DNA of 64,000 bases. It comes from Thioclava atlantica. GTDB taxonomy: Bacteria > Pseudomonadota > Alphaproteobacteria > Rhodobacterales > Rhodobacteraceae. Position numbers and translations under genes: made by a program. How positions within the stretch are numbered: position 1 is the first letter of the stretch; each line of letters starts with the position of its first letter. The notes below the pieces were generated by a model. It searched no databases. It was not told the origin of the DNA and was given only the letters and a program-made list of their open reading frames with translations. Location: the NCBI RefSeq assembly GCF_000737065.1, contig NZ_AQRC01000003.1:186001-250000 (forward strand), read 5' to 3'. Shown in pieces: positions 1-64,000 of this stretch.

Positions 1-426
1 CGCATCCTGCGCCAGCAGGGTGAGCGCGGCGATCTGGCTCCCTGCGCCGGCTTCGACCATCTGCCGCGCGAGCGGCACCGCGTGATCGTAATCCGCGATC
101 GCGATCTCGGCGACCAGCGCGGCCTCGGCGGTCGCGGCGCTGGTATCGCCCGCGGCCATCAGCTTGCGATAGTAATGCGCGGCCTGGGTGAAATCGGATT
201 GCTGTGAGGCGATCCGTGCCGCGAGATAGGCGCCCGCGGCCTCCGGGCTCGGGTCATTGCTGGTATCGCCGGCTTCGCTCGCCGCCGCTTCGGCATCGGC
301 GGCGTCGGCTGCGGCTTCGGCGCTGCCGGGCTTCGGCGCGTCCTGCGCATGAAGCGGGAAGGCCGCGACGGAGCCCATCAGGAATGCAATCAGGGCAAGA
401 CGCGGCGGAAGGGGAAAACTCGGCAC
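1..426 (-). CDS. Exported tetratricopeptide-repeat protein (C-terminus outside window)
   Basis: Only the first 142 codons are present; the rest runs off the left edge. It starts at a GTG (positions 424-426) preceded by AAAGGA at a good distance, and this start yields a clean signal peptide (hydrophobic stretch LALIAFLMGSVAA, then cleavage near AHAQ-like LHAQDA). An Ala/Glu/Asp-rich linker follows, then a helical stretch with the TPR look (AGAYLAARIASQQ..., AAHYYRKLM). This suggests a periplasmic or outer-membrane-associated TPR scaffold protein. The partner is unknown. The start is longer than an ATG-only reading would give, but the signal peptide supports it. Family call is from the visible repeats only. 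Confidence 0.6.
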   Translation of the reverse strand, partial: MPSFPLPPRLALIAFLMGSVAAFPLHAQDAPKPGSAEAAADAADAEAAASEAGDTSNDPSPEAAGAYLAARIASQQSDFTQAAHYYRKLMAAGDTSAATAEAALVAEIAIADYDHAVPLARQMVEAGAGSQIAALTLLAQDA

Positions 427-602
427 GAAACGGTCCTTTCGATCGGTTCGCGACGAAGGTAACGGGGCACTGCGGGCATGGCAATGCGACGCGGGCGACC
501 GCGCGGGATGCCGCCTGCGGGGAACACGCCGTTGTGACCGGCCAAGGCGCGCCGCAGACGCCCCGGCAAGCCAAAGGAAACGGCTCCACCTTCCAAATGC
601 AT

Positions 603-653
603 AAAATATCCCGGGGGTGAGCGGCGCGAGCCGCGAGGGGGCAGCGCCCCCTC
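603..653 (-). terminator. Gene-end element, copy A (CCCCCGGGATATTT type)
   Basis: Read on the minus strand this gives GGGGGC-GCT-GCCCCC, then a second dyad GCGGC...GCCGC, then CACCCCCGGGATATTTTAT. The same architecture follows two other genes near 5.3 kb in the same orientation relative to the upstream gene. It lies downstream of the ETF-QO gene, beyond the tandem repeat at 637-801. A role in transcription termination or mRNA 3' end protection is inferred; the T-run is short. Confidence 0.45.
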
Positions 654-801
654 TTTGACCGCCAATTGTCGCCCTCCGGCGACGGATGGGGCAGCGCCCC
701 CTCTTCGACTGCGGATTGTCGCCCTCCGGCGACGGATGGGGCAGCGCCCCCTCTTCGGTTGAGAACGTCGCCCTCAGGCGACGGGGGGAGAGCAGCGCCC
801 C
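637..801. repeat. 50-bp tandem repeat, three units plus a partial
   Basis: The sequence GCAGCGCCCC recurs at 641, 691, 741 and 792. Units 1 and 2 differ at about 4 of 50 bases; unit 3 is more diverged and 51 bp long. Each unit carries two dyads: GGGGC-AGC-GCCCC and GTCGCC-CTCC-GGCGAC. The array fills the gap between ETF-QO and the TPR gene, a 394-bp region with no gene that I can support; upstream bases 427-600 show nothing beyond a likely leader for the TPR gene. Confidence 0.9.
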
Positions 802-820
802 TGCCCGCCCCGGCCGGCGC

Positions 821-2482
821 TCACATATTGGGATAGTTCGGCCCGTCCCCACCCTGCGGCGTGGTCCAGTCGATATTCTGGCTGGGATCCTTGATGTCGC
901 AGGTCTTGCAGTGGACGCAGTTCTGGAAGTTGATCTGGAACTTCGCCTCCGCGCCTTCGCCGATCACCTCATAGACGCCGGCCGGGCAGTAACGCTGCGC
1001 GGGTTCGGCATATTTCGGCAGGTTCACCGCGATCGGGATCGCGGGATCCTTCAGCTTCAGGTGGCAGGGCTGGCTTTCCTCGTGATTGGTGAAGGAGAAG
1101 CTCACATTGGTCAACCGGTCGAAAGACAGCTTGCCATCGGGTTTCGGATAGTCGATTTCCTTGAACTTCTTCGCCTCGCCGGTCGATTTCGCGTCCGACT
1201 TGCCATGTTTCAGCGTGCCGAAGAGCGAGAAGCCGAAGAGATCGTTGGTCCACATGTCGAGCCCGCCGAAGACGAGCGACGGGATCATCCCCCATTTCGA
1301 CCACATCGGCTTGACGTTGCGGACCTTCTTGAGATCGGTCGCGATCGGCCCCGAGCGCAGGTCGGCCTCGTAATCGATCAGTTCGTCGCCCGCGCGGCCG
1401 CCCTGGATCGCCGCCGCCGCGGCTTCGGCCGCCGCGATCCCCGAGAGCATCGCGTTGTGGTTGCCCTTGATGCGCGGCACGTTCACCAGCCCCGCCGAGC
1501 AACCCAGCAGCACCGCGCCTGGCACGGTCAGTTTCGGGATCGACTGCCAGCCGCCTTCCGAGATCGCCCGCGCGCCGTAAGCCACCCGCTTGCCGCCCTC
1601 CAGCAGCTCCGCGACCATCGGGTGATGCTTGAAGCGCTGGAACTCCATGTAGGGGTACAGATACGGGTTCTCGTAGTTCAGGTGGACGACGAAACCGACA
1701 TAGACCTGGTTGTTCTCGAGATGGTAGATGAACGACCCGCCGCCCGCATTCTTGCCCAGCGGCCAGCCCATCGTGTGGGTCACGGTACCCTCGCGATGCT
1801 TGGCCGGGTCGATCTCCCAGATCTCCTTCATACCGAGGCCGAATTTCTGCGGACAATGGCCCTTGGAGAGGTCGAACTTCTCCATCACGACCTTCGAGAG
1901 CGAGCCGCGCACGCCCTCGGCCAGCATCACGTATTTGCCGCGCAGTTCCATGCCGGGCTCGTAGCCCGGACCTTCGGACCCGTCGGGATTGCGGCCGAAT
2001 TCACCGGCCACGACGCCGGCGACGCGATCCTTGCCGTTCTCGTCCTTGTCCCAGACGATTTCGGATGCGGCCATGCCGGAAAAGATCTCGACGCCGACCG
2101 CCTCGGCCTGTTCGGCCATCCAGCGGCAGACATTGCCCATCGAGACGATGTATTTGCCGTGATTGCTCATCAGCTTGGGCATCGGCCAGTTCGGGATGCG
2201 CATCGCCCCCGCCTCGCCGAGCATGTAGAAATTGTCCTTCTTGACCGGCACGGTGATCGGCGCGCCCTTGTCCTTCCAGTCGGGAATGAGCTGATCGAGG
2301 CCGGACGTGTCGAGCACCGCCCCCGAGAGGATATGCGCGCCCACTTCGGAGCCCTTCTCGAGGACGACGACTTCGAGATCGGGATCGATCTGCTTCAGCC
2401 GGATCGCCGCCGAGAGCCCAGCCGGCCCCGCCCCCACGATCACAACGTCGTATTCCATCGACTCGCGCGTCACGTCGCTCAT
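821..2482 (-). CDS. Electron transfer flavoprotein-ubiquinone oxidoreductase
   Basis: Membrane-associated iron-sulfur flavoprotein that passes electrons from reduced ETF (fed by acyl-CoA and other dehydrogenases) to ubiquinone. At 553 aa it has the usual length. A dinucleotide-binding GAGPAG motif lies at residues 17-22, and the 4Fe-4S cluster ligands are visible near the C-terminus as Cys499 and the Cys522-x2-Cys525-x2-Cys528 group. It lacks neighbouring etfAB genes, which must be elsewhere. It links functionally to the beta-oxidation genes at 15-23 kb in this window. The ATG at 2480-2482 gives MSDVTRES and the expected N-terminus. Downstream lies the 50-bp tandem repeat. Confidence 0.95.
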   Translation of the reverse strand: MSDVTRESMEYDVVIVGAGPAGLSAAIRLKQIDPDLEVVVLEKGSEVGAHILSGAVLDTSGLDQLIPDWKDKGAPITVPVKKDNFYMLGEAGAMRIPNWPMPKLMSNHGKYIVSMGNVCRWMAEQAEAVGVEIFSGMAASEIVWDKDENGKDRVAGVVAGEFGRNPDGSEGPGYEPGMELRGKYVMLAEGVRGSLSKVVMEKFDLSKGHCPQKFGLGMKEIWEIDPAKHREGTVTHTMGWPLGKNAGGGSFIYHLENNQVYVGFVVHLNYENPYLYPYMEFQRFKHHPMVAELLEGGKRVAYGARAISEGGWQSIPKLTVPGAVLLGCSAGLVNVPRIKGNHNAMLSGIAAAEAAAAAIQGGRAGDELIDYEADLRSGPIATDLKKVRNVKPMWSKWGMIPSLVFGGLDMWTNDLFGFSLFGTLKHGKSDAKSTGEAKKFKEIDYPKPDGKLSFDRLTNVSFSFTNHEESQPCHLKLKDPAIPIAVNLPKYAEPAQRYCPAGVYEVIGEGAEAKFQINFQNCVHCKTCDIKDPSQNIDWTTPQGGDGPNYPNM

Positions 2483-2522
2483 CTCCCAAACCCCTCGCTT
2501 GTCGCTATAGCTCGAGTTTTGA

Positions 2523-3533
2523 CTAGCCTACCTTGCGTAATGAGGCAATTGTGACGCTGCGATGCGGCGCAACAATCTTGCGCCCTCGCCCACCCGTCCG
2601 AAAACGCCGCAGCGCGAGATTGAGCAGGCAGACCACCAGGACGGAGGTGATGCCGTCGGTCGCATAGTGAAAGCCGGTATAGATCGAGAGCAGGAAGATC
2701 GTCACGAGATAGGCAACCGCGGGCAGCCTCAGTCCGGGCCACCGCTCCCAGATATAGAGCGTGGCAACCGATGTGGCGGCGACATGCATCGAGGGGAATG
2801 CCGAAATGCTCAGGCCGAAATCGAACCCCTCCGACAGATATCTTTGCCACAAGGCGGATTGCGTGATGCCGACCGGGCTCTGCGCCAGGCCGCTCGCACG
2901 CATCGAATCCTGCAGGCCCGCGAAGGCAGTCGTGTGCAGCAGACGGTCGTAGAATGCGGGACCGGCCGAGCTGCCCAGCAATGCGAGAATATTGCCGATC
3001 ACGATCCAGGAGAGGGCGTAGAGCCAGAGATAACGGCGCTTTCGCTCCGCATCGCCATCCGTCGCGGCGACGAGAAGCGGCAAACCGAAGGCCGGCAGCG
3101 CCCAGAGCTGGAAATAGACCAGCGTGACGTCGGAAACGATCAGGTCGGGCAGGAGCCGGTGCGCCACGCGCCACGCATCCACGCCCCCGGTGAGCCAGCG
3201 GTCGATCTCGGCGAGAAACGGGTCCGCATAGAAGGGAACGAGATCGGGAATCGCGTCCTTGAGCGTCAGGAAGCCGCATTGCAGGAAGAACACGCACAGC
3301 AATGCGCCCCCGATTTCACCGAGGCGTTCCCTGCGCCGCCCATGTGCCGCGAGCACAACCGTGCCCGCAATCAGCGGCAGGCCCAGAGCCCAGAGCTTCG
3401 AGACCCCGGCAAAGACGCTCGTGGCTCCGGCCAGCGAGCGCTCCACGAACGCGATCCGCTCATCCTGAAGGAAAAGGAGGAAAATGAAGGCAAAAATTGC
3501 ATAGAAGAATGCGAAGCGTATCAGTCTGGACAT
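2523..3533 (-). CDS. PAP2-superfamily integral membrane protein (Aur1/IPC-synthase-like)
   Basis: A 336-residue protein with about eight hydrophobic segments. It carries the phosphatase C2-like motif FPSMH (residues 246-250) and the C3-like motif TGFHYATD (286-293), so His250, His289 and Asp293 are the expected catalytic residues. The first lysine/arginine motif of classic PAP2 phosphatases is not evident, which resembles the inositol-phosphorylceramide-synthase branch (PAP2_3). It likely acts on a lipid phosphate or transfers a polar head group in the inner membrane; substrate unknown. It lies 40 bp upstream of ETF-QO on the same strand, with no obvious functional link. Confidence 0.75.
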   Translation of the reverse strand: MSRLIRFAFFYAIFAFIFLLFLQDERIAFVERSLAGATSVFAGVSKLWALGLPLIAGTVVLAAHGRRRERLGEIGGALLCVFFLQCGFLTLKDAIPDLVPFYADPFLAEIDRWLTGGVDAWRVAHRLLPDLIVSDVTLVYFQLWALPAFGLPLLVAATDGDAERKRRYLWLYALSWIVIGNILALLGSSAGPAFYDRLLHTTAFAGLQDSMRASGLAQSPVGITQSALWQRYLSEGFDFGLSISAFPSMHVAATSVATLYIWERWPGLRLPAVAYLVTIFLLSIYTGFHYATDGITSVLVVCLLNLALRRFRTGGRGRKIVAPHRSVTIASLRKVG

Positions 3534-3644
3534 GACGGGTCTGCAATGCGTTCAGAGAAAATGATGGGCGCGAAATGACAGTCTTAACAAAGCTTTGAAT
3601 TGTCCCAGGCTGAAAAACAATCACGGCGGAAACGTGGCAGGGTC

Positions 3645-3675
3645 TTGACTTCGGGGGGGCAGACCAGATTTAGAT
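3645..3675 (+). promoter_or_regulatory. Candidate sigma-70 promoter of greA
   Basis: TTGACT (3645-3650) and TTAGAT (3670-3675) stand 19 bp apart, about 40 bp before the greA start codon. The -35 box matches well and the -10 moderately; spacing is slightly long. Inferred from sequence only. Confidence 0.4.
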
Positions 3676-3714
3676 GCCCTGAATTGGGGACCACTCCGAA
3701 TTCGGGAGCCTTCC

Positions 3715-4185
3715 ATGGAAAAAGTGCCGATGACGCGCGCGGGCTATGACGCGCTCAATAAAGAATTGAAAAAGCTCAAGTCCGAGGAGCGCCCCGCGAT
3801 CATCGCGGCGATTGCCGAGGCACGCGAGCTTGGCGATCTTTCGGAGAATGCCGAATACCATTCGGCGCGCGAGAAGCAGGGCTTCATCGAGGGCCGGATC
3901 AAGGAGATCGAGAGCCAGCTCGGCCGCGCCGAGGTGATCGACCCGACCAAGATGTCGGGCGCGGTGAAATTCGGCGCGACGGTCACCATCGTCGACGAGG
4001 ATACCGACGAGGAGAAGACCTACCAGATCGTCGGCGAGCCCGAAGCCGATCTGGAAAAGGGCCGGCTGAACATGAAATCCCCGCTTGCCCGGGCGCTGAT
4101 CGGCAAGGACGAGGGGGACTCGGTCGAGGTCCGGACCCCCGGCGGCGACAAGGCCTACGAGATCCTGAAGATCGAATTCGTCTGA
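3715..4185 (+). CDS. greA: Transcription elongation factor GreA
   Basis: Rescues backtracked RNA polymerase by stimulating cleavage of the nascent RNA 3' end through the secondary channel. The 156-residue protein has the family length and both domains: the N-terminal antiparallel coiled coil (residues 1-75) with the acidic tip in [14 protein letters not shown], and the FKBP-like C-terminal domain with [14 protein letters not shown]. The start ATG is preceded by GGGAG. It stands alone behind its own promoter and is followed 34 bp later by a membrane protein gene, perhaps cotranscribed. Confidence 0.97.
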
Positions 4186-4219
4186 GACCGGCGCGCGGGC
4201 GCCAGCGACGGAGGACGGC

Positions 4220-5266
4220 ATGGAGAAACCGGCGGAGCGGAGCAAGGACAAGCTCGCCTTTCCGGGCGGACCGCGCCTCGCCGAGACCGCTGCGCCTCCC
4301 CGCCTCAGAGGGCCGGGCCGTGCCGAATGGATCGCGCTGGCGCTGAGCCTGCTCTGGCTCGTCCTTCTCCTCGCCTTCTGGTTCTTCGCCCCCGGCATCG
4401 CGGGCACCGCATCGCTGTTCGACACCGTCAGCCTGTTCGTCGGGATGATGCTGCCGATCATCGTGATCTGGGTCGCCGCGATCACCGCACGCGCGAGCCG
4501 GGAGATGCGCGCCGAGGCCGCCTCGATCCGGCAATCCGTCGAAGCGCTGCGCACCGCCTGGCTCAACCAGCAGGCGCTGCGGATCGACCAGAATGTCGAG
4601 AAGAAGCTCGACGAGATCGCCGCCGTCACCCGGCAGGCCGAGACCACGATCGCCACCTTCGCCTCCCGGCGTGATGCGCACTTCGTCCAGCCCTCCGCCG
4701 ACCGCAAGGCCGCACTCGTCGCACCGCCCCCCGCACGGTCCGACGAGAGCGAACCGATGCTGGCGCTCGGCACCCCGGCCGAGGACCTGCGCGCGCCGCT
4801 CTCGGTGGCCGATTTCGTCCGCGCGCTGAACTTCCCCGATTCGCCCGACGATGCGGACGGGTTCCGTGCGCTGCGCCGCGCTCGCGAGGATCGCGCCACG
4901 GCGAAACTGCTGCGCTCGGCCCAGGACGTGCTGAACCTGCTCGCCCAGGACGGGATCTACATGGACGATCTCAAACCTGACCGCGCCCGCCCCGAACTGT
5001 GGCGTCGCTTCGCCAAGGGCGAGCGCGGCCGCGAGATCGCGAGCATCGGCGGGATCCGCGATCGCTCCTCTCTGGCGCTGAGCGCCGGGCGGATGCGCGG
5101 CGATACCGTGTTTCGCGACGCAGCCCATCACTTCCTGCGCCAGTTCGACCGCACCTTCGCCGAATTCGAGAAGAACGCGAGCGATCAGGAGATCGCCGAG
5201 ATGACCGAGACCCGTACGGCCCGCGCCTTCATGCTTCTGGGGCGGGTGACGGGCAGCTTCGACTGA
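4220..5266 (+). CDS. Conserved membrane protein of unknown function, coiled-coil
   Basis: A 348-residue protein I do not recognise by family. The N-terminal 35 residues are polar and Pro-rich. Two membrane segments follow (about residues 37-58 and 68-90), then a long charged helical region rich in Arg, Glu and Ala (about 95-150, likely coiled coil with REMRAEAASIRQSVEAL), and a soluble C-terminal half. This suggests an inner-membrane anchor with a large cytoplasmic part. It has GGAGG 6 bases before its ATG. It follows greA by 34 bp and ends directly at gene-end element copy B. Confidence 0.7.
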   Translation: MEKPAERSKDKLAFPGGPRLAETAAPPRLRGPGRAEWIALALSLLWLVLLLAFWFFAPGIAGTASLFDTVSLFVGMMLPIIVIWVAAITARASREMRAEAASIRQSVEALRTAWLNQQALRIDQNVEKKLDEIAAVTRQAETTIATFASRRDAHFVQPSADRKAALVAPPPARSDESEPMLALGTPAEDLRAPLSVADFVRALNFPDSPDDADGFRALRRAREDRATAKLLRSAQDVLNLLAQDGIYMDDLKPDRARPELWRRFAKGERGREIASIGGIRDRSSLALSAGRMRGDTVFRDAAHHFLRQFDRTFAEFEKNASDQEIAEMTETRTARAFMLLGRVTGSFD

Positions 5267-5405
5267 GGGGGCTCTGCCCCTTCGCGGCTCACGCCGCTCA
5301 CCCCCGGGATATTTCTCTCAAGAGGAAGCGGGCTCCCTTCTTCCTCTTGATGCAAATATCCCGGGGGAGGCGCCGGATGGCGCCGGGGGCGGAGCCCCCC
5401 CCTTC
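5266..5405. terminator. Back-to-back gene-end elements, copies B and C
   Basis: Copy B (plus, from the stop codon of the preceding gene to about 5315) reads GGGGGCTCTGCCCC, a GCGGC/GCCGC dyad, then CACCCCCGGGATATTT. Copy C is on the minus strand, ending the GNAT gene, and again gives GGGGGC...GCCCCC, a GGCGCC dyad and CCTCCCCCGGGATATTT. Their tails share CAAGAGGAAG and are inverted to each other, forming a further 10-bp stem. The pair separates two convergent genes and very probably acts as a bidirectional terminator. Confidence 0.65.
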
Positions 5406-5990
5406 TCAGAGAGCGCGACGCATCACCTGCACGGAGCGGAATTCGAAGATGAGTCGGGTGAGCGCGGAGCTGCGCCGCCCCGAGACTTCGAAGCCCAGGC
5501 GATGATAGAGCGCACGGGCGCGCAGGTTCTCCTCGATCACGTCGAGAGAGAGCGTCTCGTATCCGAGCTGGCGCGCCTCGGCGGCGAGCGCCTCGATCAG
5601 CGCGCGCCCCACGCCCGCCCCGCGCCTGTCCGGGCGCACCGCGATCCCGTCCACCATCATCACCCGCGGTTCGAGATCATGCGCGAGCAGATGCAGGCAG
5701 GCCGCGCGCCAGAGCGCACCGATCCGCCCGTAATGATCCACCAGATCGGCCCAGCTTCCGCCGACGAAGGAGCCGCGCGGGGTGCGAAAGCCGACGACAC
5801 CCACGAGAGAGCCGTCCGCGTCGACCGCGCTGATCGCATGGCCTTCGCGGATCACCTGCGCGATGAAGCGCAGGGCCCGGGGCTCGGGCCCCATCACCCG
5901 GCCGAGCTTGCCGCCGAAGGCCTGCCAATAGAGCGCGGCGGCCGCTGCACGGTGGTCGCGGGAGAGACCGCGATAGAGCGCGACGCTCAC
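5406..5990 (-). CDS. GNAT-family N-acetyltransferase
   Basis: A 194-residue acetyl-CoA-dependent acyltransferase. The acetyl-CoA pyrophosphate-binding motif A is visible as VRPDRRGAGVGRALIEAL (about residues 118-135), followed by the motif B region ARALYHRLGFEVSGRR near 162-177. Substrate unknown. It begins at a GTG that overlaps the mobA stop codon (GTGA), so translation is probably coupled to mobA. The shared operon does not by itself define a cofactor role, since such acetyltransferases are found beside many genes. Confidence 0.85.
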   Translation of the reverse strand: MSVALYRGLSRDHRAAAAALYWQAFGGKLGRVMGPEPRALRFIAQVIREGHAISAVDADGSLVGVVGFRTPRGSFVGGSWADLVDHYGRIGALWRAACLHLLAHDLEPRVMMVDGIAVRPDRRGAGVGRALIEALAAEARQLGYETLSLDVIEENLRARALYHRLGFEVSGRRSSALTRLIFEFRSVQVMRRAL

Positions 5991-6580
5991 GGCGCCCCCG
6001 CGTCAAGCAGGGCCTCGGCGGTGCGAAGATCCTCGGGGGAATTGAGGTTCATGAACGGGTCGGGCGTGGCGTCGAAGGCGACTTCGCGCGCGCCCGGGGC
6101 GGCCATGCGCAGCCGGCGCTCGCCCGCCGCGAAGAGGGCCGCGATCCGGTCGCGCTCGGCCAGTGGCCAGAGCGCGACGCTGGGATGGGCGCGACCCGCC
6201 GAGGCGGCGATGGCGATCTCCGTGCCGCCCCCGGCCTCGTCCAGCCGCGCCACCAGATCGCGCGGCAGAAAGGGCGTGTCGGTCGGCACGGTGAGCAGCA
6301 GGTCCATCCCCTGCGCGGCGGCCCAGTCGAGCCCCGAGAGCACGCCCGCAAGCGGCCCCTCGCCCCGGCGCTCGGGCGGATCGGCCAGGACCGGGAGCGG
6401 TGCGAAGCGCAGCGGATCGCCATTGGCCGAGATCGCGAGCGCGGCCACCTGCGGGCCGATCCGCCCGGCCACATGGGAAAAGAGAGGCCGCCCGGCGAGA
6501 CCCAGCATCGCCTTGTCCGTCCCGCCCATCCTCCGGCCCTGACCGCCTGCGAGGATCACTGCCGCTATCGTTCCAGCCAC
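5987..6580 (-). CDS. mobA: Molybdenum cofactor guanylyltransferase MobA
   Basis: Transfers GMP from GTP to Mo-molybdopterin, making the MGD cofactor used by enzymes such as DMSO reductase and formate dehydrogenase. The 197-residue reading begins at a GTG (6578-6580) with GGAGG 11 bases upstream. It opens straight into the family signature LAGGQGRRMGGTDKA (nucleotide binding), followed by GPLAGVLSGLDWA and the PTDTPF metal-binding motif. A longer upstream-open frame lacks homology and runs antisense through azlC, so I reject it. It overlaps the acetyltransferase gene by four bases. Confidence 0.9.
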   Translation of the reverse strand: MAGTIAAVILAGGQGRRMGGTDKAMLGLAGRPLFSHVAGRIGPQVAALAISANGDPLRFAPLPVLADPPERRGEGPLAGVLSGLDWAAAQGMDLLLTVPTDTPFLPRDLVARLDEAGGGTEIAIAASAGRAHPSVALWPLAERDRIAALFAAGERRLRMAAPGAREVAFDATPDPFMNLNSPEDLRTAEALLDAGAP

Positions 6581-6670
6581 GATGACGATTGCCTCCGTTA
6601 CAATCCCGCGCTTTGCCTTTGCCCGCGCTTTTCCTATCTGTCCCGCAACTGGAAAGGGGAGACAAGCATC

Positions 6671-7393
6671 ATGTCCCACAGCGCGGCCATTCGCGCGGCC
6701 TATTGGCGCGGGTTCCGCCATGGCCTGCCCTTTTTGCTGGTGATCGTGCCCTTCGGCCTGCTGTTCGGCGTGGCCGCGACGAAGGCGGGGCTGGATCTCG
6801 CGCAGGTGATGGGCTTCTCGATCATGGTGATCGCGGGGGCGGCGCAGTTCACCGCGCTCCAGCTGATGGGCGATCATGCGCCGGTGATCCTCGTGCTGGC
6901 CGCCTCGCTGGCGGTCAATCTGCGCATGGCGATGTATTCGGCCTCGCTCACCCCGCATTTCGGACGCGCGCCGACATGGCAGAAGGCGCTGGCCGCCTAT
7001 TTCATGGTGGACCAGTCCTTCGCGCTTGCGATCAACGAATACGAGACCCGCCCCGCGATGAGCCGCCCCGAGAAGCTCGCCTATTATGCGGGGGCCTGCT
7101 CGCCGGTCTGTCCCAACTGGTATGTCGCGACACTGGCGGGGGCGCTGGTCGGCGCGCAGATCCCGCCCGAATTCGCGCTCGATTTCGCGGTGCCGATCAC
7201 CTTCCTCGCGATGATCGGACCGGCTTTGCGCACGCTCGCCCATGTCGCGGCTGCGGCGGTCTCGGTGATCGGGGCGCTGGTGCTCTCGTTCCTGCCTTCG
7301 GGTGTGGGGCTGATGATCGCGGCGCTCGCGGCGATGGTGACCGGCGCGCAGGTCGAGCTCTGGATCGCGCGCAGAAAGGCGGTGCGGCAATGA
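6671..7393 (+). CDS. azlC: AzlC family branched-chain amino acid exporter, large subunit
   Basis: A 240-residue integral membrane protein of the LIV-E (AzlC/YgaZ) family, which with the small AzlD subunit exports branched-chain amino acids or related compounds. Typical motifs are RDGLPF-like RGFRHGLPFLLVIVPFG, the MVIAGAAQFTALQL segment and VNLRMAMYSASL. About seven membrane helices are predicted. The ATG at 6671 has GGGGAG upstream. It overlaps azlD by four bases (ATGA) and is transcribed away from mobA with 90 bp between them. Confidence 0.92.
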   Translation: MSHSAAIRAAYWRGFRHGLPFLLVIVPFGLLFGVAATKAGLDLAQVMGFSIMVIAGAAQFTALQLMGDHAPVILVLAASLAVNLRMAMYSASLTPHFGRAPTWQKALAAYFMVDQSFALAINEYETRPAMSRPEKLAYYAGACSPVCPNWYVATLAGALVGAQIPPEFALDFAVPITFLAMIGPALRTLAHVAAAAVSVIGALVLSFLPSGVGLMIAALAAMVTGAQVELWIARRKAVRQ

Positions 7394-7722
7394 ACGGATA
7401 TCCGGACTGGCTGGTCTGGGGGATCATCGCGGCCCTCGGGGTCGGAACCTTCTTCCTGCGCTATTCCTTCCTGGGCTTTCTGGGCGAGCGGCAACTGCCG
7501 GAATGGGCGCTGCGCTACCTGCGCTACACGCCGGTGGCGGTCTTGCCGGGCCTGGTGGCGCCGCTGGTGCTCTGGCCTGCGGCGACGGGCGGCGAGACCA
7601 ACCCTGCGCGGCTCGTCGCGGCGCTCGCGGCCCTCGGGGTGGGCGTGGCGACACGCAACACGCTCTGGGCGATTCTGGCGGGGCTCGCGGGGCTCTATCT
7701 CTCGCTCTGGATGGTGGGGTGA
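7390..7722 (+). CDS. azlD: AzlD family branched-chain amino acid exporter, small subunit
   Basis: A 110-residue protein with four hydrophobic helices, the usual size of AzlD/YgaH. It contains TFFLRYSFLGFLG and the conserved RYTPVAVLPGLVAP segment. It pairs with AzlC to form the exporter; the ATGA overlap with azlC indicates coupled translation. Immediately after its stop, GCGCCCT-CA-AGGGCGC (about 7726-7741) can fold as a tight hairpin, possibly ending the transcript. Confidence 0.92.
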   Translation: MNGYPDWLVWGIIAALGVGTFFLRYSFLGFLGERQLPEWALRYLRYTPVAVLPGLVAPLVLWPAATGGETNPARLVAALAALGVGVATRNTLWAILAGLAGLYLSLWMVG

Positions 7723-7831
7723 GCCGCGCCCTCAAGGGCGCCCACCGGATGCCCTGAGCGGCGAGCCCGTAGGGCGGCAAGGCACAGGCACCCCTCGCAC
7801 GCGCAGACGAACGGAACGGAGGGGCTGCGCA

Positions 7832-7862
7832 AAGAAAAAGGCCGCGCCCCGAAGGCACGGCC
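7832..7862 (-). terminator. Rho-independent terminator of rpmG
   Basis: On the minus strand GGCCGTGCC-TTCG-GGGCGCGGCC folds into a stem with a stable TTCG loop and is followed by TTTTTCTTT. It lies 25 bp after the rpmG stop codon. Confidence 0.85.
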
Positions 7863-7887
7863 CCGAACCCTTCAAGGTCAGGCGATC

Positions 7888-8055
7888 TTACTTGATCTTG
7901 CCTTCCTTGTATTCGACATGCTTGCGCACGACCGGATCGTATTTGTTCACGGTCATCTTTTCAGTCATGGTGCGGGCATTCTTCTTGGTCACGTAGAAGT
8001 GCCCGGTGCCCGCCGTCGAGTTCAGACGGATCTTGATCGTCGTCGGCTTCGCCAT
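7888..8055 (-). CDS. rpmG: 50S ribosomal protein L33
   Basis: A 55-residue ribosomal protein, beginning [20 protein letters not shown] and ending VEYKEGKIK. It belongs to the large ribosomal subunit near the E site. Like other alphaproteobacterial L33 proteins it lacks the zinc-binding cysteine pairs (no Cys at all), the form that does not need zinc. AGGAG lies seven bases before the ATG. It is a single-gene unit with its own intrinsic terminator. Confidence 0.97.
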
Positions 8056-8207
8056 TTCTTATCTCCTAGCTCCGGGCACCAATGCGCGCACCCGCGGAAT
8101 CCTTGAAGCCCGCCTTTTAGCGATGCGCGATGCGGAGTCAACCGCGAAACCGGGGCGCAGATTGAAAATTCTTCCGATCTGCGACCCGGCGGGCAGGATT
8201 GCCGCGT

Positions 8208-8918
8208 TCAGACGAGCGGCTTGCCCATCGCCTCGTGGATCAGGGCGACCTTTTCGGTGGTGAGCCCGAGTGCTGCCGCGAGATTCGCCAGATACTGGCG
8301 CTCGGCCTCGGTATCGACGGAGATCGCCATCAGCGCCGAGGAATAGACCTGCGACTTCATGTGATCGGCGGTCGCCGCGGCGAGCGCGCCCACGTCCACC
8401 GGCGCGTCGAGCTCGGCCTTCACGAAGGCGATTTCCTCATCGGAGGCATCGGTGAGATGATCGAGGATGGTCTGGCGCTCGGTCGGGTCGATCTCGCCGT
8501 CGGCCTTGGCCGCCTGGATCATGGCACGGATCATCAGCTTGGCCTGATCCTCCATCATCGTGTTGACCGGGGTGCCCTTGGTCACCGCTCCCAGCATGTC
8601 GCCAATGCCGCTCGCGCCGGTCTTGGCGGCGCCGGTCATCGCTCCGATCAGCGCCCCGAGCCCCGCCTCCGCGGCCCCGGTGGCCGTGGCCGCCTGGGAG
8701 CCGAAGCCGGAGACCATGTTGCGCACGGTTTCCTTGCCGCCGGGCATGCCCATCTTCTCGGCCCACTCGCCCATCTGGTCGGCCATGCCGCCGGGCTCGT
8801 TTGCCTTGCCGAGCGCATCCTTCATGCCCCCGAGGCCGCCCATCTTGTTGAATTTCTCCACCCCCTTCGCGGCGGCAAAGCCGACCGCAAGGGTGGCCAG
8901 CGTCTTGACGAAGCTCAT
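8208..8918 (-). CDS. DUF533 / TerB-like protein
   Basis: A 236-residue protein. The N-terminal 120 residues are Gly/Ala/Met-rich and low-complexity with a hydrophobic start (VKTLATLAVGFAAAKG). The C-terminal half carries the DUF533 (YebE) signature: MIRAMIQAAKADGEIDPTERQTIL, an acidic TerB-like helical domain, and later the conserved helix with SSALMAISVDTEAERQYL. Members are thought to be inner-membrane associated; their function is unclear, and the TerB relationship only hints at stress or metal response. It precedes the DUF302 gene's 3' end by 78 bp on the same strand. Confidence 0.85.
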   Translation of the reverse strand: MSFVKTLATLAVGFAAAKGVEKFNKMGGLGGMKDALGKANEPGGMADQMGEWAEKMGMPGGKETVRNMVSGFGSQAATATGAAEAGLGALIGAMTGAAKTGASGIGDMLGAVTKGTPVNTMMEDQAKLMIRAMIQAAKADGEIDPTERQTILDHLTDASDEEIAFVKAELDAPVDVGALAAATADHMKSQVYSSALMAISVDTEAERQYLANLAAALGLTTEKVALIHEAMGKPLV

Positions 8919-8996
8919 GACTCTCTCCCGTTCGAAGTTGCGTCGAAGGCAGCTTCGCGCGTCGATGCGCTTGTGGGAAGAGAAAACTCGCGACGC

Positions 8997-9380
8997 TCAG
9001 AGCGCCGCGATGACTTCCTGCATCAGATCGCGCACCTTGGTCGCGACCTCGCCCAGACCTTCGTTCTCGACCGCCTGCATCGAGGCGACCGGGTCGATCG
9101 CGGACACCTCGATCCCGGCATCGGTTTCGCGCAGCACGACGTTGCAGGGCAGCATCGCGCCGATCTTGGGCTCGTGACCGATCGCGGTGAAGGCGAGCTT
9201 GGGGTTGCACGCGCCGAGGATCTTGTAGCGCGGCATCTCCTCGCCGAGCTTGGCCTTCATCGTGGCCGAGACGTTGATCTCGGTCAGGACGCCGAAGCCC
9301 TTCTCGCCGAGAACTTCGCGCACCTTCTTTTCGACCGCGTCGAAATCGCCCGTCATCACCTTGTCGAACGTATAGCTCAT
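8997..9380 (-). CDS. DUF302 domain protein
   Basis: A 127-residue protein with a single DUF302 domain (beta-alpha-beta fold); conserved pieces are EKGFGVLTEINV, the YKILGACNPKLA segment with its one cysteine, and GAMLPCNVVLRE with a second. The family is often found with cytoplasmic stress or sulfur-related genes but has no assigned activity. I start it at MSYTFDKV because GGAGACGGGTC sits directly before that ATG; an 11-codon longer form lacks a ribosome site. The gene is upstream of the DUF533 gene on the same strand. Confidence 0.85.
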   Translation of the reverse strand: MSYTFDKVMTGDFDAVEKKVREVLGEKGFGVLTEINVSATMKAKLGEEMPRYKILGACNPKLAFTAIGHEPKIGAMLPCNVVLRETDAGIEVSAIDPVASMQAVENEGLGEVATKVRDLMQEVIAAL

Positions 9381-9521
9381 GACCCGTCTCCTCTCCGCTT
9401 CGGGATGTCTCATCTGCTCCTAGAGTGTGGATCGGGGGGCGGAGAAGACAAGTCACATGCGCGCGGGCGCGGCGGGGCATGGCCCAACCGCGCCAAAGGG
9501 CCGCAGGCGAGGAGAAATCTT

Positions 9522-9937
9522 GCGCGGATGGCCTGTAAGCCGGATTCTGTCCCGAGGGCTTGCGCCCCCATGGATGACCATTCCTCTCGCCCTGCGATTG
9601 CTCGCAGGGTCCAGCCGCCAACCCGGACCGCTCGGGGCGAAGCTCCCCTGCCCCGCCCGTCTCCGGACGAGGGCGCACGATCCCTATTCGGCGTTGCTCC
9701 CGGTGGGGCTTGCCGTGCCGTGACTGTTGCCAGCCCCGCGGTGGGCTCTTACTCCACCGTTTCACCCTTACCCTGCCGTGGCAGGGCGGTATCTTCTCTG
9801 TGGCGCTTTCCGTCGGGTTGCCCCGCCCGGGCGTTACCCGGCACCGTCGCTTCATGGAGTCCGGACTTTCCTCGGGCCCCCGGCTGCCCGCTGAACGCGG
9901 GGCTACGGGCGCTCGCGGTCATCCGGCCATCCGCACG
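9522..9937 (-). ncRNA. rnpB: RNase P RNA, bacterial A type
   Basis: Catalytic RNA that trims the 5' leader from tRNA precursors together with RnpA. On the minus strand the conserved core segments are present in order: GAGGAAAGTCCGGACTCC (CR I), the GGTAAGGGTGAAA region, the AGAGCCCACC segment and ACAGAATCCGGCTTACAG (CR V). The 5' CGGATGGCC and 3' GGCCATCCG pair as helix P1, which fixes the ends to within a few bases. Length about 415 nt is normal for alphaproteobacteria. Open frames here are not genes. Confidence 0.97.
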
Positions 9938-9943
9938 AAGAGT

Positions 9944-9972
9944 CAGATAGGCAATCGCGGGGCCCCGGTCAA
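9944..9972 (-). promoter_or_regulatory. Promoter of rnpB
   Basis: On the minus strand TTGACC and TATCTG are separated by exactly 17 bp, ending about seven bases before the predicted RNA 5' end. Fits a strong housekeeping sigma-70 promoter. Confidence 0.8.
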
Positions 9973-10150
9973 TCTCTCGACGGCGCATTGGGGAATCGCG
10001 CGACGCGGGGACGCCCCGCCGCCCCTCACTTCACGAACGCGTGAAAAACCGGCATCGGGCGAGGCTCCAAAAGATGTCTCATAGATTCCTCTTGATTTTT
10101 GAATGCGAGACTCCGACGCTGAACCTCCATAATGTGAAAGGGAGATTCAC

Positions 10151-10585
10151 ATGCTTAAGGGAGGCACCTGCCTCGGGCTCGCGCTCGCGGCAGCACTCTG
10201 GGCCATGCCGGCCCTCGCGAAACAGAAGGTCGCGATTCACGTCGACCAGAACGATCCGGCGGTGATGAACCTCGCGCTCAACAACGCTGCGAACGTCATC
10301 AGCTACTACAAGGAAAAGGGCGAAGAGGTCTCGGTCGAGATCGTGACCTATGGTCCCGGCTTGAACATGCTGCGGGCGGACAAGTCGCCGGTGAAGGATC
10401 GGATCACGCAGATGTCGATGACCGATCAGCCGATCCATTTCAGGGCTTGCGGCAACACGATAGCCGCCATGGCGAAGAACGAAGGCCAGACCCCGCCGAT
10501 GATCGACGAGGCCGAGGTCGTGCCCTCGGGCGCCGTCTATCTGATGGAACTGCAGGGACAGGGCTACGCCTACGTGAAACCCTGA
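10151..10585 (+). CDS. Periplasmic DsrE/DsrF-like protein
   Basis: A 144-residue protein with a clear signal peptide (LGLALAAALWAMPALA, cleavage about residue 23) and a DsrE/F-like sulfur-relay fold: KVAIHVDQNDPAVMNLALNN, then a mid-domain VEIVTYGPGLNML. A conserved cysteine sits in RACGNTIAAM, the place of the active cysteine in DsrE relatives. This suggests a periplasmic sulfur carrier or thiol-binding protein; no sulfur-oxidation genes are nearby, so the pathway is unknown. GGGAG precedes the ATG. It stands alone between rnpB and ampD. Confidence 0.82.
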   Translation: MLKGGTCLGLALAAALWAMPALAKQKVAIHVDQNDPAVMNLALNNAANVISYYKEKGEEVSVEIVTYGPGLNMLRADKSPVKDRITQMSMTDQPIHFRACGNTIAAMAKNEGQTPPMIDEAEVVPSGAVYLMELQGQGYAYVKP

Positions 10586-10675
10586 CGCGACAGGGGGCAC
10601 CCCCCTTTCGCACCGATCGTCACCCCGAGGAGCCGGACCGCGTTCGAGCCCTCGGGGACTTCGCGCGCGGAGCGC

Positions 10676-11362
10676 CTAGCTCGCGCGCCAGGACCCGCCA
10701 TCCTCCCCGAAACGCGCCGCCAGATCGGCGATCATCGCCATGTCCGTCGCGTCGAGGGCACCGGTTTCGCGCGGGCGGAACCGCAGGCGGAACGCGGGCA
10801 GCACCAGATCGAGCGGCAGTTCGGGATAGCCGAAGCTCCGGGCCAGGGCGCAGAAGGTCTGCGGGTCGGGCGCGGAGGCGCCCCCCGGTTCGGGCCAGAT
10901 CGAGAGCCCGCGCCGCGCCAGCCTCAGCCAGTCGAACCGCGGACCGGGATCGATCTTGCGCTCGGGCGCCATGTCGGAATGCCCGAGCACGTTCTCGGGC
11001 GGGATCGCCCATCGCTCCATGATCCGCGGCAACAGCCGCTCGAGCGCGGCCATCTGCGCCTCGGGGAACGGCCGGTCGCCGAGATTGTCCAGCTCGATCC
11101 CGATCGAGCGGGAATTCATGTCGCCCAGACCGCGCCAGCTGCCCAGACCCGCATGCCAGGCCCGCATCTCCTCGGGCACGAGCTGTTCGACCTCCCCGTC
11201 CGCCCCGATCAGCCAATGCGCCGAGACCTCGGCCTCGGGCAGGCAAAGCCGGGTGCGCGCAGCCGCGCAACTCGCCATCGCGGTGTAATGCAGGACGATC
11301 AGTTCGGGCCGGGCCCCGTTCCGGCGTTCACCGAAATTGGGGGACGGCCAGCTCGTGTTCAC
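10676..11362 (-). CDS. N-acetylmuramoyl-L-alanine amidase, AmpD-type
   Basis: A 228-residue zinc amidase (Amidase_2 family) that cleaves the bond between N-acetylmuramic acid and L-alanine, used in cell-wall recycling. Zinc-ligand candidates are the His in IVLHYTAMAS (about residue 25) and in VLGHSDMAPERKIDPG, whose Asp-Pro-Gly ending is typical; NSRSIGIELDN provides the central motif. No signal peptide, so a cytoplasmic AmpD role is most likely. It starts at a GTG overlapping the stop of the upstream lipoprotein gene (GTGA), implying coupled translation. Confidence 0.9.
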   Translation of the reverse strand: MNTSWPSPNFGERRNGARPELIVLHYTAMASCAAARTRLCLPEAEVSAHWLIGADGEVEQLVPEEMRAWHAGLGSWRGLGDMNSRSIGIELDNLGDRPFPEAQMAALERLLPRIMERWAIPPENVLGHSDMAPERKIDPGPRFDWLRLARRGLSIWPEPGGASAPDPQTFCALARSFGYPELPLDLVLPAFRLRFRPRETGALDATDMAMIADLAARFGEDGGSWRAS

Positions 11363-12057
11363 TGACGGGCTTGCTGGAACGGGGTCGGGTCCCAGCCGCA
11401 GGCGAACCCGTCGCCATCGGGATCGAGGTTCAGCCGGTCGCGCTCGGGGCCTCCGGCCGCGAGGAAGGCAAGCTGGGCCTGATCGGCCGAGACGTATTTC
11501 GCACAGGCCTTGTCGGAGGGGGTCAGGTGGATCCCACCGCGCTTGTAGACAGGGTCGCCGGGACGGTTGTGGACCGAAAGCGCGTAGGCCGCGAGGTTCG
11601 GGCCCGAATTGTCCTGATTGAGAACCGGCTGCGGCGCGGGTTGGGCCGTGGGGCTGGTCGAGGCCGTCACCGAGCTGTCCGAGCCGGTCTGCTGCAGCGC
11701 GGCCATCGCATCGGCACCGATCGAGGAGCCCGCGTCATTGCTGGCGCCCTGGCTCCCCGGCATCGGCGGGGCGGGCACCAAGGGGTCCGACCCGATCGTG
11801 CCGCTGGCGTCGATCGAGGGCGCGGAAAGCGCGTCGGTCGTGCCGGGCATCGCCGTTCCGGTGGCATTGAGCGGCGCACCGGCGGGCGAGGGATTGGCGT
11901 CGGGGGAAGCGGGCATCACGCCCTGCGCGGAGGGCGGCATGATCGGCTGACCGCGCAGGGAGGCCTCGCGCTGCGCGGCGGGGCCGGAATCGGGAATTGC
12001 GGGCACACAGGCCGCGAGAACCAGAACACCACCCAGAAGCGTCAGCGCGTTTTTCAT
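11359..12057 (-). CDS. Lipoprotein with C-terminal excalibur calcium-binding domain
   Basis: A 232-residue secreted lipoprotein: lipobox LVLAAC at residues 12-17, a long Pro/Ala/Ser/Gly-rich linker (about 20-160), then an excalibur domain ending in LDPDGDGFACGWDP, with the DxDxDG calcium loop and the partner cysteine in DKACAKYV. The domain is known from cell-envelope proteins and nucleases. The ATG at 12055-12057 lies three bases after the gatA stop; a longer in-frame reading would intrude into gatA. Overlap with the downstream amidase suggests a shared cell-wall role. Confidence 0.85.
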   Translation of the reverse strand: MKNALTLLGGVLVLAACVPAIPDSGPAAQREASLRGQPIMPPSAQGVMPASPDANPSPAGAPLNATGTAMPGTTDALSAPSIDASGTIGSDPLVPAPPMPGSQGASNDAGSSIGADAMAALQQTGSDSSVTASTSPTAQPAPQPVLNQDNSGPNLAAYALSVHNRPGDPVYKRGGIHLTPSDKACAKYVSADQAQLAFLAAGGPERDRLNLDPDGDGFACGWDPTPFQQARQ

Positions 12058-12059
12058 CT

Positions 12060-13538
12060 TTACCACCATTTCTCGGGCTTGGCAGCGAAGCCAGCCGCTG
12101 TTTCCAACACATGGGCATGGTTGAGGAGATCGCCCTCTTCCCACGGACGCCCGATCAGCTGCAGCCCCAGCGGCAGCCCCTTCGCATCCAGCCCGCATGG
12201 CACAGAAATACCCGGAAGGCCCGCAAGGTTCACCGTCACCGTGAACACATCATTGAGATACATCGCGACCGGATCGGCATCCGCCATCTCGCCGAGGCCG
12301 AAGGCCGAGGAGGGCGTGGCCGGCGTCAGGATCGCATCGACCCCTTGCGCGAAGACCTCCTCGAAGTCGCGCTTGATCAGCGCGCGGACCTTGCGGGCGC
12401 GGTTGTAATAGGCGTCGTAGAAGCCCGCGCTCAGCACATAGGTGCCGATCATCACGCGGCGCTGCACCTCGGGGCCGAAGCCCTCGGCGCGGGTCTTCTC
12501 GTACATGTCGACGATGCCCTCGCCCGCGCCGAGCTTGGCGCGGTGGCCGTAGCGCACGCCGTCATAGCGCGCGAGGTTCGACGAGGCTTCCGCAGGCGCC
12601 ACCACGTAATAGGCGGGCAGCGCGTATTTCGTATGCGGCAGCGAGATATCGACGATCTCGGCGCCCGCATCCTTGAGCATCGCGATCCCGTCTTCCCAGA
12701 GCTTCTCGATCTCGGCGGGCATCCCTTCGAGACGGTATTCCTTCGGGATGCCGATCTTCTTGCCGCGGATATCGCCGGTCAGCGCCGCCTCGAAATCCGG
12801 CACCGGAATGTCCGCCGAGGTCGAATCCTTCGGATCGTGCGAGCACATCGTGCCCAGCATGATCGCCGCGTCGCGCACCGATTTGGTCATCGGACCCGCC
12901 TGATCGAGCGAGGAGGCGAAGGCCACCACGCCCCAGCGGCTGACCCGGCCATAGGTCGGCTTGATCCCCACGATGCCGGTGAAGGCCGCGGGCTGGCGGA
13001 TCGAGCCGCCGGTATCGGTGCCGGTGGCCGCGAGGCACAGATCGGCGGCCACGGCCGCGGCCGAACCGCCCGAGGAGCCGCCCGGCGTCAGTTGACGCTC
13101 ATCGACCTTCCACGGGTTCACCACGGGGCCGTAGCAGGCGGTCTCGTTCGACGAACCCATCGCGAATTCGTCCATCGACAGCTTGCCGAGCATCACCGCG
13201 CCCGCGTCCCACAGGTTCTGCGTGACGGTGGATTCGTATTCCGGCTTGAACCCTTCGAGAATGTTCGAGGCGGCCTGCGAAGGCACGCCCTTGGTGCAGA
13301 ACAGATCCTTGATGCCCAGCGGGATGCCGCACATCGCGGGGGCGTCGCCCGATTTGAGACGCGCATCCGCCGCCTTGGCCTGCTCGAGCGCGATCTCGGG
13401 GGTCTTGTGCACGAAGGCGTTGAGCGCCCCCGCGCCCTCGATCTCGGACAGGCAGGCCTCGGTCAGCTCGACCGAGGTCACGTCGCCCTTCTTCAGCGCG
13501 TCGCGCGCCGCGGCAATGGTCAGTTTGTTCAGGCTCAT
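12060..13538 (-). CDS. gatA: Asp-tRNA(Asn)/Glu-tRNA(Gln) amidotransferase subunit A
   Basis: Amidase subunit of the GatCAB complex, which converts misacylated Glu-tRNA(Gln) (and Asp-tRNA(Asn)) to the correct species using ammonia from glutamine. At 492 aa it is normal length. The amidase signature is clear: [14 protein letters not shown] with the catalytic Lys, the Gly/Ser-rich [23 protein letters not shown] region split here as [11 protein letters not shown] and the nucleophile Ser in [11 protein letters not shown]. It overlaps gatC by four bases (ATGA). gatB is not in the window. Confidence 0.97.
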
Positions 13539-13822
13539 TCGACCACCTTCGGAACGGCAAAGAAGCCCTCGCGGGCATCGGGGGCGTTTTTCAGGATCTT
13601 GTCCTGGTAACCACCATCGGTCACCTCGTCGACGCGGCGCTTGAGGCGCATCGGCGTCACCGAGGTCATGGGCTCCACCCCCTCGACATCGACTTCGTTC
13701 AACTGCTCCATGAAGGTCAGGATGTTCGAAAGCTCCTGCGCGAGCTCAGGCAGGTGTTCCTCCGGCACCCGGATCCGGGCCAGATGCGCCACCTTGCGCG
13801 CGGTGTCGATATCAATGGACAT
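13535..13822 (-). CDS. gatC: Asp-tRNA(Asn)/Glu-tRNA(Gln) amidotransferase subunit C
   Basis: A 95-residue subunit that wraps around GatA and GatB and stabilises the complex. The N-terminal [16 protein letters not shown] and the [21 protein letters not shown] segment are typical, as is the conserved C-terminal piece with [14 protein letters not shown]. First gene of the run gatC-gatA-lipoprotein-amidase, which is transcribed away from the UPF0173 gene; the 141-bp gap holds the divergent promoters, none of which stands out. Confidence 0.96.
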
Positions 13823-13963
13823 TGGGTCTCTCCGCTTGTCTTGGGAGGCGGTTTAGCCCGTGCCACGGGGGCTTTCAAGCGCCCCGCCCCTTCGTGAAGG
13901 CTTCCGCCCCTGTCGCGCGCGGAAATGTGCCCTACACTCTCGGGCAGCAAAGGAGGACTCAAA

Positions 13964-14656
13964 ATGAAACTGACCTGGCTCGGCCATTCCGGCTTCCGCA
14001 TCGAGAGCGGCGACGCGGTGATCCTGCTCGACCCGTTCCTGACCGGCTCCCCCGTCTTCCCCGACGAGAAGCGCGCAGAGGCGATCGCGGGGGCGACGCA
14101 TCTCCTTCTGACCCATGGCCACGGCGATCACGCCTCGGACGCGGTTCCGATCGCGAAGGAGTTGGGCATCCCGGTCTATTGCATCCACGAAATGTCGATC
14201 ATCCTCGGCAAGGACGGGGCCGAGACGGTCGGCTTCGGCAAGGGCGGCACCGTCGATCTGAACGGCGTGAAGGTGACGATGGTGAACGCGACCCATTCCG
14301 CCTCGGTCGACTACAAGGGCGGCGAGCCGATCTATGCCGGCCAGCCCGCGGGCTTCATGATCGAGGCCGAGGGCCACACGATCTATGTCTCCGGCGATAC
14401 CGACATCATGGCCGACATGGAATGGATGGGCGAGCTGCACAATCCCGATATCGGGATCATCGCTGCGGGCGGCCATTACACGATGGACATGAAGCGCGCG
14501 GCATGGGCGGCGAAGAAGTATTTCGACTTCAAGACGATCATCCCCTGCCACTACAAGACCTTCCCGTTGCTCGAACAGTCGGCCCAGCCGCTGATCGATG
14601 CGCTTCCGGGCGTCGAGGTGATCGAGCCCGAACTTCTCAAGTCGATCGAAATTTGA
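13964..14656 (+). CDS. UPF0173 metal-dependent hydrolase (metallo-beta-lactamase fold)
   Basis: A 230-residue cytoplasmic protein with the metal-binding motif THGHGDH (about residues 47-53), preceded by MKLTWLGHSGFRIESG and followed by YVSGDTDIM and the late metal ligand in CHYKTFPLL. This matches UPF0173, whose physiological substrate is unknown. The start is fixed by AAAGGAGGACTC just before the ATG; a longer frame upstream has no ribosome site. It precedes the first MerR gene by 83 bp, which includes a GC-rich inverted repeat with GGCGGC/GCCGCC arms. Confidence 0.9.
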   Translation: MKLTWLGHSGFRIESGDAVILLDPFLTGSPVFPDEKRAEAIAGATHLLLTHGHGDHASDAVPIAKELGIPVYCIHEMSIILGKDGAETVGFGKGGTVDLNGVKVTMVNATHSASVDYKGGEPIYAGQPAGFMIEAEGHTIYVSGDTDIMADMEWMGELHNPDIGIIAAGGHYTMDMKRAAWAAKKYFDFKTIIPCHYKTFPLLEQSAQPLIDALPGVEVIEPELLKSIEI

Positions 14657-14739
14657 GCATCGACCTGCCCGGGCGGCGGCTCGCAGCTTGCAGCCTGCCG
14701 CCGGGCACGCTAGCTTCTCGCCTCAACGGGAGGCCCTTC

Positions 14740-15108
14740 ATGTCCGAGTTGATGTCTTTCAAGGAGATGTGCGAGCGGTTCGACGTGACCCCCCGCACCC
14801 TGCGATATTACGAATATATCGAGCTTCTCAGTCCTCAGAAGGAAGGCCGTTCCCGCTATTACGGACCGCGCGAGGTGGCCCGGATGACGCTCATCCTGCG
14901 CGGCCGCCGCTTCGGCTTCTCGCTCGAGGAGGTGCGGCAATGGCTGATGATCTACGACCAGCAGGGCACCGACGAACAGAACCGGGTCTGGATCGAGATG
15001 GCCGACCGGCAACTGGATGTTCTGGCCCAGCAGAAGCAAGAGCTCGAGAGCGCGATCGACGACCTCAGACAATTGCGTGATCAGGTCGCCCGGCCCCTTG
15101 ATTCCTGA
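14740..15108 (+). CDS. MerR-family transcriptional regulator 1
   Basis: A 122-residue DNA-binding protein. The winged helix-turn-helix starts with SFKEMCERFDVTPRTLRYYE (residues 6-25) and the wing lies around EGRSRYYGPREVARM; a coiled-coil dimerisation helix fills residues 85-115. No effector-binding domain and no metal-binding cysteines beyond Cys11, so a metal sensor is unlikely. It is a close paralogue of the next gene (both share VTPRTLR.YE, LILRG.RFGFSLE), and such short MerR proteins regulate acyl-CoA degradation genes in relatives. GGGAGG precedes the ATG. Confidence 0.9.
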   Translation: MSELMSFKEMCERFDVTPRTLRYYEYIELLSPQKEGRSRYYGPREVARMTLILRGRRFGFSLEEVRQWLMIYDQQGTDEQNRVWIEMADRQLDVLAQQKQELESAIDDLRQLRDQVARPLDS

Positions 15109-15126
15109 AGATGAAGCGCTTTCCTT

Positions 15127-15286
15127 AGCGTCACCGCCCCTCTAAGAGGGGCCCTCCCACGTGACGAATGCAGCGGGAAACCGCGAAAGGAACGATTTAC
15201 CCGACGGTGGAATTTCCCTGACATCACGTCACCAAAACCGTGACGCCACGTTACGGTGACGCGAACGTCAAGAACTCTTGTAATGT
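15127..15286 (+). promoter_or_regulatory. Promoter region of MerR 2 with five GTGACG/CGTCAC copies
   Basis: Exact copies of GTGACG or its complement lie at 15129, 15161, 15227, 15240 and 15256. The last forms a perfect inverted repeat TGACG-CGAA-CGTCA (15257-15270), and the one before it an imperfect one, TGACG-CCA-CGTTA. TAATGT at 15281-15286 can serve as -10 with GTGACG (15256-15261) as -35 at the 19-bp spacing typical of MerR-controlled promoters. Also in this gap: a 7-bp hairpin GCCCCTC-TAA-GAGGGGC (15136-15152). Binding by one of the two MerR proteins is inferred. Confidence 0.6.
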
Positions 15287-15345
15287 GGCTTCGGACAGAC
15301 GATCTGCCGAGCCGCATTACGCAAAGGCAATGCGAGGCAGAGAGT

Positions 15346-15741
15346 ATGACCGAGACTGTTTTGACGATCCGCGAGATGTGCGACGCGTTCAACGTGACCC
15401 CGCGCACCCTGCGGTTCTACGAGAGCAAGGAGTTGCTGTTCCCCATCCGCGAGGGCCAGAAGCGGCTGTTCACGCGACGCGATCGCGCCCGGCTGAAGCT
15501 TATCCTGCGCGGCAAGCGCTTCGGCTTCAGCCTGGAGGATATCCGCCAGCTTCTGGACCTCTACGAGATGGGCGACCAGCAGAAGACGCAACTGAGCGAG
15601 ACCGTGAAGCTCGCCCATCAGCGTCTTGAGGAGATGAAACGCCAGCGCGACGAGCTGGGTCAGACGATCGACGAACTGACCCAACAGATCGACTGGGCGG
15701 AAAAGCAACTGGAGAAGGCCCGCCACGACGACGCGGCCTGA
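15346..15741 (+). CDS. MerR-family transcriptional regulator 2
   Basis: A 131-residue regulator with the MerR helix-turn-helix TIREMCDAFNVTPRTLRFYE (residues 6-25), a wing near EGQKRLFTRRDRARL, and a long C-terminal coiled coil (about 70-125) for dimerisation. It begins at ATG 15346, after GAGG; an in-frame upstream extension covers the promoter array and is rejected. It lies 27 bp before the acyl-CoA dehydrogenase gene, so the two are probably cotranscribed, and it likely controls beta-oxidation genes in response to an acyl-CoA, as its short MerR relatives do. The effector is not known. Confidence 0.9.
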   Translation: MTETVLTIREMCDAFNVTPRTLRFYESKELLFPIREGQKRLFTRRDRARLKLILRGKRFGFSLEDIRQLLDLYEMGDQQKTQLSETVKLAHQRLEEMKRQRDELGQTIDELTQQIDWAEKQLEKARHDDAA

Positions 15742-15768
15742 TCCGCGACGACGAAAAGGGAGCGAGCC

Positions 15769-17544
15769 ATGTCGAGCTTTATCGCCAACACCAAGGATAT
15801 GCAGTTCGTGCTGCACGAGGTCCTCAAGATCTCGGAAGCGGGCGTGCCCGGCTACGAGGAGATGGACCGCGATTTCACCGAGGCCGTGCTGGATGCGGCA
15901 GGCAAGGTGTCCTCCGAGGTTCTGGCGCCGCTCAACGAAGTGGGCGACAAGGAGGGCTGCGTGCTCGAGAATGGCGTGGTGCGCACGCCCAAGGGCTTCG
16001 ACGCGGCTTTCGCGGCGATGAAGGAAGGCGGCTGGACCGCGCTCGACTGCGATCCCGAATATGGCGGTCAGGGCATGCCCTACCTGCTCAACTGCGCGGT
16101 GGGCGAGATGTTCGTCTCGGCCAACATGGCCTTCAACATGTATCAGGGCCTGACGCATGGCGCCTATTCGGCGATCCACGCCCACGGCACCGACGAGCAG
16201 AAGGCCACCTATCTGCCGAAGATGGTCACCTGCGACTGGACCGGCACGATGAACCTGACCGAGCCGCATTGCGGCACCGATCTGGGGATGATGCGCACCA
16301 AGGCCGATCCGCAGGACGATGGCTCCTACCTGATCACCGGCACCAAGATCTTCATCTCGGCAGGCGATCACGACCTGAGCGAAAACGTGATCCACCTCGT
16401 GCTGGCGAAAGCGCCGGGCGGCGGCGAAGGCACCAAGGGCATCTCGCTCTTCATCGTGCCGAAATTCCTGGTGAACGCGGACGGTTCGCTGGGCGAGCGT
16501 AACTCGCTCTCGGTCGGCAAGCTCGAAGAGAAGATGGGCATCCACGGCAACGCGACCTGCGTCATGAACTATGACGGCGCGAAAGGCTGGCTGCTGGGCG
16601 ACCTGCACAAGGGCATGCGCGCGATGTTCACGATGATGAACGAGGCACGTCTGGGCGTGGGCCTGCAGGGCTACGCCGTGGCCGAAGCCGCCTATCAGGA
16701 AGCCGTGGCCTATGCCAAGGACCGCACGCAGGGCCGCGCGGTGACCGGTGCCGCGGCGCCCGAGAAGGCCGCCGACCCGATCATCGTGCACCCCGACGTG
16801 CGCCGGATGCTGATGGACCAGAAAAGCTTCGTCGAGGGCGCGCGCGCCTTCACCTTCTGGGGTGCGCATCTGATCGACCGCTCGCACAAGGCGGATGACG
16901 CCGAGGCGGAAGGTCTGATCTCGCTGATGACCCCGGTCATCAAGGGCTTCCTGACCGACAAGGGCTTCGAGACCGCCGTCTCGGCGCAGCAGGTCTTCGG
17001 TGGCCACGGCTATACCGAGGACTGGCCGATGTCGCAGCATGTGCGCGACGCGCGCATCGCGATGATCTACGAGGGCGCGAACGGCATCCAGGCGCTCGAC
17101 CTCGTGGGCCGCAAGCTCGCGCAGGATGGCGGCAAGCATGTCATGGCCTTCTTCGAGATGGTCAAGGCCGAGTGCAAATCGCATGACGGTGACGAGCGGA
17201 TGAAGCCCTTCACCGATGCGCTCAAGGCCGCCTCGAAGCAGCTTCAGGCGGCGGGCATGTTCTTCATGCAGAACGGCATGAAGAACCCGAACGCGGCGCT
17301 GTCGGGCAGCTATGACTTCATGCACCTGATGGGCCATGTCTGTCTCGGCCTGATGTGGACGCGGATGGCGAAAGCCGCCTTTACCGCGCTCGACAACGGT
17401 GCGTCGGACAAGGCCTTCTACGAGGGCAAGATCGCCACGGGCCGCTATTACATGGCGCGCCAGCTTCCGGCCTGCGCGATGCATCTGGCGCGGATCGAGA
17501 CCGGGGCCGATCCGGTCATGGCACTGGCCGACGATCAGTTCTGA
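15769..17544 (+). CDS. Acyl-CoA dehydrogenase with C-terminal extension
   Basis: A 591-residue FAD enzyme that forms the alpha-beta double bond of an acyl-CoA and hands electrons to ETF and then to the ETF-QO encoded at 821-2482. It has the three dehydrogenase domains, with [12 protein letters not shown] (flavin-binding), [13 protein letters not shown]-like [17 protein letters not shown], and the catalytic glutamate in [18 protein letters not shown], plus a roughly 120-residue C-terminal extension. This long class includes FadE-like enzymes and the methylthiopropionyl-CoA dehydrogenase DmdC; sequence alone does not separate them. AAAGGGAG precedes the ATG; an intrinsic terminator follows. Confidence 0.92.
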
Positions 17545-17566
17545 TCCCCTCCGGATCACGCTTCAC

Positions 17567-17598
17567 GACGGCGGGCCCAGGCCCGCCGTCTTTCATTT
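17567..17598 (+). terminator. Rho-independent terminator after acyl-CoA dehydrogenase
   Basis: GACGGCGGGC (17567-17576) pairs with GCCCGCCGTC (17581-17590) over a four-base loop and is followed by TTTCATTTC. Ends the MerR2/acyl-CoA dehydrogenase unit. Confidence 0.8.
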
Positions 17599-17693
17599 CG
17601 CTCACCAGCATGTGCAGCGATGTGTCCGCCGCCGCGATTGTCTGACGCCCGGCCTGCGTTAACCTCATGGGGGAACGCAAGGACCGACGCGCC

Positions 17694-18056
17694 ATGTATC
17701 TGGGAAGAACCGAAACCAATCGCCGCTACGCCGCCGCCCTGGCGGAGCTGCGCGCACGCGGGGTGCTTGGCACCGGCCGCCTGCCCTTTCTGCATCGGTT
17801 CCTGATCTGGGCCGGGTTCTCGCCGCGGCCGGTCTCCTACCTGCCTTGGCCACAGGTGCTGATGCTCTACGGTTCGGCCTATCTCATTCTTGCCAGCCTG
17901 ATCGACTGGGCGGTGGATCTCGCGATTCCCGCTCTCTCTTCCGGCAATGACAGCGCCGCACTTCTCCTGCAGGCGATCCTGGTGGGGGGCGCGATGGCGT
18001 CGTTCCACCAGTGGCGCGCGCGCAAGCTCGGCCTGAGCGCCTGGGACCAGCTTTGA
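17694..18056 (+). CDS. Small two-helix membrane protein (possibly DUF6404 family)
   Basis: A 120-residue protein with an amphipathic N-terminal part (ETNRRYAAALAELRARGV), then PLPFLHRFLIWAGF-like residues and two hydrophobic segments (about 58-75 and 85-102), ending WRARKLGLSAWDQL. The layout of a short cytoplasmic N-terminus, two helices and a basic tail ending in -LSAWD resembles the DUF6404 proteins as I remember them; that assignment is tentative. AAGGA lies about ten bases before the ATG. A start nine codons earlier is possible but has no ribosome site. Function unknown. Confidence 0.65.
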   Translation: MYLGRTETNRRYAAALAELRARGVLGTGRLPFLHRFLIWAGFSPRPVSYLPWPQVLMLYGSAYLILASLIDWAVDLAIPALSSGNDSAALLLQAILVGGAMASFHQWRARKLGLSAWDQL

Positions 18057-18134
18057 AAGGACGGCCAATCGGCAATGGCAAGTCCGCGCGAACTTTCCTA
18101 GAGTCGGAAAAACGCCAATTCCTCCGAAAGCCCC

Positions 18135-18347
18135 ATGCCCAAACGACTCAAGCTCACCCGCCGTTTTCCCGTCGCGATGACGAACGACGCCTATCGCCGC
18201 CTCAACCGCTTCGCGCAGGAGGCCGAGATTTCCCCCGACGAGGCGCTGACCTTCTTCTTCGAGCATTTCAACTCGATCATGAACGAGGACAACCTCAATC
18301 ACCGGCTGAACCTGTTCAAGGCCGAGCTCGCCGCGCGCAAGGCCTGA
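18135..18347 (+). CDS. Small conserved protein of unknown function (70 aa)
   Basis: A basic N-terminus (MPKRLKLTRRF) followed by helical, acidic sequence: AYRRLNRFAQEAEISPDEALTFFFEHFNSIM. The helix-turn-helix-like spacing after LNRFAQEAEISPDEAL recalls ribbon-helix-helix proteins, but no strand is clear, so I give no function. It sits 78 bp after the preceding membrane protein and 17 bp before the next exported protein, so it is probably in the same transcript. Confidence 0.6.
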   Translation: MPKRLKLTRRFPVAMTNDAYRRLNRFAQEAEISPDEALTFFFEHFNSIMNEDNLNHRLNLFKAELAARKA

Positions 18348-18364
18348 CTGCCGCGAGGACCGTG

Positions 18365-18895
18365 ATGCTGCGCCTCTCCCTCATCCTCGCGGCGACGATT
18401 ATCTCCGCCCTGCCCGCGGCGGCTTTCGATGCGGCGGACCGCAACGCGGTGACGCAGGAGGTGGCGGGGTTCGAGAAGGCGGTGCAGGAAAAGCGATACG
18501 CCGTCTTCTTCGAGACCGTCCCGCCGAGGATGATGCAGGAGATAGCCCGGCAGGCGGGGTTGAGCGTGGACAAGCTCGAGGGGGTGATGGAGCGCCAGAT
18601 CACCAAGGCGATGGCTTCGGCCACGCTCCTGAGCTTCGATATGGATCTGGGCGCGATGACGACAGGGACGACGCCCGCGGGCCGCGCCTATGCGATGATC
18701 CCGACCCGTTCGGTGATGAAGACACCCGATCTCGGCGAGGTCCGCGCGACGAACACGACCCTCGCCCTGAAGGACGGCGCGGAATGGTATCTGGTCCGCA
18801 TCGACAGCCCCACCCAGCTCGCCACCCTGCGCAAGGTCTATCCCGATTTCACCAAGGTGGCATTCCCGGAAGGCCGGATCGAGGCGGTCGACTGA
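18365..18895 (+). CDS. Exported protein of unknown function
   Basis: A 176-residue secreted protein: signal peptide LSLILAATIISALPAAA with cleavage near residue 20, then a soluble domain beginning FDAADRNAVTQEVAGFEKAVQEKRY, with a mid-region VMERQITKAMASATLLSFDMDL and a C-terminus that looks like an NTF2-like or SnoaL-type small beta-rich fold (KDGAEWYLVRIDSP). The family is not recognised. The ATG at 18365 has GAGGA five bases upstream; the overlapping GTG three bases earlier is the alternative. The unit ends before a 189-bp gap with operator-like repeats. Confidence 0.7.
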   Translation: MLRLSLILAATIISALPAAAFDAADRNAVTQEVAGFEKAVQEKRYAVFFETVPPRMMQEIARQAGLSVDKLEGVMERQITKAMASATLLSFDMDLGAMTTGTTPAGRAYAMIPTRSVMKTPDLGEVRATNTTLALKDGAEWYLVRIDSPTQLATLRKVYPDFTKVAFPEGRIEAVD

Positions 18896-18979
18896 GCTTT
18901 CGGGCCGGCGCCTGAGCACGCCCATTCACCTTCCCTTCATCTCCCGTCACGGAACGGCCTCCCTAGCCTCGCAATCGAC

Positions 18980-19005
18980 GCAACGTCGTGTTCGAATGAC
19001 GTTGC
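18980..19005 (+). promoter_or_regulatory. Inverted repeat upstream of the GST gene
   Basis: GCAACGTC (18980-18987) and GACGTTGC (18998-19005) form a perfect 8-bp inverted repeat around ten bases. It lies 22 bp before the shared MerR-type operator and about 80 bp before the GST start codon. A second protein-binding site is possible. Confidence 0.4.
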
Positions 19006-19026
19006 GGCGAAACGCCCGCGAGGGGC

Positions 19027-19041
19027 TTACGTTCGCGTCAC
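19027..19041 (+). promoter_or_regulatory. Operator-like site shared with the MerR 2 promoter
   Basis: TTACGTTCGCGTCAC contains ACGTTCGCGTCAC (19029-19041), identical over 13 bases to the complement of 15256-15268. It is close to the TTACGTTnnCGTnA type of site known for LiuR-like MerR regulators of acyl-CoA degradation. This ties the GST-fadA-fadB unit to the MerR genes. Confidence 0.6.
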
Positions 19042-19084
19042 TTAAGGGCCAGATTGATGGCCGAGACGAGGGAGGTCCGCGACG

Positions 19085-19711
19085 ATGGCGGCAAAGCTTT
19101 ACTGCTTCGGCGAGTCCGGCAACGCCTACAAGGCGGCGCTGACGATGGAACTTGCGGGTTACGACTGGGAGCCCGTCTATGTCGATTTCTTCAATGGCGA
19201 GGCGCGCAGTTCCGACTATCGGGCACTCAACGAGATGGGCGAGGCGCCGGTCTTCGTCGAGGGCGATCTGACGCTGACCCAGAGCTGCGTGATCCAGCTC
19301 CATGTGGCCGAGAAGACCGGCAAGTTTCTCGCCGAGGACCGCAACGAGATAATGCGCTGGCTGTTCTGGGACGGGCAGAAGGGATCGGGTCAGCAAGGCT
19401 CCTTGCGGTTCCTGATGAACTTCCTGCCCGAGGAAAAGAGACCGCAAGAGGCGATCAGGTGGCTCAAGGGCCGGGTGCTGACCGCGCTCGCCACTCTGGA
19501 GGGCCATCTGCAGGGTCGCGACTGGATCGTCGGCGACGCGCCCAGCCTCGCCGATTTCGCCTGCTGCGGCTACCTCTACTACCCCGAGCCTTTCGGCTTC
19601 GAGCGCAAGGAATTTCCCAATATCGACCGCTGGCTGGATGGCATCAGTGCCCTGCCCGGTTGGAAACACCCCTATGATTTGATGCCCGGCAACCCTTCCG
19701 ACCGGGCGTGA
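19085..19711 (+). CDS. Glutathione S-transferase family protein
   Basis: A 208-residue protein with an N-terminal thioredoxin-like domain (KLYCFGESGNAYKAALTMELAGYDWEP split here as KLYCFGESGN and AALTMELAGY) and the glutathione-binding Glu-Thr-Gln-Ser-like turn LTLTQSCVI, followed by an all-helical C-terminal domain with GDAPSLADFACCGYLYYP. It probably conjugates or transfers glutathione; substrate unknown. It is the first gene of GST-fadA-fadB, 9 bp before fadA, which suggests detoxifying or processing an acyl-CoA intermediate such as an enoyl-CoA. GGAGG precedes the ATG. Confidence 0.9.
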   Translation: MAAKLYCFGESGNAYKAALTMELAGYDWEPVYVDFFNGEARSSDYRALNEMGEAPVFVEGDLTLTQSCVIQLHVAEKTGKFLAEDRNEIMRWLFWDGQKGSGQQGSLRFLMNFLPEEKRPQEAIRWLKGRVLTALATLEGHLQGRDWIVGDAPSLADFACCGYLYYPEPFGFERKEFPNIDRWLDGISALPGWKHPYDLMPGNPSDRA

Positions 19712-19720
19712 GGAGGAAAG

Positions 19721-20932
19721 ATGACGGACGCCTATATCTATGACGCCGCGCGCACCCCGCGGGGCAAGGGCCGCAAGGACGGTTCGCTGCACGAGGTCAG
19801 CTCGGTCGCGCTCTCGGCGCGGCTGTTGACCGCGGTGAAGGAGCGCAACGGGCTCGAGGGCCACGCGGTCGAGGACGTGATCTGGGGCAATGCGACCCAG
19901 GTGATGGAACAGGGCGGCTGTCTGGCCCGCTCGGCGGTGCTGCTTTCGGATCTCGACGAGCGGATCCCGGGCCTGTCGATCAACCGGTTCTGCGCGTCCG
20001 GGATGGAAGCGGTGAACCTCGCCGCGAACCAGGTGAAGGGTGGCGCAGGTCAGGCCTATATCGCGGGCGGCGTCGAGATGATGGGACGTGTCGCGATGGG
20101 ATCGGACGGGGCGGCAATCGCCGTGGACCCGAGCCTCGCGATGAAGACCTATTTCGTCCCGCAGGGGATCTCGGCCGACATCATCGCGACCGAATACGGG
20201 TTCTCGCGCGAGGACGTGGACGCGCTGGCCGTCGAGTCGCAGCGCCGCGCGGCCGAGGCGATCAAGGACAACCGTTTCGCCAAGTCGATCGTGCCGGTTC
20301 TCGACCAGAACGGGCTGACGATCCTCGATCATGACGAATTCCCGCGCCCCGGCACGACGATGGAAAGCCTCGGCGGCCTCAAGCCCTCCTTCAAGGAGAT
20401 GGGCGAGGTGATGCCGGGCTTCGACAAGGTCGCGATGCTGAAATACCCGCATCTCGACCATGTGAACCACGTCCACCACGCGGGCAACAGCTCGGGCATC
20501 GTGGATGGCGCGGCTGCCGTTCTGATCGGCAACAAGGAATTCGGCGAGGCCCACGGGCTGAAACCGCGCGCGCGCATCCGCGCCACCGCGAAGATCGGCA
20601 CCGACCCGACGATCATGCTGACCGGCCCGGTCCCGGTGACCGAGAAGATCCTGAAGGATTCGGGCATGTCGATCTCGGATATCGACCTGTTCGAAGTGAA
20701 CGAGGCCTTCGCCTCGGTCGTGCTGCGCTTCATGCAGGCCTTCCAGGTCGATGCGTCGAAAGTGAACGTCAATGGCGGCGCAATCGCGCTTGGCCACCCG
20801 CTCGGCGCCACCGGCGCGATCATCATCGGCACGCTGCTTGATGAATTGGAACGGCGCGACCTGTCGACCGGTCTGGCCACGCTTTGCGTCGCCTCCGGCA
20901 TGGGTGCCGCGACCATCATCGAGCGCGTGTAA
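19721..20932 (+). CDS. fadA: Acetyl-CoA C-acyltransferase (thiolase, FadA-type)
   Basis: A 403-residue thiolase that cleaves 3-ketoacyl-CoA with CoA to acetyl-CoA and a shortened acyl-CoA, the last step of beta-oxidation. Both cysteines and the histidine are visible: nucleophile Cys91 in NRFCASGMEAVN, His359 in IALGHPLGATGA and Cys389 in LCVASGMGAAT. Start ATG has GAGGAGG before it. It is followed by fadB after 11 bp; together they form the alpha and beta parts of the trifunctional system, in the reversed order (A before B) seen in this family. Confidence 0.94.
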   Translation: MTDAYIYDAARTPRGKGRKDGSLHEVSSVALSARLLTAVKERNGLEGHAVEDVIWGNATQVMEQGGCLARSAVLLSDLDERIPGLSINRFCASGMEAVNLAANQVKGGAGQAYIAGGVEMMGRVAMGSDGAAIAVDPSLAMKTYFVPQGISADIIATEYGFSREDVDALAVESQRRAAEAIKDNRFAKSIVPVLDQNGLTILDHDEFPRPGTTMESLGGLKPSFKEMGEVMPGFDKVAMLKYPHLDHVNHVHHAGNSSGIVDGAAAVLIGNKEFGEAHGLKPRARIRATAKIGTDPTIMLTGPVPVTEKILKDSGMSISDIDLFEVNEAFASVVLRFMQAFQVDASKVNVNGGAIALGHPLGATGAIIIGTLLDELERRDLSTGLATLCVASGMGAATIIERV

Positions 20933-20943
20933 GGGAGGACAAC

Positions 20944-23133
20944 ATGGCTGATTTCAAATACGAACTTGGCGCCGATGGCGTCGCCGTCATCACCTGGGAC
21001 GTGCCCGAGAAGTCGATGAACGTGATGAGCATGGAGGGCTTCGCGCTCCTCGACAGCTTCATCGACAAGGCGCTGGCGGACGAGGCCTGCAAAGGCGTTG
21101 TCATCACCTCGGGCAAGCCCGATTTCGCGGGCGGCATGGACCTCAACGTCATTGCCGAGATGCGCAAGGGCGGCGCGCAGGCGATCTTCGACGGCGTGAT
21201 GCAGATGCACCATGTCCTGCGCAAGATCGAGCGCGCAGGCATGGACCCGAAAACCAACAAGGGCGGCAAGCCGATCGCGACCGCGATCCCCGGCACCGCG
21301 CTCGGCATCGGTCTGGAACTGCCGCTCTCGACGCATCGCATCTTCGCGGCCGACAACCCCAAGGCCAAGATCGGCCTGCCCGAGATCATGGTCGGCATCT
21401 TCCCCGGCGGCGGCGGCACCACCCGCGTCTCGCGCAAGCTCGGCGCGATGGCGGCTGCGCCCTTCCTGCTCGAAGGCAAGCTGTCCGATCCGAAGAAAGC
21501 CAAGGCCGCCGGCCTGATCGACGAGGTGGTCGAGGATCCGCTGGCCGCCGCCAAGGACTGGGTGCTGAACGCGAAGGATGCCGATCTGGTGAAGCCGTGG
21601 GACGCAAAAGGTTTCAAGATGCCCGGCGGCGCGCCCTATCACCCGGCAGGCTTCATGACTTTCGTCGGCGCCTCCGCGATGGTGCACGGCAAGACCAACG
21701 GCGTCTATCCGGCGGCCAAGGCGCTGCTGTCGGCGGTCTATGAAGGGGCGCTGGTGCCCTTCGATCAGGCGATCAAGATCGAGGCGCGCTGGTTCACCCA
21801 TGTGCTGATGAACCCGTCCTCGACCTCGATGATCCGTTCGCTCTTCATCAACAAGGGCGCGCTGGAGAAGGGCGCGAACCGCCCCGACGTGCCCGATCAG
21901 CGGGTCAAGAAGGTCGGCATTCTCGGCGCGGGCATGATGGGTGCAGGCATCGCCTACGTCTCGGCCAATGCGGGTATCGAGGTCGTGCTGATCGACAACA
22001 GCCAAGAGGCGGCCGACCGCGGCAAGTCCTATTCCGAGGGCATCCTCGACAAGGGCATCTCGCGCAAGAAGGTGACCGAAGAGAAGAAGGCCGAGGTGCT
22101 GGGCCGGATCAACGCGACGACCGATTACGCCGCGCTTGAAGCCTGCGACCTGATCGTGGAAGCGGTATTCGAGGATCCGGGCGTGAAGGCCGAGGTCACC
22201 AAGAAGGCCGAAGCCGTCATCCCGCAAGACGCGATCTTCGCGACCAACACCTCGACGCTTCCGATCACGGAACTCGCCAAAGCCAGCGCGCGGCCCGAGC
22301 AGTTCATCGGCATCCACTTCTTCTCTCCGGTGGACAAGATGATGCTGGTCGAGATCATCAAGGGCGCGCAGACCGGCCCGGTCGCCGTGGCCAAGGCGCT
22401 CGATTTCGTACGCCAGATCCGCAAGACCCCGATCGTGGTCAATGACGCGCGCTTCTTCTACGCCAACCGCTGCATCATCCCCTATATCAACGAAGGCATT
22501 CGCATGGTCGCCGAAGGGGTGAACCCCACGCTGGTCGAACATGCCGCGACGATGGTGGGCATGCCGCTCGGGCCGCTGCAACTGGTCGACGAGACCTCGA
22601 TCGATCTTGGCGTGAAGATCGCCAAGGCCACGAAGGCGGCGATGGGCGATGCCTATCCCGACGGGGCCGTGGATGACGTGCTGTTCTGGATGGCCGACAA
22701 GGGCCGGATGGGCCGCAAGTCGAATGCGGGCTTCTACGAGTACGACGAGAAGGGCAAGCGGCAGGGTCTGTGGTCCGGGCTCGACGCGCAATATCCGCGC
22801 GCCGACGAGCAGCCCGACGTCCATCACGTTCAGCACCGTCTTTTGATGGCGCAGGTGCTGGAAGCCGTGCGCGCGTTTGAGCAGGGCGTGCTCGAAGACA
22901 TCCGCGAAGGCGATGTCGGCGCGATCCTGGGCTGGGGCTTTGCGCCCTGGTCGGGTGGCCCATTCTCCTGGCTCGACATCATCGGCGCGGGCAAGGCGGT
23001 CGAGATCTGCGAGGCCCTCACCGCCCAATACGGCGCGCGCTTCGAGGCCCCGGCGCTGCTGCGCGATCTCGCCGCCAAGGGCGAGACCTTCTACGGTCGC
23101 TACGGCGAGGGACAGGCGGCGCAAGCGGCCTGA
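20944..23133 (+). CDS. fadB: Fatty acid oxidation multifunctional protein (enoyl-CoA hydratase/3-hydroxyacyl-CoA dehydrogenase)
   Basis: A 729-residue enzyme covering hydration of enoyl-CoA and NAD-dependent oxidation of the 3-hydroxyacyl-CoA. Residues about 1-300 are a crotonase domain (SGKPDFAGGMDLN; a Glu-containing IGLPEIMVGIFPGGGGT loop). Residues 310-500 are the Rossmann domain with GILGAGMMGAGIAY, and the catalytic His-Glu pair is in FIGIHFFSPVDKM. The C-terminal domains follow. Length fits the long FadB/FadJ class. The start at 20944 follows GGGAGG; a longer in-frame form begins inside fadA and is rejected. An intrinsic terminator follows. Confidence 0.95.
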   Translation: MADFKYELGADGVAVITWDVPEKSMNVMSMEGFALLDSFIDKALADEACKGVVITSGKPDFAGGMDLNVIAEMRKGGAQAIFDGVMQMHHVLRKIERAGMDPKTNKGGKPIATAIPGTALGIGLELPLSTHRIFAADNPKAKIGLPEIMVGIFPGGGGTTRVSRKLGAMAAAPFLLEGKLSDPKKAKAAGLIDEVVEDPLAAAKDWVLNAKDADLVKPWDAKGFKMPGGAPYHPAGFMTFVGASAMVHGKTNGVYPAAKALLSAVYEGALVPFDQAIKIEARWFTHVLMNPSSTSMIRSLFINKGALEKGANRPDVPDQRVKKVGILGAGMMGAGIAYVSANAGIEVVLIDNSQEAADRGKSYSEGILDKGISRKKVTEEKKAEVLGRINATTDYAALEACDLIVEAVFEDPGVKAEVTKKAEAVIPQDAIFATNTSTLPITELAKASARPEQFIGIHFFSPVDKMMLVEIIKGAQTGPVAVAKALDFVRQIRKTPIVVNDARFFYANRCIIPYINEGIRMVAEGVNPTLVEHAATMVGMPLGPLQLVDETSIDLGVKIAKATKAAMGDAYPDGAVDDVLFWMADKGRMGRKSNAGFYEYDEKGKRQGLWSGLDAQYPRADEQPDVHHVQHRLLMAQVLEAVRAFEQGVLEDIREGDVGAILGWGFAPWSGGPFSWLDIIGAGKAVEICEALTAQYGARFEAPALLRDLAAKGETFYGRYGEGQAAQAA

Positions 23134-23188
23134 TCGGAACGGCACGGCCTGCACGCGGGAACGGTTCCCACCGCCGCGCTGGCCGGGC

Positions 23189-23226
23189 AAGGCGCCGGGG
23201 TCGCAAGACCTCGGCGCTTTTGCGTT
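23189..23226 (+). terminator. Rho-independent terminator after fadB
   Basis: AAGGCGCCGGGGTC-GCAA-GACCTCGGCGC folds into an imperfect stem with a GCAA loop and is followed by TTTTGCGTTTT. Located about 60 bp after the fadB stop. Confidence 0.8.
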
Positions 23227-23295
23227 TTCAGCGCTGGCGCGCGCGACCCCGGATCGTGACGCCTCGCACGCTTCGTAAATGAAACCCTCCGTGAA

Positions 23296-23330
23296 TGAGA
23301 AATGCCGCACCTGTGAGGGCGCGGCATCTC
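23296..23330 (-). terminator. Terminator of the Hint-domain gene
   Basis: On the minus strand ATGCCGC pairs with GCGGCAT around a 12-base loop, then TTTCTCATTC. It lies about 30 bp after the Hint gene stop and faces the fadB terminator. Confidence 0.6.
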
Positions 23331-23355
23331 TTCTTCGGGAGGATTGCTTTGGTTC

Positions 23356-24027
23356 TTATTCCGCCGCGAAGGTGTAGTTTTGCGGACGGTGATCTTCGTC
23401 GATGAGCCCCGCCACGATCGAGCGGGCCATATCGAAAGGCAGGGTTTCGTAATTCACCGTGTCGCCTTCGAGGATGGTTTCGACATCTCCGTCATGAACC
23501 GATCCGCAGCGGATCATTCCCGCGCCATTGGCATAGACCACCTCGTCGCTCTCGAATTCGAGGAGGACCACTTCGACGCGGCGATGCGGCGTGACCGGGC
23601 CAATGCCGCGATAGCCTTCGAGCGCCGCGGCCGGGACCAGCACGAAGGGATCGCCGAAAAGCGCCTCGGCCATGTCGCTCTCGACGAGAACCGGCTGTTC
23701 GGGAAGCAGCAGCAGCGGGCGCTGATTGCCGAGCGCCCCCTCCGGCACCGCGAGCGGTTCGAGATGCGAGGGGCAGCGCCCGTCGCCCAGCCAGAGGTCG
23801 CTACGCTTGACCGACGCGACCGGGCGAAGCCCATGATCGAAGGTCATCACGCGGTCACCAACCGCGATCGCCTCGATCGGGCGCCAGCCCATCGCGGTCG
23901 CGATCTGGGTGCCGGCCACGATGCCTTCGGCGGGGCTGATCTCGGGAGCGTCCTCGGCGAAGGCGCGGGCGACCGCGGCATCGCGCGCGAGCTTGTCTTC
24001 CCAGATATTGGCGGCGCTTCGAAACAT
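23356..24027 (-). CDS. Free-standing Hint (Hedgehog/intein) domain protein
   Basis: A 223-residue protein dominated by a Hint-2 domain: it opens with GIVAGTQIATAMGWRPIEAIAVGDRVMTFD (here GTQIATAMGWRPIEAI and GDRVMTFDHG), then the strand-rich middle, and the late conserved pieces EGYRGIGPVTPHRRVEV and VVYANGAGMIRCG. In other Rhodobacterales such domains sit in large extracellular proteins; here it is nearly alone and lacks a signal peptide. The usual nucleophile cysteine position reads Thr/Gly, so self-splicing is doubtful. The ATG at 24027 follows GGAG; the one 12 bases earlier has none. Confidence 0.8.
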   Translation of the reverse strand: MFRSAANIWEDKLARDAAVARAFAEDAPEISPAEGIVAGTQIATAMGWRPIEAIAVGDRVMTFDHGLRPVASVKRSDLWLGDGRCPSHLEPLAVPEGALGNQRPLLLLPEQPVLVESDMAEALFGDPFVLVPAAALEGYRGIGPVTPHRRVEVVLLEFESDEVVYANGAGMIRCGSVHDGDVETILEGDTVNYETLPFDMARSIVAGLIDEDHRPQNYTFAAE

Positions 24028-24217
24028 CTGCGTCTCCATATTGCGACCCAGCGGGGGCCACATCTCCGTCACAATCAGTGACGGCGATTCCCAAGAAAAT
24101 TCCCGGGCGAAAAAGCGGCTAAAAAGTGGCATTCGCCTTTTGCGGGAAAAAAACGTCCTTAATGTACGGCCGGGATCGCGGGCTGTATTCGCATTTTGCG
24201 AAATTTTCCGGCGAAAC

Positions 24218-24865
24218 TCAGAACCGATACCCGAAGCGAGCGATATCCTGCGCACAGATTCGCCCCACGAGAGCCGCATCGGAATCGCTGTAATAGGGCC
24301 GCCAGTCCCGATCGCGGCGCGAGGCATTGCATCGCGCGAAAGGAACGACCGGGAAACCCAGATGGGCTTGCAGCGGCGCGGCGTCCTCTTCCGCGTGTTC
24401 GAGCCGGAGGAAGAGGTCGCAGTGCTCGACCCCGTCCGGAAGGGTGAGGTAGCTCCCGTATGGCGCCGCTTCGATCGACGCCTGCGTTTCGGGCGCGTTG
24501 AGGAAGTCCGAGAAATCGCTGCTTTGCGCGCGCCGCACGGCCGGGTGCTCGAAGCGCTGGTCGCGCAGCCAGTGGTAATAGCTCACCAGCCGGTCCCATG
24601 GATTGCGCACGAGCGTGAAGGTGAAGAACACCCGTGCGTCTTGCTCGGAATAGAGCCCGAGCCCGTCCGAGAGCGTCGAATGTTTCCAGAGCCGTCCCCG
24701 CGTCTCTATGCCGTCGAGGCGACCCCTGCGCCGCTTTGCCTTCGGCGTGTCCCCCACGAGCACGTCATCCGTCAAGGCCCGCGCCTCGAGCGCCTGCATC
24801 AGTGCGGTGCCCCCGGTCTTCGGGATGTGGATGAAGATGTAGCGGCGACCGCGCGAAAGGATCAT
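24218..24865 (-). CDS. Sulfotransferase family protein
   Basis: A 215-residue enzyme expected to transfer sulfate from PAPS to a hydroxyl group. The 5'-phosphosulfate loop is IFIHIPKTGGTAL (residues 10-22), and the 3'-phosphate motif is LVRNPWDRLVSYYHW near residue 85, with the usual conserved Arg and Ser. Acceptor unknown; exported glycan or lipid are guesses. It is transcribed away from the acyl-CoA ligase gene, with 98 bp between starts. Its 3' end lies 190 bp upstream of the Hint gene start, a gap without other features. Confidence 0.88.
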   Translation of the reverse strand: MILSRGRRYIFIHIPKTGGTALMQALEARALTDDVLVGDTPKAKRRRGRLDGIETRGRLWKHSTLSDGLGLYSEQDARVFFTFTLVRNPWDRLVSYYHWLRDQRFEHPAVRRAQSSDFSDFLNAPETQASIEAAPYGSYLTLPDGVEHCDLFLRLEHAEEDAAPLQAHLGFPVVPFARCNASRRDRDWRPYYSDSDAALVGRICAQDIARFGYRF

Positions 24866-24963
24866 GCGCGGAGCATAGGTCGTGCGTAAGATTGCGCAAC
24901 ACCCCTTCCCTTTCCGCCGAGGGCACCCGAAGATGCCCCTCGACGTCGAAGGAGGAGGATCTC

Positions 24964-26592
24964 ATGGGCTGGCTTGCCGATGAAACGGGTCTGGAGAAAT
25001 GCGCGGCGAATTACGTCCCGCTCACCCCGCTGTCGCATCTCGACCGGGCGCTGGAAGTGTTTCCCGAACGCATCGCGCTGATCTACGGATCGCGCCAGTT
25101 CTCCTATCTCGACTACCATGCCCGCGTGAGCCATCTCGCCTCGGCCTTGAAGGGGCGCGGCGTCGATGCCGGAGACGTGGTGGCCACCATCCTGCCCAAC
25201 AGCCTGCCGCAGATGGAGGCGCATTTCGGCGTACCCGCCTGCGGGGCGATCCTGAACGCGATCAACACGCGGCTCGACGTCGATACCGTCGCCTATATCT
25301 TCGAACACGGTCAGGCGAAGATCGTGCTTTGCGACACGGCCTTCCTTCCGGTTGCGGAAGAGGCGGTGAAGAAGATGAAGGGCCCCGCTCCGCAGATCGT
25401 GGAAGTGGCCGATCCCGAGCACGAGTTCGAGCCGACCGGGCATTACCTCGAATATGAGGACCTGGTGGCCGAGGGCGATCCGATGTTCTCCTGGATCATG
25501 CCCGAGGACGAATGGGAGAGCATCGCGCTCAATTACACTTCCGGCACGACGGGGCGCCCCAAGGGTGTCGTCTATCACCATCGCGGCGCCTATCTCTCGA
25601 CCCAGGCCAACATGATCTCGTGGCGGATGCAGCTCTATCCGGTGCTGCTGACGATCGTGCCGCTCTTTCACTGCAATTCATGGACCCATGGCTGGATGGT
25701 CCCGATGCTCGGCGGCACGGTCGTGTGCTGCCGCGACGTGAGCGCGAAGAACATCTATGACGCGATCGCCGATCATGGCGTCACCCATTTCGGCGGTGCG
25801 CCGATCGTGCTGAACACGATCGTCAATGCGAAGGAGGAAGACCGCCGTCCCTTCGATCACGTGGTCGAGGTCTTCACCGCCGGGGCCCCGCCGCCCGCGG
25901 CAACGCTCGCCGCGATCGAGCCCTTGGGCTTCAACGTCACACAGGTCTACGGGCTGACCGAGACCTACGGCCCCGCCGTCGAATGCACGTGGAAACCGTC
26001 CTGGGACGGAACCACGGGCGATGCGCGCGCGGATCTCAAGGCCCGCACCGGCGTCTCGATGCCGATGATGGAGCAGGTGACGGTCTTCGATCAGGGCCGG
26101 GAGGTTGCGCGCGACGCGGCGCATCTGGGCGAGATCGTGATGCGCGGCAACATGGTGATGAAGGGCTATTACAAGAACCCGCAGGCGACGCGCGAGGCCT
26201 TCGCGGAGGGCGTCTTCCATTCCGGCGACATCGCCTTCATGCATCCCGATGGCTATATCAAGATCACCGACCGGGCGAAGGATATCATCATCTCGGGCGG
26301 GGAGAACGTCTCCTCGGTCGAGGTCGAGGGGGTGATATGCGCCCATCCGGCCGTGTCGCTCGCATCGGTTGTGGCAAAGCCGGACGAGAAATGGGGCGAG
26401 GTCCCCTGCGCTTTCGTCGAGTTGAAGGATGGGGCCGAGACGAGCGAGGAGGAGCTGATCGCCTTCTGCCGGGCGCGGCTTGCCGGGTTCAAGACGCCCA
26501 AGCGCGTGGTCTTCGCGGAGCTCCCGAAAACCTCGACCGGCAAGATCCAGAAGTTCGAGTTGCGCGCGGTGGCGAAGCTGCTCGATCCGTAA
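24964..26592 (+). CDS. Acyl-CoA synthetase (AMP-binding, fatty-acid/methylthiopropionate ligase class)
   Basis: A 542-residue adenylate-forming ligase that activates a carboxylic acid with ATP and CoA. The P-loop is YTSGTTGRPKGVVYHHRGAY (near residue 195), the A5 motif is VYGLTETYGP, and the A7/A8 motifs are SGDIAFMHPDG and RAKDIIISGGENVSSVEVE; the final catalytic Lys is in PKTSTGKIQKFELR. The clade includes medium-chain fatty acid ligases and the DmdB-type methylmercaptopropionate ligases, so the substrate is uncertain. GAAGGAGGAGG precedes the ATG. It converges on the minus-strand acid-sugar operon. Confidence 0.88.
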   Translation: MGWLADETGLEKCAANYVPLTPLSHLDRALEVFPERIALIYGSRQFSYLDYHARVSHLASALKGRGVDAGDVVATILPNSLPQMEAHFGVPACGAILNAINTRLDVDTVAYIFEHGQAKIVLCDTAFLPVAEEAVKKMKGPAPQIVEVADPEHEFEPTGHYLEYEDLVAEGDPMFSWIMPEDEWESIALNYTSGTTGRPKGVVYHHRGAYLSTQANMISWRMQLYPVLLTIVPLFHCNSWTHGWMVPMLGGTVVCCRDVSAKNIYDAIADHGVTHFGGAPIVLNTIVNAKEEDRRPFDHVVEVFTAGAPPPAATLAAIEPLGFNVTQVYGLTETYGPAVECTWKPSWDGTTGDARADLKARTGVSMPMMEQVTVFDQGREVARDAAHLGEIVMRGNMVMKGYYKNPQATREAFAEGVFHSGDIAFMHPDGYIKITDRAKDIIISGGENVSSVEVEGVICAHPAVSLASVVAKPDEKWGEVPCAFVELKDGAETSEEELIAFCRARLAGFKTPKRVVFAELPKTSTGKIQKFELRAVAKLLDP

Positions 26593-26604
26593 GGGCCGAG
26601 CTTC

Positions 26605-27681
26605 TCAGTCCTTTGCGTCAAGCGCCGCGCAGAGCCGCTCGGTCATCTGCGCGGTCGTCGCGGTGCCGCCCAGATCGGGGGTGCGCGCGGCCGGATCGGC
26701 GGTCACCGCCTCGACCGCCCGCATCAGCCGCGCCGCGGCCTCGTCCTCTCCGAGATGTTCGAGCATCATCGCGGCGCTCCAGAACGTGCCGACCGGATTG
26801 GCCACGCCCTTGCCGGTGATGTCGAAGGCCGAGCCATGGATCGGCTCGAACATCGACGGGGTCCGGCGTTCGGGATTGAGGTTCGCGGTCGGCGCGATCC
26901 CGATCGACCCGGCCAGCGCGGCCGCGAGATCGGAGAGGATATCGGCATGAAGGTTCGTCGCGACGATGGTGTCGAGCGATTTCGGATCGAGCGTCATCCG
27001 CACGGTCATCGCATCGACCAGCATCTTGTCCCATGTCACGTCGGGAAACTCGGTCGCGACCTCGGCCGCGATCTCGTCCCAGAGCACGAGCCCGTATCGC
27101 TGGGCATTGGACTTGGTGACCACCGTGAGGCGCTTGCGCGGGCGTGACCGGGCCAGCGTGAAAGCGAAACGCATGATCCGCTCGACGCCGGTGCGGGTAA
27201 AGATCGCGGTCTCGGTCGCGATCTCATGCGGCCGGCCGCGATGGCTGCGTCCGCCCTGGCCCGCATATTCGCCTTCGGAATTCTCGCGCACGATGACCCA
27301 GTCGAGATCCCCGGGACCGATCCCTTCGAGCGGGCTCGAGATTCCCGGCAGGATTCGCGTGGGCCGCACATTCGCATATTGGTCGAGCCCCTGGCAGATC
27401 GCGAGCCGCAGCCCCCAGAGGGTGACGTGATCGGGCACGTCGGGTGCCCCGACCGCGCCGAACAGGATCGCATCATACGGGAGAAGCTGGCGCGCCCCGT
27501 CCTCGGGCATCAGGGCGCCCTCGCGGCGGTAGCGCTCCGAGCCCCAGTCGAAGCGGTCCACCTCGAGGCGGAAGGCGTTCGTCTGGCGGCTCAGATGGTC
27601 GAGCGCGATCAGCGCCGCATCGACCACCTCGGGGCCGATGCCGTCTCCGGGAATGGCCGCGATGCGGTGGATGCGGGTCAT
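26605..27681 (-). CDS. Isocitrate/isopropylmalate/tartrate dehydrogenase family enzyme
   Basis: A 358-residue NAD-dependent hydroxyacid oxidative decarboxylase. It opens with IAAIPGDGIGPEVV and carries the substrate Arg region GLRLAICQGLDQYANVRPTRI (here LDQYANVRPTRIL), VIVRENSEGEYAG, the catalytic Lys/Tyr in TVVTKSNAQRYG, and metal aspartates in DAMTVRMTLDPK. This combination points to the tartrate/D-malate dehydrogenase branch (TtuC/DmlA type) rather than leuB. Last gene of the minus-strand acid-sugar operon, 10 bp after the classical SDR. Its natural substrate here is unknown, but a tartrate- or tetronate-like acid fits. Confidence 0.85.
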   Translation of the reverse strand: MTRIHRIAAIPGDGIGPEVVDAALIALDHLSRQTNAFRLEVDRFDWGSERYRREGALMPEDGARQLLPYDAILFGAVGAPDVPDHVTLWGLRLAICQGLDQYANVRPTRILPGISSPLEGIGPGDLDWVIVRENSEGEYAGQGGRSHRGRPHEIATETAIFTRTGVERIMRFAFTLARSRPRKRLTVVTKSNAQRYGLVLWDEIAAEVATEFPDVTWDKMLVDAMTVRMTLDPKSLDTIVATNLHADILSDLAAALAGSIGIAPTANLNPERRTPSMFEPIHGSAFDITGKGVANPVGTFWSAAMMLEHLGEDEAAARLMRAVEAVTADPAARTPDLGGTATTAQMTERLCAALDAKD

Positions 27682-27691
27682 CGCGGCGCCC

Positions 27692-28534
27692 TCACTTGTT
27701 GAGCCAGTCCTTGAAGGCCTCGCCGAAATCGGGATGCCAGCGCGACAGCGGCGGGCGGTTCTCGGTGATATCCCCGGCCGCCCAGAGGATACGTTTCTCG
27801 TCGGTCTTGCGATCCACGTCATTGTCCGGGCACAGAATGTAGAAATCGCCGCGGTCGATCGACTCGAACAGGAACTCCACGACCTGTTCCGGCGTCCACG
27901 CACCGGCGGGTTTCTCGGTCCGGCCATTGGCCGTGAGCGGCGTGAAGACGAAGCCCGGAATGAACAGCCTGGCCTCGACCTGGCAGCCGGAACGGTTGCG
28001 CAGATCGTGTTGCAGAGCCTCGGTGAAGGCTTTCACCCCCGCCTTCGAGACATTGTAGGCCGGATCGCCCGGGGGGGTCGTGATCCCCTGTTTCGAGCCG
28101 GTATTGAGGATCAGGCCGGGCGCACCGGAGGCGATCATTCGCGGGGCGTAGATCTGGCTGCCGCGGATGATGCCGCCCATGTTGACCTCGATGATCCGGT
28201 CCCAGTTGCCTTCGTCATCGAAGATCGAGCTGCCCGGCTGCATCCCGGCATTGTTCATCAGCACGTTGACCGGCCCGAATTTCGCCTCGACCGCCTCGGC
28301 CAGTGCGACGAGCTGGGCCCGGTCGGAGACATCGCAGGCCATCGCCATCACATCCGCCTCGGCCGCGCCGGCTGCGATCAGTTCGGCGGGCGCCGCGTCC
28401 AGCATCGCGCCCGGCAAATCGGCGATGCAGACGCGCAGGCCGAGGCCTGCGAGGTGGCGTGCGGCGGCGAGGCCGATCCCCGAGGCGCCCCCGGTGACGA
28501 CGGCGACATTGCCCTTGGTGAGTGCGGGGTGCAT
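27692..28534 (-). CDS. Short-chain dehydrogenase/reductase
   Basis: A 280-residue classical SDR. Cofactor motif TGGASGIGLAAARHL (about residues 14-28), NNAGMQPG, and catalytic YNVSKAG with Tyr and Lys four apart; the upstream Ser is in LNTGSKQGI. The presence of Asp in CIADLPG after the second strand favours NAD. It likely oxidises a sugar or polyol alcohol within the acid-sugar pathway. AAGGAGAC precedes the ATG. It lies 34 bp after lacI-type gene and 10 bp before the tartrate-type dehydrogenase. Confidence 0.88.
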   Translation of the reverse strand: MHPALTKGNVAVVTGGASGIGLAAARHLAGLGLRVCIADLPGAMLDAAPAELIAAGAAEADVMAMACDVSDRAQLVALAEAVEAKFGPVNVLMNNAGMQPGSSIFDDEGNWDRIIEVNMGGIIRGSQIYAPRMIASGAPGLILNTGSKQGITTPPGDPAYNVSKAGVKAFTEALQHDLRNRSGCQVEARLFIPGFVFTPLTANGRTEKPAGAWTPEQVVEFLFESIDRGDFYILCPDNDVDRKTDEKRILWAAGDITENRPPLSRWHPDFGEAFKDWLNK

Positions 28535-28568
28535 GGCAGTCTCCTTATGAATTTGGCCGGGCCTGCGC

Positions 28569-29594
28569 TCAGGCGGTCGCTCCGGCGAAAACTTCGAAAT
28601 CGGTGTCAATGATTGTCGGATGGCCGGGGCGTTCGGGCGAGGCGAGAACCTCCTCGATCGCCCGCTTGCCGATCAGGAACCGGTTCGACCGCACGGTGGA
28701 GAGCGGCTGCGGAAGCTCCTTGCCGATATCGAGCCCGTTGAACCCGAAGATGGCGAACTGGTCGGGAAGGCTGATACCCTCGGCGAGGCAGTGAAAGACG
28801 CCGCCCACCGCCATATCGTCATTCGAATAGACCGCCACATCCACCTGCGGCGCCTCGGCGCGCAACCGTGCGGTCTGGGCCCGTCCCGTCCCGACCGAGC
28901 TCGGTCCGTCGGCCATCGCATGCGCTTCGACCGAGAGGCCGGATTCCGCAAGCGCCTCGCACAGGCCCTCGTAGCGCAGACGGGCGCGCCGGTCGGCATC
29001 CCAGTCATGGCCGACATAACCGAAATGGCGATAGCCCCGCGCGATCAGATGCCGCCCGATCGCATGGCCCGCGCGCCGGTGCGAGGTCCCCACGGCGATG
29101 TCGATCGGGGTGCTGTCGATATCCATCATCTCGACCACACGGATATCGCTTTGAACCAGCATCCTGCGGGTCGCGTCCGTGTGCTCGAACCCCGCGAGCA
29201 GGATCGCGGCGGGCTTCCACGCCAGGATGCCGCGCACCACCGCCTCTTCGCGGTCGATATCGTAATCCGTGGTCGAGATCACCGGCTGCAGATCGCTGTC
29301 GGCAAGCCCCGCATGGACCCCTTGCAGCACCTCGGGAAAGACGATGTTGGACAGCGACGGGATCACGACCCCGATCAGGAAACTGTCGAGCGATGCGAGC
29401 GAGCCCGCGATGCGGTTGGGCACGTAGCCCATGGCGCGCACCGTCTCCATCACCTTCTCGCGGGTGGCCTCCGCGACAAGGCCCTTGTTGCGCATGATCC
29501 GCGAAACCGTCGATTCACTCACATTCGCGCGGCGTGCGACCTCGCGAACGGTGATCTTGCTCTTGCGGTCCGGCAAACGCTGCTTGGTTCCCAT
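28569..29594 (-). CDS. LacI-family transcriptional regulator of the acid-sugar locus
   Basis: A 341-residue repressor-type regulator. The N-terminal HTH is ITVREVARRANVSESTVSRI (residues 14-33) followed by the hinge helix around YVPNRIAGSLASL, then a periplasmic-binding-protein-like effector domain (IGVVIPSLSNIVFPEV to the C-terminus). It resembles the GntR/IdnR branch by its HTH. It lies inside the operon it probably controls, so it should be autoregulated. The most likely targets are the four palindromes at 34420, 34442, 34636 and 38296, whose centre AGCGCTG (AGCGTTG at 38296) fits GntR-like half-sites. Inducer unknown. Confidence 0.9.
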   Translation of the reverse strand: MGTKQRLPDRKSKITVREVARRANVSESTVSRIMRNKGLVAEATREKVMETVRAMGYVPNRIAGSLASLDSFLIGVVIPSLSNIVFPEVLQGVHAGLADSDLQPVISTTDYDIDREEAVVRGILAWKPAAILLAGFEHTDATRRMLVQSDIRVVEMMDIDSTPIDIAVGTSHRRAGHAIGRHLIARGYRHFGYVGHDWDADRRARLRYEGLCEALAESGLSVEAHAMADGPSSVGTGRAQTARLRAEAPQVDVAVYSNDDMAVGGVFHCLAEGISLPDQFAIFGFNGLDIGKELPQPLSTVRSNRFLIGKRAIEEVLASPERPGHPTIIDTDFEVFAGATA

Positions 29595-29682
29595 TTGCGC
29601 CAGTTCCTTCGTCTCTGTCCGGGCAGGCCCCGCCCGTCACAACAGATGCACATAGCGGGAACGCTTGCCTAGGCTATCCGGT

Positions 29683-29705
29683 CGGGGCGGGAAAGTCCCG
29701 CCCCG
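29683..29705 (-). other. Intercistronic hairpin between the extended SDR and LacI genes
   Basis: GGGGCGGG (29684-29691) and CCCGCCCC (29697-29704) pair over five bases, extended by one more pair. It lies 11 bp after the extended-SDR stop codon and has no T-run in the minus direction. A role in mRNA decay or partial termination, setting regulator level below transporter level, is an inference. Confidence 0.5.
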
Positions 29706-29715
29706 CCACTGACAC

Positions 29716-30609
29716 TTACAGATCGACGTATTTACGCCACGGATGGGCTTCCTTGAAGCCCAGAACCTCGCGCGCCTTGCGGTTCGAGATCGGCGCCTCG
29801 TCGGATCCCATCTCGCGGGTGATCGGGGTGGTGGGGCAATGTTTCCGCAAGAATTCCGGCGTCGGCATATCCGCGGTGATCGTGTCGTTGACCGCGTTGA
29901 ACACCTCGTAGCCGAGGCCGTCCTTCTCGATGCACAGATGCACGATCTCGCCCAGATCGCGCGCGTCGATATAGCTCCAGGCATTGCGCTTGCGGCTCAT
30001 CGGGTTGGCGATGAAATCCTTGAACATGCCGTATTCATCGGGCTCGATCACATTGCCGATGCGCAGCGCGTAGATATCGGCGCCGTAACGCGCGGCGAAG
30101 GCCCGCGCGGTCTTTTCGTTGCAGACCTTCGACAGGCCGTAGCTGTCCATCGGATCGCTGTCGTAATCCTCGTCGAGCGGGAAACTGTGGAAATCCTTGT
30201 CGCCCTCGGCGAAGCACACGCCATAGGTGGTCTCCGAGGAGGCGATGATCACCTTGCGCACGCCCAGCTTCATCGCGGCCTCGATCACGTTGTAGGTGCT
30301 GATCACATTGGCCTCGAAGGTGACATTGTCGGGCTCGAGCAGCACGCGCGGGATCGCGGCGAAATGGACGACCGCATCGGGAGCCGAGGGCGGCGCGCCC
30401 TTCTCGTAGCCTTCGAAACCGTGATGCATAGTCAGCGCGTTGAAGACGGCACCGCTATCGGTCACGTCGGTGATCAGCGTGTTCACACCCGGCAGGTCGA
30501 GCGGCTTGAGATCGAGGTTGAGCACGTCGTAGCCCTTGCTCACCAGATGCGGCACGACATGGCGCCCCGCTTTGCCGGTCCCGCCCGTGAACACTACTCT
30601 CTTGGTCAT
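29716..30609 (-). CDS. Extended SDR (NAD-dependent epimerase/dehydratase family)
   Basis: A 297-residue enzyme. NAD-binding motif TGGTGKAGRHVVPHL (residues 8-22), active-site SSETTYG and catalytic YGLSKVCNEK (Tyr and Lys). The family covers uronate dehydrogenases, D-erythronate dehydrogenase (DenD), and NDP-sugar epimerases. In this context, downstream of a sugar ABC transporter and beside tetronate genes, an erythronate- or aldose-oxidising role is plausible, but the sequence does not decide. It lies 47 bp after the ATPase gene. It is preceded by a clear GGAG-type site ahead of its ATG (30607-30609). Confidence 0.8.
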   Translation of the reverse strand: MTKRVVFTGGTGKAGRHVVPHLVSKGYDVLNLDLKPLDLPGVNTLITDVTDSGAVFNALTMHHGFEGYEKGAPPSAPDAVVHFAAIPRVLLEPDNVTFEANVISTYNVIEAAMKLGVRKVIIASSETTYGVCFAEGDKDFHSFPLDEDYDSDPMDSYGLSKVCNEKTARAFAARYGADIYALRIGNVIEPDEYGMFKDFIANPMSRKRNAWSYIDARDLGEIVHLCIEKDGLGYEVFNAVNDTITADMPTPEFLRKHCPTTPITREMGSDEAPISNRKAREVLGFKEAHPWRKYVDL

Positions 30610-30656
30610 GTCTGTCTCCAGTTCATTCGTAAAATTCGCCCGCGTTCCGCCCGGCC

Positions 30657-32159
30657 CTAGCCGGTGGCTGCCAGCATCACGCCTTCCTGCGTGGCCTCTT
30701 CGCGGCTCAGCTCGCCGCTGATCCGTCCTTCCTTCAATACGATCACGCGATCGCTGATCGCCAGCACCTCCGGCAGATCGGAGGACACCACGATGATCGA
30801 CATGCCTTCCTCCGCCAGCCGGTTGAGCAACGCGTGGACCTCGGCCTTGGCGCCGATGTCGATGCCGCGGGTGGGCTCATCGACGATCAGGATCCGCGGC
30901 CGGCGCGCCGCCCATTTCGCCAGAACCACCTTCTGCTGGTTGCCGCCCGACAGGTTGAGCACCTTCTGCTCGGGCGAAGGCGTCTTGATGCCCAGCGTCT
31001 TGATATAGGCCTCGCAGGCAGAGGTTTCCCTGCGGCGGTTGACGAAATCGAAGCTGCAATACTCGCTCAGATGGGTCAGGGAGAAATTCTCGCGCACCGT
31101 CATCCCGAGCACAAGGCCGAGACTCTGGCGATCCTCGGTCACGAAACCGATACCGCTCTCGATCGCATCCGAGGGGGAGGCGATCCGCACCGAGCGGCCC
31201 GAAATCGAAATCTCGCCCAGATAGGGCCGGCTGCCGAAGATCATCTCCATGACCTCGGTCCGCCCGGCGCCCACGAGGCCGAAGAAACCCAGCACCTCGC
31301 CGCGGCGCAGATCGAAGCTCACGTCGGAGATATGGACACCCTCGTCATTCGCGCGTTTCTCGCTCAGGCCGCGCACGGACATCAGGACCTCGTCGGTGGC
31401 ATGGCTGCGATGGTGCCCGAAGAGCTGATCGAGATCGCGGTCCACCATGAGACGCACCAGCAGATCGCGGGTCATGCCATCGGCCGGACGGGTATCCACG
31501 GTGCGGCCGTCGCGCAGCACGGTGACGCGGTCGGCGATCTCGAAGATCTCCTCGAGCTTGTGGGAGATGAAGACGATGCCGATCCCCTGCCCCGCGAGCT
31601 TGCGCACCATGCGCAGGAGCGTCGCCGACTCGTGGTGGCTGAGCGAGGCGGTCGGCTCGTCCATGATGATGAGCTTGGAGCGGTAGGAAATGGCGCGGGC
31701 GATCTCGATAAGCTGGCGCTGACCGATCGAAAGGGTGCCGACCATCGCTTCGGGGTCGATCTCGACCCCGAGTTCGGAGAGTACCGCGCGGGTCTCGGCA
31801 TTCATCCGGCGCCGGTCGATCAGCCCCGAAGGCCCGAGCGGCTCGCGCGCCAGGAAAACATTCTCGGCCACGGTGAGATTGTTCACCACCGCGAGCTCCT
31901 GATAGATGATCGAAATCCCAAGGGCGCGGGCGTGGACCGGGTCCTTGATCGTCACCGGCTCGCCCTCGACCTCGATCACCCCGCCGGGATCGGCACGCAG
32001 CACGCCGGTCATGATCTTCATCAGCGTGCTCTTGCCGGCGCCATTCTCGCCCGCGAGCACATGCACCTCGCCGGCGCGCAGTTGCAGATCGACATGGTCA
32101 AGCGCCTTGACCCCGGGAAAGGTCTTGGAGATGCCGGTCATTTCGAGAAACGGTGTCAT
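30657..32159 (-). CDS. Sugar ABC transporter ATPase, RbsA type
   Basis: A 500-residue protein with two ATPase domains, the usual CUT2-family carbohydrate design. Domain 1: Walker A GENGAGKSTLMKI (residues 38-50), signature LSIGQRQLIEIARA, Walker B LIIMDEPTASL. Domain 2 has the degenerate Walker A FFGLVGAGRTEVME but an intact signature LSGGNQQKVVLAKW and DEPTRGID. It energises uptake of a pentose- or tetrose-like sugar or sugar acid. Order is permease, binding protein, ATPase; the ATPase follows the binding protein after a 63-bp gap with a hairpin. Confidence 0.95.
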   Translation of the reverse strand: MTPFLEMTGISKTFPGVKALDHVDLQLRAGEVHVLAGENGAGKSTLMKIMTGVLRADPGGVIEVEGEPVTIKDPVHARALGISIIYQELAVVNNLTVAENVFLAREPLGPSGLIDRRRMNAETRAVLSELGVEIDPEAMVGTLSIGQRQLIEIARAISYRSKLIIMDEPTASLSHHESATLLRMVRKLAGQGIGIVFISHKLEEIFEIADRVTVLRDGRTVDTRPADGMTRDLLVRLMVDRDLDQLFGHHRSHATDEVLMSVRGLSEKRANDEGVHISDVSFDLRRGEVLGFFGLVGAGRTEVMEMIFGSRPYLGEISISGRSVRIASPSDAIESGIGFVTEDRQSLGLVLGMTVRENFSLTHLSEYCSFDFVNRRRETSACEAYIKTLGIKTPSPEQKVLNLSGGNQQKVVLAKWAARRPRILIVDEPTRGIDIGAKAEVHALLNRLAEEGMSIIVVSSDLPEVLAISDRVIVLKEGRISGELSREEATQEGVMLAATG

Positions 32160-32183
32160 CGCGGCCTCTGGAAACTGGAAAAG

Positions 32184-32208
32184 TGGACGGGCCCGAAGGC
32201 GCCGTCCA
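32184..32208 (-). other. Intercistronic hairpin after the sugar-binding protein gene
   Basis: On the minus strand TGGACGG...CCGTCCA (outer arms) encloses a short inner stem with a TTCG loop. It lies 15 bp after the binding-protein stop. Such a structure commonly protects binding-protein mRNA so that it is made in excess over the ATPase; here that is inferred from position. Confidence 0.55.
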
Positions 32209-32222
32209 AGTGGTGGGAGTAC

Positions 32223-33155
32223 TTATTTCGTGTAGCTGCCGAGATTGTCGGCGGTCACCACTGTCACCCCGGTATCGATATCCTTGGGGTCGGTTTCCTC
32301 GCCCTTGATCTGAGCCACGAGATGCTCGACCGCGAGCTTGCCCATGGTAACGGGACGCTGGACCATGATGCCGTTGATGAAGCCTTCCTTCACGCCCTTG
32401 ATGGTGTCGGGCAGATCGTCGAAGGCATAGACCTTCAGCTTGCCTTTCTTGTCAGCGAATTCCTGCTGCGCGAGAACCTTGGCGACAGCCGGGCCGCCGA
32501 CCTGGCTGATCCCGAAGATGCCGGCGAGGTTGGGATGGCCGCGCAGAAGCGCCTCGGTCACCGAGACCGCGCGGGCGAGATCATCCTCGGTCCCTTCGGT
32601 CGCGACGATCTTGATGTCGGGATACGCCTGAAGGGCCTCTTTCACGCCGTCGATCCGCTCGTTGAGGTTCGACGCGCCGAGCTGACCGGTGACGATCGCC
32701 ACCTCGCCCTTGCCGCCGAGCGCCTCGGCCATGGCATTGCCCATGGTGACGCCCGCCTGCTTGTTGATCGTGCCGATATACATGCTGCGGCCGCTATTGG
32801 CGCTGTCGCTGTCGAAGGTCAGGACCTTGATGCCGGCATCGGTCGCCTGCTTGATGATCCCCTCCACCGATTTCGGCTCATTGACCGAGATGGCGATGCC
32901 GTCGACATGGCGGGCCATCAGGTCCTCGATGATCTTCACCTGCGTGGAGCCCTGCGTGTTGGCAGGCACCACCCACTGATATTTCACTCCCAGTTCCTTG
33001 GCGGCCTCGGCCGCACCGGTGTTGCAGTCGTCGAAGAACGGCACCGCCACTTTCGGCACGACGGCCACGGTGATGTCCTGGGCAAGGGAAGCCGTCGCTC
33101 CCAGACCGGCCGCCAGGGCCAGAGCCGCCGCAGCGGCTTTCATTCCAATACGCAT
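32223..33155 (-). CDS. Sugar-binding protein of ABC transporter
   Basis: A 310-residue periplasmic binding protein (ribose/xylose type, CUT2). Signal peptide KAAAAALALAAGLGATASLA with cleavage near residue 25; then the two-lobe fold with ITVAVVPKVAVPFFDD, VDGIAISVNEPKS and the hinge region. The binding pocket residues cannot be assigned, so the ligand is unknown; a four- or five-carbon sugar acid or sugar is expected. The ATG has GGAGGAAAG before it. The gap from the permease gene (162 bp, A/G-rich on the minus strand) shows nothing else. Confidence 0.92.
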   Translation of the reverse strand: MRIGMKAAAAALALAAGLGATASLAQDITVAVVPKVAVPFFDDCNTGAAEAAKELGVKYQWVVPANTQGSTQVKIIEDLMARHVDGIAISVNEPKSVEGIIKQATDAGIKVLTFDSDSANSGRSMYIGTINKQAGVTMGNAMAEALGGKGEVAIVTGQLGASNLNERIDGVKEALQAYPDIKIVATEGTEDDLARAVSVTEALLRGHPNLAGIFGISQVGGPAVAKVLAQQEFADKKGKLKVYAFDDLPDTIKGVKEGFINGIMVQRPVTMGKLAVEHLVAQIKGEETDPKDIDTGVTVVTADNLGSYTK

Positions 33156-33317
33156 CAGTCTTTCCTCCTCCTTACCCGTCCACTCTCGGCTCGGGCCTGT
33201 TGATGCAGTTTCGTTCTCAGGCCGCTCGATCAGATCCTCCTCTGTCCGATCTTCGTGCCCCTCCTCTCCCACGAATTGCCGTTCGGCTTGTTATTCTTGC
33301 GTGTGTTGCGGCGTCGC

Positions 33318-34325
33318 TCAGCCGCGCCCGCCCATGCGGTTGCGCAGCACGTCGATGCTGACCGCGATCAGGATCACGCCACCGGTGATCGCTTGCTGGG
33401 CATAGGTGTTGATGTTCAGAAGCACGACGCCATTGGCGATCTCGCCGATCAGGGCCGCGCCGATGACCGCGCCCAGAACCGACCCGATGCCGCCGGCGAG
33501 GCTCGCGCCCCCGATGGCCGCCGCGGCGATCACTTCCAGTTCGGAGCCGAAGCCCGAGGCCGGTTCCGCCGACAGGTAGCGCGAGAAGGCGATGACGCCG
33601 GCCAGCGCGGAGATCGTCGAGGACAGGACATAGACGGCGAGCTTGACCCGCTCGACCTTCACCCCGCTCAGACGGGCCGCGTTTTCGTTGCCGCCCGTGG
33701 CATAGACGTGACGGCCAAAGCGCGTGCGGGTCATGATGATCGTGAAGATCACGGTCAGCACGAGCAGGATCACGACGGGCACCGGCACCGGGCCGAGATA
33801 GCCCTGCCCCAGGACACTGAAGCTGTCAGGCGTGTTCGGCGTAAGCGGAACGCCGTGTGTGATCATGTACATCATCCCGCGCCCGATGCTGAGCGTGCCG
33901 AGCGTCGCGATGAAGGGCGGCAGGCCGATCGCGGTGATCAGCAGGCCATTGGTCAGACCGAAGGCCAGACCGACGCCAAGCCCCGCCGCCACCGCCGCGT
34001 ATTGCGAATAGCCCGCATCGAAGCACAGCGCGGTGATCAGCCCCGCGAGGCCCATCGCCGAGCCGACCGAGAGGTCGATCCCGCCGGTGATGATCACCAT
34101 CACCATGCCGATACTCATGATCGCGGTGAGCGAGAACGCCCGCGAGACGCCCATCAGGTTGGAAACCGTCAGGAAATAGGGCGTGAACAGACTGATCAGC
34201 AGCCCCATCAGAATGAGGGCGATCAGCACGTTGAACTCACGCATGTGGCGCAGTTGAAGCAGGTATCTCAGACCGCCCATGGATTTCCTTTCCGACGGCG
34301 CAACAGAATTCTCCGACATCGCCAT
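33318..34325 (-). CDS. Sugar ABC transporter permease, RbsC type
   Basis: A 335-residue integral membrane protein with about ten hydrophobic helices. The EAA-like loop of CUT2 permeases and typical segments are present: TGGIDLSVGSAMGLAGL, GLLITAIGLPPFIATLGTL, and the conserved GGASLAGGIGSVLGAVIGA. It forms the channel with the RbsA-type ATPase. It is the first gene of the minus-strand unit, starting at the ATG at 34323-34325 with AGGAGG four bases upstream. Its promoter region contains three copies of the LacI-type palindrome. Confidence 0.93.
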   Translation of the reverse strand: MAMSENSVAPSERKSMGGLRYLLQLRHMREFNVLIALILMGLLISLFTPYFLTVSNLMGVSRAFSLTAIMSIGMVMVIITGGIDLSVGSAMGLAGLITALCFDAGYSQYAAVAAGLGVGLAFGLTNGLLITAIGLPPFIATLGTLSIGRGMMYMITHGVPLTPNTPDSFSVLGQGYLGPVPVPVVILLVLTVIFTIIMTRTRFGRHVYATGGNENAARLSGVKVERVKLAVYVLSSTISALAGVIAFSRYLSAEPASGFGSELEVIAAAAIGGASLAGGIGSVLGAVIGAALIGEIANGVVLLNINTYAQQAITGGVILIAVSIDVLRNRMGGRG

Positions 34326-34419
34326 ATTGCCTCCTCCCCTCACGATCGCACCATCCTTCCCCGTGACAAGCTACCATCAAGCGTGACGGCCTCGACTCAG
34401 CTCGGTGGGATCGCCCCGA

Positions 34420-34435
34420 ATGCTAGCGCTGCCAT
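34420..34435. promoter_or_regulatory. LacI-type operator 1
   Basis: ATGCTAGCGCTGCCAT is a near-palindrome about a CGCTG centre, 95 bp before the permease start. Same consensus as the other three copies. Confidence 0.65.
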
Positions 34436-34441
34436 ATTTGG

Positions 34442-34457
34442 GTGACAGCGCTGTCAT
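34442..34457. promoter_or_regulatory. LacI-type operator 2
   Basis: GTGACAGCGCTGTCAT contains the perfect 14-bp palindrome TGACAGCGCTGTCA. It lies six bases from operator 1, so both could be bound by adjacent regulators. Confidence 0.75.
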
Positions 34458-34635
34458 GATGGTGGCATGGATCCGCTCTTGTCAATCGAGAATGCAAAAA
34501 ACTGAGAGCGCGCGGAGCGGCACCCCGACACGCCACCCCGTGGACGGGAGAACCGAGACGAGAAAATCCTTGTCCAGCAGGGGCCCTGGCCATTCGGGCT
34601 TGTCATCCCGAAGCGCCCGTGCTGATAATCGCGCA

Positions 34636-34651
34636 ATGGCAGCGCTGTCAT
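34636..34651. promoter_or_regulatory. LacI-type operator 3
   Basis: ATGGCAGCGCTGTCAT is nearly palindromic and lies 55 bp before the racemase-family gene. A TTGACA sequence (34654-34659) follows it directly and could be that gene's -35 box, though no good -10 was found at standard spacing. The 380-bp gap from the permease start to the racemase start contains nothing else I can support. Confidence 0.7.
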
Positions 34652-34705
34652 GATTGACAGCATCGGACCGCCTTGCACCGCCCGGACATAACCGCCGAGG
34701 ACCCC

Positions 34706-35389
34706 ATGACCGTCACATCGGACGAATCACCCCGCTCGCTCGCGATGATCCACACTGTCGCGGGCCTGATCCCGCAGATCGAGGCCCTGGTCGGCACGCA
34801 CCTGCCGGGATGGAAGCCCTTCAACATGCTCGACGAGAGCCTGCTCCGGCTGACGATTCGCGACGGACAGCTGAGCCCGATGACGGCCCGCCGACTGGCC
34901 GGGATGATCTGGTCGGCCACCGATGCGGGCGCCGACGCGGTGCTCGTCACCTGCTCGAGCCTCGGCGATGCGGTCGAGACGATCGCCCCGCTCTGCCCGG
35001 TGCCCTTGCTGCGCATCGATGAGGGAATGGCGCAGGAAGCCGTCGCGCGCGCGAAGCGGATCGGCGTTCTCGCGACATTGCAGACGACCTTGCAACCGAC
35101 CACCGCGTTGATCGAGCGCGTTGCCCGCGAAGCCGCGAAGGACTGCGAGGTGATCAGCCGGCTGGCGGAAGGCGCATTCGAAACGCTGCAGTCCGGCGAC
35201 GCGGCCGGACATGACGCGCAGGTCGCCGAGGGAATCGTCGCGCTGGCGAGGGACTGCGACATCGTGGTGCTGGCGCAGGCGTCGATGGCGCGCGCGCTGG
35301 CCGGGCTCGAAGACCGCCTTGGCGGCACAGCCGTCGTGACTAGCCCCGAGCTCGGCATCGCGCATCTTGCGCGGGTCCTGACCGATTGA
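34706..35389 (+). CDS. Asp/Glu/hydantoin racemase superfamily protein
   Basis: A 227-residue protein of the aspartate/glutamate racemase fold. The first catalytic cysteine is visible at residue 83 (AVLVTCSSLGD). The second, normally in a GCT-like motif, is absent: that position reads LAQASMAR (about residues 189-196). This suggests a decarboxylase, hydrolase, or unusual racemase rather than a standard one, or loss of activity. It starts the plus-strand pair with the aldo-keto reductase 48 bp later, next to operator 3, so it belongs to the acid-sugar regulon. ATG 34706 follows GAGG. Confidence 0.75.
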   Translation: MTVTSDESPRSLAMIHTVAGLIPQIEALVGTHLPGWKPFNMLDESLLRLTIRDGQLSPMTARRLAGMIWSATDAGADAVLVTCSSLGDAVETIAPLCPVPLLRIDEGMAQEAVARAKRIGVLATLQTTLQPTTALIERVAREAAKDCEVISRLAEGAFETLQSGDAAGHDAQVAEGIVALARDCDIVVLAQASMARALAGLEDRLGGTAVVTSPELGIAHLARVLTD

Positions 35390-35437
35390 CCGGTCGCCCG
35401 GAGAGGGCGGCACAGCATTTTCACGGAGGAGGAGAGA

Positions 35438-36493
35438 ATGGAATACAGAACGCTCGGCCGCTCGGGCCTCAAGGTTTCGGTGCTCACGATGGGCACCTTC
35501 ACCTTCGGCGGCGCCGGCGCCTTCAAGGCGGTCGGCAGTCAGGGTGTAGCGGATGCGCGCCGGCTTGTCGATACCTGCATCGATGCCGGCATCAACCTTT
35601 ACGACACGGCCAACATGTACTCGACGGGGCTGTCCGAGGAGATCCTCGGCGAGGTGCTCGACGGTCGGCGCGACCAGGTCCTGATCTCGTCCAAGGCGCG
35701 GATGCGCATCGGTGACGGCCCGAATGACGAGGGTTTCTCGCGCTATCACCTGATCCGCGAATGCGAACGCTCGCTGAAACGGCTGCGCACCGACCGGATC
35801 GACATCTACCACATGCATGAATGGGATGGCGTGACGCCGATGGAGGAGATGGTCTCGGCGCTCGATACGCTCGTGAGCCAGGGCAAGGTGCGCTACATCG
35901 CCTGCTCGAACTTCTCGGGCTGGCACATCATGAAAGCGCTCGGCGTCAGCGATCGGGATCGGCGCGAACGCTTCGTCGCCCAGCAGATCCATTACACGCT
36001 GGAGGCGCGCGAGGCCGAATACGAACTGCTTCCGATTTCGGTCGATCAGGGGCTCGGCGTTCTGGTCTGGAGCCCGCTTGCGGCAGGGTTGCTCTCGGGC
36101 AAGCATCGCCGCGGCCAGGGCGCGCCGGAGGGCTCGCGTCAGTTCGCCGGCTGGACCGAACCGCCGATCCGCGACGAGGAGAAGCTGTGGGATATCGTCG
36201 ACGTGCTCGTCGAGATCGGCGAGGCGCATGGCGTGGCCGCGGCCCAGGTCGCGCTCGCCTGGCTCCTGACCCGCCCGGCGGTCACCTCGCTGGTGATCGG
36301 CGGACGCAACGAACAGCAATTCCGCGACAATTTCCGCGCAGTGGATCTGAAGCTGAGCGACGACGAGCTGAAGCGGCTGAACGAGGTCAGCAAGGTGCCG
36401 ATGATCTATCCCTATTGGCACCAGCAGAACTTCGCATCCAACAGGTTCTGCGCCGGCGACTGGGCGCTGCATCGCGATTACATGGAGAGCTGA
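35438..36493 (+). CDS. Aldo/keto reductase
   Basis: A 351-residue NAD(P)H-dependent oxidoreductase of the AKR family, TIM-barrel fold. It has MEYRTLGRSGLKVSVLTMG at the start, catalytic Tyr in NLYDTANMYS, the general base Lys in VLISSKARM, and the C-terminal cofactor loop TSLVIGGRNEQQF. It likely interconverts an aldose and polyol, or reduces an aldehyde, in the acid-sugar pathway. GGAGGAGAGA precedes the ATG. It ends 19 bp from the end of otnI (convergent). Confidence 0.92.
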   Translation: MEYRTLGRSGLKVSVLTMGTFTFGGAGAFKAVGSQGVADARRLVDTCIDAGINLYDTANMYSTGLSEEILGEVLDGRRDQVLISSKARMRIGDGPNDEGFSRYHLIRECERSLKRLRTDRIDIYHMHEWDGVTPMEEMVSALDTLVSQGKVRYIACSNFSGWHIMKALGVSDRDRRERFVAQQIHYTLEAREAEYELLPISVDQGLGVLVWSPLAAGLLSGKHRRGQGAPEGSRQFAGWTEPPIRDEEKLWDIVDVLVEIGEAHGVAAAQVALAWLLTRPAVTSLVIGGRNEQQFRDNFRAVDLKLSDDELKRLNEVSKVPMIYPYWHQQNFASNRFCAGDWALHRDYMES

Positions 36494-36512
36494 TCGGGCG
36501 CGCGCCTTTGGC

Positions 36513-37283
36513 TCAGTCGAAGGCGCGCATCCAGCCGAGCCCCGCGACGGTCTCGCCCGCGGGGCGGTATTCACAGCCCACGAAACCCTCATAGCCAAGC
36601 GCATCAAGCTCGCGCAGCACCCGCAGGTCATCGAGCTCGCCGGTGCCCGGTTCGTGCCGCTCGGGCACGCTCGCGATCTGGACATGGCCGATGATCGGCA
36701 TCGTCTCACGCAGCCCCGTGAGAACGTCGCCATGAATGATCTGGCGGTGATAGATGTCGAATTGCAGCTTGAGGTTCGCCAAGTCGAGCCCCGCGATCAG
36801 ATCGGCCGCGAAGTCGAAATCGTTCAGGAAATATCCGGGCATGTCGCGCGAGTTGATCGGCTCGATCACCACTTCGAGCCCTGCCTCCCCCGCCGCATCG
36901 CACAGACGCGCGAGCGCATCGCGATAGGACCGGAGCGCCGCTGCATCCTCCCGCCGAGCAAGGCCGCTCATCATGTGAATGCGCCCGACGCCCGTCGCCT
37001 TGGCATAGTCCAGCGCCGTCGCGATCGAGGCGCGAAATTCCTCAGCGCGGTCGGGCAGCGCGGCGAGACCGCGATCGCCCGCATCCCACTGCCCGGGCGG
37101 CAGATTGAAGAGCGCTTGCCTCAGCCCATGCGCCCGCAGCCGCTCAGCGATCTCTTCGGGCGCGAAGTCATAGGGAAACAGGTATTCGACCGCCGTGAAC
37201 CCGGCCTCGGCCGCGGCGGCGAACCGGTCGAGGAACGGCACCTCGGTGAACATCATGGTCAGGTTGGCGGCAAAACGCGGCAT
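36513..37283 (-). CDS. otnI: 2-oxo-tetronate isomerase (hydroxypyruvate isomerase family)
   Basis: A 256-residue xylose-isomerase-like TIM barrel that in the known tetronate pathway converts 2-oxo-tetronate to 3-oxo-tetronate. The sequence ANLTMMFTEVPFLDRF at the start, VVIEPINSRDMPGYFLND (here IEPINSRDMPGYFL), QFDIYHRQIIHGD and CEYRPAG are the hallmark segments with the metal-binding Glu, Asp and His residues. It follows ltnD with three bases between stop and start, GGAG embedded in the ltnD end, so they are cotranscribed. Confidence 0.92.
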   Translation of the reverse strand: MPRFAANLTMMFTEVPFLDRFAAAAEAGFTAVEYLFPYDFAPEEIAERLRAHGLRQALFNLPPGQWDAGDRGLAALPDRAEEFRASIATALDYAKATGVGRIHMMSGLARREDAAALRSYRDALARLCDAAGEAGLEVVIEPINSRDMPGYFLNDFDFAADLIAGLDLANLKLQFDIYHRQIIHGDVLTGLRETMPIIGHVQIASVPERHEPGTGELDDLRVLRELDALGYEGFVGCEYRPAGETVAGLGWMRAFD

Positions 37284-37286
37284 GGC

Positions 37287-38216
37287 TTACTCCTCGGGGC
37301 TCGTCTGACCCGGCGCGGGCAATTCGAGCCCTGCGAGACCTGCCAGCATCCGGGCAACCGATGCATCGTCATCCCGACCCATCCCGGCGGCGGCGGTCAT
37401 CACGAACATTTGTAGCGCCGTCGCGGCGATCGGCGTCGGGAATTTCAGACCACGCCCGATATCCGCAACGATTCCGAGATCCTTGGTGAAGATATCGACG
37501 GCGCTGCGCGGGCTGTAATCCCCTTCGAGCACATGCGGGATCCGGTTCTCGAACATCCACGAATTCCCGGCCGAGGCGGTGATCACCTCGTAGACCTTCG
37601 CGATGTCCAGATCCATCGCCTTGGCAAAAGTGATCGCCTCGCAGGCCGCCGCGATATGGACACCTGCAAGCAACTGGTTGACCACCTTGAAGGCCGCGCC
37701 CGTCCCGGCCGCGTCGCCCAGTTCGTAAACCTTCGCCGCGACGCTATCGAGCACGGGGCGGATCTTCTCGAACGCCGCAGGCGCCCCCGAACCCATGATC
37801 GTCAGCTCCCCCGCCGCGGCCCGAAGCGCACCGCCGCTGATCGGCGTGTCGAGATAATCGCGGCCCGTCTCGGCGCAGCGCATGGCGAAATCGCGTGCCA
37901 GATCAGGGGCCATCGTGGCGCAGGACATCACCGTCCCCCCTTCCGCCATCGCCGCCACCGCGCCCTTTGCCCCGAAGAGGACCTGTTCGGTCTGATCGGC
38001 ATTCACCACGACCGCGATCACCACATCGGCCCCTTCGGCCCCCGCGGACGGGTCAGGCGCAACCGCCCCCCCGAGCGTCGCAAATCGCGTCATCGCCTCT
38101 TCGTTCACATCGACGCCGGTCACCGCAAATCCGTCGCGCAACAGGCTTTCCGCCATTCCGAATCCCATCGATCCCAGACCGATGACACAGACCTTCGTCT
38201 CTCGGGGTGACTTCAT
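37287..38216 (-). CDS. ltnD: L-threonate dehydrogenase (beta-hydroxyacid dehydrogenase family)
   Basis: A 309-residue NAD(P)-dependent enzyme that oxidises L-threonate at C2 to 2-oxo-tetronate. Rossmann motif GLGSMGFGMAESLL (residues 13-26), substrate motif DTPISGGALRAAAGELTIM, catalytic Lys in FKVVNQLLAGVH; the GXXG/DAPV-type pattern is that of 3-hydroxyisobutyrate dehydrogenase relatives. The neighbours otnI, otnK and otnC settle its role. It is transcribed away from otnK; operator 4 lies in the 198-bp gap. ATG 38216 has GAGG eight bases before it. Confidence 0.9.
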   Translation of the reverse strand: MKSPRETKVCVIGLGSMGFGMAESLLRDGFAVTGVDVNEEAMTRFATLGGAVAPDPSAGAEGADVVIAVVVNADQTEQVLFGAKGAVAAMAEGGTVMSCATMAPDLARDFAMRCAETGRDYLDTPISGGALRAAAGELTIMGSGAPAAFEKIRPVLDSVAAKVYELGDAAGTGAAFKVVNQLLAGVHIAAACEAITFAKAMDLDIAKVYEVITASAGNSWMFENRIPHVLEGDYSPRSAVDIFTKDLGIVADIGRGLKFPTPIAATALQMFVMTAAAGMGRDDDASVARMLAGLAGLELPAPGQTSPEE

Positions 38217-38295
38217 CTGGAATACCTCTCAATAGCGGGTTGCAGCGGTAATTTTTCCGCATTTCCGGGGTTGATCTTGTCTCGTGAAAACCGGA

Positions 38296-38311
38296 ATGAT
38301 AGCGTTGTCAT
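38296..38311. promoter_or_regulatory. LacI-type operator 4
   Basis: ATGATAGCGTTGTCAT, the same palindrome type, between ltnD and otnK. It is 80 bp before the ltnD start and 104 bp before the otnK start, so one site can serve both divergent promoters. Confidence 0.65.
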
Positions 38312-38414
38312 TACATCGTTAGCCCGACCCGCAGCAGCTTGGCAAGGGCTATGTGACGTGACCGTCCCGGCGCTTCGGGGCGGCACTTGGTCGCTGACGA
38401 GAGGGAGGAAAGAC

Positions 38415-39692
38415 ATGCTCATCGGGGCCGTGGCCGACGATATCACCGGGGCGACCGACCTGTGCCTGATGCTCTCGCGCGCAGGCCTCAAAACCCTTCA
38501 GGTCATCGGCCTTCCCGTGCCGGAAGCGGACATCGCCGAAGCCGACGCGGTCGTCGTCGCCCTCAAGTCGCGCACCATTCCCGCCGCGCAGGCCGTGGCG
38601 ATGTCGGTACAGGCGGCGGAAGCCCTGCGCGCCGCGGGTGCCCGGCAGCTGATGTTCAAATACTGCTCGACCTTCGATTCCACCGATGAGGGCAATATCG
38701 GTCCGGTCGCCGAGGCCCTGATGAATTTCACCGGCGCAGACCTGACCATTGCCTGCCCCGCCTTCCCGGCGACCGGACGCACCGTCTACAAGGGGCATCT
38801 CTTTGTCGGAGACCGTCTGCTTTCGGAAAGCCCTCTCAAGGATCATCCACTCACCCCGATGCGCGACCCCGACCTGGTGCGCGTCCTGGGCCGCCAGACC
38901 GACCTGCCGGTCGGCCTCGTCGATATCGGCACCATTCGCCAGGGTGCGGACGCCGTACGCGCGGCTTTCGATGCCGCGCGGGCCCACGGGCAGCGGATCC
39001 TCATTACAGACACGCTGGAGGAGGCGGACCTGCTCACACTCGGCGCTGCGTGCGCGGACATGCCGCTTGTCACCGGCGGCTCGGGGATCGGGCTGGGGCT
39101 TGCGGCAAATTTCCGAGACAGCGCGGCGCTGCGCCCCGCCCCGGACCGGATGCCCGCCCCCGAGGGGCGCGCGGCCATCCTGGCAGGCTCCTGCTCGGTC
39201 GCGACACGAGGCCAGATCGCCAAGGCCCAAGCGGCAGGGCTGCCGAGCCTTGCGATCGACGTCGCTGCGCTCGCCGAGGGGCGCCAAAGCGCCGAGGCGA
39301 TCGCCGATTGGGCCATCGCGCAGCCCGCGGACAGCACGCCGCTGATCTATTCCAGCGCCGACCCCGAGGCCCTCTCGCAGGTCCAGTCCCGGCTCGGGCG
39401 CGAAGCTTCCGGCGCCCTTGTCGAAGACACGCTCGCCGCCGTCGCCATCCGCCTGCGCAATGCTGGCGTGACGCGGATACTGATCGCTGGCGGCGAGACG
39501 TCGGGCGCTGTGACGGCCGCGCTCGGCGTTCAGCTCCTCGAGATCGGCCCCGAGATCGACCCGGGCGTACCCTGGACCCGCAGCCTGTCGGACCGGCCGA
39601 TGGTTCTGGCGCTCAAATCCGGGAATTTCGGCGCACCCGATTTCTTCCTGAAGGCATGGGACCTGCTCGCGCCGGAGGCCGAACATGTCTGA
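38415..39692 (+). CDS. otnK: 3-oxo-tetronate kinase (DUF1537 family)
   Basis: A 425-residue acid-sugar kinase that phosphorylates 3-oxo-tetronate with ATP. It begins MLIGAVADDITGATDL, the DUF1537 N-terminal signature, and continues with FKYCSTFDSTDEGNIGPVAE, substrate-binding CPAFPATGRTVYKGHLFV (here CPAFPATGRT), and C-terminal TRILIAGGETSGAV and ALKSGNFG, typical of the ATP-binding domain. The start is set by GGAGGAAAG before the ATG. It overlaps otnC by eight bases. Confidence 0.94.
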   Translation: MLIGAVADDITGATDLCLMLSRAGLKTLQVIGLPVPEADIAEADAVVVALKSRTIPAAQAVAMSVQAAEALRAAGARQLMFKYCSTFDSTDEGNIGPVAEALMNFTGADLTIACPAFPATGRTVYKGHLFVGDRLLSESPLKDHPLTPMRDPDLVRVLGRQTDLPVGLVDIGTIRQGADAVRAAFDAARAHGQRILITDTLEEADLLTLGAACADMPLVTGGSGIGLGLAANFRDSAALRPAPDRMPAPEGRAAILAGSCSVATRGQIAKAQAAGLPSLAIDVAALAEGRQSAEAIADWAIAQPADSTPLIYSSADPEALSQVQSRLGREASGALVEDTLAAVAIRLRNAGVTRILIAGGETSGAVTAALGVQLLEIGPEIDPGVPWTRSLSDRPMVLALKSGNFGAPDFFLKAWDLLAPEAEHV

Positions 39693-40323
39693 CGAAACCC
39701 GGATGCGCGACCAGATCTGCGCCATCGGCCGTTCGCTCTTCGACCGCGGCCTCACCGCCGGCTCGTCGGGCAATATCTCGGCAAGGCTCCCCGACGGGGG
39801 CTGGCTGATGACCCCGACGAACGCCTCCCTCGGCGCGCTCGTTCCCGCGCGGCTTTCCCGGTTCGACGCAGTGGGGAACTTCATGTCGGGCGACAAGCCG
39901 ACCAAGGAATCCTTCCTGCATTTCGCGATGTATGACGAGCGGCAGGAGGCGGGCGCGGTGATCCACCTTCACTCGACCCATTCGACCGCCGTGTCGATCA
40001 TGCGCGACGTCGATCCCGAGGATGTCCTGCCCCCGCTCACCGCCTATCACGTGATGCGGGTCGGCAAGCTGCCCCTCGTGCCCTATTATGCGCCAGGCGA
40101 TCCCGAGCTGGCCGAAGCCGTGCGCAGCCTCGCAAGCCGCCACCATGCCGTGCTTCTGGCCAATCACGGGCCGGTCGTGGCCGGAACCAGCCTTGCCAAC
40201 GCGCAATATGCGGCCGAAGAACTGGAGGAGACGTCGAAACTCTTCCTCGCCCTTCAGGGCCACGCCATCCGTCCGCTGAGCCCGGCGCAGGTCGCCGATC
40301 TGCGGGCCCGCTTCAACCTCTGA
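39685..40323 (+). CDS. otnC: 3-oxo-tetronate 4-phosphate decarboxylase (class II aldolase family)
   Basis: A 212-residue zinc enzyme of the fuculose-phosphate aldolase family that decarboxylates 3-oxo-tetronate 4-phosphate to dihydroxyacetone phosphate. Zinc histidines are in HLHSTHS (about residues 93-99) and the later HHAVLLANHGPVV; the catalytic Glu is near NISARLPDG/TKESFLH. It completes the chain ltnD-otnI-otnK-otnC. The start codon lies within the otnK end, giving translational coupling. Confidence 0.93.
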   Translation: MSDETRMRDQICAIGRSLFDRGLTAGSSGNISARLPDGGWLMTPTNASLGALVPARLSRFDAVGNFMSGDKPTKESFLHFAMYDERQEAGAVIHLHSTHSTAVSIMRDVDPEDVLPPLTAYHVMRVGKLPLVPYYAPGDPELAEAVRSLASRHHAVLLANHGPVVAGTSLANAQYAAEELEETSKLFLALQGHAIRPLSPAQVADLRARFNL

Positions 40324-40350
40324 CCCTTCAAGACCCTATCGGAGCACTCA

Positions 40351-41244
40351 ATGACCCAGACCCAGGAAACCATCGGCTTCGTCGGCACCGGCCTGATGGG
40401 CCACGGCATGGCCAAGAACATCGTCGAGAAGGGCTATCCGCTGACGGTCACCGCGCATCGCAACCGCAAGCCGATCGACGATCTGGTCTCGCGCGGGGCG
40501 ACCGAGGCGCAAAACCTCGAAGAGCTCGCTTCGGCCTCCTCCATCGTGTTTCTCTGCCTCACCGGCGCCCCCGAGGTCGCCGAGGCGGTGGCCAAGCTGA
40601 TCCCCGGCCTCAAGGAAGGCGCGGTGATCGTCGATTGCTCCACCAGCGACCCTACCGTGAGCGTGAAGCTCGCCGGGGATCTAGCCGAGATCGGCGTGGA
40701 CTATGCCGACGCACCGCTCAGCCGCACCCCGAAAGAGGCCTGGGAGGGCACGCTCGACTGCATGGTCGGCGCGGAGGAAGGTGTTTTCGACCGCATCCGG
40801 CCCGTCATCGACACCTGGGCGGGCAAGATCGTGCGCGTGGGCGGCATCGGCGACGGGCACCGGATGAAGCTGCTCAACAATTTCATCTCGCTGAGCTATG
40901 CCGCGCTCTATTCCGAAGCGCTGGCGCTGTCGCGCAAGGTCGGCATCCCGATCGAGCAATTCGACGCGGTGATCCGGGGCGGGCGCATGGATTGCGGCTT
41001 CTACCAGACCTTCATGGGCTACGCGCTGGAAGGCAATCGCGAGGCGCATCGCTTCACGCTCGCCAATGCCTACAAGGATCTGCGCTATGTCGAGGCGATG
41101 GCGAATGACGCCACGGTCGCGACCCCGCTTGCGAGCGCCGCGAAGAACGCCTTCGCGATGGCGATGGCGACGGGTGGCGACGGCCCCGAGGATTACGTCC
41201 CGCACCTCACCGATTTCGTCGCTCGCGCGAACGGGCTGGACTGA
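40351..41244 (+). CDS. Second beta-hydroxyacid dehydrogenase
   Basis: A 297-residue NAD(P)-dependent enzyme of the 3-hydroxyisobutyrate/tartronate semialdehyde reductase family, paralogous to LtnD. Rossmann motif GFVGTGLMGHGMAKNIV (residues 9-25), VDCSTSDP, substrate motif DAPLSRTPKEAWEGTLDCMVG (here DAPLSRTPKEA), catalytic Lys in HRMKLLNNFIS. It may act on D-threonate, a different tetronate isomer, or reduce a semialdehyde. It follows otnC by 27 bp and closes the plus-strand unit; an intrinsic terminator comes next. Confidence 0.88.
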   Translation: MTQTQETIGFVGTGLMGHGMAKNIVEKGYPLTVTAHRNRKPIDDLVSRGATEAQNLEELASASSIVFLCLTGAPEVAEAVAKLIPGLKEGAVIVDCSTSDPTVSVKLAGDLAEIGVDYADAPLSRTPKEAWEGTLDCMVGAEEGVFDRIRPVIDTWAGKIVRVGGIGDGHRMKLLNNFISLSYAALYSEALALSRKVGIPIEQFDAVIRGGRMDCGFYQTFMGYALEGNREAHRFTLANAYKDLRYVEAMANDATVATPLASAAKNAFAMAMATGGDGPEDYVPHLTDFVARANGLD

Positions 41245-41273
41245 CTCGCGCTTTCCGAATGAGAACCCCTCTG

Positions 41274-41304
41274 GGCCTGGAGTCGATCTCCAGGCCATTT
41301 TTTT
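41274..41304 (+). terminator. Rho-independent terminator of the acid-sugar plus-strand unit
   Basis: GGCCTGGAG-TCGAT-CTCCAGGCC (9-bp perfect stem) followed by ATTTTTTTC, 30 bp after the stop of the second hydroxyacid dehydrogenase. One of the clearest terminators in the window. Confidence 0.95.
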
Positions 41305-41450
41305 CGATCACTGCCGTTTTCCGAGGCCCGCCCCATCGCGCCCGTGTCAGCTCTCGTGACCGCGCGTGCAGTCCGGCCCGGACCACCTCAGATTGACCCC
41401 GGGGCGGGATCAGCTATCCTCTTGAGAAACAAGAGCAGTGACAGGTCCGG

Positions 41451-42470
41451 ATGACCGCCTTATCGGAATATGAACGCCTCGAGGCCACGGGGATCTGGCG
41501 CCCCGCCCCGGACGCGCAACGCGAGGAGGTGATCCTTTCGCTGGGCGATGCGACGCTCGTGATCTCCGATGACCGGTCCGCGATCGCGCGCGCACATTGG
41601 TCGCTCGCGGCGATGATCCGGCGCAATCCCGGGGAACGCCCTGCCCTCTACGCTCCGTCCGACGAGCCCGGAGAAGAGCTCGAGATCGACGATGACCTGA
41701 TGATCGCGGCGATCGAGAAGGTTCAGGCGATAATCGAGTCGCGGCGGCCGCATCCGGGGCGGTTGCGCGGTGTGCTGATCGGGCTCGCGGCGGTCACTCT
41801 GGGCGCGGTCGCGCTGTTCTGGCTTCCCGGCGCGCTGGTCGATCACGCCGCGCGCATCGCCCCGCAGGCCAAGCGCGTCGAGATCGGGCGCAAGCTGCTC
41901 GCGGAATTCACCAAGATGACCGGCACGCCCTGTCACAGCCCGGCCGGCGACGGGGCACTCGATGCGCTGGCCAAGCGCCTGCCCGGGCAGGAAGCGATCG
42001 TCGTGCTGCCCGACGCTCTCAAGGGGGCGCGGCTTCTGCCGGGCGGGCTTGCGGTGATCGGGCGCGACACGATCGACGGGCCGGATACGCCCGAGGTCGT
42101 CGCGGGCTACCTGATCTCGGCGCAGCGCAGCGCGGCTGGCGAGCGCCCCCTGCACCGGCTGCTCAGCTGGCTCGGACCCAGCGCCGCCCTGCGCCTCCTG
42201 ACGACTGGCGACCTGCCCGATACGGGCATCGCCGCCTATGCGCAGCAGCTCTTGCAGAATGCGCCCGAGAGACCGAAGAGCGACATACTCCTGCGCGCCT
42301 TCCGCGACGCCGGGGTCAGTTCGATACCCTATGCCTATGCGCTCGACCCCAGCGGCGAGAGCGTCCTCGGCCTGATCGAGGCCGACCCGTTCAAGGGAAA
42401 ACCCGCCCCCGACCCCGTTCTCGAAGATGCGCAATGGGTCGCGCTTCAGGATATCTGCTCGGCCGGGTGA
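41451..42470 (+). CDS. Membrane-anchored protein resembling an M48 peptidase without its active site
   Basis: A 339-residue protein with a soluble N-terminal part (residues 1-100), one membrane segment (about 106-126, GVLIGLAAVTLGAVALFWLP) and a C-terminal domain. The latter has PGGLAVIGRDTIDGPDTPEVVAGYLISAQ, split as PGGLAVIGRDTI and PEVVAGYLISAQ, which lines up with the strand-turn-helix of M48 peptidases, but the zinc helix HExxH is replaced by GYLIS and no second metal site is seen. A pseudopeptidase is inferred. Otherwise unrecognised. No partner genes stand out. Confidence 0.65.
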   Translation: MTALSEYERLEATGIWRPAPDAQREEVILSLGDATLVISDDRSAIARAHWSLAAMIRRNPGERPALYAPSDEPGEELEIDDDLMIAAIEKVQAIIESRRPHPGRLRGVLIGLAAVTLGAVALFWLPGALVDHAARIAPQAKRVEIGRKLLAEFTKMTGTPCHSPAGDGALDALAKRLPGQEAIVVLPDALKGARLLPGGLAVIGRDTIDGPDTPEVVAGYLISAQRSAAGERPLHRLLSWLGPSAALRLLTTGDLPDTGIAAYAQQLLQNAPERPKSDILLRAFRDAGVSSIPYAYALDPSGESVLGLIEADPFKGKPAPDPVLEDAQWVALQDICSAG

Positions 42471-42477
42471 GCCGTGC

Positions 42478-43485
42478 TCAGCGCAAGAGCGCGTCCGAAA
42501 ACCCCGCCGCGCGCACGGATGCAAGCGCCTTGGCAAGCGCCCGGAGATCATCGAACGGTCCGGCATAGACCACCGTCAACTGCCCGGAGCGGCCTGTGGC
42601 GACCGGCAGGCCAAGTGCCCGCATCCGCGCCTTCGTGCCCTTCGCATTCGCGGGTCTTGCGAAACTGGCGACCTGAACGAACCGCTTTCCCTTGGCCGCC
42701 GGACGCATCGCCGTGCCCGCCGGAGCGGTCGATTTCGTGGAGATCGCCGTTGTCGGACGGGGCGTGTCCAGCATCTCCATCGGCACCGTATCCGACCAGC
42801 GCCGATGCATCTGCTCCGCCCCGTAATCGGCGCGCGGGCCGCGATAGGGATTGAGCCGCCCGTCATCGAAGGCAGGCCGCCAGCCGCCCGGAGGCTGCGA
42901 CGAGGTGGTCACGACCGGCGCGAGCCCCCCGAGATCAACCTTCTTCGGCACCCGCGACGGGACGCTCTGCGCGACCGGGACAACCACGGTGAGGGCCGTT
43001 CCGGACTGTGCAGACGGGCGCGGCGCAGGTGTTCCGGAGGCGGGCTCGGCGTTTGCGCGGGGCGCGGGTTTGGCCGGCGCGGGTTTCGGGGCCGGTTTCG
43101 CGACGATGGCTTCCGCCTCCGGCTTCGGTGCGGGAGGTGGCGCCCCTTCCACCGCCGGCGCAGGCTCAGCCTCGGACGCCCCTTCTGTCACCGGCGCGGA
43201 CATCGGCGCCGCGGCGACGGGCGCGCCTTCGGGAAAGGTCGGCGTGAAGCCGCAAACCGGCGTGCGGTCGCGGTTATAGCGCGGCACCCATTGCACCGCG
43301 TCCCCGTAATCCGCGCGCAAGAACACGCAGCCCGTGCTGTCGACATATTGCCGCCCGGAGAACGACGCCGGCGGCAATTCCGCAGGGCTCACCCCCTGCG
43401 CGGAGGCAAATGATGCCGAAATAACCGTTCCAAACCCGATGGCCGCAACAAGAGACGCCGCAGAAATTCCGCCGCCAAATCGCAT
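42478..43485 (-). CDS. Exported SPOR-domain protein
   Basis: A 335-residue protein with a signal peptide (SLVAAIGFGTVISASFASA), a cysteine-containing N-terminal domain (STGCVFLRADYGDAVQWVPRYNRDRTPVCGF, here STGCVFLRA and RDRTPVCGF) and a long Pro/Ala-rich linker of low complexity (about 70-200). The C-terminal SPOR domain (residues about 262-335, KRFVQVASFARPANA...VVYAGPFDDLRALAKAL) binds denuded peptidoglycan at the division site. Likely a division- or envelope-related protein. Start at 43485 has AAGGGGAAGG before it. It is transcribed away from nothing known; the gap to upp is 67 bp. Confidence 0.85.
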   Translation of the reverse strand: MRFGGGISAASLVAAIGFGTVISASFASAQGVSPAELPPASFSGRQYVDSTGCVFLRADYGDAVQWVPRYNRDRTPVCGFTPTFPEGAPVAAAPMSAPVTEGASEAEPAPAVEGAPPPAPKPEAEAIVAKPAPKPAPAKPAPRANAEPASGTPAPRPSAQSGTALTVVVPVAQSVPSRVPKKVDLGGLAPVVTTSSQPPGGWRPAFDDGRLNPYRGPRADYGAEQMHRRWSDTVPMEMLDTPRPTTAISTKSTAPAGTAMRPAAKGKRFVQVASFARPANAKGTKARMRALGLPVATGRSGQLTVVYAGPFDDLRALAKALASVRAAGFSDALLR

Positions 43486-43552
43486 GGCCTTCCCCTTATC
43501 CAATTGGCGGGGAGGATGTCGGAAGCGGACCATCGAGTAAAGAAAAAATGGC

Positions 43553-44185
43553 TTATTTGGTGCCGAACATCCGGTCGCCCGCATCCCCCAGACCGGGCAC
43601 GATATAGGCGTGTTCGTCGAGACATTCGTCGAGCGCCGCCGTCACGATCGGCACATCCGGATGCGCCTCCTTCATGCGCTCGACGCCCTCGGGCGCCGCG
43701 AGCAGGCACATGAACCGGATACTCGTCGCGCCCTTCGCCTTGATCAGGTCGATCGCGGCGACCGAGGAATTGCCGGTGGCGAGCATCGGATCGACCACGA
43801 TCGTCACCCGGTCCTCGAGATGGGAGGGCAGTTTGCAGTAATATTCGACCGGCTTCAGCGTCTCGGGATCGCGGTAGAGCCCGACGAAACCGACCCGCGC
43901 GGCCGGGATCAGCTCGAGCACACCGTCGAGGAGCCCGTTGCCCGCTCGCAGGATCGAGACCAGCGCCAGCTTCTTGCCCCCGAGGATCGGCGCCTCCATC
44001 TCGCGCAGCGGCGTCTCGATCGTCGTCGTCGTCATCTTGAGATCGCGGGTGATCTCATAGGCCAGAAGCAGGCTGATCTCGCGCAGAAGACGACGGAAGG
44101 AGGCGGTGGAGGTGCCCTTGTCGCGCATCAGCGTCAGTTTGTGCTGCACCAGCGGGTGTTCGACGACGGTCAGATGTTTGCTCAT
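43553..44185 (-). CDS. upp: Uracil phosphoribosyltransferase
   Basis: A 210-residue enzyme that makes UMP from uracil and PRPP. The PRPP loop is [19 protein letters not shown] (residues 130-148), with the substrate segments SILRAGNGL and YYCKLP. Length is standard. Start at 44185 has AGGGA upstream; a five-codon longer form is unlikely. Last gene of the salvage run cdd-deoA-deoB-upp, 11 bp after deoB, completing recovery of the base released by DeoA. Confidence 0.96.
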
Positions 44186-44196
44186 TTTCTTGTCCC

Positions 44197-45414
44197 TCAC
44201 AGAAAGGATTTGCCCGGCCCTTGCGCCGGGATGTCCAGATGCGCGGCGATCGAGGCCGCGAGATCCACATAGCCGACCTGGCCGATCGCGCGGCTGCCGA
44301 GACCGGGGCCGAAGCCGAGCAGCGGAACGCGCTCGCGCGTGTGGTCGGTCCCGGTCCAGGTCGGGTCATTGCCGTGATCGGCGGTGAAGAACGCCAGATC
44401 GCCGGGGCGCAGGCGCGCCATGAAAGCGCCCGCCACCCCATCGAACCATTCGAGCGCGCGCGCATAGCCCGAGACATCGCGGCGATGGCCATAGAGGCTG
44501 TCGAACTCGACGAAATTGGCGAAGGTCAGACTGCCTTCGTCGGCCTCGTCGGCCAGCCGGATCAGGTGCGCGCCGAGATCTGCGTCGCTCTTGCCCTTGT
44601 GCAGATGCGTGACGCCGCGATGGCTGAAGATATCCCCGATCTTGCCGATCGCATGGGTCACGCGCCCTGCGCCTTCGGCCCAGTCGAGCAGCGTCGGCGA
44701 CGGCGCCGGGATCGCGTAGTCGCGCCGGTTCGCGGTACGGGCAAATGCGCCCGGCTCTCCGGTGAAAGGCCGCGCGATCACCCGTCCCACCTTCATCGCG
44801 TGGAGCGTGGGCGCGAGATCCTCGCAAAGCTTCAGCAACCGATCGAGCCCGAAATGCTCCTCATGCGCGGCGATCTGGAAGACGCTGTCGGCGGAGGTGT
44901 AGCAGATAGGCCAGCCAGTGCGGATATGCTCCTCCCCCAGCTCGGCGATGATCATCGTGCCCGAGGCGTGGCAATTGCCGAGAATCCCCTCGGTCCCGGC
45001 CAATGAGCAGGTCCTTGCCACGAGATCCGTCGGGAAGCTGTTCTCGTGCTCGGTGAAATAGTGCCACTCCCACGGCACCGGCACGCCGGCCAGTTCCCAA
45101 TGGCCCGAGGGGGTGTCCTTGCCGGGCGAGATCTCGGTCGCCGCCCCCCACAGTCCTTGGGGTGTCGCGCCGAGCCCCGGCGCCGCGTCGCCCGAGGCCA
45201 GTTCGACGGCGGCTCCAAGCCCGAGCGCGTCGAGATGCGGCAGGTGCAGCGGGCCCGACCGCCCCTCCTCCGCCCGCCCGCCGGCACAGGCCTGCGCGAT
45301 ATGGGCAAGCGTATTCGCCCCGGTGTCTGGCACGCCATCATTGAAGAAACGGTCGGCATCGGGCGCGCCGCCGATCCCGACGCTGTCCATCACGATCACG
45401 AAGGCCCGGCTCAT
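44197..45414 (-). CDS. deoB: Phosphopentomutase
   Basis: A 405-residue metalloenzyme of the alkaline phosphatase fold, moving phosphate between C1 and C5 of ribose or deoxyribose phosphate. N-terminal metal motif [15 protein letters not shown], substrate motif [15 protein letters not shown]-terminal metal ligands [20 protein letters not shown] (here [15 protein letters not shown]). Normal length. It overlaps deoA by four bases (ATGA). It joins the sugar produced by DeoA to central metabolism via deoxyribose-5-phosphate (deoC is not here). Confidence 0.96.
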
Positions 45415-46736
45415 CGCTGCGCATCCTCCACACCGATACGTTCATGGATCAGGGGCGGCTCCTCGCAGGGTCCGTCGCTGAGCTCGAACGCGGCGAGCAC
45501 CGCGGCCTCCGCCTGCGCCGCCGCGGCGTCGTTCGCCGCGTGGATCAGCGCCAGAGGCTCGCCGCGCTCCATCTCCTCGCCCAGCATGGCCATCTCGCAC
45601 AGGCCGACCGACGGATTGATCCGATCCGTATCGACCAGCCGCCCCCCGCCCAGATGCACCACCGCCTCGCCAAGCGCGCGCGTGTCGATCCGACAGACAT
45701 GGCCTGCGCGCGGAGCGGGCACGGCCCGGGTGACCGGGGCCGAGGGCAGCCGGTCGGGATAGCGCTCGACGAAATCGGACGGCCCGCCGAGGGCCGCGAC
45801 CATCTTTCCGAAGACCTCCGCGGCACGCCCCGAGCCGAGCACCTCGTCGATCCGCGCCGCGCCGTCGTCGGCATCCTCGGCGATGCCCGCAAGCACCAGG
45901 GCCTCGCCGCCGAGGGCCGCGGTCACGTCCCAGAGCGCCTCGTTGACCTGCGTGCCGGTCAGCGTCTCCATCACCTCGATCACCTCGAGCGCGTTGCCCG
46001 CCGAATGGCCGAGCGGCTGGTTCATGTCGGTGATCAGCGCTGTCGTCTTGCACCCGGCTCCGTTCGCGGTCGCCACGAGGCTCTGCGCCAGTGCCCTGGC
46101 ATCCTCGGGCCGCGCCATGAAGGCGCCCGATCCCACCTTGACGTCGAGCACCAGCCCCTCGAGACCGGCAGCGAGTTTCTTCGACAGGATCGACGCCGTG
46201 ATCAAGTCGATGCTCTCGACCGTGCCCGAGATGTCGCGAATGCCATAGAGGCGCTTGTCGGCGGGCGCGATCTCGCCGGTCGCACCGACGATGGCGCAGC
46301 CGACCTCCGCCACCACCTTGCGAAGCGCGTCGATGCCGGGCAGCGCGGTATAGCCCGGGATCGCTTCCATCTTGTCGAGCGTGCCGCCGGTATGGCCGAG
46401 CCCGCGCCCCGAGATCATCGGCACATAAACCCCGCAGGCCGCGAGCGCGGGTGCAAGCAGCAGCGAGACGGAATCGCCGACCCCGCCCGTCGAATGCTTG
46501 TCGATCACCGGGCCGGGCAGATCCCAGTTCAGCACCTGGCCGGAGTCGCGCATCGCCTTGGTCAGCGCCACGCGCCCGTCCATGCCAATCCCCTTGAGAA
46601 GAACCGCCATCGCGAAGGCACCGGCCTGCGCATCCGTGACCGATCCGTCCGCCAGCCCGCGCGCAAACCAGTTGGCCGCGTCTTCGCCCAGTCCCCGCCC
46701 GTCACGCACAGATTGAATGATGCCGCGCGCGTCCAT
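45411..46736 (-). CDS. deoA: Thymidine phosphorylase
   Basis: A 441-residue enzyme that splits thymidine or deoxyuridine with phosphate into base and deoxyribose 1-phosphate. Signature DKHSTGGVGDSVSLLLAP (the KHSTGG phosphate-binding loop) and VKVGSGAFMARPEDARALAQ (here VKVGSGAFM) are present. I start at ATG 46736, which overlaps the cdd stop as TGATG; a GTG one codon earlier is the alternative. Second gene of the operon. Confidence 0.95.
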   Translation of the reverse strand: MDARGIIQSVRDGRGLGEDAANWFARGLADGSVTDAQAGAFAMAVLLKGIGMDGRVALTKAMRDSGQVLNWDLPGPVIDKHSTGGVGDSVSLLLAPALAACGVYVPMISGRGLGHTGGTLDKMEAIPGYTALPGIDALRKVVAEVGCAIVGATGEIAPADKRLYGIRDISGTVESIDLITASILSKKLAAGLEGLVLDVKVGSGAFMARPEDARALAQSLVATANGAGCKTTALITDMNQPLGHSAGNALEVIEVMETLTGTQVNEALWDVTAALGGEALVLAGIAEDADDGAARIDEVLGSGRAAEVFGKMVAALGGPSDFVERYPDRLPSAPVTRAVPAPRAGHVCRIDTRALGEAVVHLGGGRLVDTDRINPSVGLCEMAMLGEEMERGEPLALIHAANDAAAAQAEAAVLAAFELSDGPCEEPPLIHERIGVEDAQR

Positions 46737-47128
46737 CACGCATTATCCATGTGCGAGACGTCGAACCGGCCCGGCAGCAAATCGCCCACCGAGGTTTCGA
46801 GCCGCTCGCCTGATGTCGTGGCCAGCGTCACCGGCACATCATGACGCGAGAATTCCGCGAGCTTCTGGCGGCACCCCCCGCAGGGCGGAACCGGGGTCGG
46901 GCTGTCGGCGATCACCGCGACCTCGATGATCTGCGTCTCCCCCGCCGCGACCATAGCCGCGATCGCGCCCGCTTCGGCGCAGGTGCCCTCGGGATAGGCG
47001 ACATTCTCGACATTGACCCCGTGATAGATCTGCCCGGACGCGCCGCGCACCGCCGCGCCGACCTTGAATTTCGAATAGGGAGCGTAAGCGTTCTCGCGCA
47101 CCTGGCGCGCCGCATCGAGAAGCGACAT
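46736..47128 (-). CDS. cdd: Cytidine deaminase
   Basis: A 130-residue zinc enzyme that converts cytidine and deoxycytidine to uridine forms. The zinc site is TCAEAGAIAAM with Cys and catalytic Glu, and VPPCGGCRQKLAEF with the second and third zinc Cys: the short, homotetrameric, three-Cys type. The start ATG 47128 follows GGAGATC. First gene of cdd-deoA-deoB-upp; its promoter lies in the 236-bp gap shared with maeB and is not obvious. Confidence 0.95.
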   Translation of the reverse strand: MSLLDAARQVRENAYAPYSKFKVGAAVRGASGQIYHGVNVENVAYPEGTCAEAGAIAAMVAAGETQIIEVAVIADSPTPVPPCGGCRQKLAEFSRHDVPVTLATTSGERLETSVGDLLPGRFDVSHMDNA

Positions 47129-47277
47129 GGCTGATCTCCAGACGAAGGCGGGACCGATTTTTGTCCAGCCGGTTGAGTTTTTGCGATCCTGCTCCGCGCG
47201 CGCGGAGGATGCAAGCATACGCGACGCGACGGCACTTGCCCTCGCGATCTATTCATACCCTTAGGTCAATGCCGGAC

Positions 47278-47306
47278 TTGCATTTGTGCCGGAGGTGATA
47301 TCTAGA
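47278..47306 (+). promoter_or_regulatory. Candidate promoter of maeB
   Basis: TTGCAT (47278-47283) and TCTAGA (47301-47306) with a 17-bp spacer, 60 bp before the maeB start. Downstream, TAGTTTAAAGCTA (47331-47343) is a palindrome with one mismatch at a possible operator position. Moderate evidence only. Confidence 0.35.
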
Positions 47307-47364
47307 CTGCACAGACACGCGCTGCCAAGATAGTTTAAAGCTAAATCAGTTCCGGGAGGGAGCC

Positions 47365-49641
47365 ATGGAAGAGGCTCGTCACGACAACATGCGCCAGTCG
47401 GCGCTGGATTATCACGCCAATCCCAAGCCCGGGAAACTGGAAATCCGCGCGACGAAACCGCTCGCGAACGGCCGCGATCTGGCCCGCGCCTACTCCCCCG
47501 GCGTCGCCGAGGCCAGCCTCGCGATCCGGGCGAACCCGGACACGGCGCGCGACTACACGGCCCGCGGCAACCTCGTGGCCGTGGTGACCAACGGCACCGC
47601 CGTTCTCGGCCTGGGCAATATCGGGGCTCTGGCCGCGAAGCCGGTGATGGAAGGCAAGGCGGTCCTGTTCAAGAAATTCGCCAATATCGACGCCTTCGAC
47701 CTCGAAATCAACGAGAGCGACCCCGAGAAGCTGGCCGATATCGTCTGCGCGCTCGAACCCTCCTTCGGCGCGATCAATCTCGAAGACATCAAGGCGCCCG
47801 ATTGCTTCATCGTCGAGAAGCTCTGCCGCGAACGGATGAACATCCCGGTCTTCCATGACGACCAGCACGGGACCGCGATCGTGGTCGGCGCCGCGGCGAC
47901 CAATGCGCTGCGGATCACCGGAAAGCGCTTCGAGGACATCAAGATCGTCTCGACGGGCGGCGGCGCGGCCGGGATTGCCTGCCTGAACATGCTCCTCAAG
48001 CTTGGCGTGAAGCGTGAGAATGTCTGGCTGTGCGACATCGAGGGGCTCGTCTACGAGGGCCGCGAGACGGACATGACGCCGCAGAAGGCAGCCTATGCGC
48101 AAGGCCGCGAGGCGAAGACGCTCGACGAGGTGATCGCCGGGGCGGACATGTTCCTCGGCCTGTCCGGGCCGGGCGTGCTCAAGCCCGAGATGGTCGCCAA
48201 GATGGCGCCCCAGCCCGTCATCTTCGCGCTGGCCAACCCGACGCCCGAGATCCTGCCCGACGACGCGCGCGAAGTTGCCCCCGACGCGATCATCGCGACC
48301 GGGCGCAGCGACTTCCCCAACCAGGTCAACAACGTCCTGTGTTTCCCCTTCATCTTCCGCGGCGCGCTCGATGTCGGCGCGACGACGATCAATGACGAGA
48401 TGCAGATCGCCTGCATCGAGGGGATCGCCAAGCTCGCCCGCCAGACCACCTCGGCCGAAGCCGCGGCGGCCTACCGCGGCGAGAAGCTCACCTTCGGCCC
48501 CGATTACCTGATCCCGAAACCCTTCGACCCCCGGCTGATGGGCGTCGTGGCCTCTGCCGTGGCGAAAGCGGCGATGGAGACCGGCGTGGCGACCCGCCCG
48601 CTCGAGGACCTGCCGGGCTACAAGGCGCAACTCGACGGTTCGGTCTTCAAATCCGCCCTCATCATGCGCCCGGTCTTCGAAGCCGCGGCCACTGCCACCC
48701 GGCGCATCGCCTTCTCCGAGGGCGAGGACGAACGCGTGCTGCGCGCTGCGATTGCGATGATCGAGGAGACCACCGACACACCGATCCTGATCGGCCGCCC
48801 CGAGGTGATCGAAATGCGCTGCGAACGGGCGGGCCTGCCGCTCGACCTCAATGCGGTGGAGATCGTGAACCCCGAGAACGACCCGCGCTACCGCGACTAT
48901 TGGGGCACCTATCACGAGCTGATGGCGCGGCGCGGCGTCACCCCCGATCTCGCCCGGGCGATCATGCGCACCAACACCACGGCCATTGCCGGGATCATGG
49001 TCCATCGCAACGAAGCGGATTCGATGATCTGCGGCACCTTCGGCCAGTACCTGTGGCACCTGAAATATGTCCGCGAGATCCTCGCACGCGACGGTCTTCA
49101 CCCGGCCGGCGCGCTGTCGCTGATGATCCTCGAGGACGGCCCGCTCTTCGTCGCCGACACCCATGTCCATCACCAGCCCACGCCCGATCAGATCATGGAA
49201 ACCGTGATCGGGGCCGCCCGCCATGTCTCGCGCTTCGGGCTGAAGCCGAAGATCGCGCTCTGCTCGCACAGCCAGTTCGGCAATCTCGACACCGATTCCG
49301 GCGAACGGATGCGCGCCGCGATGGATCTGCTGATCAAGCGCGAGGTCGAGTTCGATTTCGAGGGCGAGATGCATGTCGATGCCGCGCTCGATCCCGAGGT
49401 GCGCGCGCGACTGATGCCGAAGAGCCGTTTCGAAGGGCCGGCGAACGTGCTCGTCTTCGCCAATACGGACGCGGCGTCGGGCGTGCGCAACATCCTCAAG
49501 ATGAAATCGGGCGGGCTCGAGGTCGGGCCGATCCTGATGGGGATGGGCAACAAGGCCCATATCGTGACCCCGTCGATCACCTCGCGCGGCCTTCTCAACA
49601 TGTCGGCGCTGGCGGGCACGCCGGTAACCCATTACAGCTGA
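47365..49641 (+). CDS. maeB: NADP-type malic enzyme with phosphotransacetylase domain
   Basis: A 758-residue hybrid protein. Residues about 1-430 are the malic enzyme, which decarboxylates malate to pyruvate with NAD(P) reduction: [18 protein letters not shown] near the start, catalytic [20 protein letters not shown] (here [12 protein letters not shown]) and nucleotide-binding [12 protein letters not shown]. The remaining 320 residues resemble phosphotransacetylase ([20 protein letters not shown]-like [13 protein letters not shown]) but in MaeB enzymes this part is regulatory. GGGAGGGAGCC precedes the ATG. Confidence 0.94.
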
Positions 49642-49662
49642 GTCGTCCCTGCCAAAGATGAA

Positions 49663-49752
49663 TTTGCAAAGCCGCCACGCGCTGAAAACGCCCTGAAAAC
49701 TCTCGGCAGCTTTGCAAAGATCCCCGGTCGCAGCACCGTGATCTCTGCAAAT
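49663..49752. promoter_or_regulatory. TTTGCAAA boxes upstream of prpE (ScfR-type)
   Basis: Perfect TTTGCAAA palindromes lie at 49663-49670 and 49711-49718; a half-site TCTGCAAATT follows at 49743-49752. TTTGCAAA is the core of sites bound by the short-chain fatty-acyl-CoA regulators (ScfR family: RamB, PccR) that control acetate and propionate genes. The gap between maeB and prpE (209 bp) otherwise shows a possible -10/-35 only weakly. Confidence 0.65.
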
Positions 49753-49850
49753 TCCCCCGCACTTCCGCAGATTGTGCGCGGTAACATTCTTGCGCCAGAC
49801 CCGCCCCGCTCTTAACACATCCTTCAGATGCCGGAGGAGGAGACAGGCGC

Positions 49851-51743
49851 ATGGGCTACAAAGAGGTCTATTCCGCGTGGAAGGCGGATCCCGAGAAATT
49901 CTGGATGGAGGCGGCCGAGAAGATCGACTGGGACCGGAAGCCTTCCCGGGCGCTCTTCGACGAGAACACCCCGCTTTACGAATGGTTCTCGGACGGGATG
50001 GCGAACACCTGCTGGAACGCGGTGGACCGCCATGTCGAGGCCGGGCGCGGCGACCAGATCGCGATCATGCATGAAAGCCCGATCACCCATGCGACCAAGG
50101 GCATCACCTACAAGGAATTGCAGGCCCGCGTGGCCTCGCTGGCCGGCGCCCTGAAGATGCGCGGCGTCGAGAAGGGCGACCGGGTCATCATCTACATGCC
50201 GATGATCCCCGAGGCGCTTGAGGCGATGCTGGCCTGCGCCCGGATCGGCGCGATCCATTCGGTCGTCTTCGGCGGGTTTGCAGCCAACGAACTGGCGGTG
50301 CGGATCGACGACTGCGCTCCCAAGGCGATCATCGCGGCGAGCTGCGGGCTCGAGCCGGGCCGCGTCGTCCATTACAAGCCGCTCCTCGACGAGGCGATCG
50401 AGATCGCCGACCACAAGCCCGAATTCTGCGTGATCTTCCAGCGCGAGCAGGAAGTGGCGAAGCTGATCGAGGGGCGCGACTTCTCGTGGCACGGCTTCCA
50501 ATACGGCGTGAAGCCCGCCGACTGCGTGCCGGTCGAAGGCAATCACCCAGCCTATATCCTTTATACCTCGGGCACGACCGGCCAGCCCAAAGGCGTCGTG
50601 CGCCACACCGGCGGCCATCTCGTCGCGCTGCAATGGTCGATGAAGAACATCTACAATATCGAAGCGGGCGACCGGTTCTGGGCGGCCTCGGATGTGGGCT
50701 GGGTCGTGGGCCATTCCTATATCTGCTACGGGCCCCTGATCGCGGGCGCGACCACCATCGTCTTCGAGGGCAAGCCGATCGGCACCCCGCATCCGGGCGT
50801 GTTCTGGCGCATCATCCAGAACAACCGGATCAAGAGCTTCTTCACAGCCCCCACCGCGCTGCGCGCGATCAAGCGCGAGGACCCGAGCGGCGAATGGATC
50901 AAGCGCTACGTGCTGCATGATCTTCAGGCGCTCTATCTCGCAGGCGAGCGCGCCGATCCCGACACGGTGGAATGGGCGCAGAAACACCTGAAGGTGCCGG
51001 TTGTCGATCACTGGTGGCAGACCGAGACCGGCTGGGCCATCGCGGCCAACCCGGTCGGGATCGAGGAATTGCCGACCAAGATCGGCTCCCCTTCGGTCGC
51101 GATGCCGGGCTACGACGTTCAGGTGCTCGACGAGGGCGGCCACCCGGTCCCGCCGGGTACGCTGGGCGCGATCGCGATCAAGCTGCCCCTGCCCCCCGGC
51201 ACCCTGCCCACGCTGTGGAATGCCGAGGCGCGGTTCAAGAAGAGCTATCTCGAACATTTCCCGGGATATTACGAGACGGGCGATGCCGGCTATATCGACG
51301 AGGACGGCTATCTCTACATCATGGCGCGCACCGATGACGTCATCAACGTCGCGGGCCACCGCCTCTCGACCGGCGCGATGGAGGAGGTGCTCGCGGGACA
51401 TGCGGATGTCGCGGAATGCGCCGTGATCGGGGTGGCGGACGATCTGAAGGGGCAGGTCCCGATGGGTTTCCTGTGCCTCAACGCCGGCTGCAATCGCGCG
51501 CCGGACGAGATCGTGAAGGAATGCGTCCAGCGCGTGCGCGATCAGATCGGCCCGGTCGCGGCCTTCAAGCTGGCCTGCGTCGTCGACCGCCTGCCGAAGA
51601 CGCGCTCGGGCAAGATCCTGCGCGGGACGATGGCGAAGATTGCCGATGGCGAAAGCTGGAAGATGCCCGCGACGATCGACGATCCGGCCATTCTCGACGA
51701 GATCACCCTGGCCTTGAAGGGGCTCGGATACCCGCGCGGGTAA
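49851..51743 (+). CDS. prpE: Propionyl-CoA synthetase (propionate-CoA ligase)
   Basis: A 630-residue AMP-forming ligase. It begins with the PrpE-type SAWKADPEKFWMEAAEKIDW region (here ADPEKFWMEAA), then GEVVIYMPM-like DRVIIYMPMIPEAL, the P-loop YTSGTTGQPKGVVRHTGGH, the PrpE/Acs motif VGWVVGHSYICYGPL, DHWWQTETGW, and the catalytic Lys in KTRSGKILRG. The PrpE-like start and DVGWVVGHSY favour propionate over acetate; acetate use cannot be excluded. GGAGGAGA precedes the ATG. Control by a ScfR-type regulator is suggested by TTTGCAAA boxes upstream. Confidence 0.9.
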   Translation: MGYKEVYSAWKADPEKFWMEAAEKIDWDRKPSRALFDENTPLYEWFSDGMANTCWNAVDRHVEAGRGDQIAIMHESPITHATKGITYKELQARVASLAGALKMRGVEKGDRVIIYMPMIPEALEAMLACARIGAIHSVVFGGFAANELAVRIDDCAPKAIIAASCGLEPGRVVHYKPLLDEAIEIADHKPEFCVIFQREQEVAKLIEGRDFSWHGFQYGVKPADCVPVEGNHPAYILYTSGTTGQPKGVVRHTGGHLVALQWSMKNIYNIEAGDRFWAASDVGWVVGHSYICYGPLIAGATTIVFEGKPIGTPHPGVFWRIIQNNRIKSFFTAPTALRAIKREDPSGEWIKRYVLHDLQALYLAGERADPDTVEWAQKHLKVPVVDHWWQTETGWAIAANPVGIEELPTKIGSPSVAMPGYDVQVLDEGGHPVPPGTLGAIAIKLPLPPGTLPTLWNAEARFKKSYLEHFPGYYETGDAGYIDEDGYLYIMARTDDVINVAGHRLSTGAMEEVLAGHADVAECAVIGVADDLKGQVPMGFLCLNAGCNRAPDEIVKECVQRVRDQIGPVAAFKLACVVDRLPKTRSGKILRGTMAKIADGESWKMPATIDDPAILDEITLALKGLGYPRG

Positions 51744-51752
51744 GCCCGATCG

Positions 51753-51781
51753 GGGCGCGGGAACGTCTCCTGCGCCCTTTC
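51753..51781 (+). terminator. Probable terminator after prpE
   Basis: GGGCGCGGGA...TCTCCTGCGCCC forms an imperfect stem with a one-base bulge, then TTTC. Starts ten bases after the prpE stop. Confidence 0.5.
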
Positions 51782-51896
51782 ATTCACAAGTTGTTCATCT
51801 CGACCTCCCCTTTTCTTCGGACCGTTTGGTTCAATTTTGCTCCACACTGGGTTGATTCCTCGCCCGCTCCCGCGGATGATCAATCTGGTTACCCAT

Positions 51897-53453
51897 ATGA
51901 AAACAGCTTACCCGAGTTCTGAACCGGACGATCGTGTCGCGCCCCCCCGGGCCGCGGAGTTGGCGATGTTGCAACACGATCTCCGTGCGGGCCTCGATGA
52001 GATCATCGGGGGGGTCGACCGTGTTCTCGCGTTCGAGGTGGAGCCCCAGAAACGCGCAGAGCTAGAACGCATCCGGGTCTCGGGCGAGGAACTGGCGCGA
52101 TTGCTCGACCTACTCAACGGCGGCACCGAAGCCCGCGTTGAAGACGCGGCGGACCAGAAAGCCACGCTGCTCGATATCCGCATTTTTCTGCGCACGCTCG
52201 AGCGGCGCTGGACCTGCGCGGCGCGCGACCGCGACCTGGCTTTCGAGCCGTTGATTTCCCCGCAAGTCCCCCCTGCCCTGCTCGTCGATCGCGGCCTGCT
52301 TGAACGGATCGCGGGCAATCTCCTGAGAAACGCCTTCGCGTATAGCGGGAAGGGCACGGTGCGGCTGCATCTCGAGTTCGAGCTGCCTCACTCCTTGATC
52401 CTGCGCGTGACCGACGAGGGCCCGGGTTTCGCCGCAGAGGTGATATCCGAAGCCGCGAGGCCGGGCGCCCGCGGCCCTGTCGCACGCCGCCTGCGCCCGG
52501 AAGGCCAGGGGCTGGGGCTGTCGATCTGCCGCACCCTGTGCGAGGCGCAGGGCGGATGGGTCAGCTGGGCCAATCGCCCCGAAGGCGGGAGCGAGATCAA
52601 GGCCCGGATTCCGGTCGGCATCCCCGCATCGCAGGAAAGCGCCGCCGCGAAACATACGCGGATCGAGGAATTGCCCGACCTCACTGGGTGGCGCACCCTC
52701 GTTGCCGACGACAGCGAATCAACGCGCGCGCTCTTCACGCACCTCCTCGGCGCAATGGGCGCCGATGTGCTGACCTTCTCCGATGGCGCGGGCGCGCTGA
52801 GGCGGCTTCTGGCCGAGCCCGTGGACCTTGCAGTCCTCGATGTCGAAATGCCCGAACTGGACGGGCTGGAGGTGATGCGGCGGCTGCGCGGCTCCGGGCG
52901 GGTCTGGTCGCGACTGCCGATCATCGCCTGTTCCGGGCGCAGCGGACCCGGCGATCACCGGGAGATCCGGATGGCGGGCGCGGACCTGATCCTGACGAAA
53001 CCGTTAGCCGCGGTCATCCCGATCCTTCACGCGATCTGTGACGTCACCGGCCATTGTCCGCCGCCTGCGCCCCGCCCTCGCCCGAACGCCCCGGGAGACC
53101 GCCTGCTCGCGCGGCTTCTCGGTCGAACCGGGTCCAGCCTGCCCGAATTTCTCTCCGAGCAGATCGTCAACGACCTTCGCACGATCGCGCAGTCTCTTCG
53201 CGTCGCTCTCGCGCAAGGAGACCGTCTTATTTTGAGGCAACAGAGCCATAAGCTCATCGCCGTGGCAGGGGCCGGGGGTGACGATACCCTCACTCGACAG
53301 GCACGCGCGCTTGACAGCGCGGCCCGACATGGCACCTATGAGGACATTAACGAATTGGGCCAAATCGCTCTGGTCTTGTTGGATCGGCTCATCGTTAGAA
53401 TGACTGAAGATTTTTTGGAAAAGAACGATTTCAATGATGAGTATTTCACATAA
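51897..53453 (+). CDS. Soluble hybrid histidine kinase with receiver and Hpt domains
   Basis: About 518 residues with no membrane segment. Order: HisKA-like helix with H27 (QHDLRAGLDEI, lacking the usual Pro), ATPase domain with N-box NLLRNAF (141-147), TDEGPGF and GQGLGLSI; receiver domain with phospho-Asp315 (AVLDVEMP) and TKPL; and a C-terminal Hpt with His451 (QSHKLIAVAGAGG). This is a self-contained phosphorelay that should feed the response regulator encoded next, whose gene overlaps it by 20 bases. Start choice is uncertain (earlier and later in-frame ATGs exist, none with an ideal ribosome site). Signal unknown. Confidence 0.85.
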   Translation: MKTAYPSSEPDDRVAPPRAAELAMLQHDLRAGLDEIIGGVDRVLAFEVEPQKRAELERIRVSGEELARLLDLLNGGTEARVEDAADQKATLLDIRIFLRTLERRWTCAARDRDLAFEPLISPQVPPALLVDRGLLERIAGNLLRNAFAYSGKGTVRLHLEFELPHSLILRVTDEGPGFAAEVISEAARPGARGPVARRLRPEGQGLGLSICRTLCEAQGGWVSWANRPEGGSEIKARIPVGIPASQESAAAKHTRIEELPDLTGWRTLVADDSESTRALFTHLLGAMGADVLTFSDGAGALRRLLAEPVDLAVLDVEMPELDGLEVMRRLRGSGRVWSRLPIIACSGRSGPGDHREIRMAGADLILTKPLAAVIPILHAICDVTGHCPPPAPRPRPNAPGDRLLARLLGRTGSSLPEFLSEQIVNDLRTIAQSLRVALAQGDRLILRQQSHKLIAVAGAGGDDTLTRQARALDSAARHGTYEDINELGQIALVLLDRLIVRMTEDFLEKNDFNDEYFT

Positions 53454-54939
53454 AGACCCTGCGAAACCGCCCGGCGGTCGAGACTGCGAGTCACAAGAGG
53501 GCGGCGTGTCTGTCCTCCCGAGCTACGCCCCCTCCTCGCCCCTCCGCTCCGTCTCGCCCAATCCCCCCGACATCAAAAGCGAACAGGTCCTTCTCATCGA
53601 GGATATCGGATCGCTCAGCGCCATTTACCAAGCCTATCTCCACGACGCGGGGTTCGTCACCCACAGCGCCACCACTGCCGAGCAAGGAATGGAGATCTTC
53701 CGCGCTCACCCGATCCGGATGGTGCTCCTCGATCTCATGCTTCCCGACAGGAATGGCGACGAACTGATCGCCGAGATGCTCGCGCTTCGTCCCCGCACAG
53801 CGATCATCGTGACCACCGCCGATCGCTCGGTGGATCGCGCGGTGCAGGCGATGCAGGCGGGCGCGGTCGATTTTCTCGTGAAACCGATCGAGGAGCCGCG
53901 CCTGCGTGCAGCGCTCGAGAACGCCCGCACCTCGAGCCTTCAGGCCGGGTTTGACGGCGAGGCCGCCCCCTCCGACGCGCCGATCGGGACTTTCATCGGC
54001 ACCTCCGCTTGCATGCAGAGCGTCTACGAGCGTGCCCGCGCGGCCGCGCGCTCTTCCGCGCCCATCTACATCTGGGGCGAGAGCGGCACGGGCAAGGAAC
54101 TCTGCGCCCATGCGATCCATGCCAGCGGACCACGCAGCGAAGGGCCGTTCGTCACGCTCGATTGCGGATCGCTGCCCGCCGACCGGCTCGAAAGCGAACT
54201 TTTCGGCCATTATCGCGGCGCGTTCCCGGGGGCGCTCTACGACAAGCCCGGCGCGCTGATGAATGCCGATGGCGGCACGCTGCTGCTCGACAACATCACC
54301 GATCTCGACCCGATCGTGCAGATCAAGCTGCTGCGTGTTCTCGAATCCGGTCAGGTCAAGCCCTTCGGCGCGCCCGAGCCCCTCTCGGTCGACGTCCGGG
54401 TAATCTGCGCGGCCACCCCCTCGCCTGCCGAGGTCCTCGAGAGCGGAAAGATCCGCGACGACCTGTATTACCGGCTGCATGTGCTTGCCATCGAGATGCC
54501 CGCCCTGCGCACCCATCCCGAGGATATCGGACCGATCGCCCGCATGGCGCTCGCCCGGTTTGCCGCCGAGGAGCAACGCAGCTTCACCGACATTTCCGAC
54601 GCGGCGATCCGCCGGCTCGAGGAAATGCGCTGGCCCGGCAATGTGCGGCAGCTGATGAATGTGCTGCGCGCGGCGATGGTGATGAATGACGGGCCCGTGC
54701 TCGAACCCGAAATGCTCCCCGACACGATCGACGGACCGGCCCCGAATTCGACCGGAGGTCCGCTGGAGGATGGCACGCTTCAGGCCTTCGCCGGCTGCTC
54801 CCTGGCCGAGATCGAGCGCGCCGTCATCGAGGCCGCGATCGCGCGTCATGACGGGTCGATCCCGCGCGCGGCGATCGAGCTCGGCGTCGCACCCTCGACG
54901 CTCTATCGCAAGCGGGACAGCTGGGCCGAGAAGCCCTGA
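53434..54939 (+). CDS. NtrC-type response regulator with altered sigma-54 loop and Walker B
   Basis: A 501-residue protein. Receiver domain with phospho-Asp100 (VLLDLMLPD) and Lys150; AAA+ domain with intact Walker A GESGTGKE (215-222); C-terminal Fis-type HTH (RAAIELGVAPSTLYRKRD). Two family hallmarks differ: the sigma-54-contacting GAFTGA loop reads GAFPGA (262-267), and Walker B reads LLLDNI, with Asn287 replacing the catalytic Glu. Arginine-finger region (KIRDDLYYRL) and WPGNVRQL are kept. ATP hydrolysis and sigma-54 activation are therefore doubtful. Partner of the preceding kinase. Confidence 0.88.
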   Translation: MMSISHKDPAKPPGGRDCESQEGGVSVLPSYAPSSPLRSVSPNPPDIKSEQVLLIEDIGSLSAIYQAYLHDAGFVTHSATTAEQGMEIFRAHPIRMVLLDLMLPDRNGDELIAEMLALRPRTAIIVTTADRSVDRAVQAMQAGAVDFLVKPIEEPRLRAALENARTSSLQAGFDGEAAPSDAPIGTFIGTSACMQSVYERARAAARSSAPIYIWGESGTGKELCAHAIHASGPRSEGPFVTLDCGSLPADRLESELFGHYRGAFPGALYDKPGALMNADGGTLLLDNITDLDPIVQIKLLRVLESGQVKPFGAPEPLSVDVRVICAATPSPAEVLESGKIRDDLYYRLHVLAIEMPALRTHPEDIGPIARMALARFAAEEQRSFTDISDAAIRRLEEMRWPGNVRQLMNVLRAAMVMNDGPVLEPEMLPDTIDGPAPNSTGGPLEDGTLQAFAGCSLAEIERAVIEAAIARHDGSIPRAAIELGVAPSTLYRKRDSWAEKP

Positions 54940-54949
54940 GTGCCTTCGC

Positions 54950-55711
54950 TCAGGCGAATTGCTCGCGCATGAGACGCTCCTCGAGCCCGTGGCCGGGATC
55001 GAAGAGAATATGGTGCTCGATCTCGGGTTCGGAACGCACCTCGACCCACTTCACCGGCTTCACCGAGCGCGAATCCGCATCAGCCATGACCGGCCGTTTC
55101 TCGCGTTCAAGCACCTCGAAGCGCACCGTCGCCGAATTCGGCAGGATCGCCCCCTGCCAGCGCCGGGGCCGGAAGCTCGCGATACCGGTGAGCGCGAGCA
55201 CGTCGGATCCGATCGGCAGGATCGGCCCATGCGCGGAAAAATTATAGGCGGTCGAGCCTGCGGGCGTGGACACGATCGCCCCGTCGCAGACCAGCTCCTG
55301 CAGGCGCACCTTGCCGTTGATCGAGATCTTGAGCTTGGCGGCCTGCGGCCCCGCGCGCAGCAAAGAGACCTCGTTGATCGCGAGCGCCTCGTGCAGGATG
55401 CCATCCTCGGTCTCCGCCTTCATCGAGAGCGGGTTGATCACCGCGACCTCGGCCGCTTCCAGCCGCTCGGGCAGGTTTCCCGGCACATAGTCGTTCATCA
55501 GGAAGCCGACCGAGCCGCGGTTCATCCCGTAGACCGGCAAGCCCGTGCCCTCATGCAGGCATTGCAGCATGAAACCGTCCCCGCCGAGCGCGACGATCAC
55601 GTCGGCGGCATAGCGCGGCACCTGCCCGTAGCGCGAGATCAGATCCTCGCAGGCGGATTGCGCGCTGTCTCCGGACGCGGCGGCAAAATGGATATGGGTG
55701 AATTTGCGCAC
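54950..55711 (-). CDS. nadK: NAD kinase
   Basis: A 253-residue enzyme that phosphorylates NAD to NADP. The GGDG motif is VALGGDGFMLQ (residues 43-53), followed by SVGFLMNDY, substrate motif NEVSLLRAG and the glycine-rich STPAGSTAYNFSAHGP. The start is a GTG (55709-55711), the upstream-extended reading being antisense through glyA; GGGAGG lies nine bases before it. It is transcribed away from glyA, with a 174-bp gap containing a 9-bp tandem repeat. Confidence 0.92.
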   Translation of the reverse strand: MRKFTHIHFAAASGDSAQSACEDLISRYGQVPRYAADVIVALGGDGFMLQCLHEGTGLPVYGMNRGSVGFLMNDYVPGNLPERLEAAEVAVINPLSMKAETEDGILHEALAINEVSLLRAGPQAAKLKISINGKVRLQELVCDGAIVSTPAGSTAYNFSAHGPILPIGSDVLALTGIASFRPRRWQGAILPNSATVRFEVLEREKRPVMADADSRSVKPVKWVEVRSEPEIEHHILFDPGHGLEERLMREQFA

Positions 55712-55801
55712 CGTCGCGCCCCTCCCTCTGCTCTTTGCAAGGTGTTGCAAGCACATGGGGGAAAGACAAGCGCCAAAGGCCGGTGAAAATCCGGTTTTGA
55801 G

Positions 55802-55828
55802 CGCTTTGGACGCTTTGGGCGCTTTCAG
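55802..55828. repeat. Three-unit 9-bp tandem repeat upstream of glyA
   Basis: CGCTTTGGA, CGCTTTGGG and CGCTTTCAG stand in direct succession at 55802, 55811 and 55820. A partly complementary GCGCCAAAG lies at 55770-55778. Possibly regulator half-sites for glyA; no known motif matched. Confidence 0.6.
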
Positions 55829-55885
55829 CATCACGAAAACTGCGCTAAATGAGCCGCGAACCCGGATCTTCGCGAGGAGCGCTAC

Positions 55886-57178
55886 ATGACCGAGCAACGC
55901 GACGCTGGCTTTTTCACCGAAAGCCTCGCCACCCGTGACCCCGAGCTTTTCAAATCGATCACCGACGAGCTGGGTCGCCAGCGCGACGAGATCGAACTGA
56001 TCGCCTCGGAAAACATCGTCTCGAAGGCGGTGATGGAGGCCCAGGGCTCGGTGATGACGAACAAATACGCCGAAGGCTACCCGGGCAAGCGCTACTATGG
56101 CGGCTGCCAGTATGTCGACGTCGCCGAGACCCTCGCGATCGACCGCGCCAAGGAACTCTTCGGCTGCGAATTCGCGAACGTCCAGCCGAACTCGGGCAGC
56201 CAGGCCAACCAGGGCGTCTTCACCGCGCTTCTGAAGCCCGGCGACACGATCCTCGGCATGAGCCTCGACGCGGGCGGCCACCTCACCCACGGCGCCAAGC
56301 CCAACCAGTCGGGCAAGTGGTTCAACGCGATCCAGTACGGTGTGCGCAAGCAGGACAGCCTGCTCGATTACGATCAGGTCCGCGCGCTGGCACAGGAACA
56401 CCAGCCCAAGCTGATCATCGCCGGCGGCTCGGCGATCCCGCGCCAGATCGACTTCGCCAAGTTCCGCGAGATCGCGGATGAGGTCGGCGCCTACCTGATG
56501 GTCGATATGGCCCACTTCGCCGGTCTCGTGGCCGGTGGCCAGCACCCTTCGCCCTTCCCCTATGCCGATGTCGCGACCACCACGACACACAAGACCCTGC
56601 GCGGCCCGCGCGGCGGCATGATCCTCACCAACAACGAGGAAATCGCGAAGAAGGTGAACTCGGCGATCTTCCCCGGCATCCAGGGCGGTCCCCTGATGCA
56701 TGTCATCGCCGGCAAGGCCGCGGCCTTCGGCGAGGCGCTGCGCCCCGAGTTCAAGGTCTATGCCGAGCAGGTCGTGAAGAACGCGCAAGCGCTCGCTGAC
56801 GAGCTGATGAAGGGCGGGCTCGACATCGTCACCGGCGGCACCGACACCCATGTGATGCTGGTCGATCTGCGCCCGAAAGGCGTGAAGGGCAACGCGACCG
56901 AGAAGGCCCTCGGCCGCGCGCACATCACCTGCAACAAGAACGGTATCCCGTTCGATCCGGAAAAGCCGATGGTCACCTCGGGCATCCGTCTGGGCACGCC
57001 CGCCGGCACCACCCGCGGCTTCAAGGAAGAGGAATTCCGCGAGATCGCCCGCCTCATCGTCGAAGTGGTCGACGGTCTGGCCGCAAACGGCGAAGAGGCC
57101 AATGGCGACGTCGAAGAGGCCGTGAAAGCCAAGGTCGCGACGCTGCTGGCGCGCTTCCCGCTCTATCCCGAGCTCTGA
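55886..57178 (+). CDS. glyA: Serine hydroxymethyltransferase
   Basis: A 430-residue PLP enzyme that interconverts serine and glycine with tetrahydrofolate, supplying one-carbon units. Features: [20 protein letters not shown] (here [11 protein letters not shown]), [18 protein letters not shown] Lys in the [18 protein letters not shown] segment (here [12 protein letters not shown]), and [14 protein letters not shown]. Normal length. GAGGAG precedes the ATG. A strong terminator follows at 57197. Confidence 0.98.
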
Positions 57179-57196
57179 TCTTCGCGACATCATCTG

Positions 57197-57225
57197 AAGG
57201 CCCCCAGTTCGCGGGGGCCTTTTTC
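57197..57225 (+). terminator. Rho-independent terminator of glyA
   Basis: AAGGCCCCC and GGGGGCCTT pair over a seven-base loop, followed by TTTTTC. Starts 18 bp after the glyA stop. Confidence 0.93.
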
Positions 57226-57243
57226 ATGCCTGCGGGCCGCCCC

Positions 57244-57615
57244 TCAGGCGCCCTCGATCCAGAGCTTCGCCCCGAGCAACGCCAGGCCGACCACGAGCAC
57301 GATGAAGGCGATCGCGCCGCCGGCGGACAGGGCCGCCGCACGCAGACGCTCGGACGCGCCAAGCGGTTCGAGATAGTCGCGGCAGGTGGCGAAGGCCGCC
57401 TCGATCGCGCGCGCATCGAGCTGTCGGGCGATCTTTGGTGCGCGGGCGCTGCGTTCGGCGGCAACGAGAACCCCCGCGGCCCGGCGAACCTTGCGCGGCA
57501 GCGCGCGCGCCCGGCTGGCGACCCGCGCCTCGAGATCGGGGCCACGCGCGCCCAGCCGCGTTGCGAGCAGCCGCGATACCTGCGCCGTCATTTCTGCGAT
57601 CCGTTCGGGCCCCAT
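57244..57615 (-). CDS. Small membrane protein, unknown function
   Basis: A 123-residue protein, very rich in Arg and Ala in its first 90 residues (LEARVASRARALPRKVRRAAGVL), with a single C-terminal membrane helix (about residues 95-117, AGGAIAFIVLVVGLALLGAKL). A tail-anchored cytoplasmic helical protein is likely. I do not recognise the family. GGAGG lies six bases before the ATG. It is transcribed convergently with glyA and divergently from the hydrolase gene. Confidence 0.65.
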   Translation of the reverse strand: MGPERIAEMTAQVSRLLATRLGARGPDLEARVASRARALPRKVRRAAGVLVAAERSARAPKIARQLDARAIEAAFATCRDYLEPLGASERLRAAALSAGGAIAFIVLVVGLALLGAKLWIEGA

Positions 57616-57744
57616 GACCTCCTCCCCCAGTCACTCGACGGACGCTACCCTCCCCGGCCGGCCTGCGCAACACGCGCGCCCCGCGCGCATTTTTCTGTCG
57701 ATGCCCTCTGGCCGCGTCGCGTGCTTCGCCCTAGCTTGTGCGCC

Positions 57745-58518
57745 ATGCTGAACACCGTCTCCTACCCCGCTGACACCGATGCCCTTCCGCTCCTGATCGC
57801 GCCCGGCCTGTTCGGCTCGGCGCGCAACTGGAACGTTATCGCCAAGAACCTGAGCAAGGAGCGGAGCGTCGTCACGCTCGACCTGCGCAATCATGGCGAC
57901 AGCTTCTGGCACGACGATCACAGCTATGCCGCGATGGCGGCGGACATCGCCGAGGTGATCGAGGCCAATGGCGGCAAGGCGGATGTTCTGGGCCATTCGA
58001 TGGGCGGCAAGGCTTCGATGGTGCTGGCCCTGACCCGCCCCGACCTCGTGCGCCGTTTGATCGTGGCGGACATGGCGCCCAAGCCCTATCAGCACGGCGA
58101 AAACCACGGCGCACTGATCGACGCGATGCGGGAGATGAAGATCGACGACCTGACCACGCGCTCGCAGGCCGATGAGCGTCTGGCCGAACGGATCGTCGAT
58201 CCGGGCACCCGCGCCTTCCTGCTGCAGTCGCTGGCATTGCGCGACGGGCCGGTGCGGTGGAAGTTCAACCTCGGCGCGCTGAAGGCGAACCTTCCCGGCA
58301 TTCTCGACTGGCCCGACCAGCCCGAGAGGACACAGTTCGACGGCCCCGCCCTCTTCCTGTCGGGCGCGCAGTCGCATTACGTCCGGCCGGAGGATCATCC
58401 CCGTATCCGGGCACTCTTCCCGCAGGCCCAATTCGTGGAGGTGGAAAACGCGGGCCACTGGCTCCATGCCGAGCGCCCGCGCGAGGTCGAGGCGGAAGTG
58501 GCGCGCTTCCTTTCCTGA
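57745..58518 (+). CDS. Alpha/beta hydrolase (esterase, YbfF-like)
   Basis: A 257-residue serine hydrolase. It starts into PLLIAPGLFGSARNWNVIAKNLS, carries the NHGDS turn, nucleophile GHSMGGKASM (Ser about residue 92) and the catalytic His in NAGHWLHAERP near the end; the short acyl-esterase YbfF has the same layout. Likely a thioesterase or short-chain ester hydrolase. It stands alone in a divergent position; no partner gene marks its substrate. Confidence 0.88.
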   Translation: MLNTVSYPADTDALPLLIAPGLFGSARNWNVIAKNLSKERSVVTLDLRNHGDSFWHDDHSYAAMAADIAEVIEANGGKADVLGHSMGGKASMVLALTRPDLVRRLIVADMAPKPYQHGENHGALIDAMREMKIDDLTTRSQADERLAERIVDPGTRAFLLQSLALRDGPVRWKFNLGALKANLPGILDWPDQPERTQFDGPALFLSGAQSHYVRPEDHPRIRALFPQAQFVEVENAGHWLHAERPREVEAEVARFLS

Positions 58519-58533
58519 GGGCGCACCATTCGC

Positions 58534-59025
58534 TCAGGGCTGCGCTCGCATCATCCGGCGCAGCAACCCGTCCTTGAGCCAGTACTGGTGATAGAGCGCC
58601 GCGGCGACGTGGAGCCCCGCGAGGATCAGCAGCCCCGTGGTCAGGGCCGAGTGCACCTCGGCTACCCAGCGGATCGTGTAGAAATAGGCGGTCAGGCCGC
58701 TGATCGGCAGCGCAAAAAGCGTGAGATAGAGCAGCCAGTGGATCGCCTTCGCCCCGAAGCGCATCAGTTCCGGATCGTCATGCGGCGGCTCGGGCGCCCC
58801 CTGGACGAGGCGCAGGGTCAGCCGCCAGATAGCGAGCAGAAGAATCACGACGCCGAGAATGATATGGAGATAGGTGCCGAAATCCGGGTTCGCCGCCCCG
58901 CCGCGCACCATGCTGCGGAAAGTGTGCCCCATCGCGTCATTGAACAGGAATTGCGGGATGATGAGCAGCACCACCAGCCAGTGCAGCCAGATCTGCGTTT
59001 TCGAATAGCCTTGAGCTTCTGCCAT
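58534..59025 (-). CDS. Cytochrome b561-like protein
   Basis: A 163-residue protein with four membrane helices and histidines placed as in bacterial b561 (CybB type): WLHWLVVLLI, LHIILGVVIL, IHWLLYLTLF and LHVAAALYHQY. It should bind one or two b-type hemes and pass electrons between quinol and a periplasmic partner. The ATG at 59023-59025 follows AAGAGAAG; a longer form lacks a good site. Its promoter lies in the 162 bp before the next gene's end. Confidence 0.88.
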   Translation of the reverse strand: MAEAQGYSKTQIWLHWLVVLLIIPQFLFNDAMGHTFRSMVRGGAANPDFGTYLHIILGVVILLLAIWRLTLRLVQGAPEPPHDDPELMRFGAKAIHWLLYLTLFALPISGLTAYFYTIRWVAEVHSALTTGLLILAGLHVAAALYHQYWLKDGLLRRMMRAQP

Positions 59026-59187
59026 GATTCTTCTCTTGATTTCGGAATGCGCGGAATGATGTCCATTATGGAATGAACGCTCGGTCGCGCCAGTTCCGAC
59101 TATCACGAAGAAGGGAGCGAACGTCAGTGAGTTTCACGCCCGACCGCAGAAAGATCCCGGGCTCCGCTCAGCGCGCGAGCACCGCCC

Positions 59188-59517
59188 TCAGCCGCAGTCG
59201 AGCGCAAAGCGCGCCTCCCCGGTATCGCCCGGCAGGGACGGCGAGCGGTACGGCCCCCGCGCCGGTCCGGCGACGGCACAGCCCGACGCACGCTCGGCTG
59301 CGCGGACCATCAGGGGCGGCACCCGCGCCCGCTCCGCCCGGCCCAGATATCCCATCCGGATCACCTCTGCCCTGTCGGCCTTCACGAAGACGACGAAATC
59401 GATCCCGTCGAGCGTCACTTCGTGACGGGCCGCCCCGAAGAATTGCGGAGCGGGCGAGGCCGAGCATGCGACAAGGGCGAAACAGAGCCCGAGAAGCGCG
59501 AGAGAGGATCTGGACAT
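59188..59517 (-). CDS. Small lipoprotein of unknown function
   Basis: A 109-residue secreted lipoprotein with lipobox LVAC (residues 14-17, after LALLGLCFA), a soluble domain with GIDFVVFVKADRAEVIRMGYLG and three further Cys in the second half. No family recognised. Its start codon (59515-59517) is directly preceded by a 13-bp hairpin containing the ribosome site GGAG, so translation may be controlled by folding of the leader. Confidence 0.7.
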   Translation of the reverse strand: MSRSSLALLGLCFALVACSASPAPQFFGAARHEVTLDGIDFVVFVKADRAEVIRMGYLGRAERARVPPLMVRAAERASGCAVAGPARGPYRSPSLPGDTGEARFALDCG

Positions 59518-59518
59518 G

Positions 59519-59554
59519 GAAAGGCTCCGGGGGAGGGACAACCCGGAGCCTTTC
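59519..59554 (-). promoter_or_regulatory. Hairpin covering the ribosome site of the small lipoprotein
   Basis: 59519-59531 and 59542-59554 form a perfect 13-bp stem (arm AAAGGCTCCGGG plus one pair) with a ten-base loop containing GAGGGACA on the plus strand. In the lipoprotein mRNA the GGAG of the ribosome site is in the stem and the start codon lies one base after it. Confidence 0.6.
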
Positions 59555-59596
59555 AGAGCGTCGTTAAGGGGAGGTTAACGCGCTCGGGCGGTAAAG

Positions 59597-59627
59597 GCGG
59601 CCCCCGCGAGGGACAGACGGGGGCCGC
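59597..59627. other. Second hairpin in the 59.5-59.9 kb gap
   Basis: GCGGCCCCCG (59597-59606) and CGGGGGCCGC (59618-59627), a perfect 10-bp stem around an 11-base loop that again contains GAGGGACA. A third inverted repeat, TTCTGAC/GTCAGAA, spans about 59635-59674. The 345-bp gap to the entericidin gene otherwise holds only that gene's promoter; a small RNA is possible but unproven. Confidence 0.5.
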
Positions 59628-59804
59628 AAGACCATTCTGACGGGATCGTGCCTGGCGGGGCAGTCAGAACGGGTCATTCCGCTATGTTCGTTCGCTCGAC
59701 GGAGTTATCGATCTCGCAATCGCCCGGTCTCGGTCAGGGTCGATTTCGGCATCTTTCCGTCTTGCCTTCCAAGCCGAAACGCGCGCTCTTGCGGAGGGTT
59801 CCGC

Positions 59805-59829
59805 GGAACCGTAAATTTTTTCGTACGTT
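59805..59829 (+). promoter_or_regulatory. ECF-sigma-type promoter of the entericidin-like gene
   Basis: GGAAC (59805-59809), 16 bases, CGTT (59826-59829). This is the consensus GGAAC-N16/17-CGTT of EcfG and related ECF sigma factors. The -35 overlaps a perfect 14-bp palindrome GGTTCCGCGGAACC. The gene starts 34 bp after the -10 box. Confidence 0.6.
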
Positions 59830-59862
59830 GCCCGGGTGTGGCTTCATAGGAGAGCAAGAACC

Positions 59863-60003
59863 ATGACGAAATCGGTGAAACTGACGGCTGTAATGATGGT
59901 GGCGCTGCTGGGTCTGGCGGCGTGCAACACGGTGCGCGGCGCGGGCCAGGACCTCTCGGTCGCAGGCAGCACGATCGCAAGCGAAGCCGGCCAGGCGCAG
60001 TGA
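59863..60003 (+). CDS. Entericidin-like small lipoprotein (46 aa)
   Basis: A 46-residue lipoprotein: signal peptide with lipobox LAAC (residues 18-21), then CNTVRGAGQDLSVAGSTIAS, the short hallmark of entericidin A/B relatives. In other bacteria these tiny outer-membrane lipoproteins are stress- or stationary-phase-expressed, and the ECF-type promoter upstream agrees. AGGAGA lies nine bases before the ATG. Too short for usual gene calling but supported by start, lipobox, family likeness and a terminator right after it. Confidence 0.85.
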   Translation: MTKSVKLTAVMMVALLGLAACNTVRGAGQDLSVAGSTIASEAGQAQ

Positions 60004-60021
60004 CCCTTCGCCGCTAAAGAC

Positions 60022-60056
60022 AAGGCCCCGAACCGCAAGGTCCGGGGCCTTTATCA
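60022..60056 (+). terminator. Rho-independent terminator of the entericidin-like gene
   Basis: AAGGCCCCG...CGGGGCCTT with an inner ACC/GGT pairing and GCAA loop, followed by TATCATTTC. Located 19 bp after the stop codon. Confidence 0.85.
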
Positions 60057-60079
60057 TTTCGGCGAAATCCGCCCGAAAC

Positions 60080-61879
60080 TCACTCGTCCATCTTCAACGC
60101 CGCAATGAAGGCCGATTGCGGGATTTCCACCTTCCCGAACTGGCGCATCTTCTTCTTGCCGGCCTTCTGCTTTTCCAGAAGCTTCTTCTTCCGGGTCGCA
60201 TCGCCGCCATAGCATTTCGCAGTCACGTCCTTGCGCATCGCGCTCAGCGTCTCACGCGCGATCACGCGGCCGCCGATCGCGGCCTGGATCGGGATCTTGA
60301 ACATGTGGCGCGGGATCAGGTCCTTGAGCTTCTCGCACATCGCGCGGCCACGGGCCTCGGCGCGGTCACGGTGAACCATGATAGAGAGCGCGTCGACCGG
60401 CTCGTCATTGACGAGGATCGACATCTTCACGAGATGGTCCTCGCGATATTCGGTGATCTGGTAATCGAAGCTCGCATAGCCCTTGGTGACCGATTTCAGC
60501 CGGTCGTAGAAGTCGAACACGACCTCGGCCAGCGGAAGGTCATAGACCACCATCGCGCGCGAACCCGCATAGGTCAGGTCCATCTGGATGCCGCGGCGGT
60601 CCTGGCAGAGCTTGAGCACATCGCCGAGATATTCGTCCGGGACGAGGATCGTCGCCTTGATGCGCGGCTCCTCGATATGATCGACATAGGTCAGATCGGG
60701 CATGTCGGCGGGGTTGTGCAGCTCGCGCACCTCCCCGTCCTTCATATGGATCTTGAACACGACCGAGGGCGCGGTGGTGATCAGATCGAGATCGTATTCC
60801 CGTTCCAGCCGGTCGCGCACCACCTCGAGGTGCAGAAGCCCGAGGAAGCCGCAGCGGAAGCCGAAGCCGAGGGCCGCGGAGGTCTCCATCTCGGCCGAGA
60901 AGCTCGCATCGTTCAGTTGCAGCTTCTCGATCGCGTCGCGAAGCGCCTCGAAATCGTTCGCATCGACCGGGAAGAGGCCGCAGAACACCACAGGGATCGA
61001 GGGCTTGAAGCCCGGCAGGGCCGTGACGCAGGGGCGTTTCTCATGGGTGATCGTGTCGCCCACCTTGGTGTCGCGCACCTGCTTGATCGAGGCGGTGAAG
61101 ACGCCGATCTCGCCGGGGCCGAGCTCCGCGATATCGACCATCTTGGGCTTGAGGACCGCGAGACGGTCGAGCTTGTAGGTCGCCCCCGTCTTCATCATCT
61201 TGATCTGGTCGCCCTTCTTGATCACGCCATCCATGACGCGGATCAGGACGACGACGCCCAGATAGGAATCGTACCAGGAATCGACGAGCATCGCCTTCAG
61301 GGGCGCGTCGCGCTCGCCCTTGGGCGCGGGCAGGCGATGAACGATCGCCTCGAGCACGTCGGGAATGCCGAGGCCGGTCTTGGCCGAGATCATCACCGAC
61401 TCGGAGGCGTCGATGCCGATCACGTCCTCGATCTGCTCCTTCACCCGGTCCGGCTCGGCCGCGGGCAGGTCGATCTTGTTCAGGACCGGGACGATCTCGT
61501 GATCGGCGTCGATCGCCTGATAGACATTGGCGAGGGTCTGCGCCTCGACGCCCTGCGAGGCGTCCACCACCAGCAGCGACCCCTCGACGGCCTGCATCGA
61601 GCGCGACACCTCATAGGCGAAGTCCACGTGGCCGGGGGTGTCGATCAGGTTCAGGATATAGGTCTTGCCGTCCTTCGCGGGATATTCGATCCGCACGGAG
61701 TTGGCCTTGATCGTGATACCGCGCTCGCGCTCGATATCCATCGCGTCGAGGAGTTGCTCCTTCATGTCGCGTTCGGCCACCGTCCCGGTCAGCTGGATCA
61801 GCCGGTCGGCGAGCGTGGATTTGCCGTGGTCGATATGAGCCACGATGGAGAAGTTGCGGATGCGATCGAGATCAGTCAT
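60080..61879 (-). CDS. lepA: Elongation factor 4 (LepA)
   Basis: A 599-residue translational GTPase that acts on stalled or back-translocating ribosomes. G1 is [15 protein letters not shown]2 GITIKANS, G3 DTPGHVDF, G4 NKIDLPAAE and G5 SAKTG; the LepA-specific C-terminal domain ends with [17 protein letters not shown] (here [14 protein letters not shown]). Length standard. The ATG at 61877-61879 gives the proper MTDLDRIRN; an upstream extension is rejected. It is transcribed away from the HMA gene. Confidence 0.98.
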
Positions 61880-61999
61880 GGGCGCGCGTATACAGGGGAA
61901 AATGGGGGCCGGGAAGAGGGATTGAACGCCGTGCCGCATTGACGTTTCCCGCCCACACACGACATATCGCCCATATGGGCAACACCTAGGAGAGTTTCC

Positions 62000-62191
62000 A
62001 TGATCTATTCCGTCCCGAACATGACCTGCGGCCATTGCAAAGCAGCCGTGGAAGCGGCGATCGAAGAGGTCGGCGGCAAGGCGGATGTCTATCTCGACGA
62101 TCGCGAGGTCGAGGTCGAGGGGCTCCCGGAGGCCACCGTGCTCAGCGCCCTGAAAGCCGCGGGCTACGAGGCGACCCCCACCGAGGAATGA
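62000..62191 (+). CDS. Heavy-metal-associated (copper chaperone-like) domain protein
   Basis: A 63-residue protein, one HMA domain. The copper motif MTCGHC (residues 8-13 approx) is intact and the fold's acidic strand-helix pattern follows ([25 protein letters not shown], here [12 protein letters not shown]). Like CopZ it can bind Cu(I) through two Cys and pass it to a transporter; no copper ATPase is in the window. TAGGAGAG precedes the ATG. It is expressed in the opposite direction to lepA. Confidence 0.92.
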
Positions 62192-62389
62192 ACCGATCGG
62201 GGTGGCCACATCTCGTCGGCCACCCTGCTCCGCCCGCCAGAGATTGTGCGGGCCGGACCTGTCCTTTCCGTGATTGCCGTTTCGGTGCCGCTTTCATTGC
62301 CCGAAGGCACGAATCTCGTTATTATTGCTGCGCAATCAAGACGGCAGGCCGGGCACGTCAGATGCCCGCCGCAGCAAAAGGGCAGTGCG

Positions 62390-62701
62390 ATGACTTTCAA
62401 GACCACTTTGGGACTGTGCGCCTTCGCCGGCGCCATGGCGATCGCTTCGGGCGCTTCCGCGGGCGCGATCGATTCTGCGTGCCAGACGTCGGGCCGCGCG
62501 AATGATCCGGGGATCTGTTCGTGCATCCAGCAGGTCGCCGACATGACGCTCAGCAATCGCGACCAGCGTCGGGCGGCCTCGCTGTTCCGCGATCCCGAAA
62601 AGGCGCAGGACGTGCGCATGTCCGACCGCAAGTCCGACGCCGATTTCTGGGACCGCTACAAGAACTTCGCCTCGACGGCCGAAGGTTTCTGCAACCAGTA
62701 A
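62390..62701 (+). CDS. Secreted four-cysteine protein of unknown function
   Basis: A 103-residue exported protein: signal peptide AGAMAIASGASA with cleavage near residue 25, then four Cys (DSACQTS, ICSCIQQ, FCNQ at the end) likely in two disulfides, and a charged helix DQRRAASLFRDPEKAQDVRMSD. Close relatives are conserved in Rhodobacteraceae; I recall them labelled arginine transporter, a name the sequence does not support. AAAGGG precedes the ATG. It ends 13 bp before the phosphatase gene end. Confidence 0.7.
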   Translation: MTFKTTLGLCAFAGAMAIASGASAGAIDSACQTSGRANDPGICSCIQQVADMTLSNRDQRRAASLFRDPEKAQDVRMSDRKSDADFWDRYKNFASTAEGFCNQ

Positions 62702-62714
62702 GCCTTCCTGCGGC

Positions 62715-63173
62715 TCAGCCGGTCTTCTGCTCTTCGAGAAGATCGGCAATGAGCGCCTCGGCCCCGGCCTCGATCAGATCCAGCGCGCCCTCGAAGTCGC
62801 GCGTGAAATACGGGTCGGGCACATCGTGCCGGCCGTGGCGCGCATCGAGAAAGAGCTGCATCGCCGCGGTCGCCCCGCCCGGCTGGCGATCGAGCGCGTC
62901 GCGCAGGTTGTTCTCGTCCATCGCGAGGATCAGGTCGAATTCCGAATAATCCGTGTGCGAGATCTGGCGCCCGCGCAGCGGGCTCAGATCGTAGCCGCGC
63001 GCCGCTGCGGCCTCGATCATCGGCCCGTAGGGCGGCTCTCCCACATGCCAGTCGCCGGTGCCGGCACTGTCGAATTCGGCCTCGAGCCCGGCTTCGCGGG
63101 CCTTGTGGCGGGTCACCGCTTCGGCGGCGGGCGAGCGGCAGATGTTGCCAAGGCAAAGAAACAGGATACGCAT
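62715..63173 (-). CDS. Low-molecular-weight protein-tyrosine phosphatase
   Basis: A 152-residue cysteine phosphatase. The CX5R loop CLGNICRSP is at residues 7-15 (Cys7 nucleophile, Arg13) and the general acid Asp in VPDPYF (about residue 120). The usual targets are tyrosine kinases of capsule synthesis; arsenate reduction is a possible alternative for the fold, but the DPY loop fits phosphatase. Start at 63173 has no clear ribosome site and lies only 28 bp from the divergent sirtuin start, so leaderless expression or an internal promoter is possible. Confidence 0.9.
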   Translation of the reverse strand: MRILFLCLGNICRSPAAEAVTRHKAREAGLEAEFDSAGTGDWHVGEPPYGPMIEAAAARGYDLSPLRGRQISHTDYSEFDLILAMDENNLRDALDRQPGGATAAMQLFLDARHGRHDVPDPYFTRDFEGALDLIEAGAEALIADLLEEQKTG

Positions 63174-63201
63174 GGCGAAAGTGATAACGGAGGGCGGGGC
63201 G

Positions 63202-63894
63202 ATGGCCAAGATCGTGATTCTGACCGGCGCGGGAATTTCCGCCGAGAGTGGCATCCGGACCTTCCGCGCCAGCGACGGGTTGTGGGAGGAGCACCGGATC
63301 GAGGATGTCGCGACGCCCGAGGGCTTCGAGCACGATCCCGACCTGGTCCATCGGTTCTACAATGCGCGCCGCGCGGCGGCGATGGCGGCCACGCCGAACC
63401 CGGCGCATGAGGCGCTGGCCGAGCTTGAGGCCGATCCGGGCCACGACCTGCTCGTGGTCACGCAAAATGTCGACGACCTGCACGAGCGCGCGGGGAGCCA
63501 GAACGTCCTTCACATGCATGGAAGCCTCTTCGGGGCGCTTTGCCATGCCTGCGAACACCGCTGGCCCGCGCCCGAGGTCATGGCGCCCAGCGACCCCTGC
63601 CCTTCCTGCGGACGCGCCGCGACGCGGCCCGATATCGTCTGGTTCGGAGAGATGCCCTATCGGATGGAAGAGATCTGGCATTCGCTGCGTGCGGCGGACC
63701 TGTTCGTCTCGATCGGCACCTCGGGCAATGTCTATCCTGCCGCCGGTTTCGTCGCGGATGCGATGCATGCGGGCGTGCCGACGCTCGAGCTCAATCTCGA
63801 GCCGTCTGCGGGCAGCCGCATGTTCGACGAGGCCCGGCAGGGCCCCGCGAGTGTTCTGGTTCCCGAATGGGTGCGCGAGCGGCTGGGCGGCTGA
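63202..63894 (+). CDS. NAD-dependent protein deacylase (sirtuin, CobB-like)
   Basis: A 230-residue sirtuin that removes acetyl or other acyl groups from lysine using NAD. GAGISAESGIRTFR (NAD site) is near the start, TQNVDDLHERAG follows, the catalytic His is in LHMHGSLFG, and four zinc Cys are in CHACEH and CPSCGR. The start at 63202 has GGAGG eight bases before it; an ATG ten codons earlier is possible but overlaps the phosphatase start. Sirtuins of this class often act on acyl-CoA synthetases, so a link to prpE or the acyl-CoA ligase is conceivable. Confidence 0.92.
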   Translation: MAKIVILTGAGISAESGIRTFRASDGLWEEHRIEDVATPEGFEHDPDLVHRFYNARRAAAMAATPNPAHEALAELEADPGHDLLVVTQNVDDLHERAGSQNVLHMHGSLFGALCHACEHRWPAPEVMAPSDPCPSCGRAATRPDIVWFGEMPYRMEEIWHSLRAADLFVSIGTSGNVYPAAGFVADAMHAGVPTLELNLEPSAGSRMFDEARQGPASVLVPEWVRERLGG

Positions 63895-63906
63895 GCGCCC
63901 GCCCGC

Positions 63907-64000
63907 TCAGTAGCTGTATTCGGCGTAGATCTTGCTCAGATCGCCATTCCATTCGCCGTTGTATTTCTCAAGCAACTCGTCGGCGGGCACCCGGCCCGTT
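63907..64000 (-). CDS. Glutamate-cysteine ligase, C-terminus (partial)
   Basis: Only the last 30 codons are inside the window: TGRVPADELLEKYNGEWNGD and then the terminal EYSY before the stop. This tail matches the end of plant-type glutamate-cysteine ligases (ending TPAEKLLEMYNGEW in the plant enzyme), which make gamma-glutamylcysteine for glutathione. Its presence agrees with the GST gene and with Rhodobacterales. Too short for certainty. Confidence 0.7.
   Translation of the reverse strand, partial: TGRVPADELLEKYNGEWNGDLSKIYAEYSY

Follow-up and report, generated by a model that had tools for sequence, protein, structure and literature searches.

In the window, the 64,000-nucleotide stretch of Thioclava atlantica DNA analysed here, one gene encodes a protein built like the enhancer-binding proteins (EBPs) that work with sigma-54, in which the loop contacting sigma-54 and the ATPase pocket are both altered. 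The question raised by this locus is whether such a protein still activates with sigma-54, is decaying, or has passed to another way of controlling its target. A sequence-only reading had labelled it NtrC-like, had expected its sigma-54 activation to be harmed, and had proposed that it may act as a phosphorylation-controlled DNA-binding switch. The relevant features are the following.

47365..49641, plus strand: maeB-like gene (malic enzyme/phosphotransacetylase), synteny anchor
49851..51743, plus strand: acs-like gene, synteny anchor
51873..53453, plus strand: cytoplasmic hybrid histidine kinase with receiver and C-terminal Hpt-like segment (HATPase_c, Response_reg)
53434..54939, plus strand: AprX/LuxO-like response regulator, REC-AAA+-HTH_8, 501 aa, with degenerate loop and ATPase pocket
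53587..53916, plus strand: receiver domain of the regulator, Asp100/Thr128/Lys150 kept (Pfam Response_reg, residues 52-161)
54076..54096, plus strand: Walker A, GESGTGK, residues 215-221, kept (motif and orthologue alignment)
54160..54162, plus strand: Glu-switch position, Asp243 here, Asn in 73 of 73 canonical orthologues
54217..54234, plus strand: sigma-54 contact loop GAFPGA, residues 262-267 (P265), canonically GSFTGA/GAFTGA
54280..54294, plus strand: Walker B, LLLDN, residues 283-287 (N287), canonically LFLDE
54799..54918, plus strand: Fis-type helix-turn-helix (HTH_8), kept (Pfam, residues 456-495; APSTLYRK conserved)
54950..55710, minus strand: nadK-like gene, synteny anchor, bounds approximate
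55886..57178, plus strand: glyA-like gene, synteny anchor

The regulator, its identity and its phosphorelay

The reading frame is translated without internal stops, and four domains score above the Pfam cut-offs, Response_reg (52-161), Sigma54_activat (188-353), AAA lid (359-438) and HTH_8 (456-495), giving the REC-AAA-HTH architecture of EBPs. The GAFPGA loop and the LLLDN Walker B, to which the sequence-only reading had drawn attention, are indeed present at residues 262-267 and 283-287; two further changes in the pocket had escaped it, namely D243 at the Glu switch, a pair formed in PspF by N64 and E108 (PMC4132715), and T328, by which the sensor I Asn is gone. The protein therefore departs from sigma-54 activators at position 4 of the loop, which is neither Thr nor Ser, as well as in Walker B (DN instead of DE), Glu switch (Asp243 instead of Asn) and sensor I (Thr328 instead of Asn). 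Lack of GAFTGA, together with a kept Walker A and phospho-acceptor Asp, is the sequence pattern of sigma-70-dependent EBPs of the R. capsulatus NtrC type. Long antisense reading frames lie at 47341-49818(-), 49824-51401(-) and 53491-54849(-), opposite maeB, acs and the regulator; in coding DNA rich in GC, such frames are to be expected by chance.

The NtrC-like label could not be upheld. The best NCBIfam match is LuxO (NF041946), whose 389.9 bits are below the equivalog cut-off of 800, the best match among solved structures is LuxO 5ep0, and the same genome encodes separate NtrC-like and NtrX-like proteins, both without the loop; on these grounds the regulator is LuxO-like, not NtrC. It has a single syntenic orthologue in genomes featuring xrpA and a TTGCAN3TGCAA enhancer, and from this synteny and from the palindrome upstream of xrpA we infer that it is probably, by name, the orthologue of AprX (RSWS8N_13400). 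This comparison was made through genome G090, which is probably C. sphaeroides, as judged from its four rpoN genes and from the regulator-xrpA distance of about 306 kb, consistent with the published locus-tag spacing.

The gene order cdd-maeB-acs-(kinase or short Hpt-like gene)-regulator-nadK-glyA is conserved throughout the family. In the window the fourth place is taken by the hybrid kinase gene (51873-53453), which overlaps the regulator gene (53434-54939). The kinase H-box, N-box, G1, G2, receiver Asp and Hpt His are conserved genus-wide, and the C-terminal segment is weakly matched by the Hpt profile (E 0.16). In G090 and G130 a short protein takes the place of the kinase; the one in G090 (L304), located between acs and the aprX orthologue, is 183 aa long and matches the Hpt profile with an E of 6e-4, below the Pfam cut-off. 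In G009 the kinase core is lost, while the Hpt-like end and the regulator are retained; G008 and G011 retain the regulator without the kinase. These three cases count against the main reading given below. The presence of an Hpt-like segment or protein upstream, and its outlasting the kinase core in G009, point to an Hpt-type phosphodonor. The overlapping hybrid kinase is thus the probable phosphodonor of the regulator, and the 183-aa protein directly upstream of the G090 aprX orthologue is a candidate for the same role; an Hpt-type donor is thereby proposed for AprX, whose report named no nearby kinase.

Orthologues, selection and the loss of rpoN

Among 110 orthologues collected family-wide, 73 feature a GAFTGA, GSFTGA or GSFSGA loop, combined without exception with Walker B DE, Glu-switch Asn and sensor I Asn. 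The loop is defective in the remaining 37, with Pro at position 4 in 23 of them; 24 of these 37 proteins, but no protein of the 73, have also lost the Walker B DE. The receiver Asp100 is found in 108 of the 110. Within the clade of the same genus (n=11, 59-71% identity), all members share P265 and N287, as well as Asp at the Glu switch, a position held by Asn in every canonical orthologue, and the loss of the sensor I Asn. Equally invariant in the 11 are Walker A Lys, Asp286, both Arg fingers, sensor II Arg, the receiver Asp100/Thr128/Lys150 and the HTH, in agreement with the sequence-only reading as far as Walker A, arginine fingers and HTH are concerned. Retention of Walker A, Asp286, Arg fingers and sensor II, along with loss of the hydrolysis residues, fits a protein that would bind ATP without hydrolysing it.

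That reading had also held that orthologues with normal motifs would point to a strain-specific mutation or a sequencing error. Such orthologues do exist, the 73 canonical ones, in other genera; the conclusion attached to them does not hold, since the conversion is found at the level of the lineage and goes with rpoN loss. Strain mutation and sequencing error are both ruled out by the orthologues carrying the same changes.

A second clade of the genus (G004, G008 and G011) has GALPGA or GAVSGA loops, LFLDK in Walker B and, again, Asp at the Glu switch. The Glu-switch/Walker B pair is hence Asp-Asn in the DN clade and Asp-Lys in these three genomes, and in two more orthologues, those of G085 and G264, Asp is combined with DE, which places the Asn-to-Asp change at the Glu switch apparently before the loss of the Walker B Glu. 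Two other EBPs of the T. atlantica genome, L001 and L002 (G000:C2:94913 and G000:C4:28673), have GAFPGA and a Walker B DE. Nine EBP-type AAA proteins of this genome were examined, the regulator among them, and GAFTGA is intact in none.

rpoN was searched with PF04552; a second domain model, PF04963, bore out its absence. Genomes bearing rpoN encode 70 intact and 10 defective loops, those devoid of it 3 intact and 27 defective (Fisher p=2.6e-14); with one genome per genus, the figures are 70/7 and 3/17 (p=8e-11). A tree built from the flanking genes requires at least 14 changes of loop state and 17 of rpoN; in 14 phylogenetically independent pairs differing in rpoN, the loop agrees in 10 and opposes in none (p=0.002). 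Two of the three rpoN-less exceptions with an intact loop are 76%-complete assemblies, the third being G401. Across the sequences compared, loop defects track sigma-54 loss.

Once sigma-54 was lost, the gene might have become functionless and be drifting by chance towards a pseudogene, an outcome which we hold to be highly unlikely for the clade under study. It would account for the 247 of 267 rpoN-less genomes of the family from which the gene is absent, the other 20 only having kept it, and for several distant rpoN-less lineages in which loops and Walker motifs are badly eroded (GDADGS, GRGKSA, deletions). Within its own clade, in contrast, the regulator shows dN/dS values of about 0.03-0.21 between close members, which indicate purifying selection; its frame is intact in 14 congeneric genomes, its receiver and HTH, with their key residues kept in 11 of 11, are more conserved than the AAA domain, the kinase and Hpt residues are maintained, and the putative operator described below lies at one fixed distance. 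Canonical sister pairs have a ratio of AAA to REC divergence of about 0.5, pairs of this clade one of 1-3.6 (Mann-Whitney p=4e-5, the pairs being not all mutually independent, as G002 and G003 were used twice). Constraint, as read from these divergences, is shifted between domains, AAA being loosened relative to the receiver.

Sigma-54 is not strictly absent from the genus, a point against the main reading given below: 12 of its 16 genomes are without rpoN, but T. atlantica itself (G000) and three congeners (G001, G003 and G013) carry it. The regulator might accordingly still work with an acquired rpoN, the GAFPGA loop being tolerated, and GAFPGA is also found in the rpoN-bearing G085, G291 and G338. 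We give this possibility very little credence: the GAFPGA/DN protein is retained by seven congeners devoid of rpoN, xrpA is without -24/-12 in all of them, replacements at loop position 4 other than S, E or D are classed as inactive by Francke 2011 (PMC3162934), and PspF T86A cannot engage the closed complex (PMC4132715).

In T. atlantica, rpoN lies on an island, with a peptide/nickel-type ABC transporter operon following it (L272:9517-16535, G000:C1), adjoined by a mobilisation-like protein (L272, 7794-9308). The matching segment of G003 (L273) contains in addition a stand-alone GAFTGA activator (5308-6306), of which no counterpart was found in the T. atlantica genome.

The xrpA promoter and its operator

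In C. sphaeroides, AprX, a REC-AAA-HTH protein with a GSFTGA loop, and RpoN3 activate xrpA, which encodes an XRE repressor of ctrA and chpT and lies just upstream of a hisN paralogue (PMC11999139). In that report, AprX homologues were scored only if their GAFTGA/GSFTGA box was intact, and co-occurred with rpoN and a sigma-54 promoter. Using hisN as a guide, we located the xrpA upstream regions of 46 genomes, chosen rather than drawn at random. In all 13 rpoN-bearing genomes with an intact loop, a -24/-12 site (0-1 mismatch) is found at -44 to -79 of the xrpA start codon, and the palindrome TTGCAN3TGCAA about 150-190 bp further upstream; the latter is identical to the Vibrio LuxO site, TTGCAW3TGCAA (PMC11443567).

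In 31 genomes with a defective loop, the best -24/-12 match within the last 110 bp has 2 mismatches in one case and 3-5 in all others. The palindrome is found upstream of xrpA in 30 of these 31, 13 times exact, 10 with one mismatch and 7 with two, the rates in shuffled sequences being 0.01%, 0.3% and 4%, respectively (about 4.5% for two mismatches or fewer); none was found in the adjacent control region of the same genomes. In the DN clade this putative operator lies at -175 to -177 of xrpA in every genome; in T. atlantica it reads TCGCAAATTGCGA (L398:1604-1616), still symmetric, with two mismatches to the LuxO consensus. Genome-wide, exact TTGCAN3TGCAA sites are not clearly more numerous than a reversed control in every genome of the genus (2 and 2 in T. 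atlantica), so that only the position upstream of xrpA is informative. A symmetric sequence of the same form as the T. atlantica operator, TCGCATTTTGCGA, occurs in the window at 24189-24201, between two minus-strand genes, a match no better than chance would give over the window. No conserved -24/-12 was found near the regulator locus itself.

An extended -10-like element, TGNTAGNTT, is found at -37 to -40 of xrpA in most genomes of the clade, the version in the G006 group being CGGTAGTTT, and is missing from all 13 sigma-54-type xrpA promoters. If the sigma-70 reading is true, xrpA transcription is expected to start just 3' of TGGTAGTTT. Between operator and presumed -10, a strongly conserved inverted repeat, CCTGTC-N6-GACAGG, is present in the genus (e.g. 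in L398), several relatives having GTATAATTGGACATATCCAAAAAGACAGG at this place; it may be bound by another regulator or by XrpA itself.

With the substitutions fixed in the lineage and accompanying the absence of sigma-54 and of -24/-12 at the inherited target, sigma-54 activation by this protein has almost certainly been lost, as judged from sequence, in line with the harm foreseen from the loop and Walker B alone. The proposed phosphorylation-controlled switch also fares well, phosphorelay residues, receiver Asp, HTH and a putative DNA site being kept as it would require. The reading that we consider probable is that the AprX orthologue now controls xrpA without sigma-54, gated by a phosphorelay, binding ATP and hydrolysing it poorly or not at all; we infer from the sequences compared that it would bind the operator, use sigma-70 and act as an activator.

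The direction of control deserves separate consideration. The operator lies within a divergent intergenic region, at a long distance from the presumed xrpA -10, and could instead serve the divergent gene, which counts against the main reading; and Caulobacter NtrC, which is without GAFTGA, both activates and represses (PMC10274813). The regulator might thus have turned into a repressor or antirepressor, acting either on xrpA or on the divergent quinone-oxidoreductase-like gene, with the operator no longer used for activation; we regard this as unlikely. Against it stand the distances: about 135 bp separate the operator from the presumed xrpA -10, and roughly 140-240 bp from the start codon of the divergent gene in those genomes of the genus where this start was found, so that neither core promoter is covered by simple steric placement. 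Activation at a distance is favoured over repression.

If the AprX orthologue does control xrpA without sigma-54, the ancestor would have been a LuxO-type regulator bound at a TTGCAN3TGCAA enhancer some 150-190 bp upstream of -24/-12, turning on xrpA with sigma-54. After the sigma-54 of the circuit was lost in the lineage, the xrpA -24/-12 and the GAFTGA loop would have decayed, followed by the residues for ATP hydrolysis, while phosphorelay input, receiver, nucleotide-binding residues, HTH and xrpA operator would have been retained. The present protein would be a phosphorylation-controlled DNA-binding oligomer, controlling xrpA through an extended -10 of the sigma-70 type that lies about 135 bp 3' of the operator, and the AprX-xrpA circuit would have outlived sigma-54 by replacement of its core promoter. 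G401, which has lost rpoN and -24/-12 and keeps the operator and a GSFTGA loop, is a probable intermediate in this conversion. A broader proposal, which we put forward tentatively and with more doubt than belief, is that loss of rpoN repeatedly led, in a fixed order (sigma-54 and -24/-12, loop Thr to Pro, then hydrolysis residues along with Glu-switch Asn to Asp), from LuxO/AprX-type EBPs to phosphorylation-gated enhancer proteins that bind ATP without hydrolysing it and act on a new sigma-70 promoter from the former enhancer.

Significance and relation to known systems

EBPs acting with sigma-70, such as R. capsulatus NtrC, Caulobacter NtrC and VpsR, are already known (PMC10274813), and passages of Francke 2011 (PMC3162934) report about 110 homologues whose loop is defective, with Pro preferred at position 4, as well as an EBP in a sigma-54-less Jannaschia; the same passages of this catalogue do not cover target promoters, ordered loss or operator retention. 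What is new here is that many parallel cases come from a single orthologous group, together with the order of the losses and the retention of the operator despite the loss of -24/-12. Sigma-54-independent EBPs were previously single curiosities, whereas one syntenic orthologous group provides many independent replicates. With a before-state (GSFTGA, -24/-12 and rpoN), the probable intermediate G401, several after-states, the target gene and its operator in hand, it becomes directly testable how an activator wholly dependent on sigma-54 comes to do without it. The findings also suggest that databases and pipelines mislabel such proteins as sigma-54 regulators.

Vibrio LuxO resembles the regulator in its DNA site, TTGCAW3TGCAA, and in its input from an Hpt-type protein, LuxU; it differs in being a sigma-54 activator of the qrr sRNAs, with a GAFTGA loop. 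HupR and VpsR are likewise relatives of EBPs that have lost sigma-54 contact (PMC3162934; PMC10274813), but belong to other orthologous groups, and VpsR is independent of phosphorylation and ATP (as cited in PMC10274813). The NtrC proteins of R. capsulatus and Caulobacter are also response-regulator EBPs that lack GAFTGA, and both are reported to work at promoters of the sigma-70 type (PMC10274813). They too belong to another orthologous group, and their loop is deleted rather than changed from T to P; R. capsulatus NtrC needs ATP binding rather than hydrolysis (as cited in PMC10274813), while Caulobacter NtrC still requires its Walker B Asp.

Among the closest systems is AprX of C. sphaeroides (PMC11999139), with which the regulator shares the REC-AAA-HTH architecture and the palindrome upstream of xrpA. 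The AprX orthologue is preceded by a short Hpt-like protein, the T. atlantica regulator by a full hybrid kinase with an Hpt-like segment; and AprX has the GSFTGA loop, the intact ATPase residues, the RpoN3 partner and the -24/-12 xrpA promoter which were lost in this lineage.
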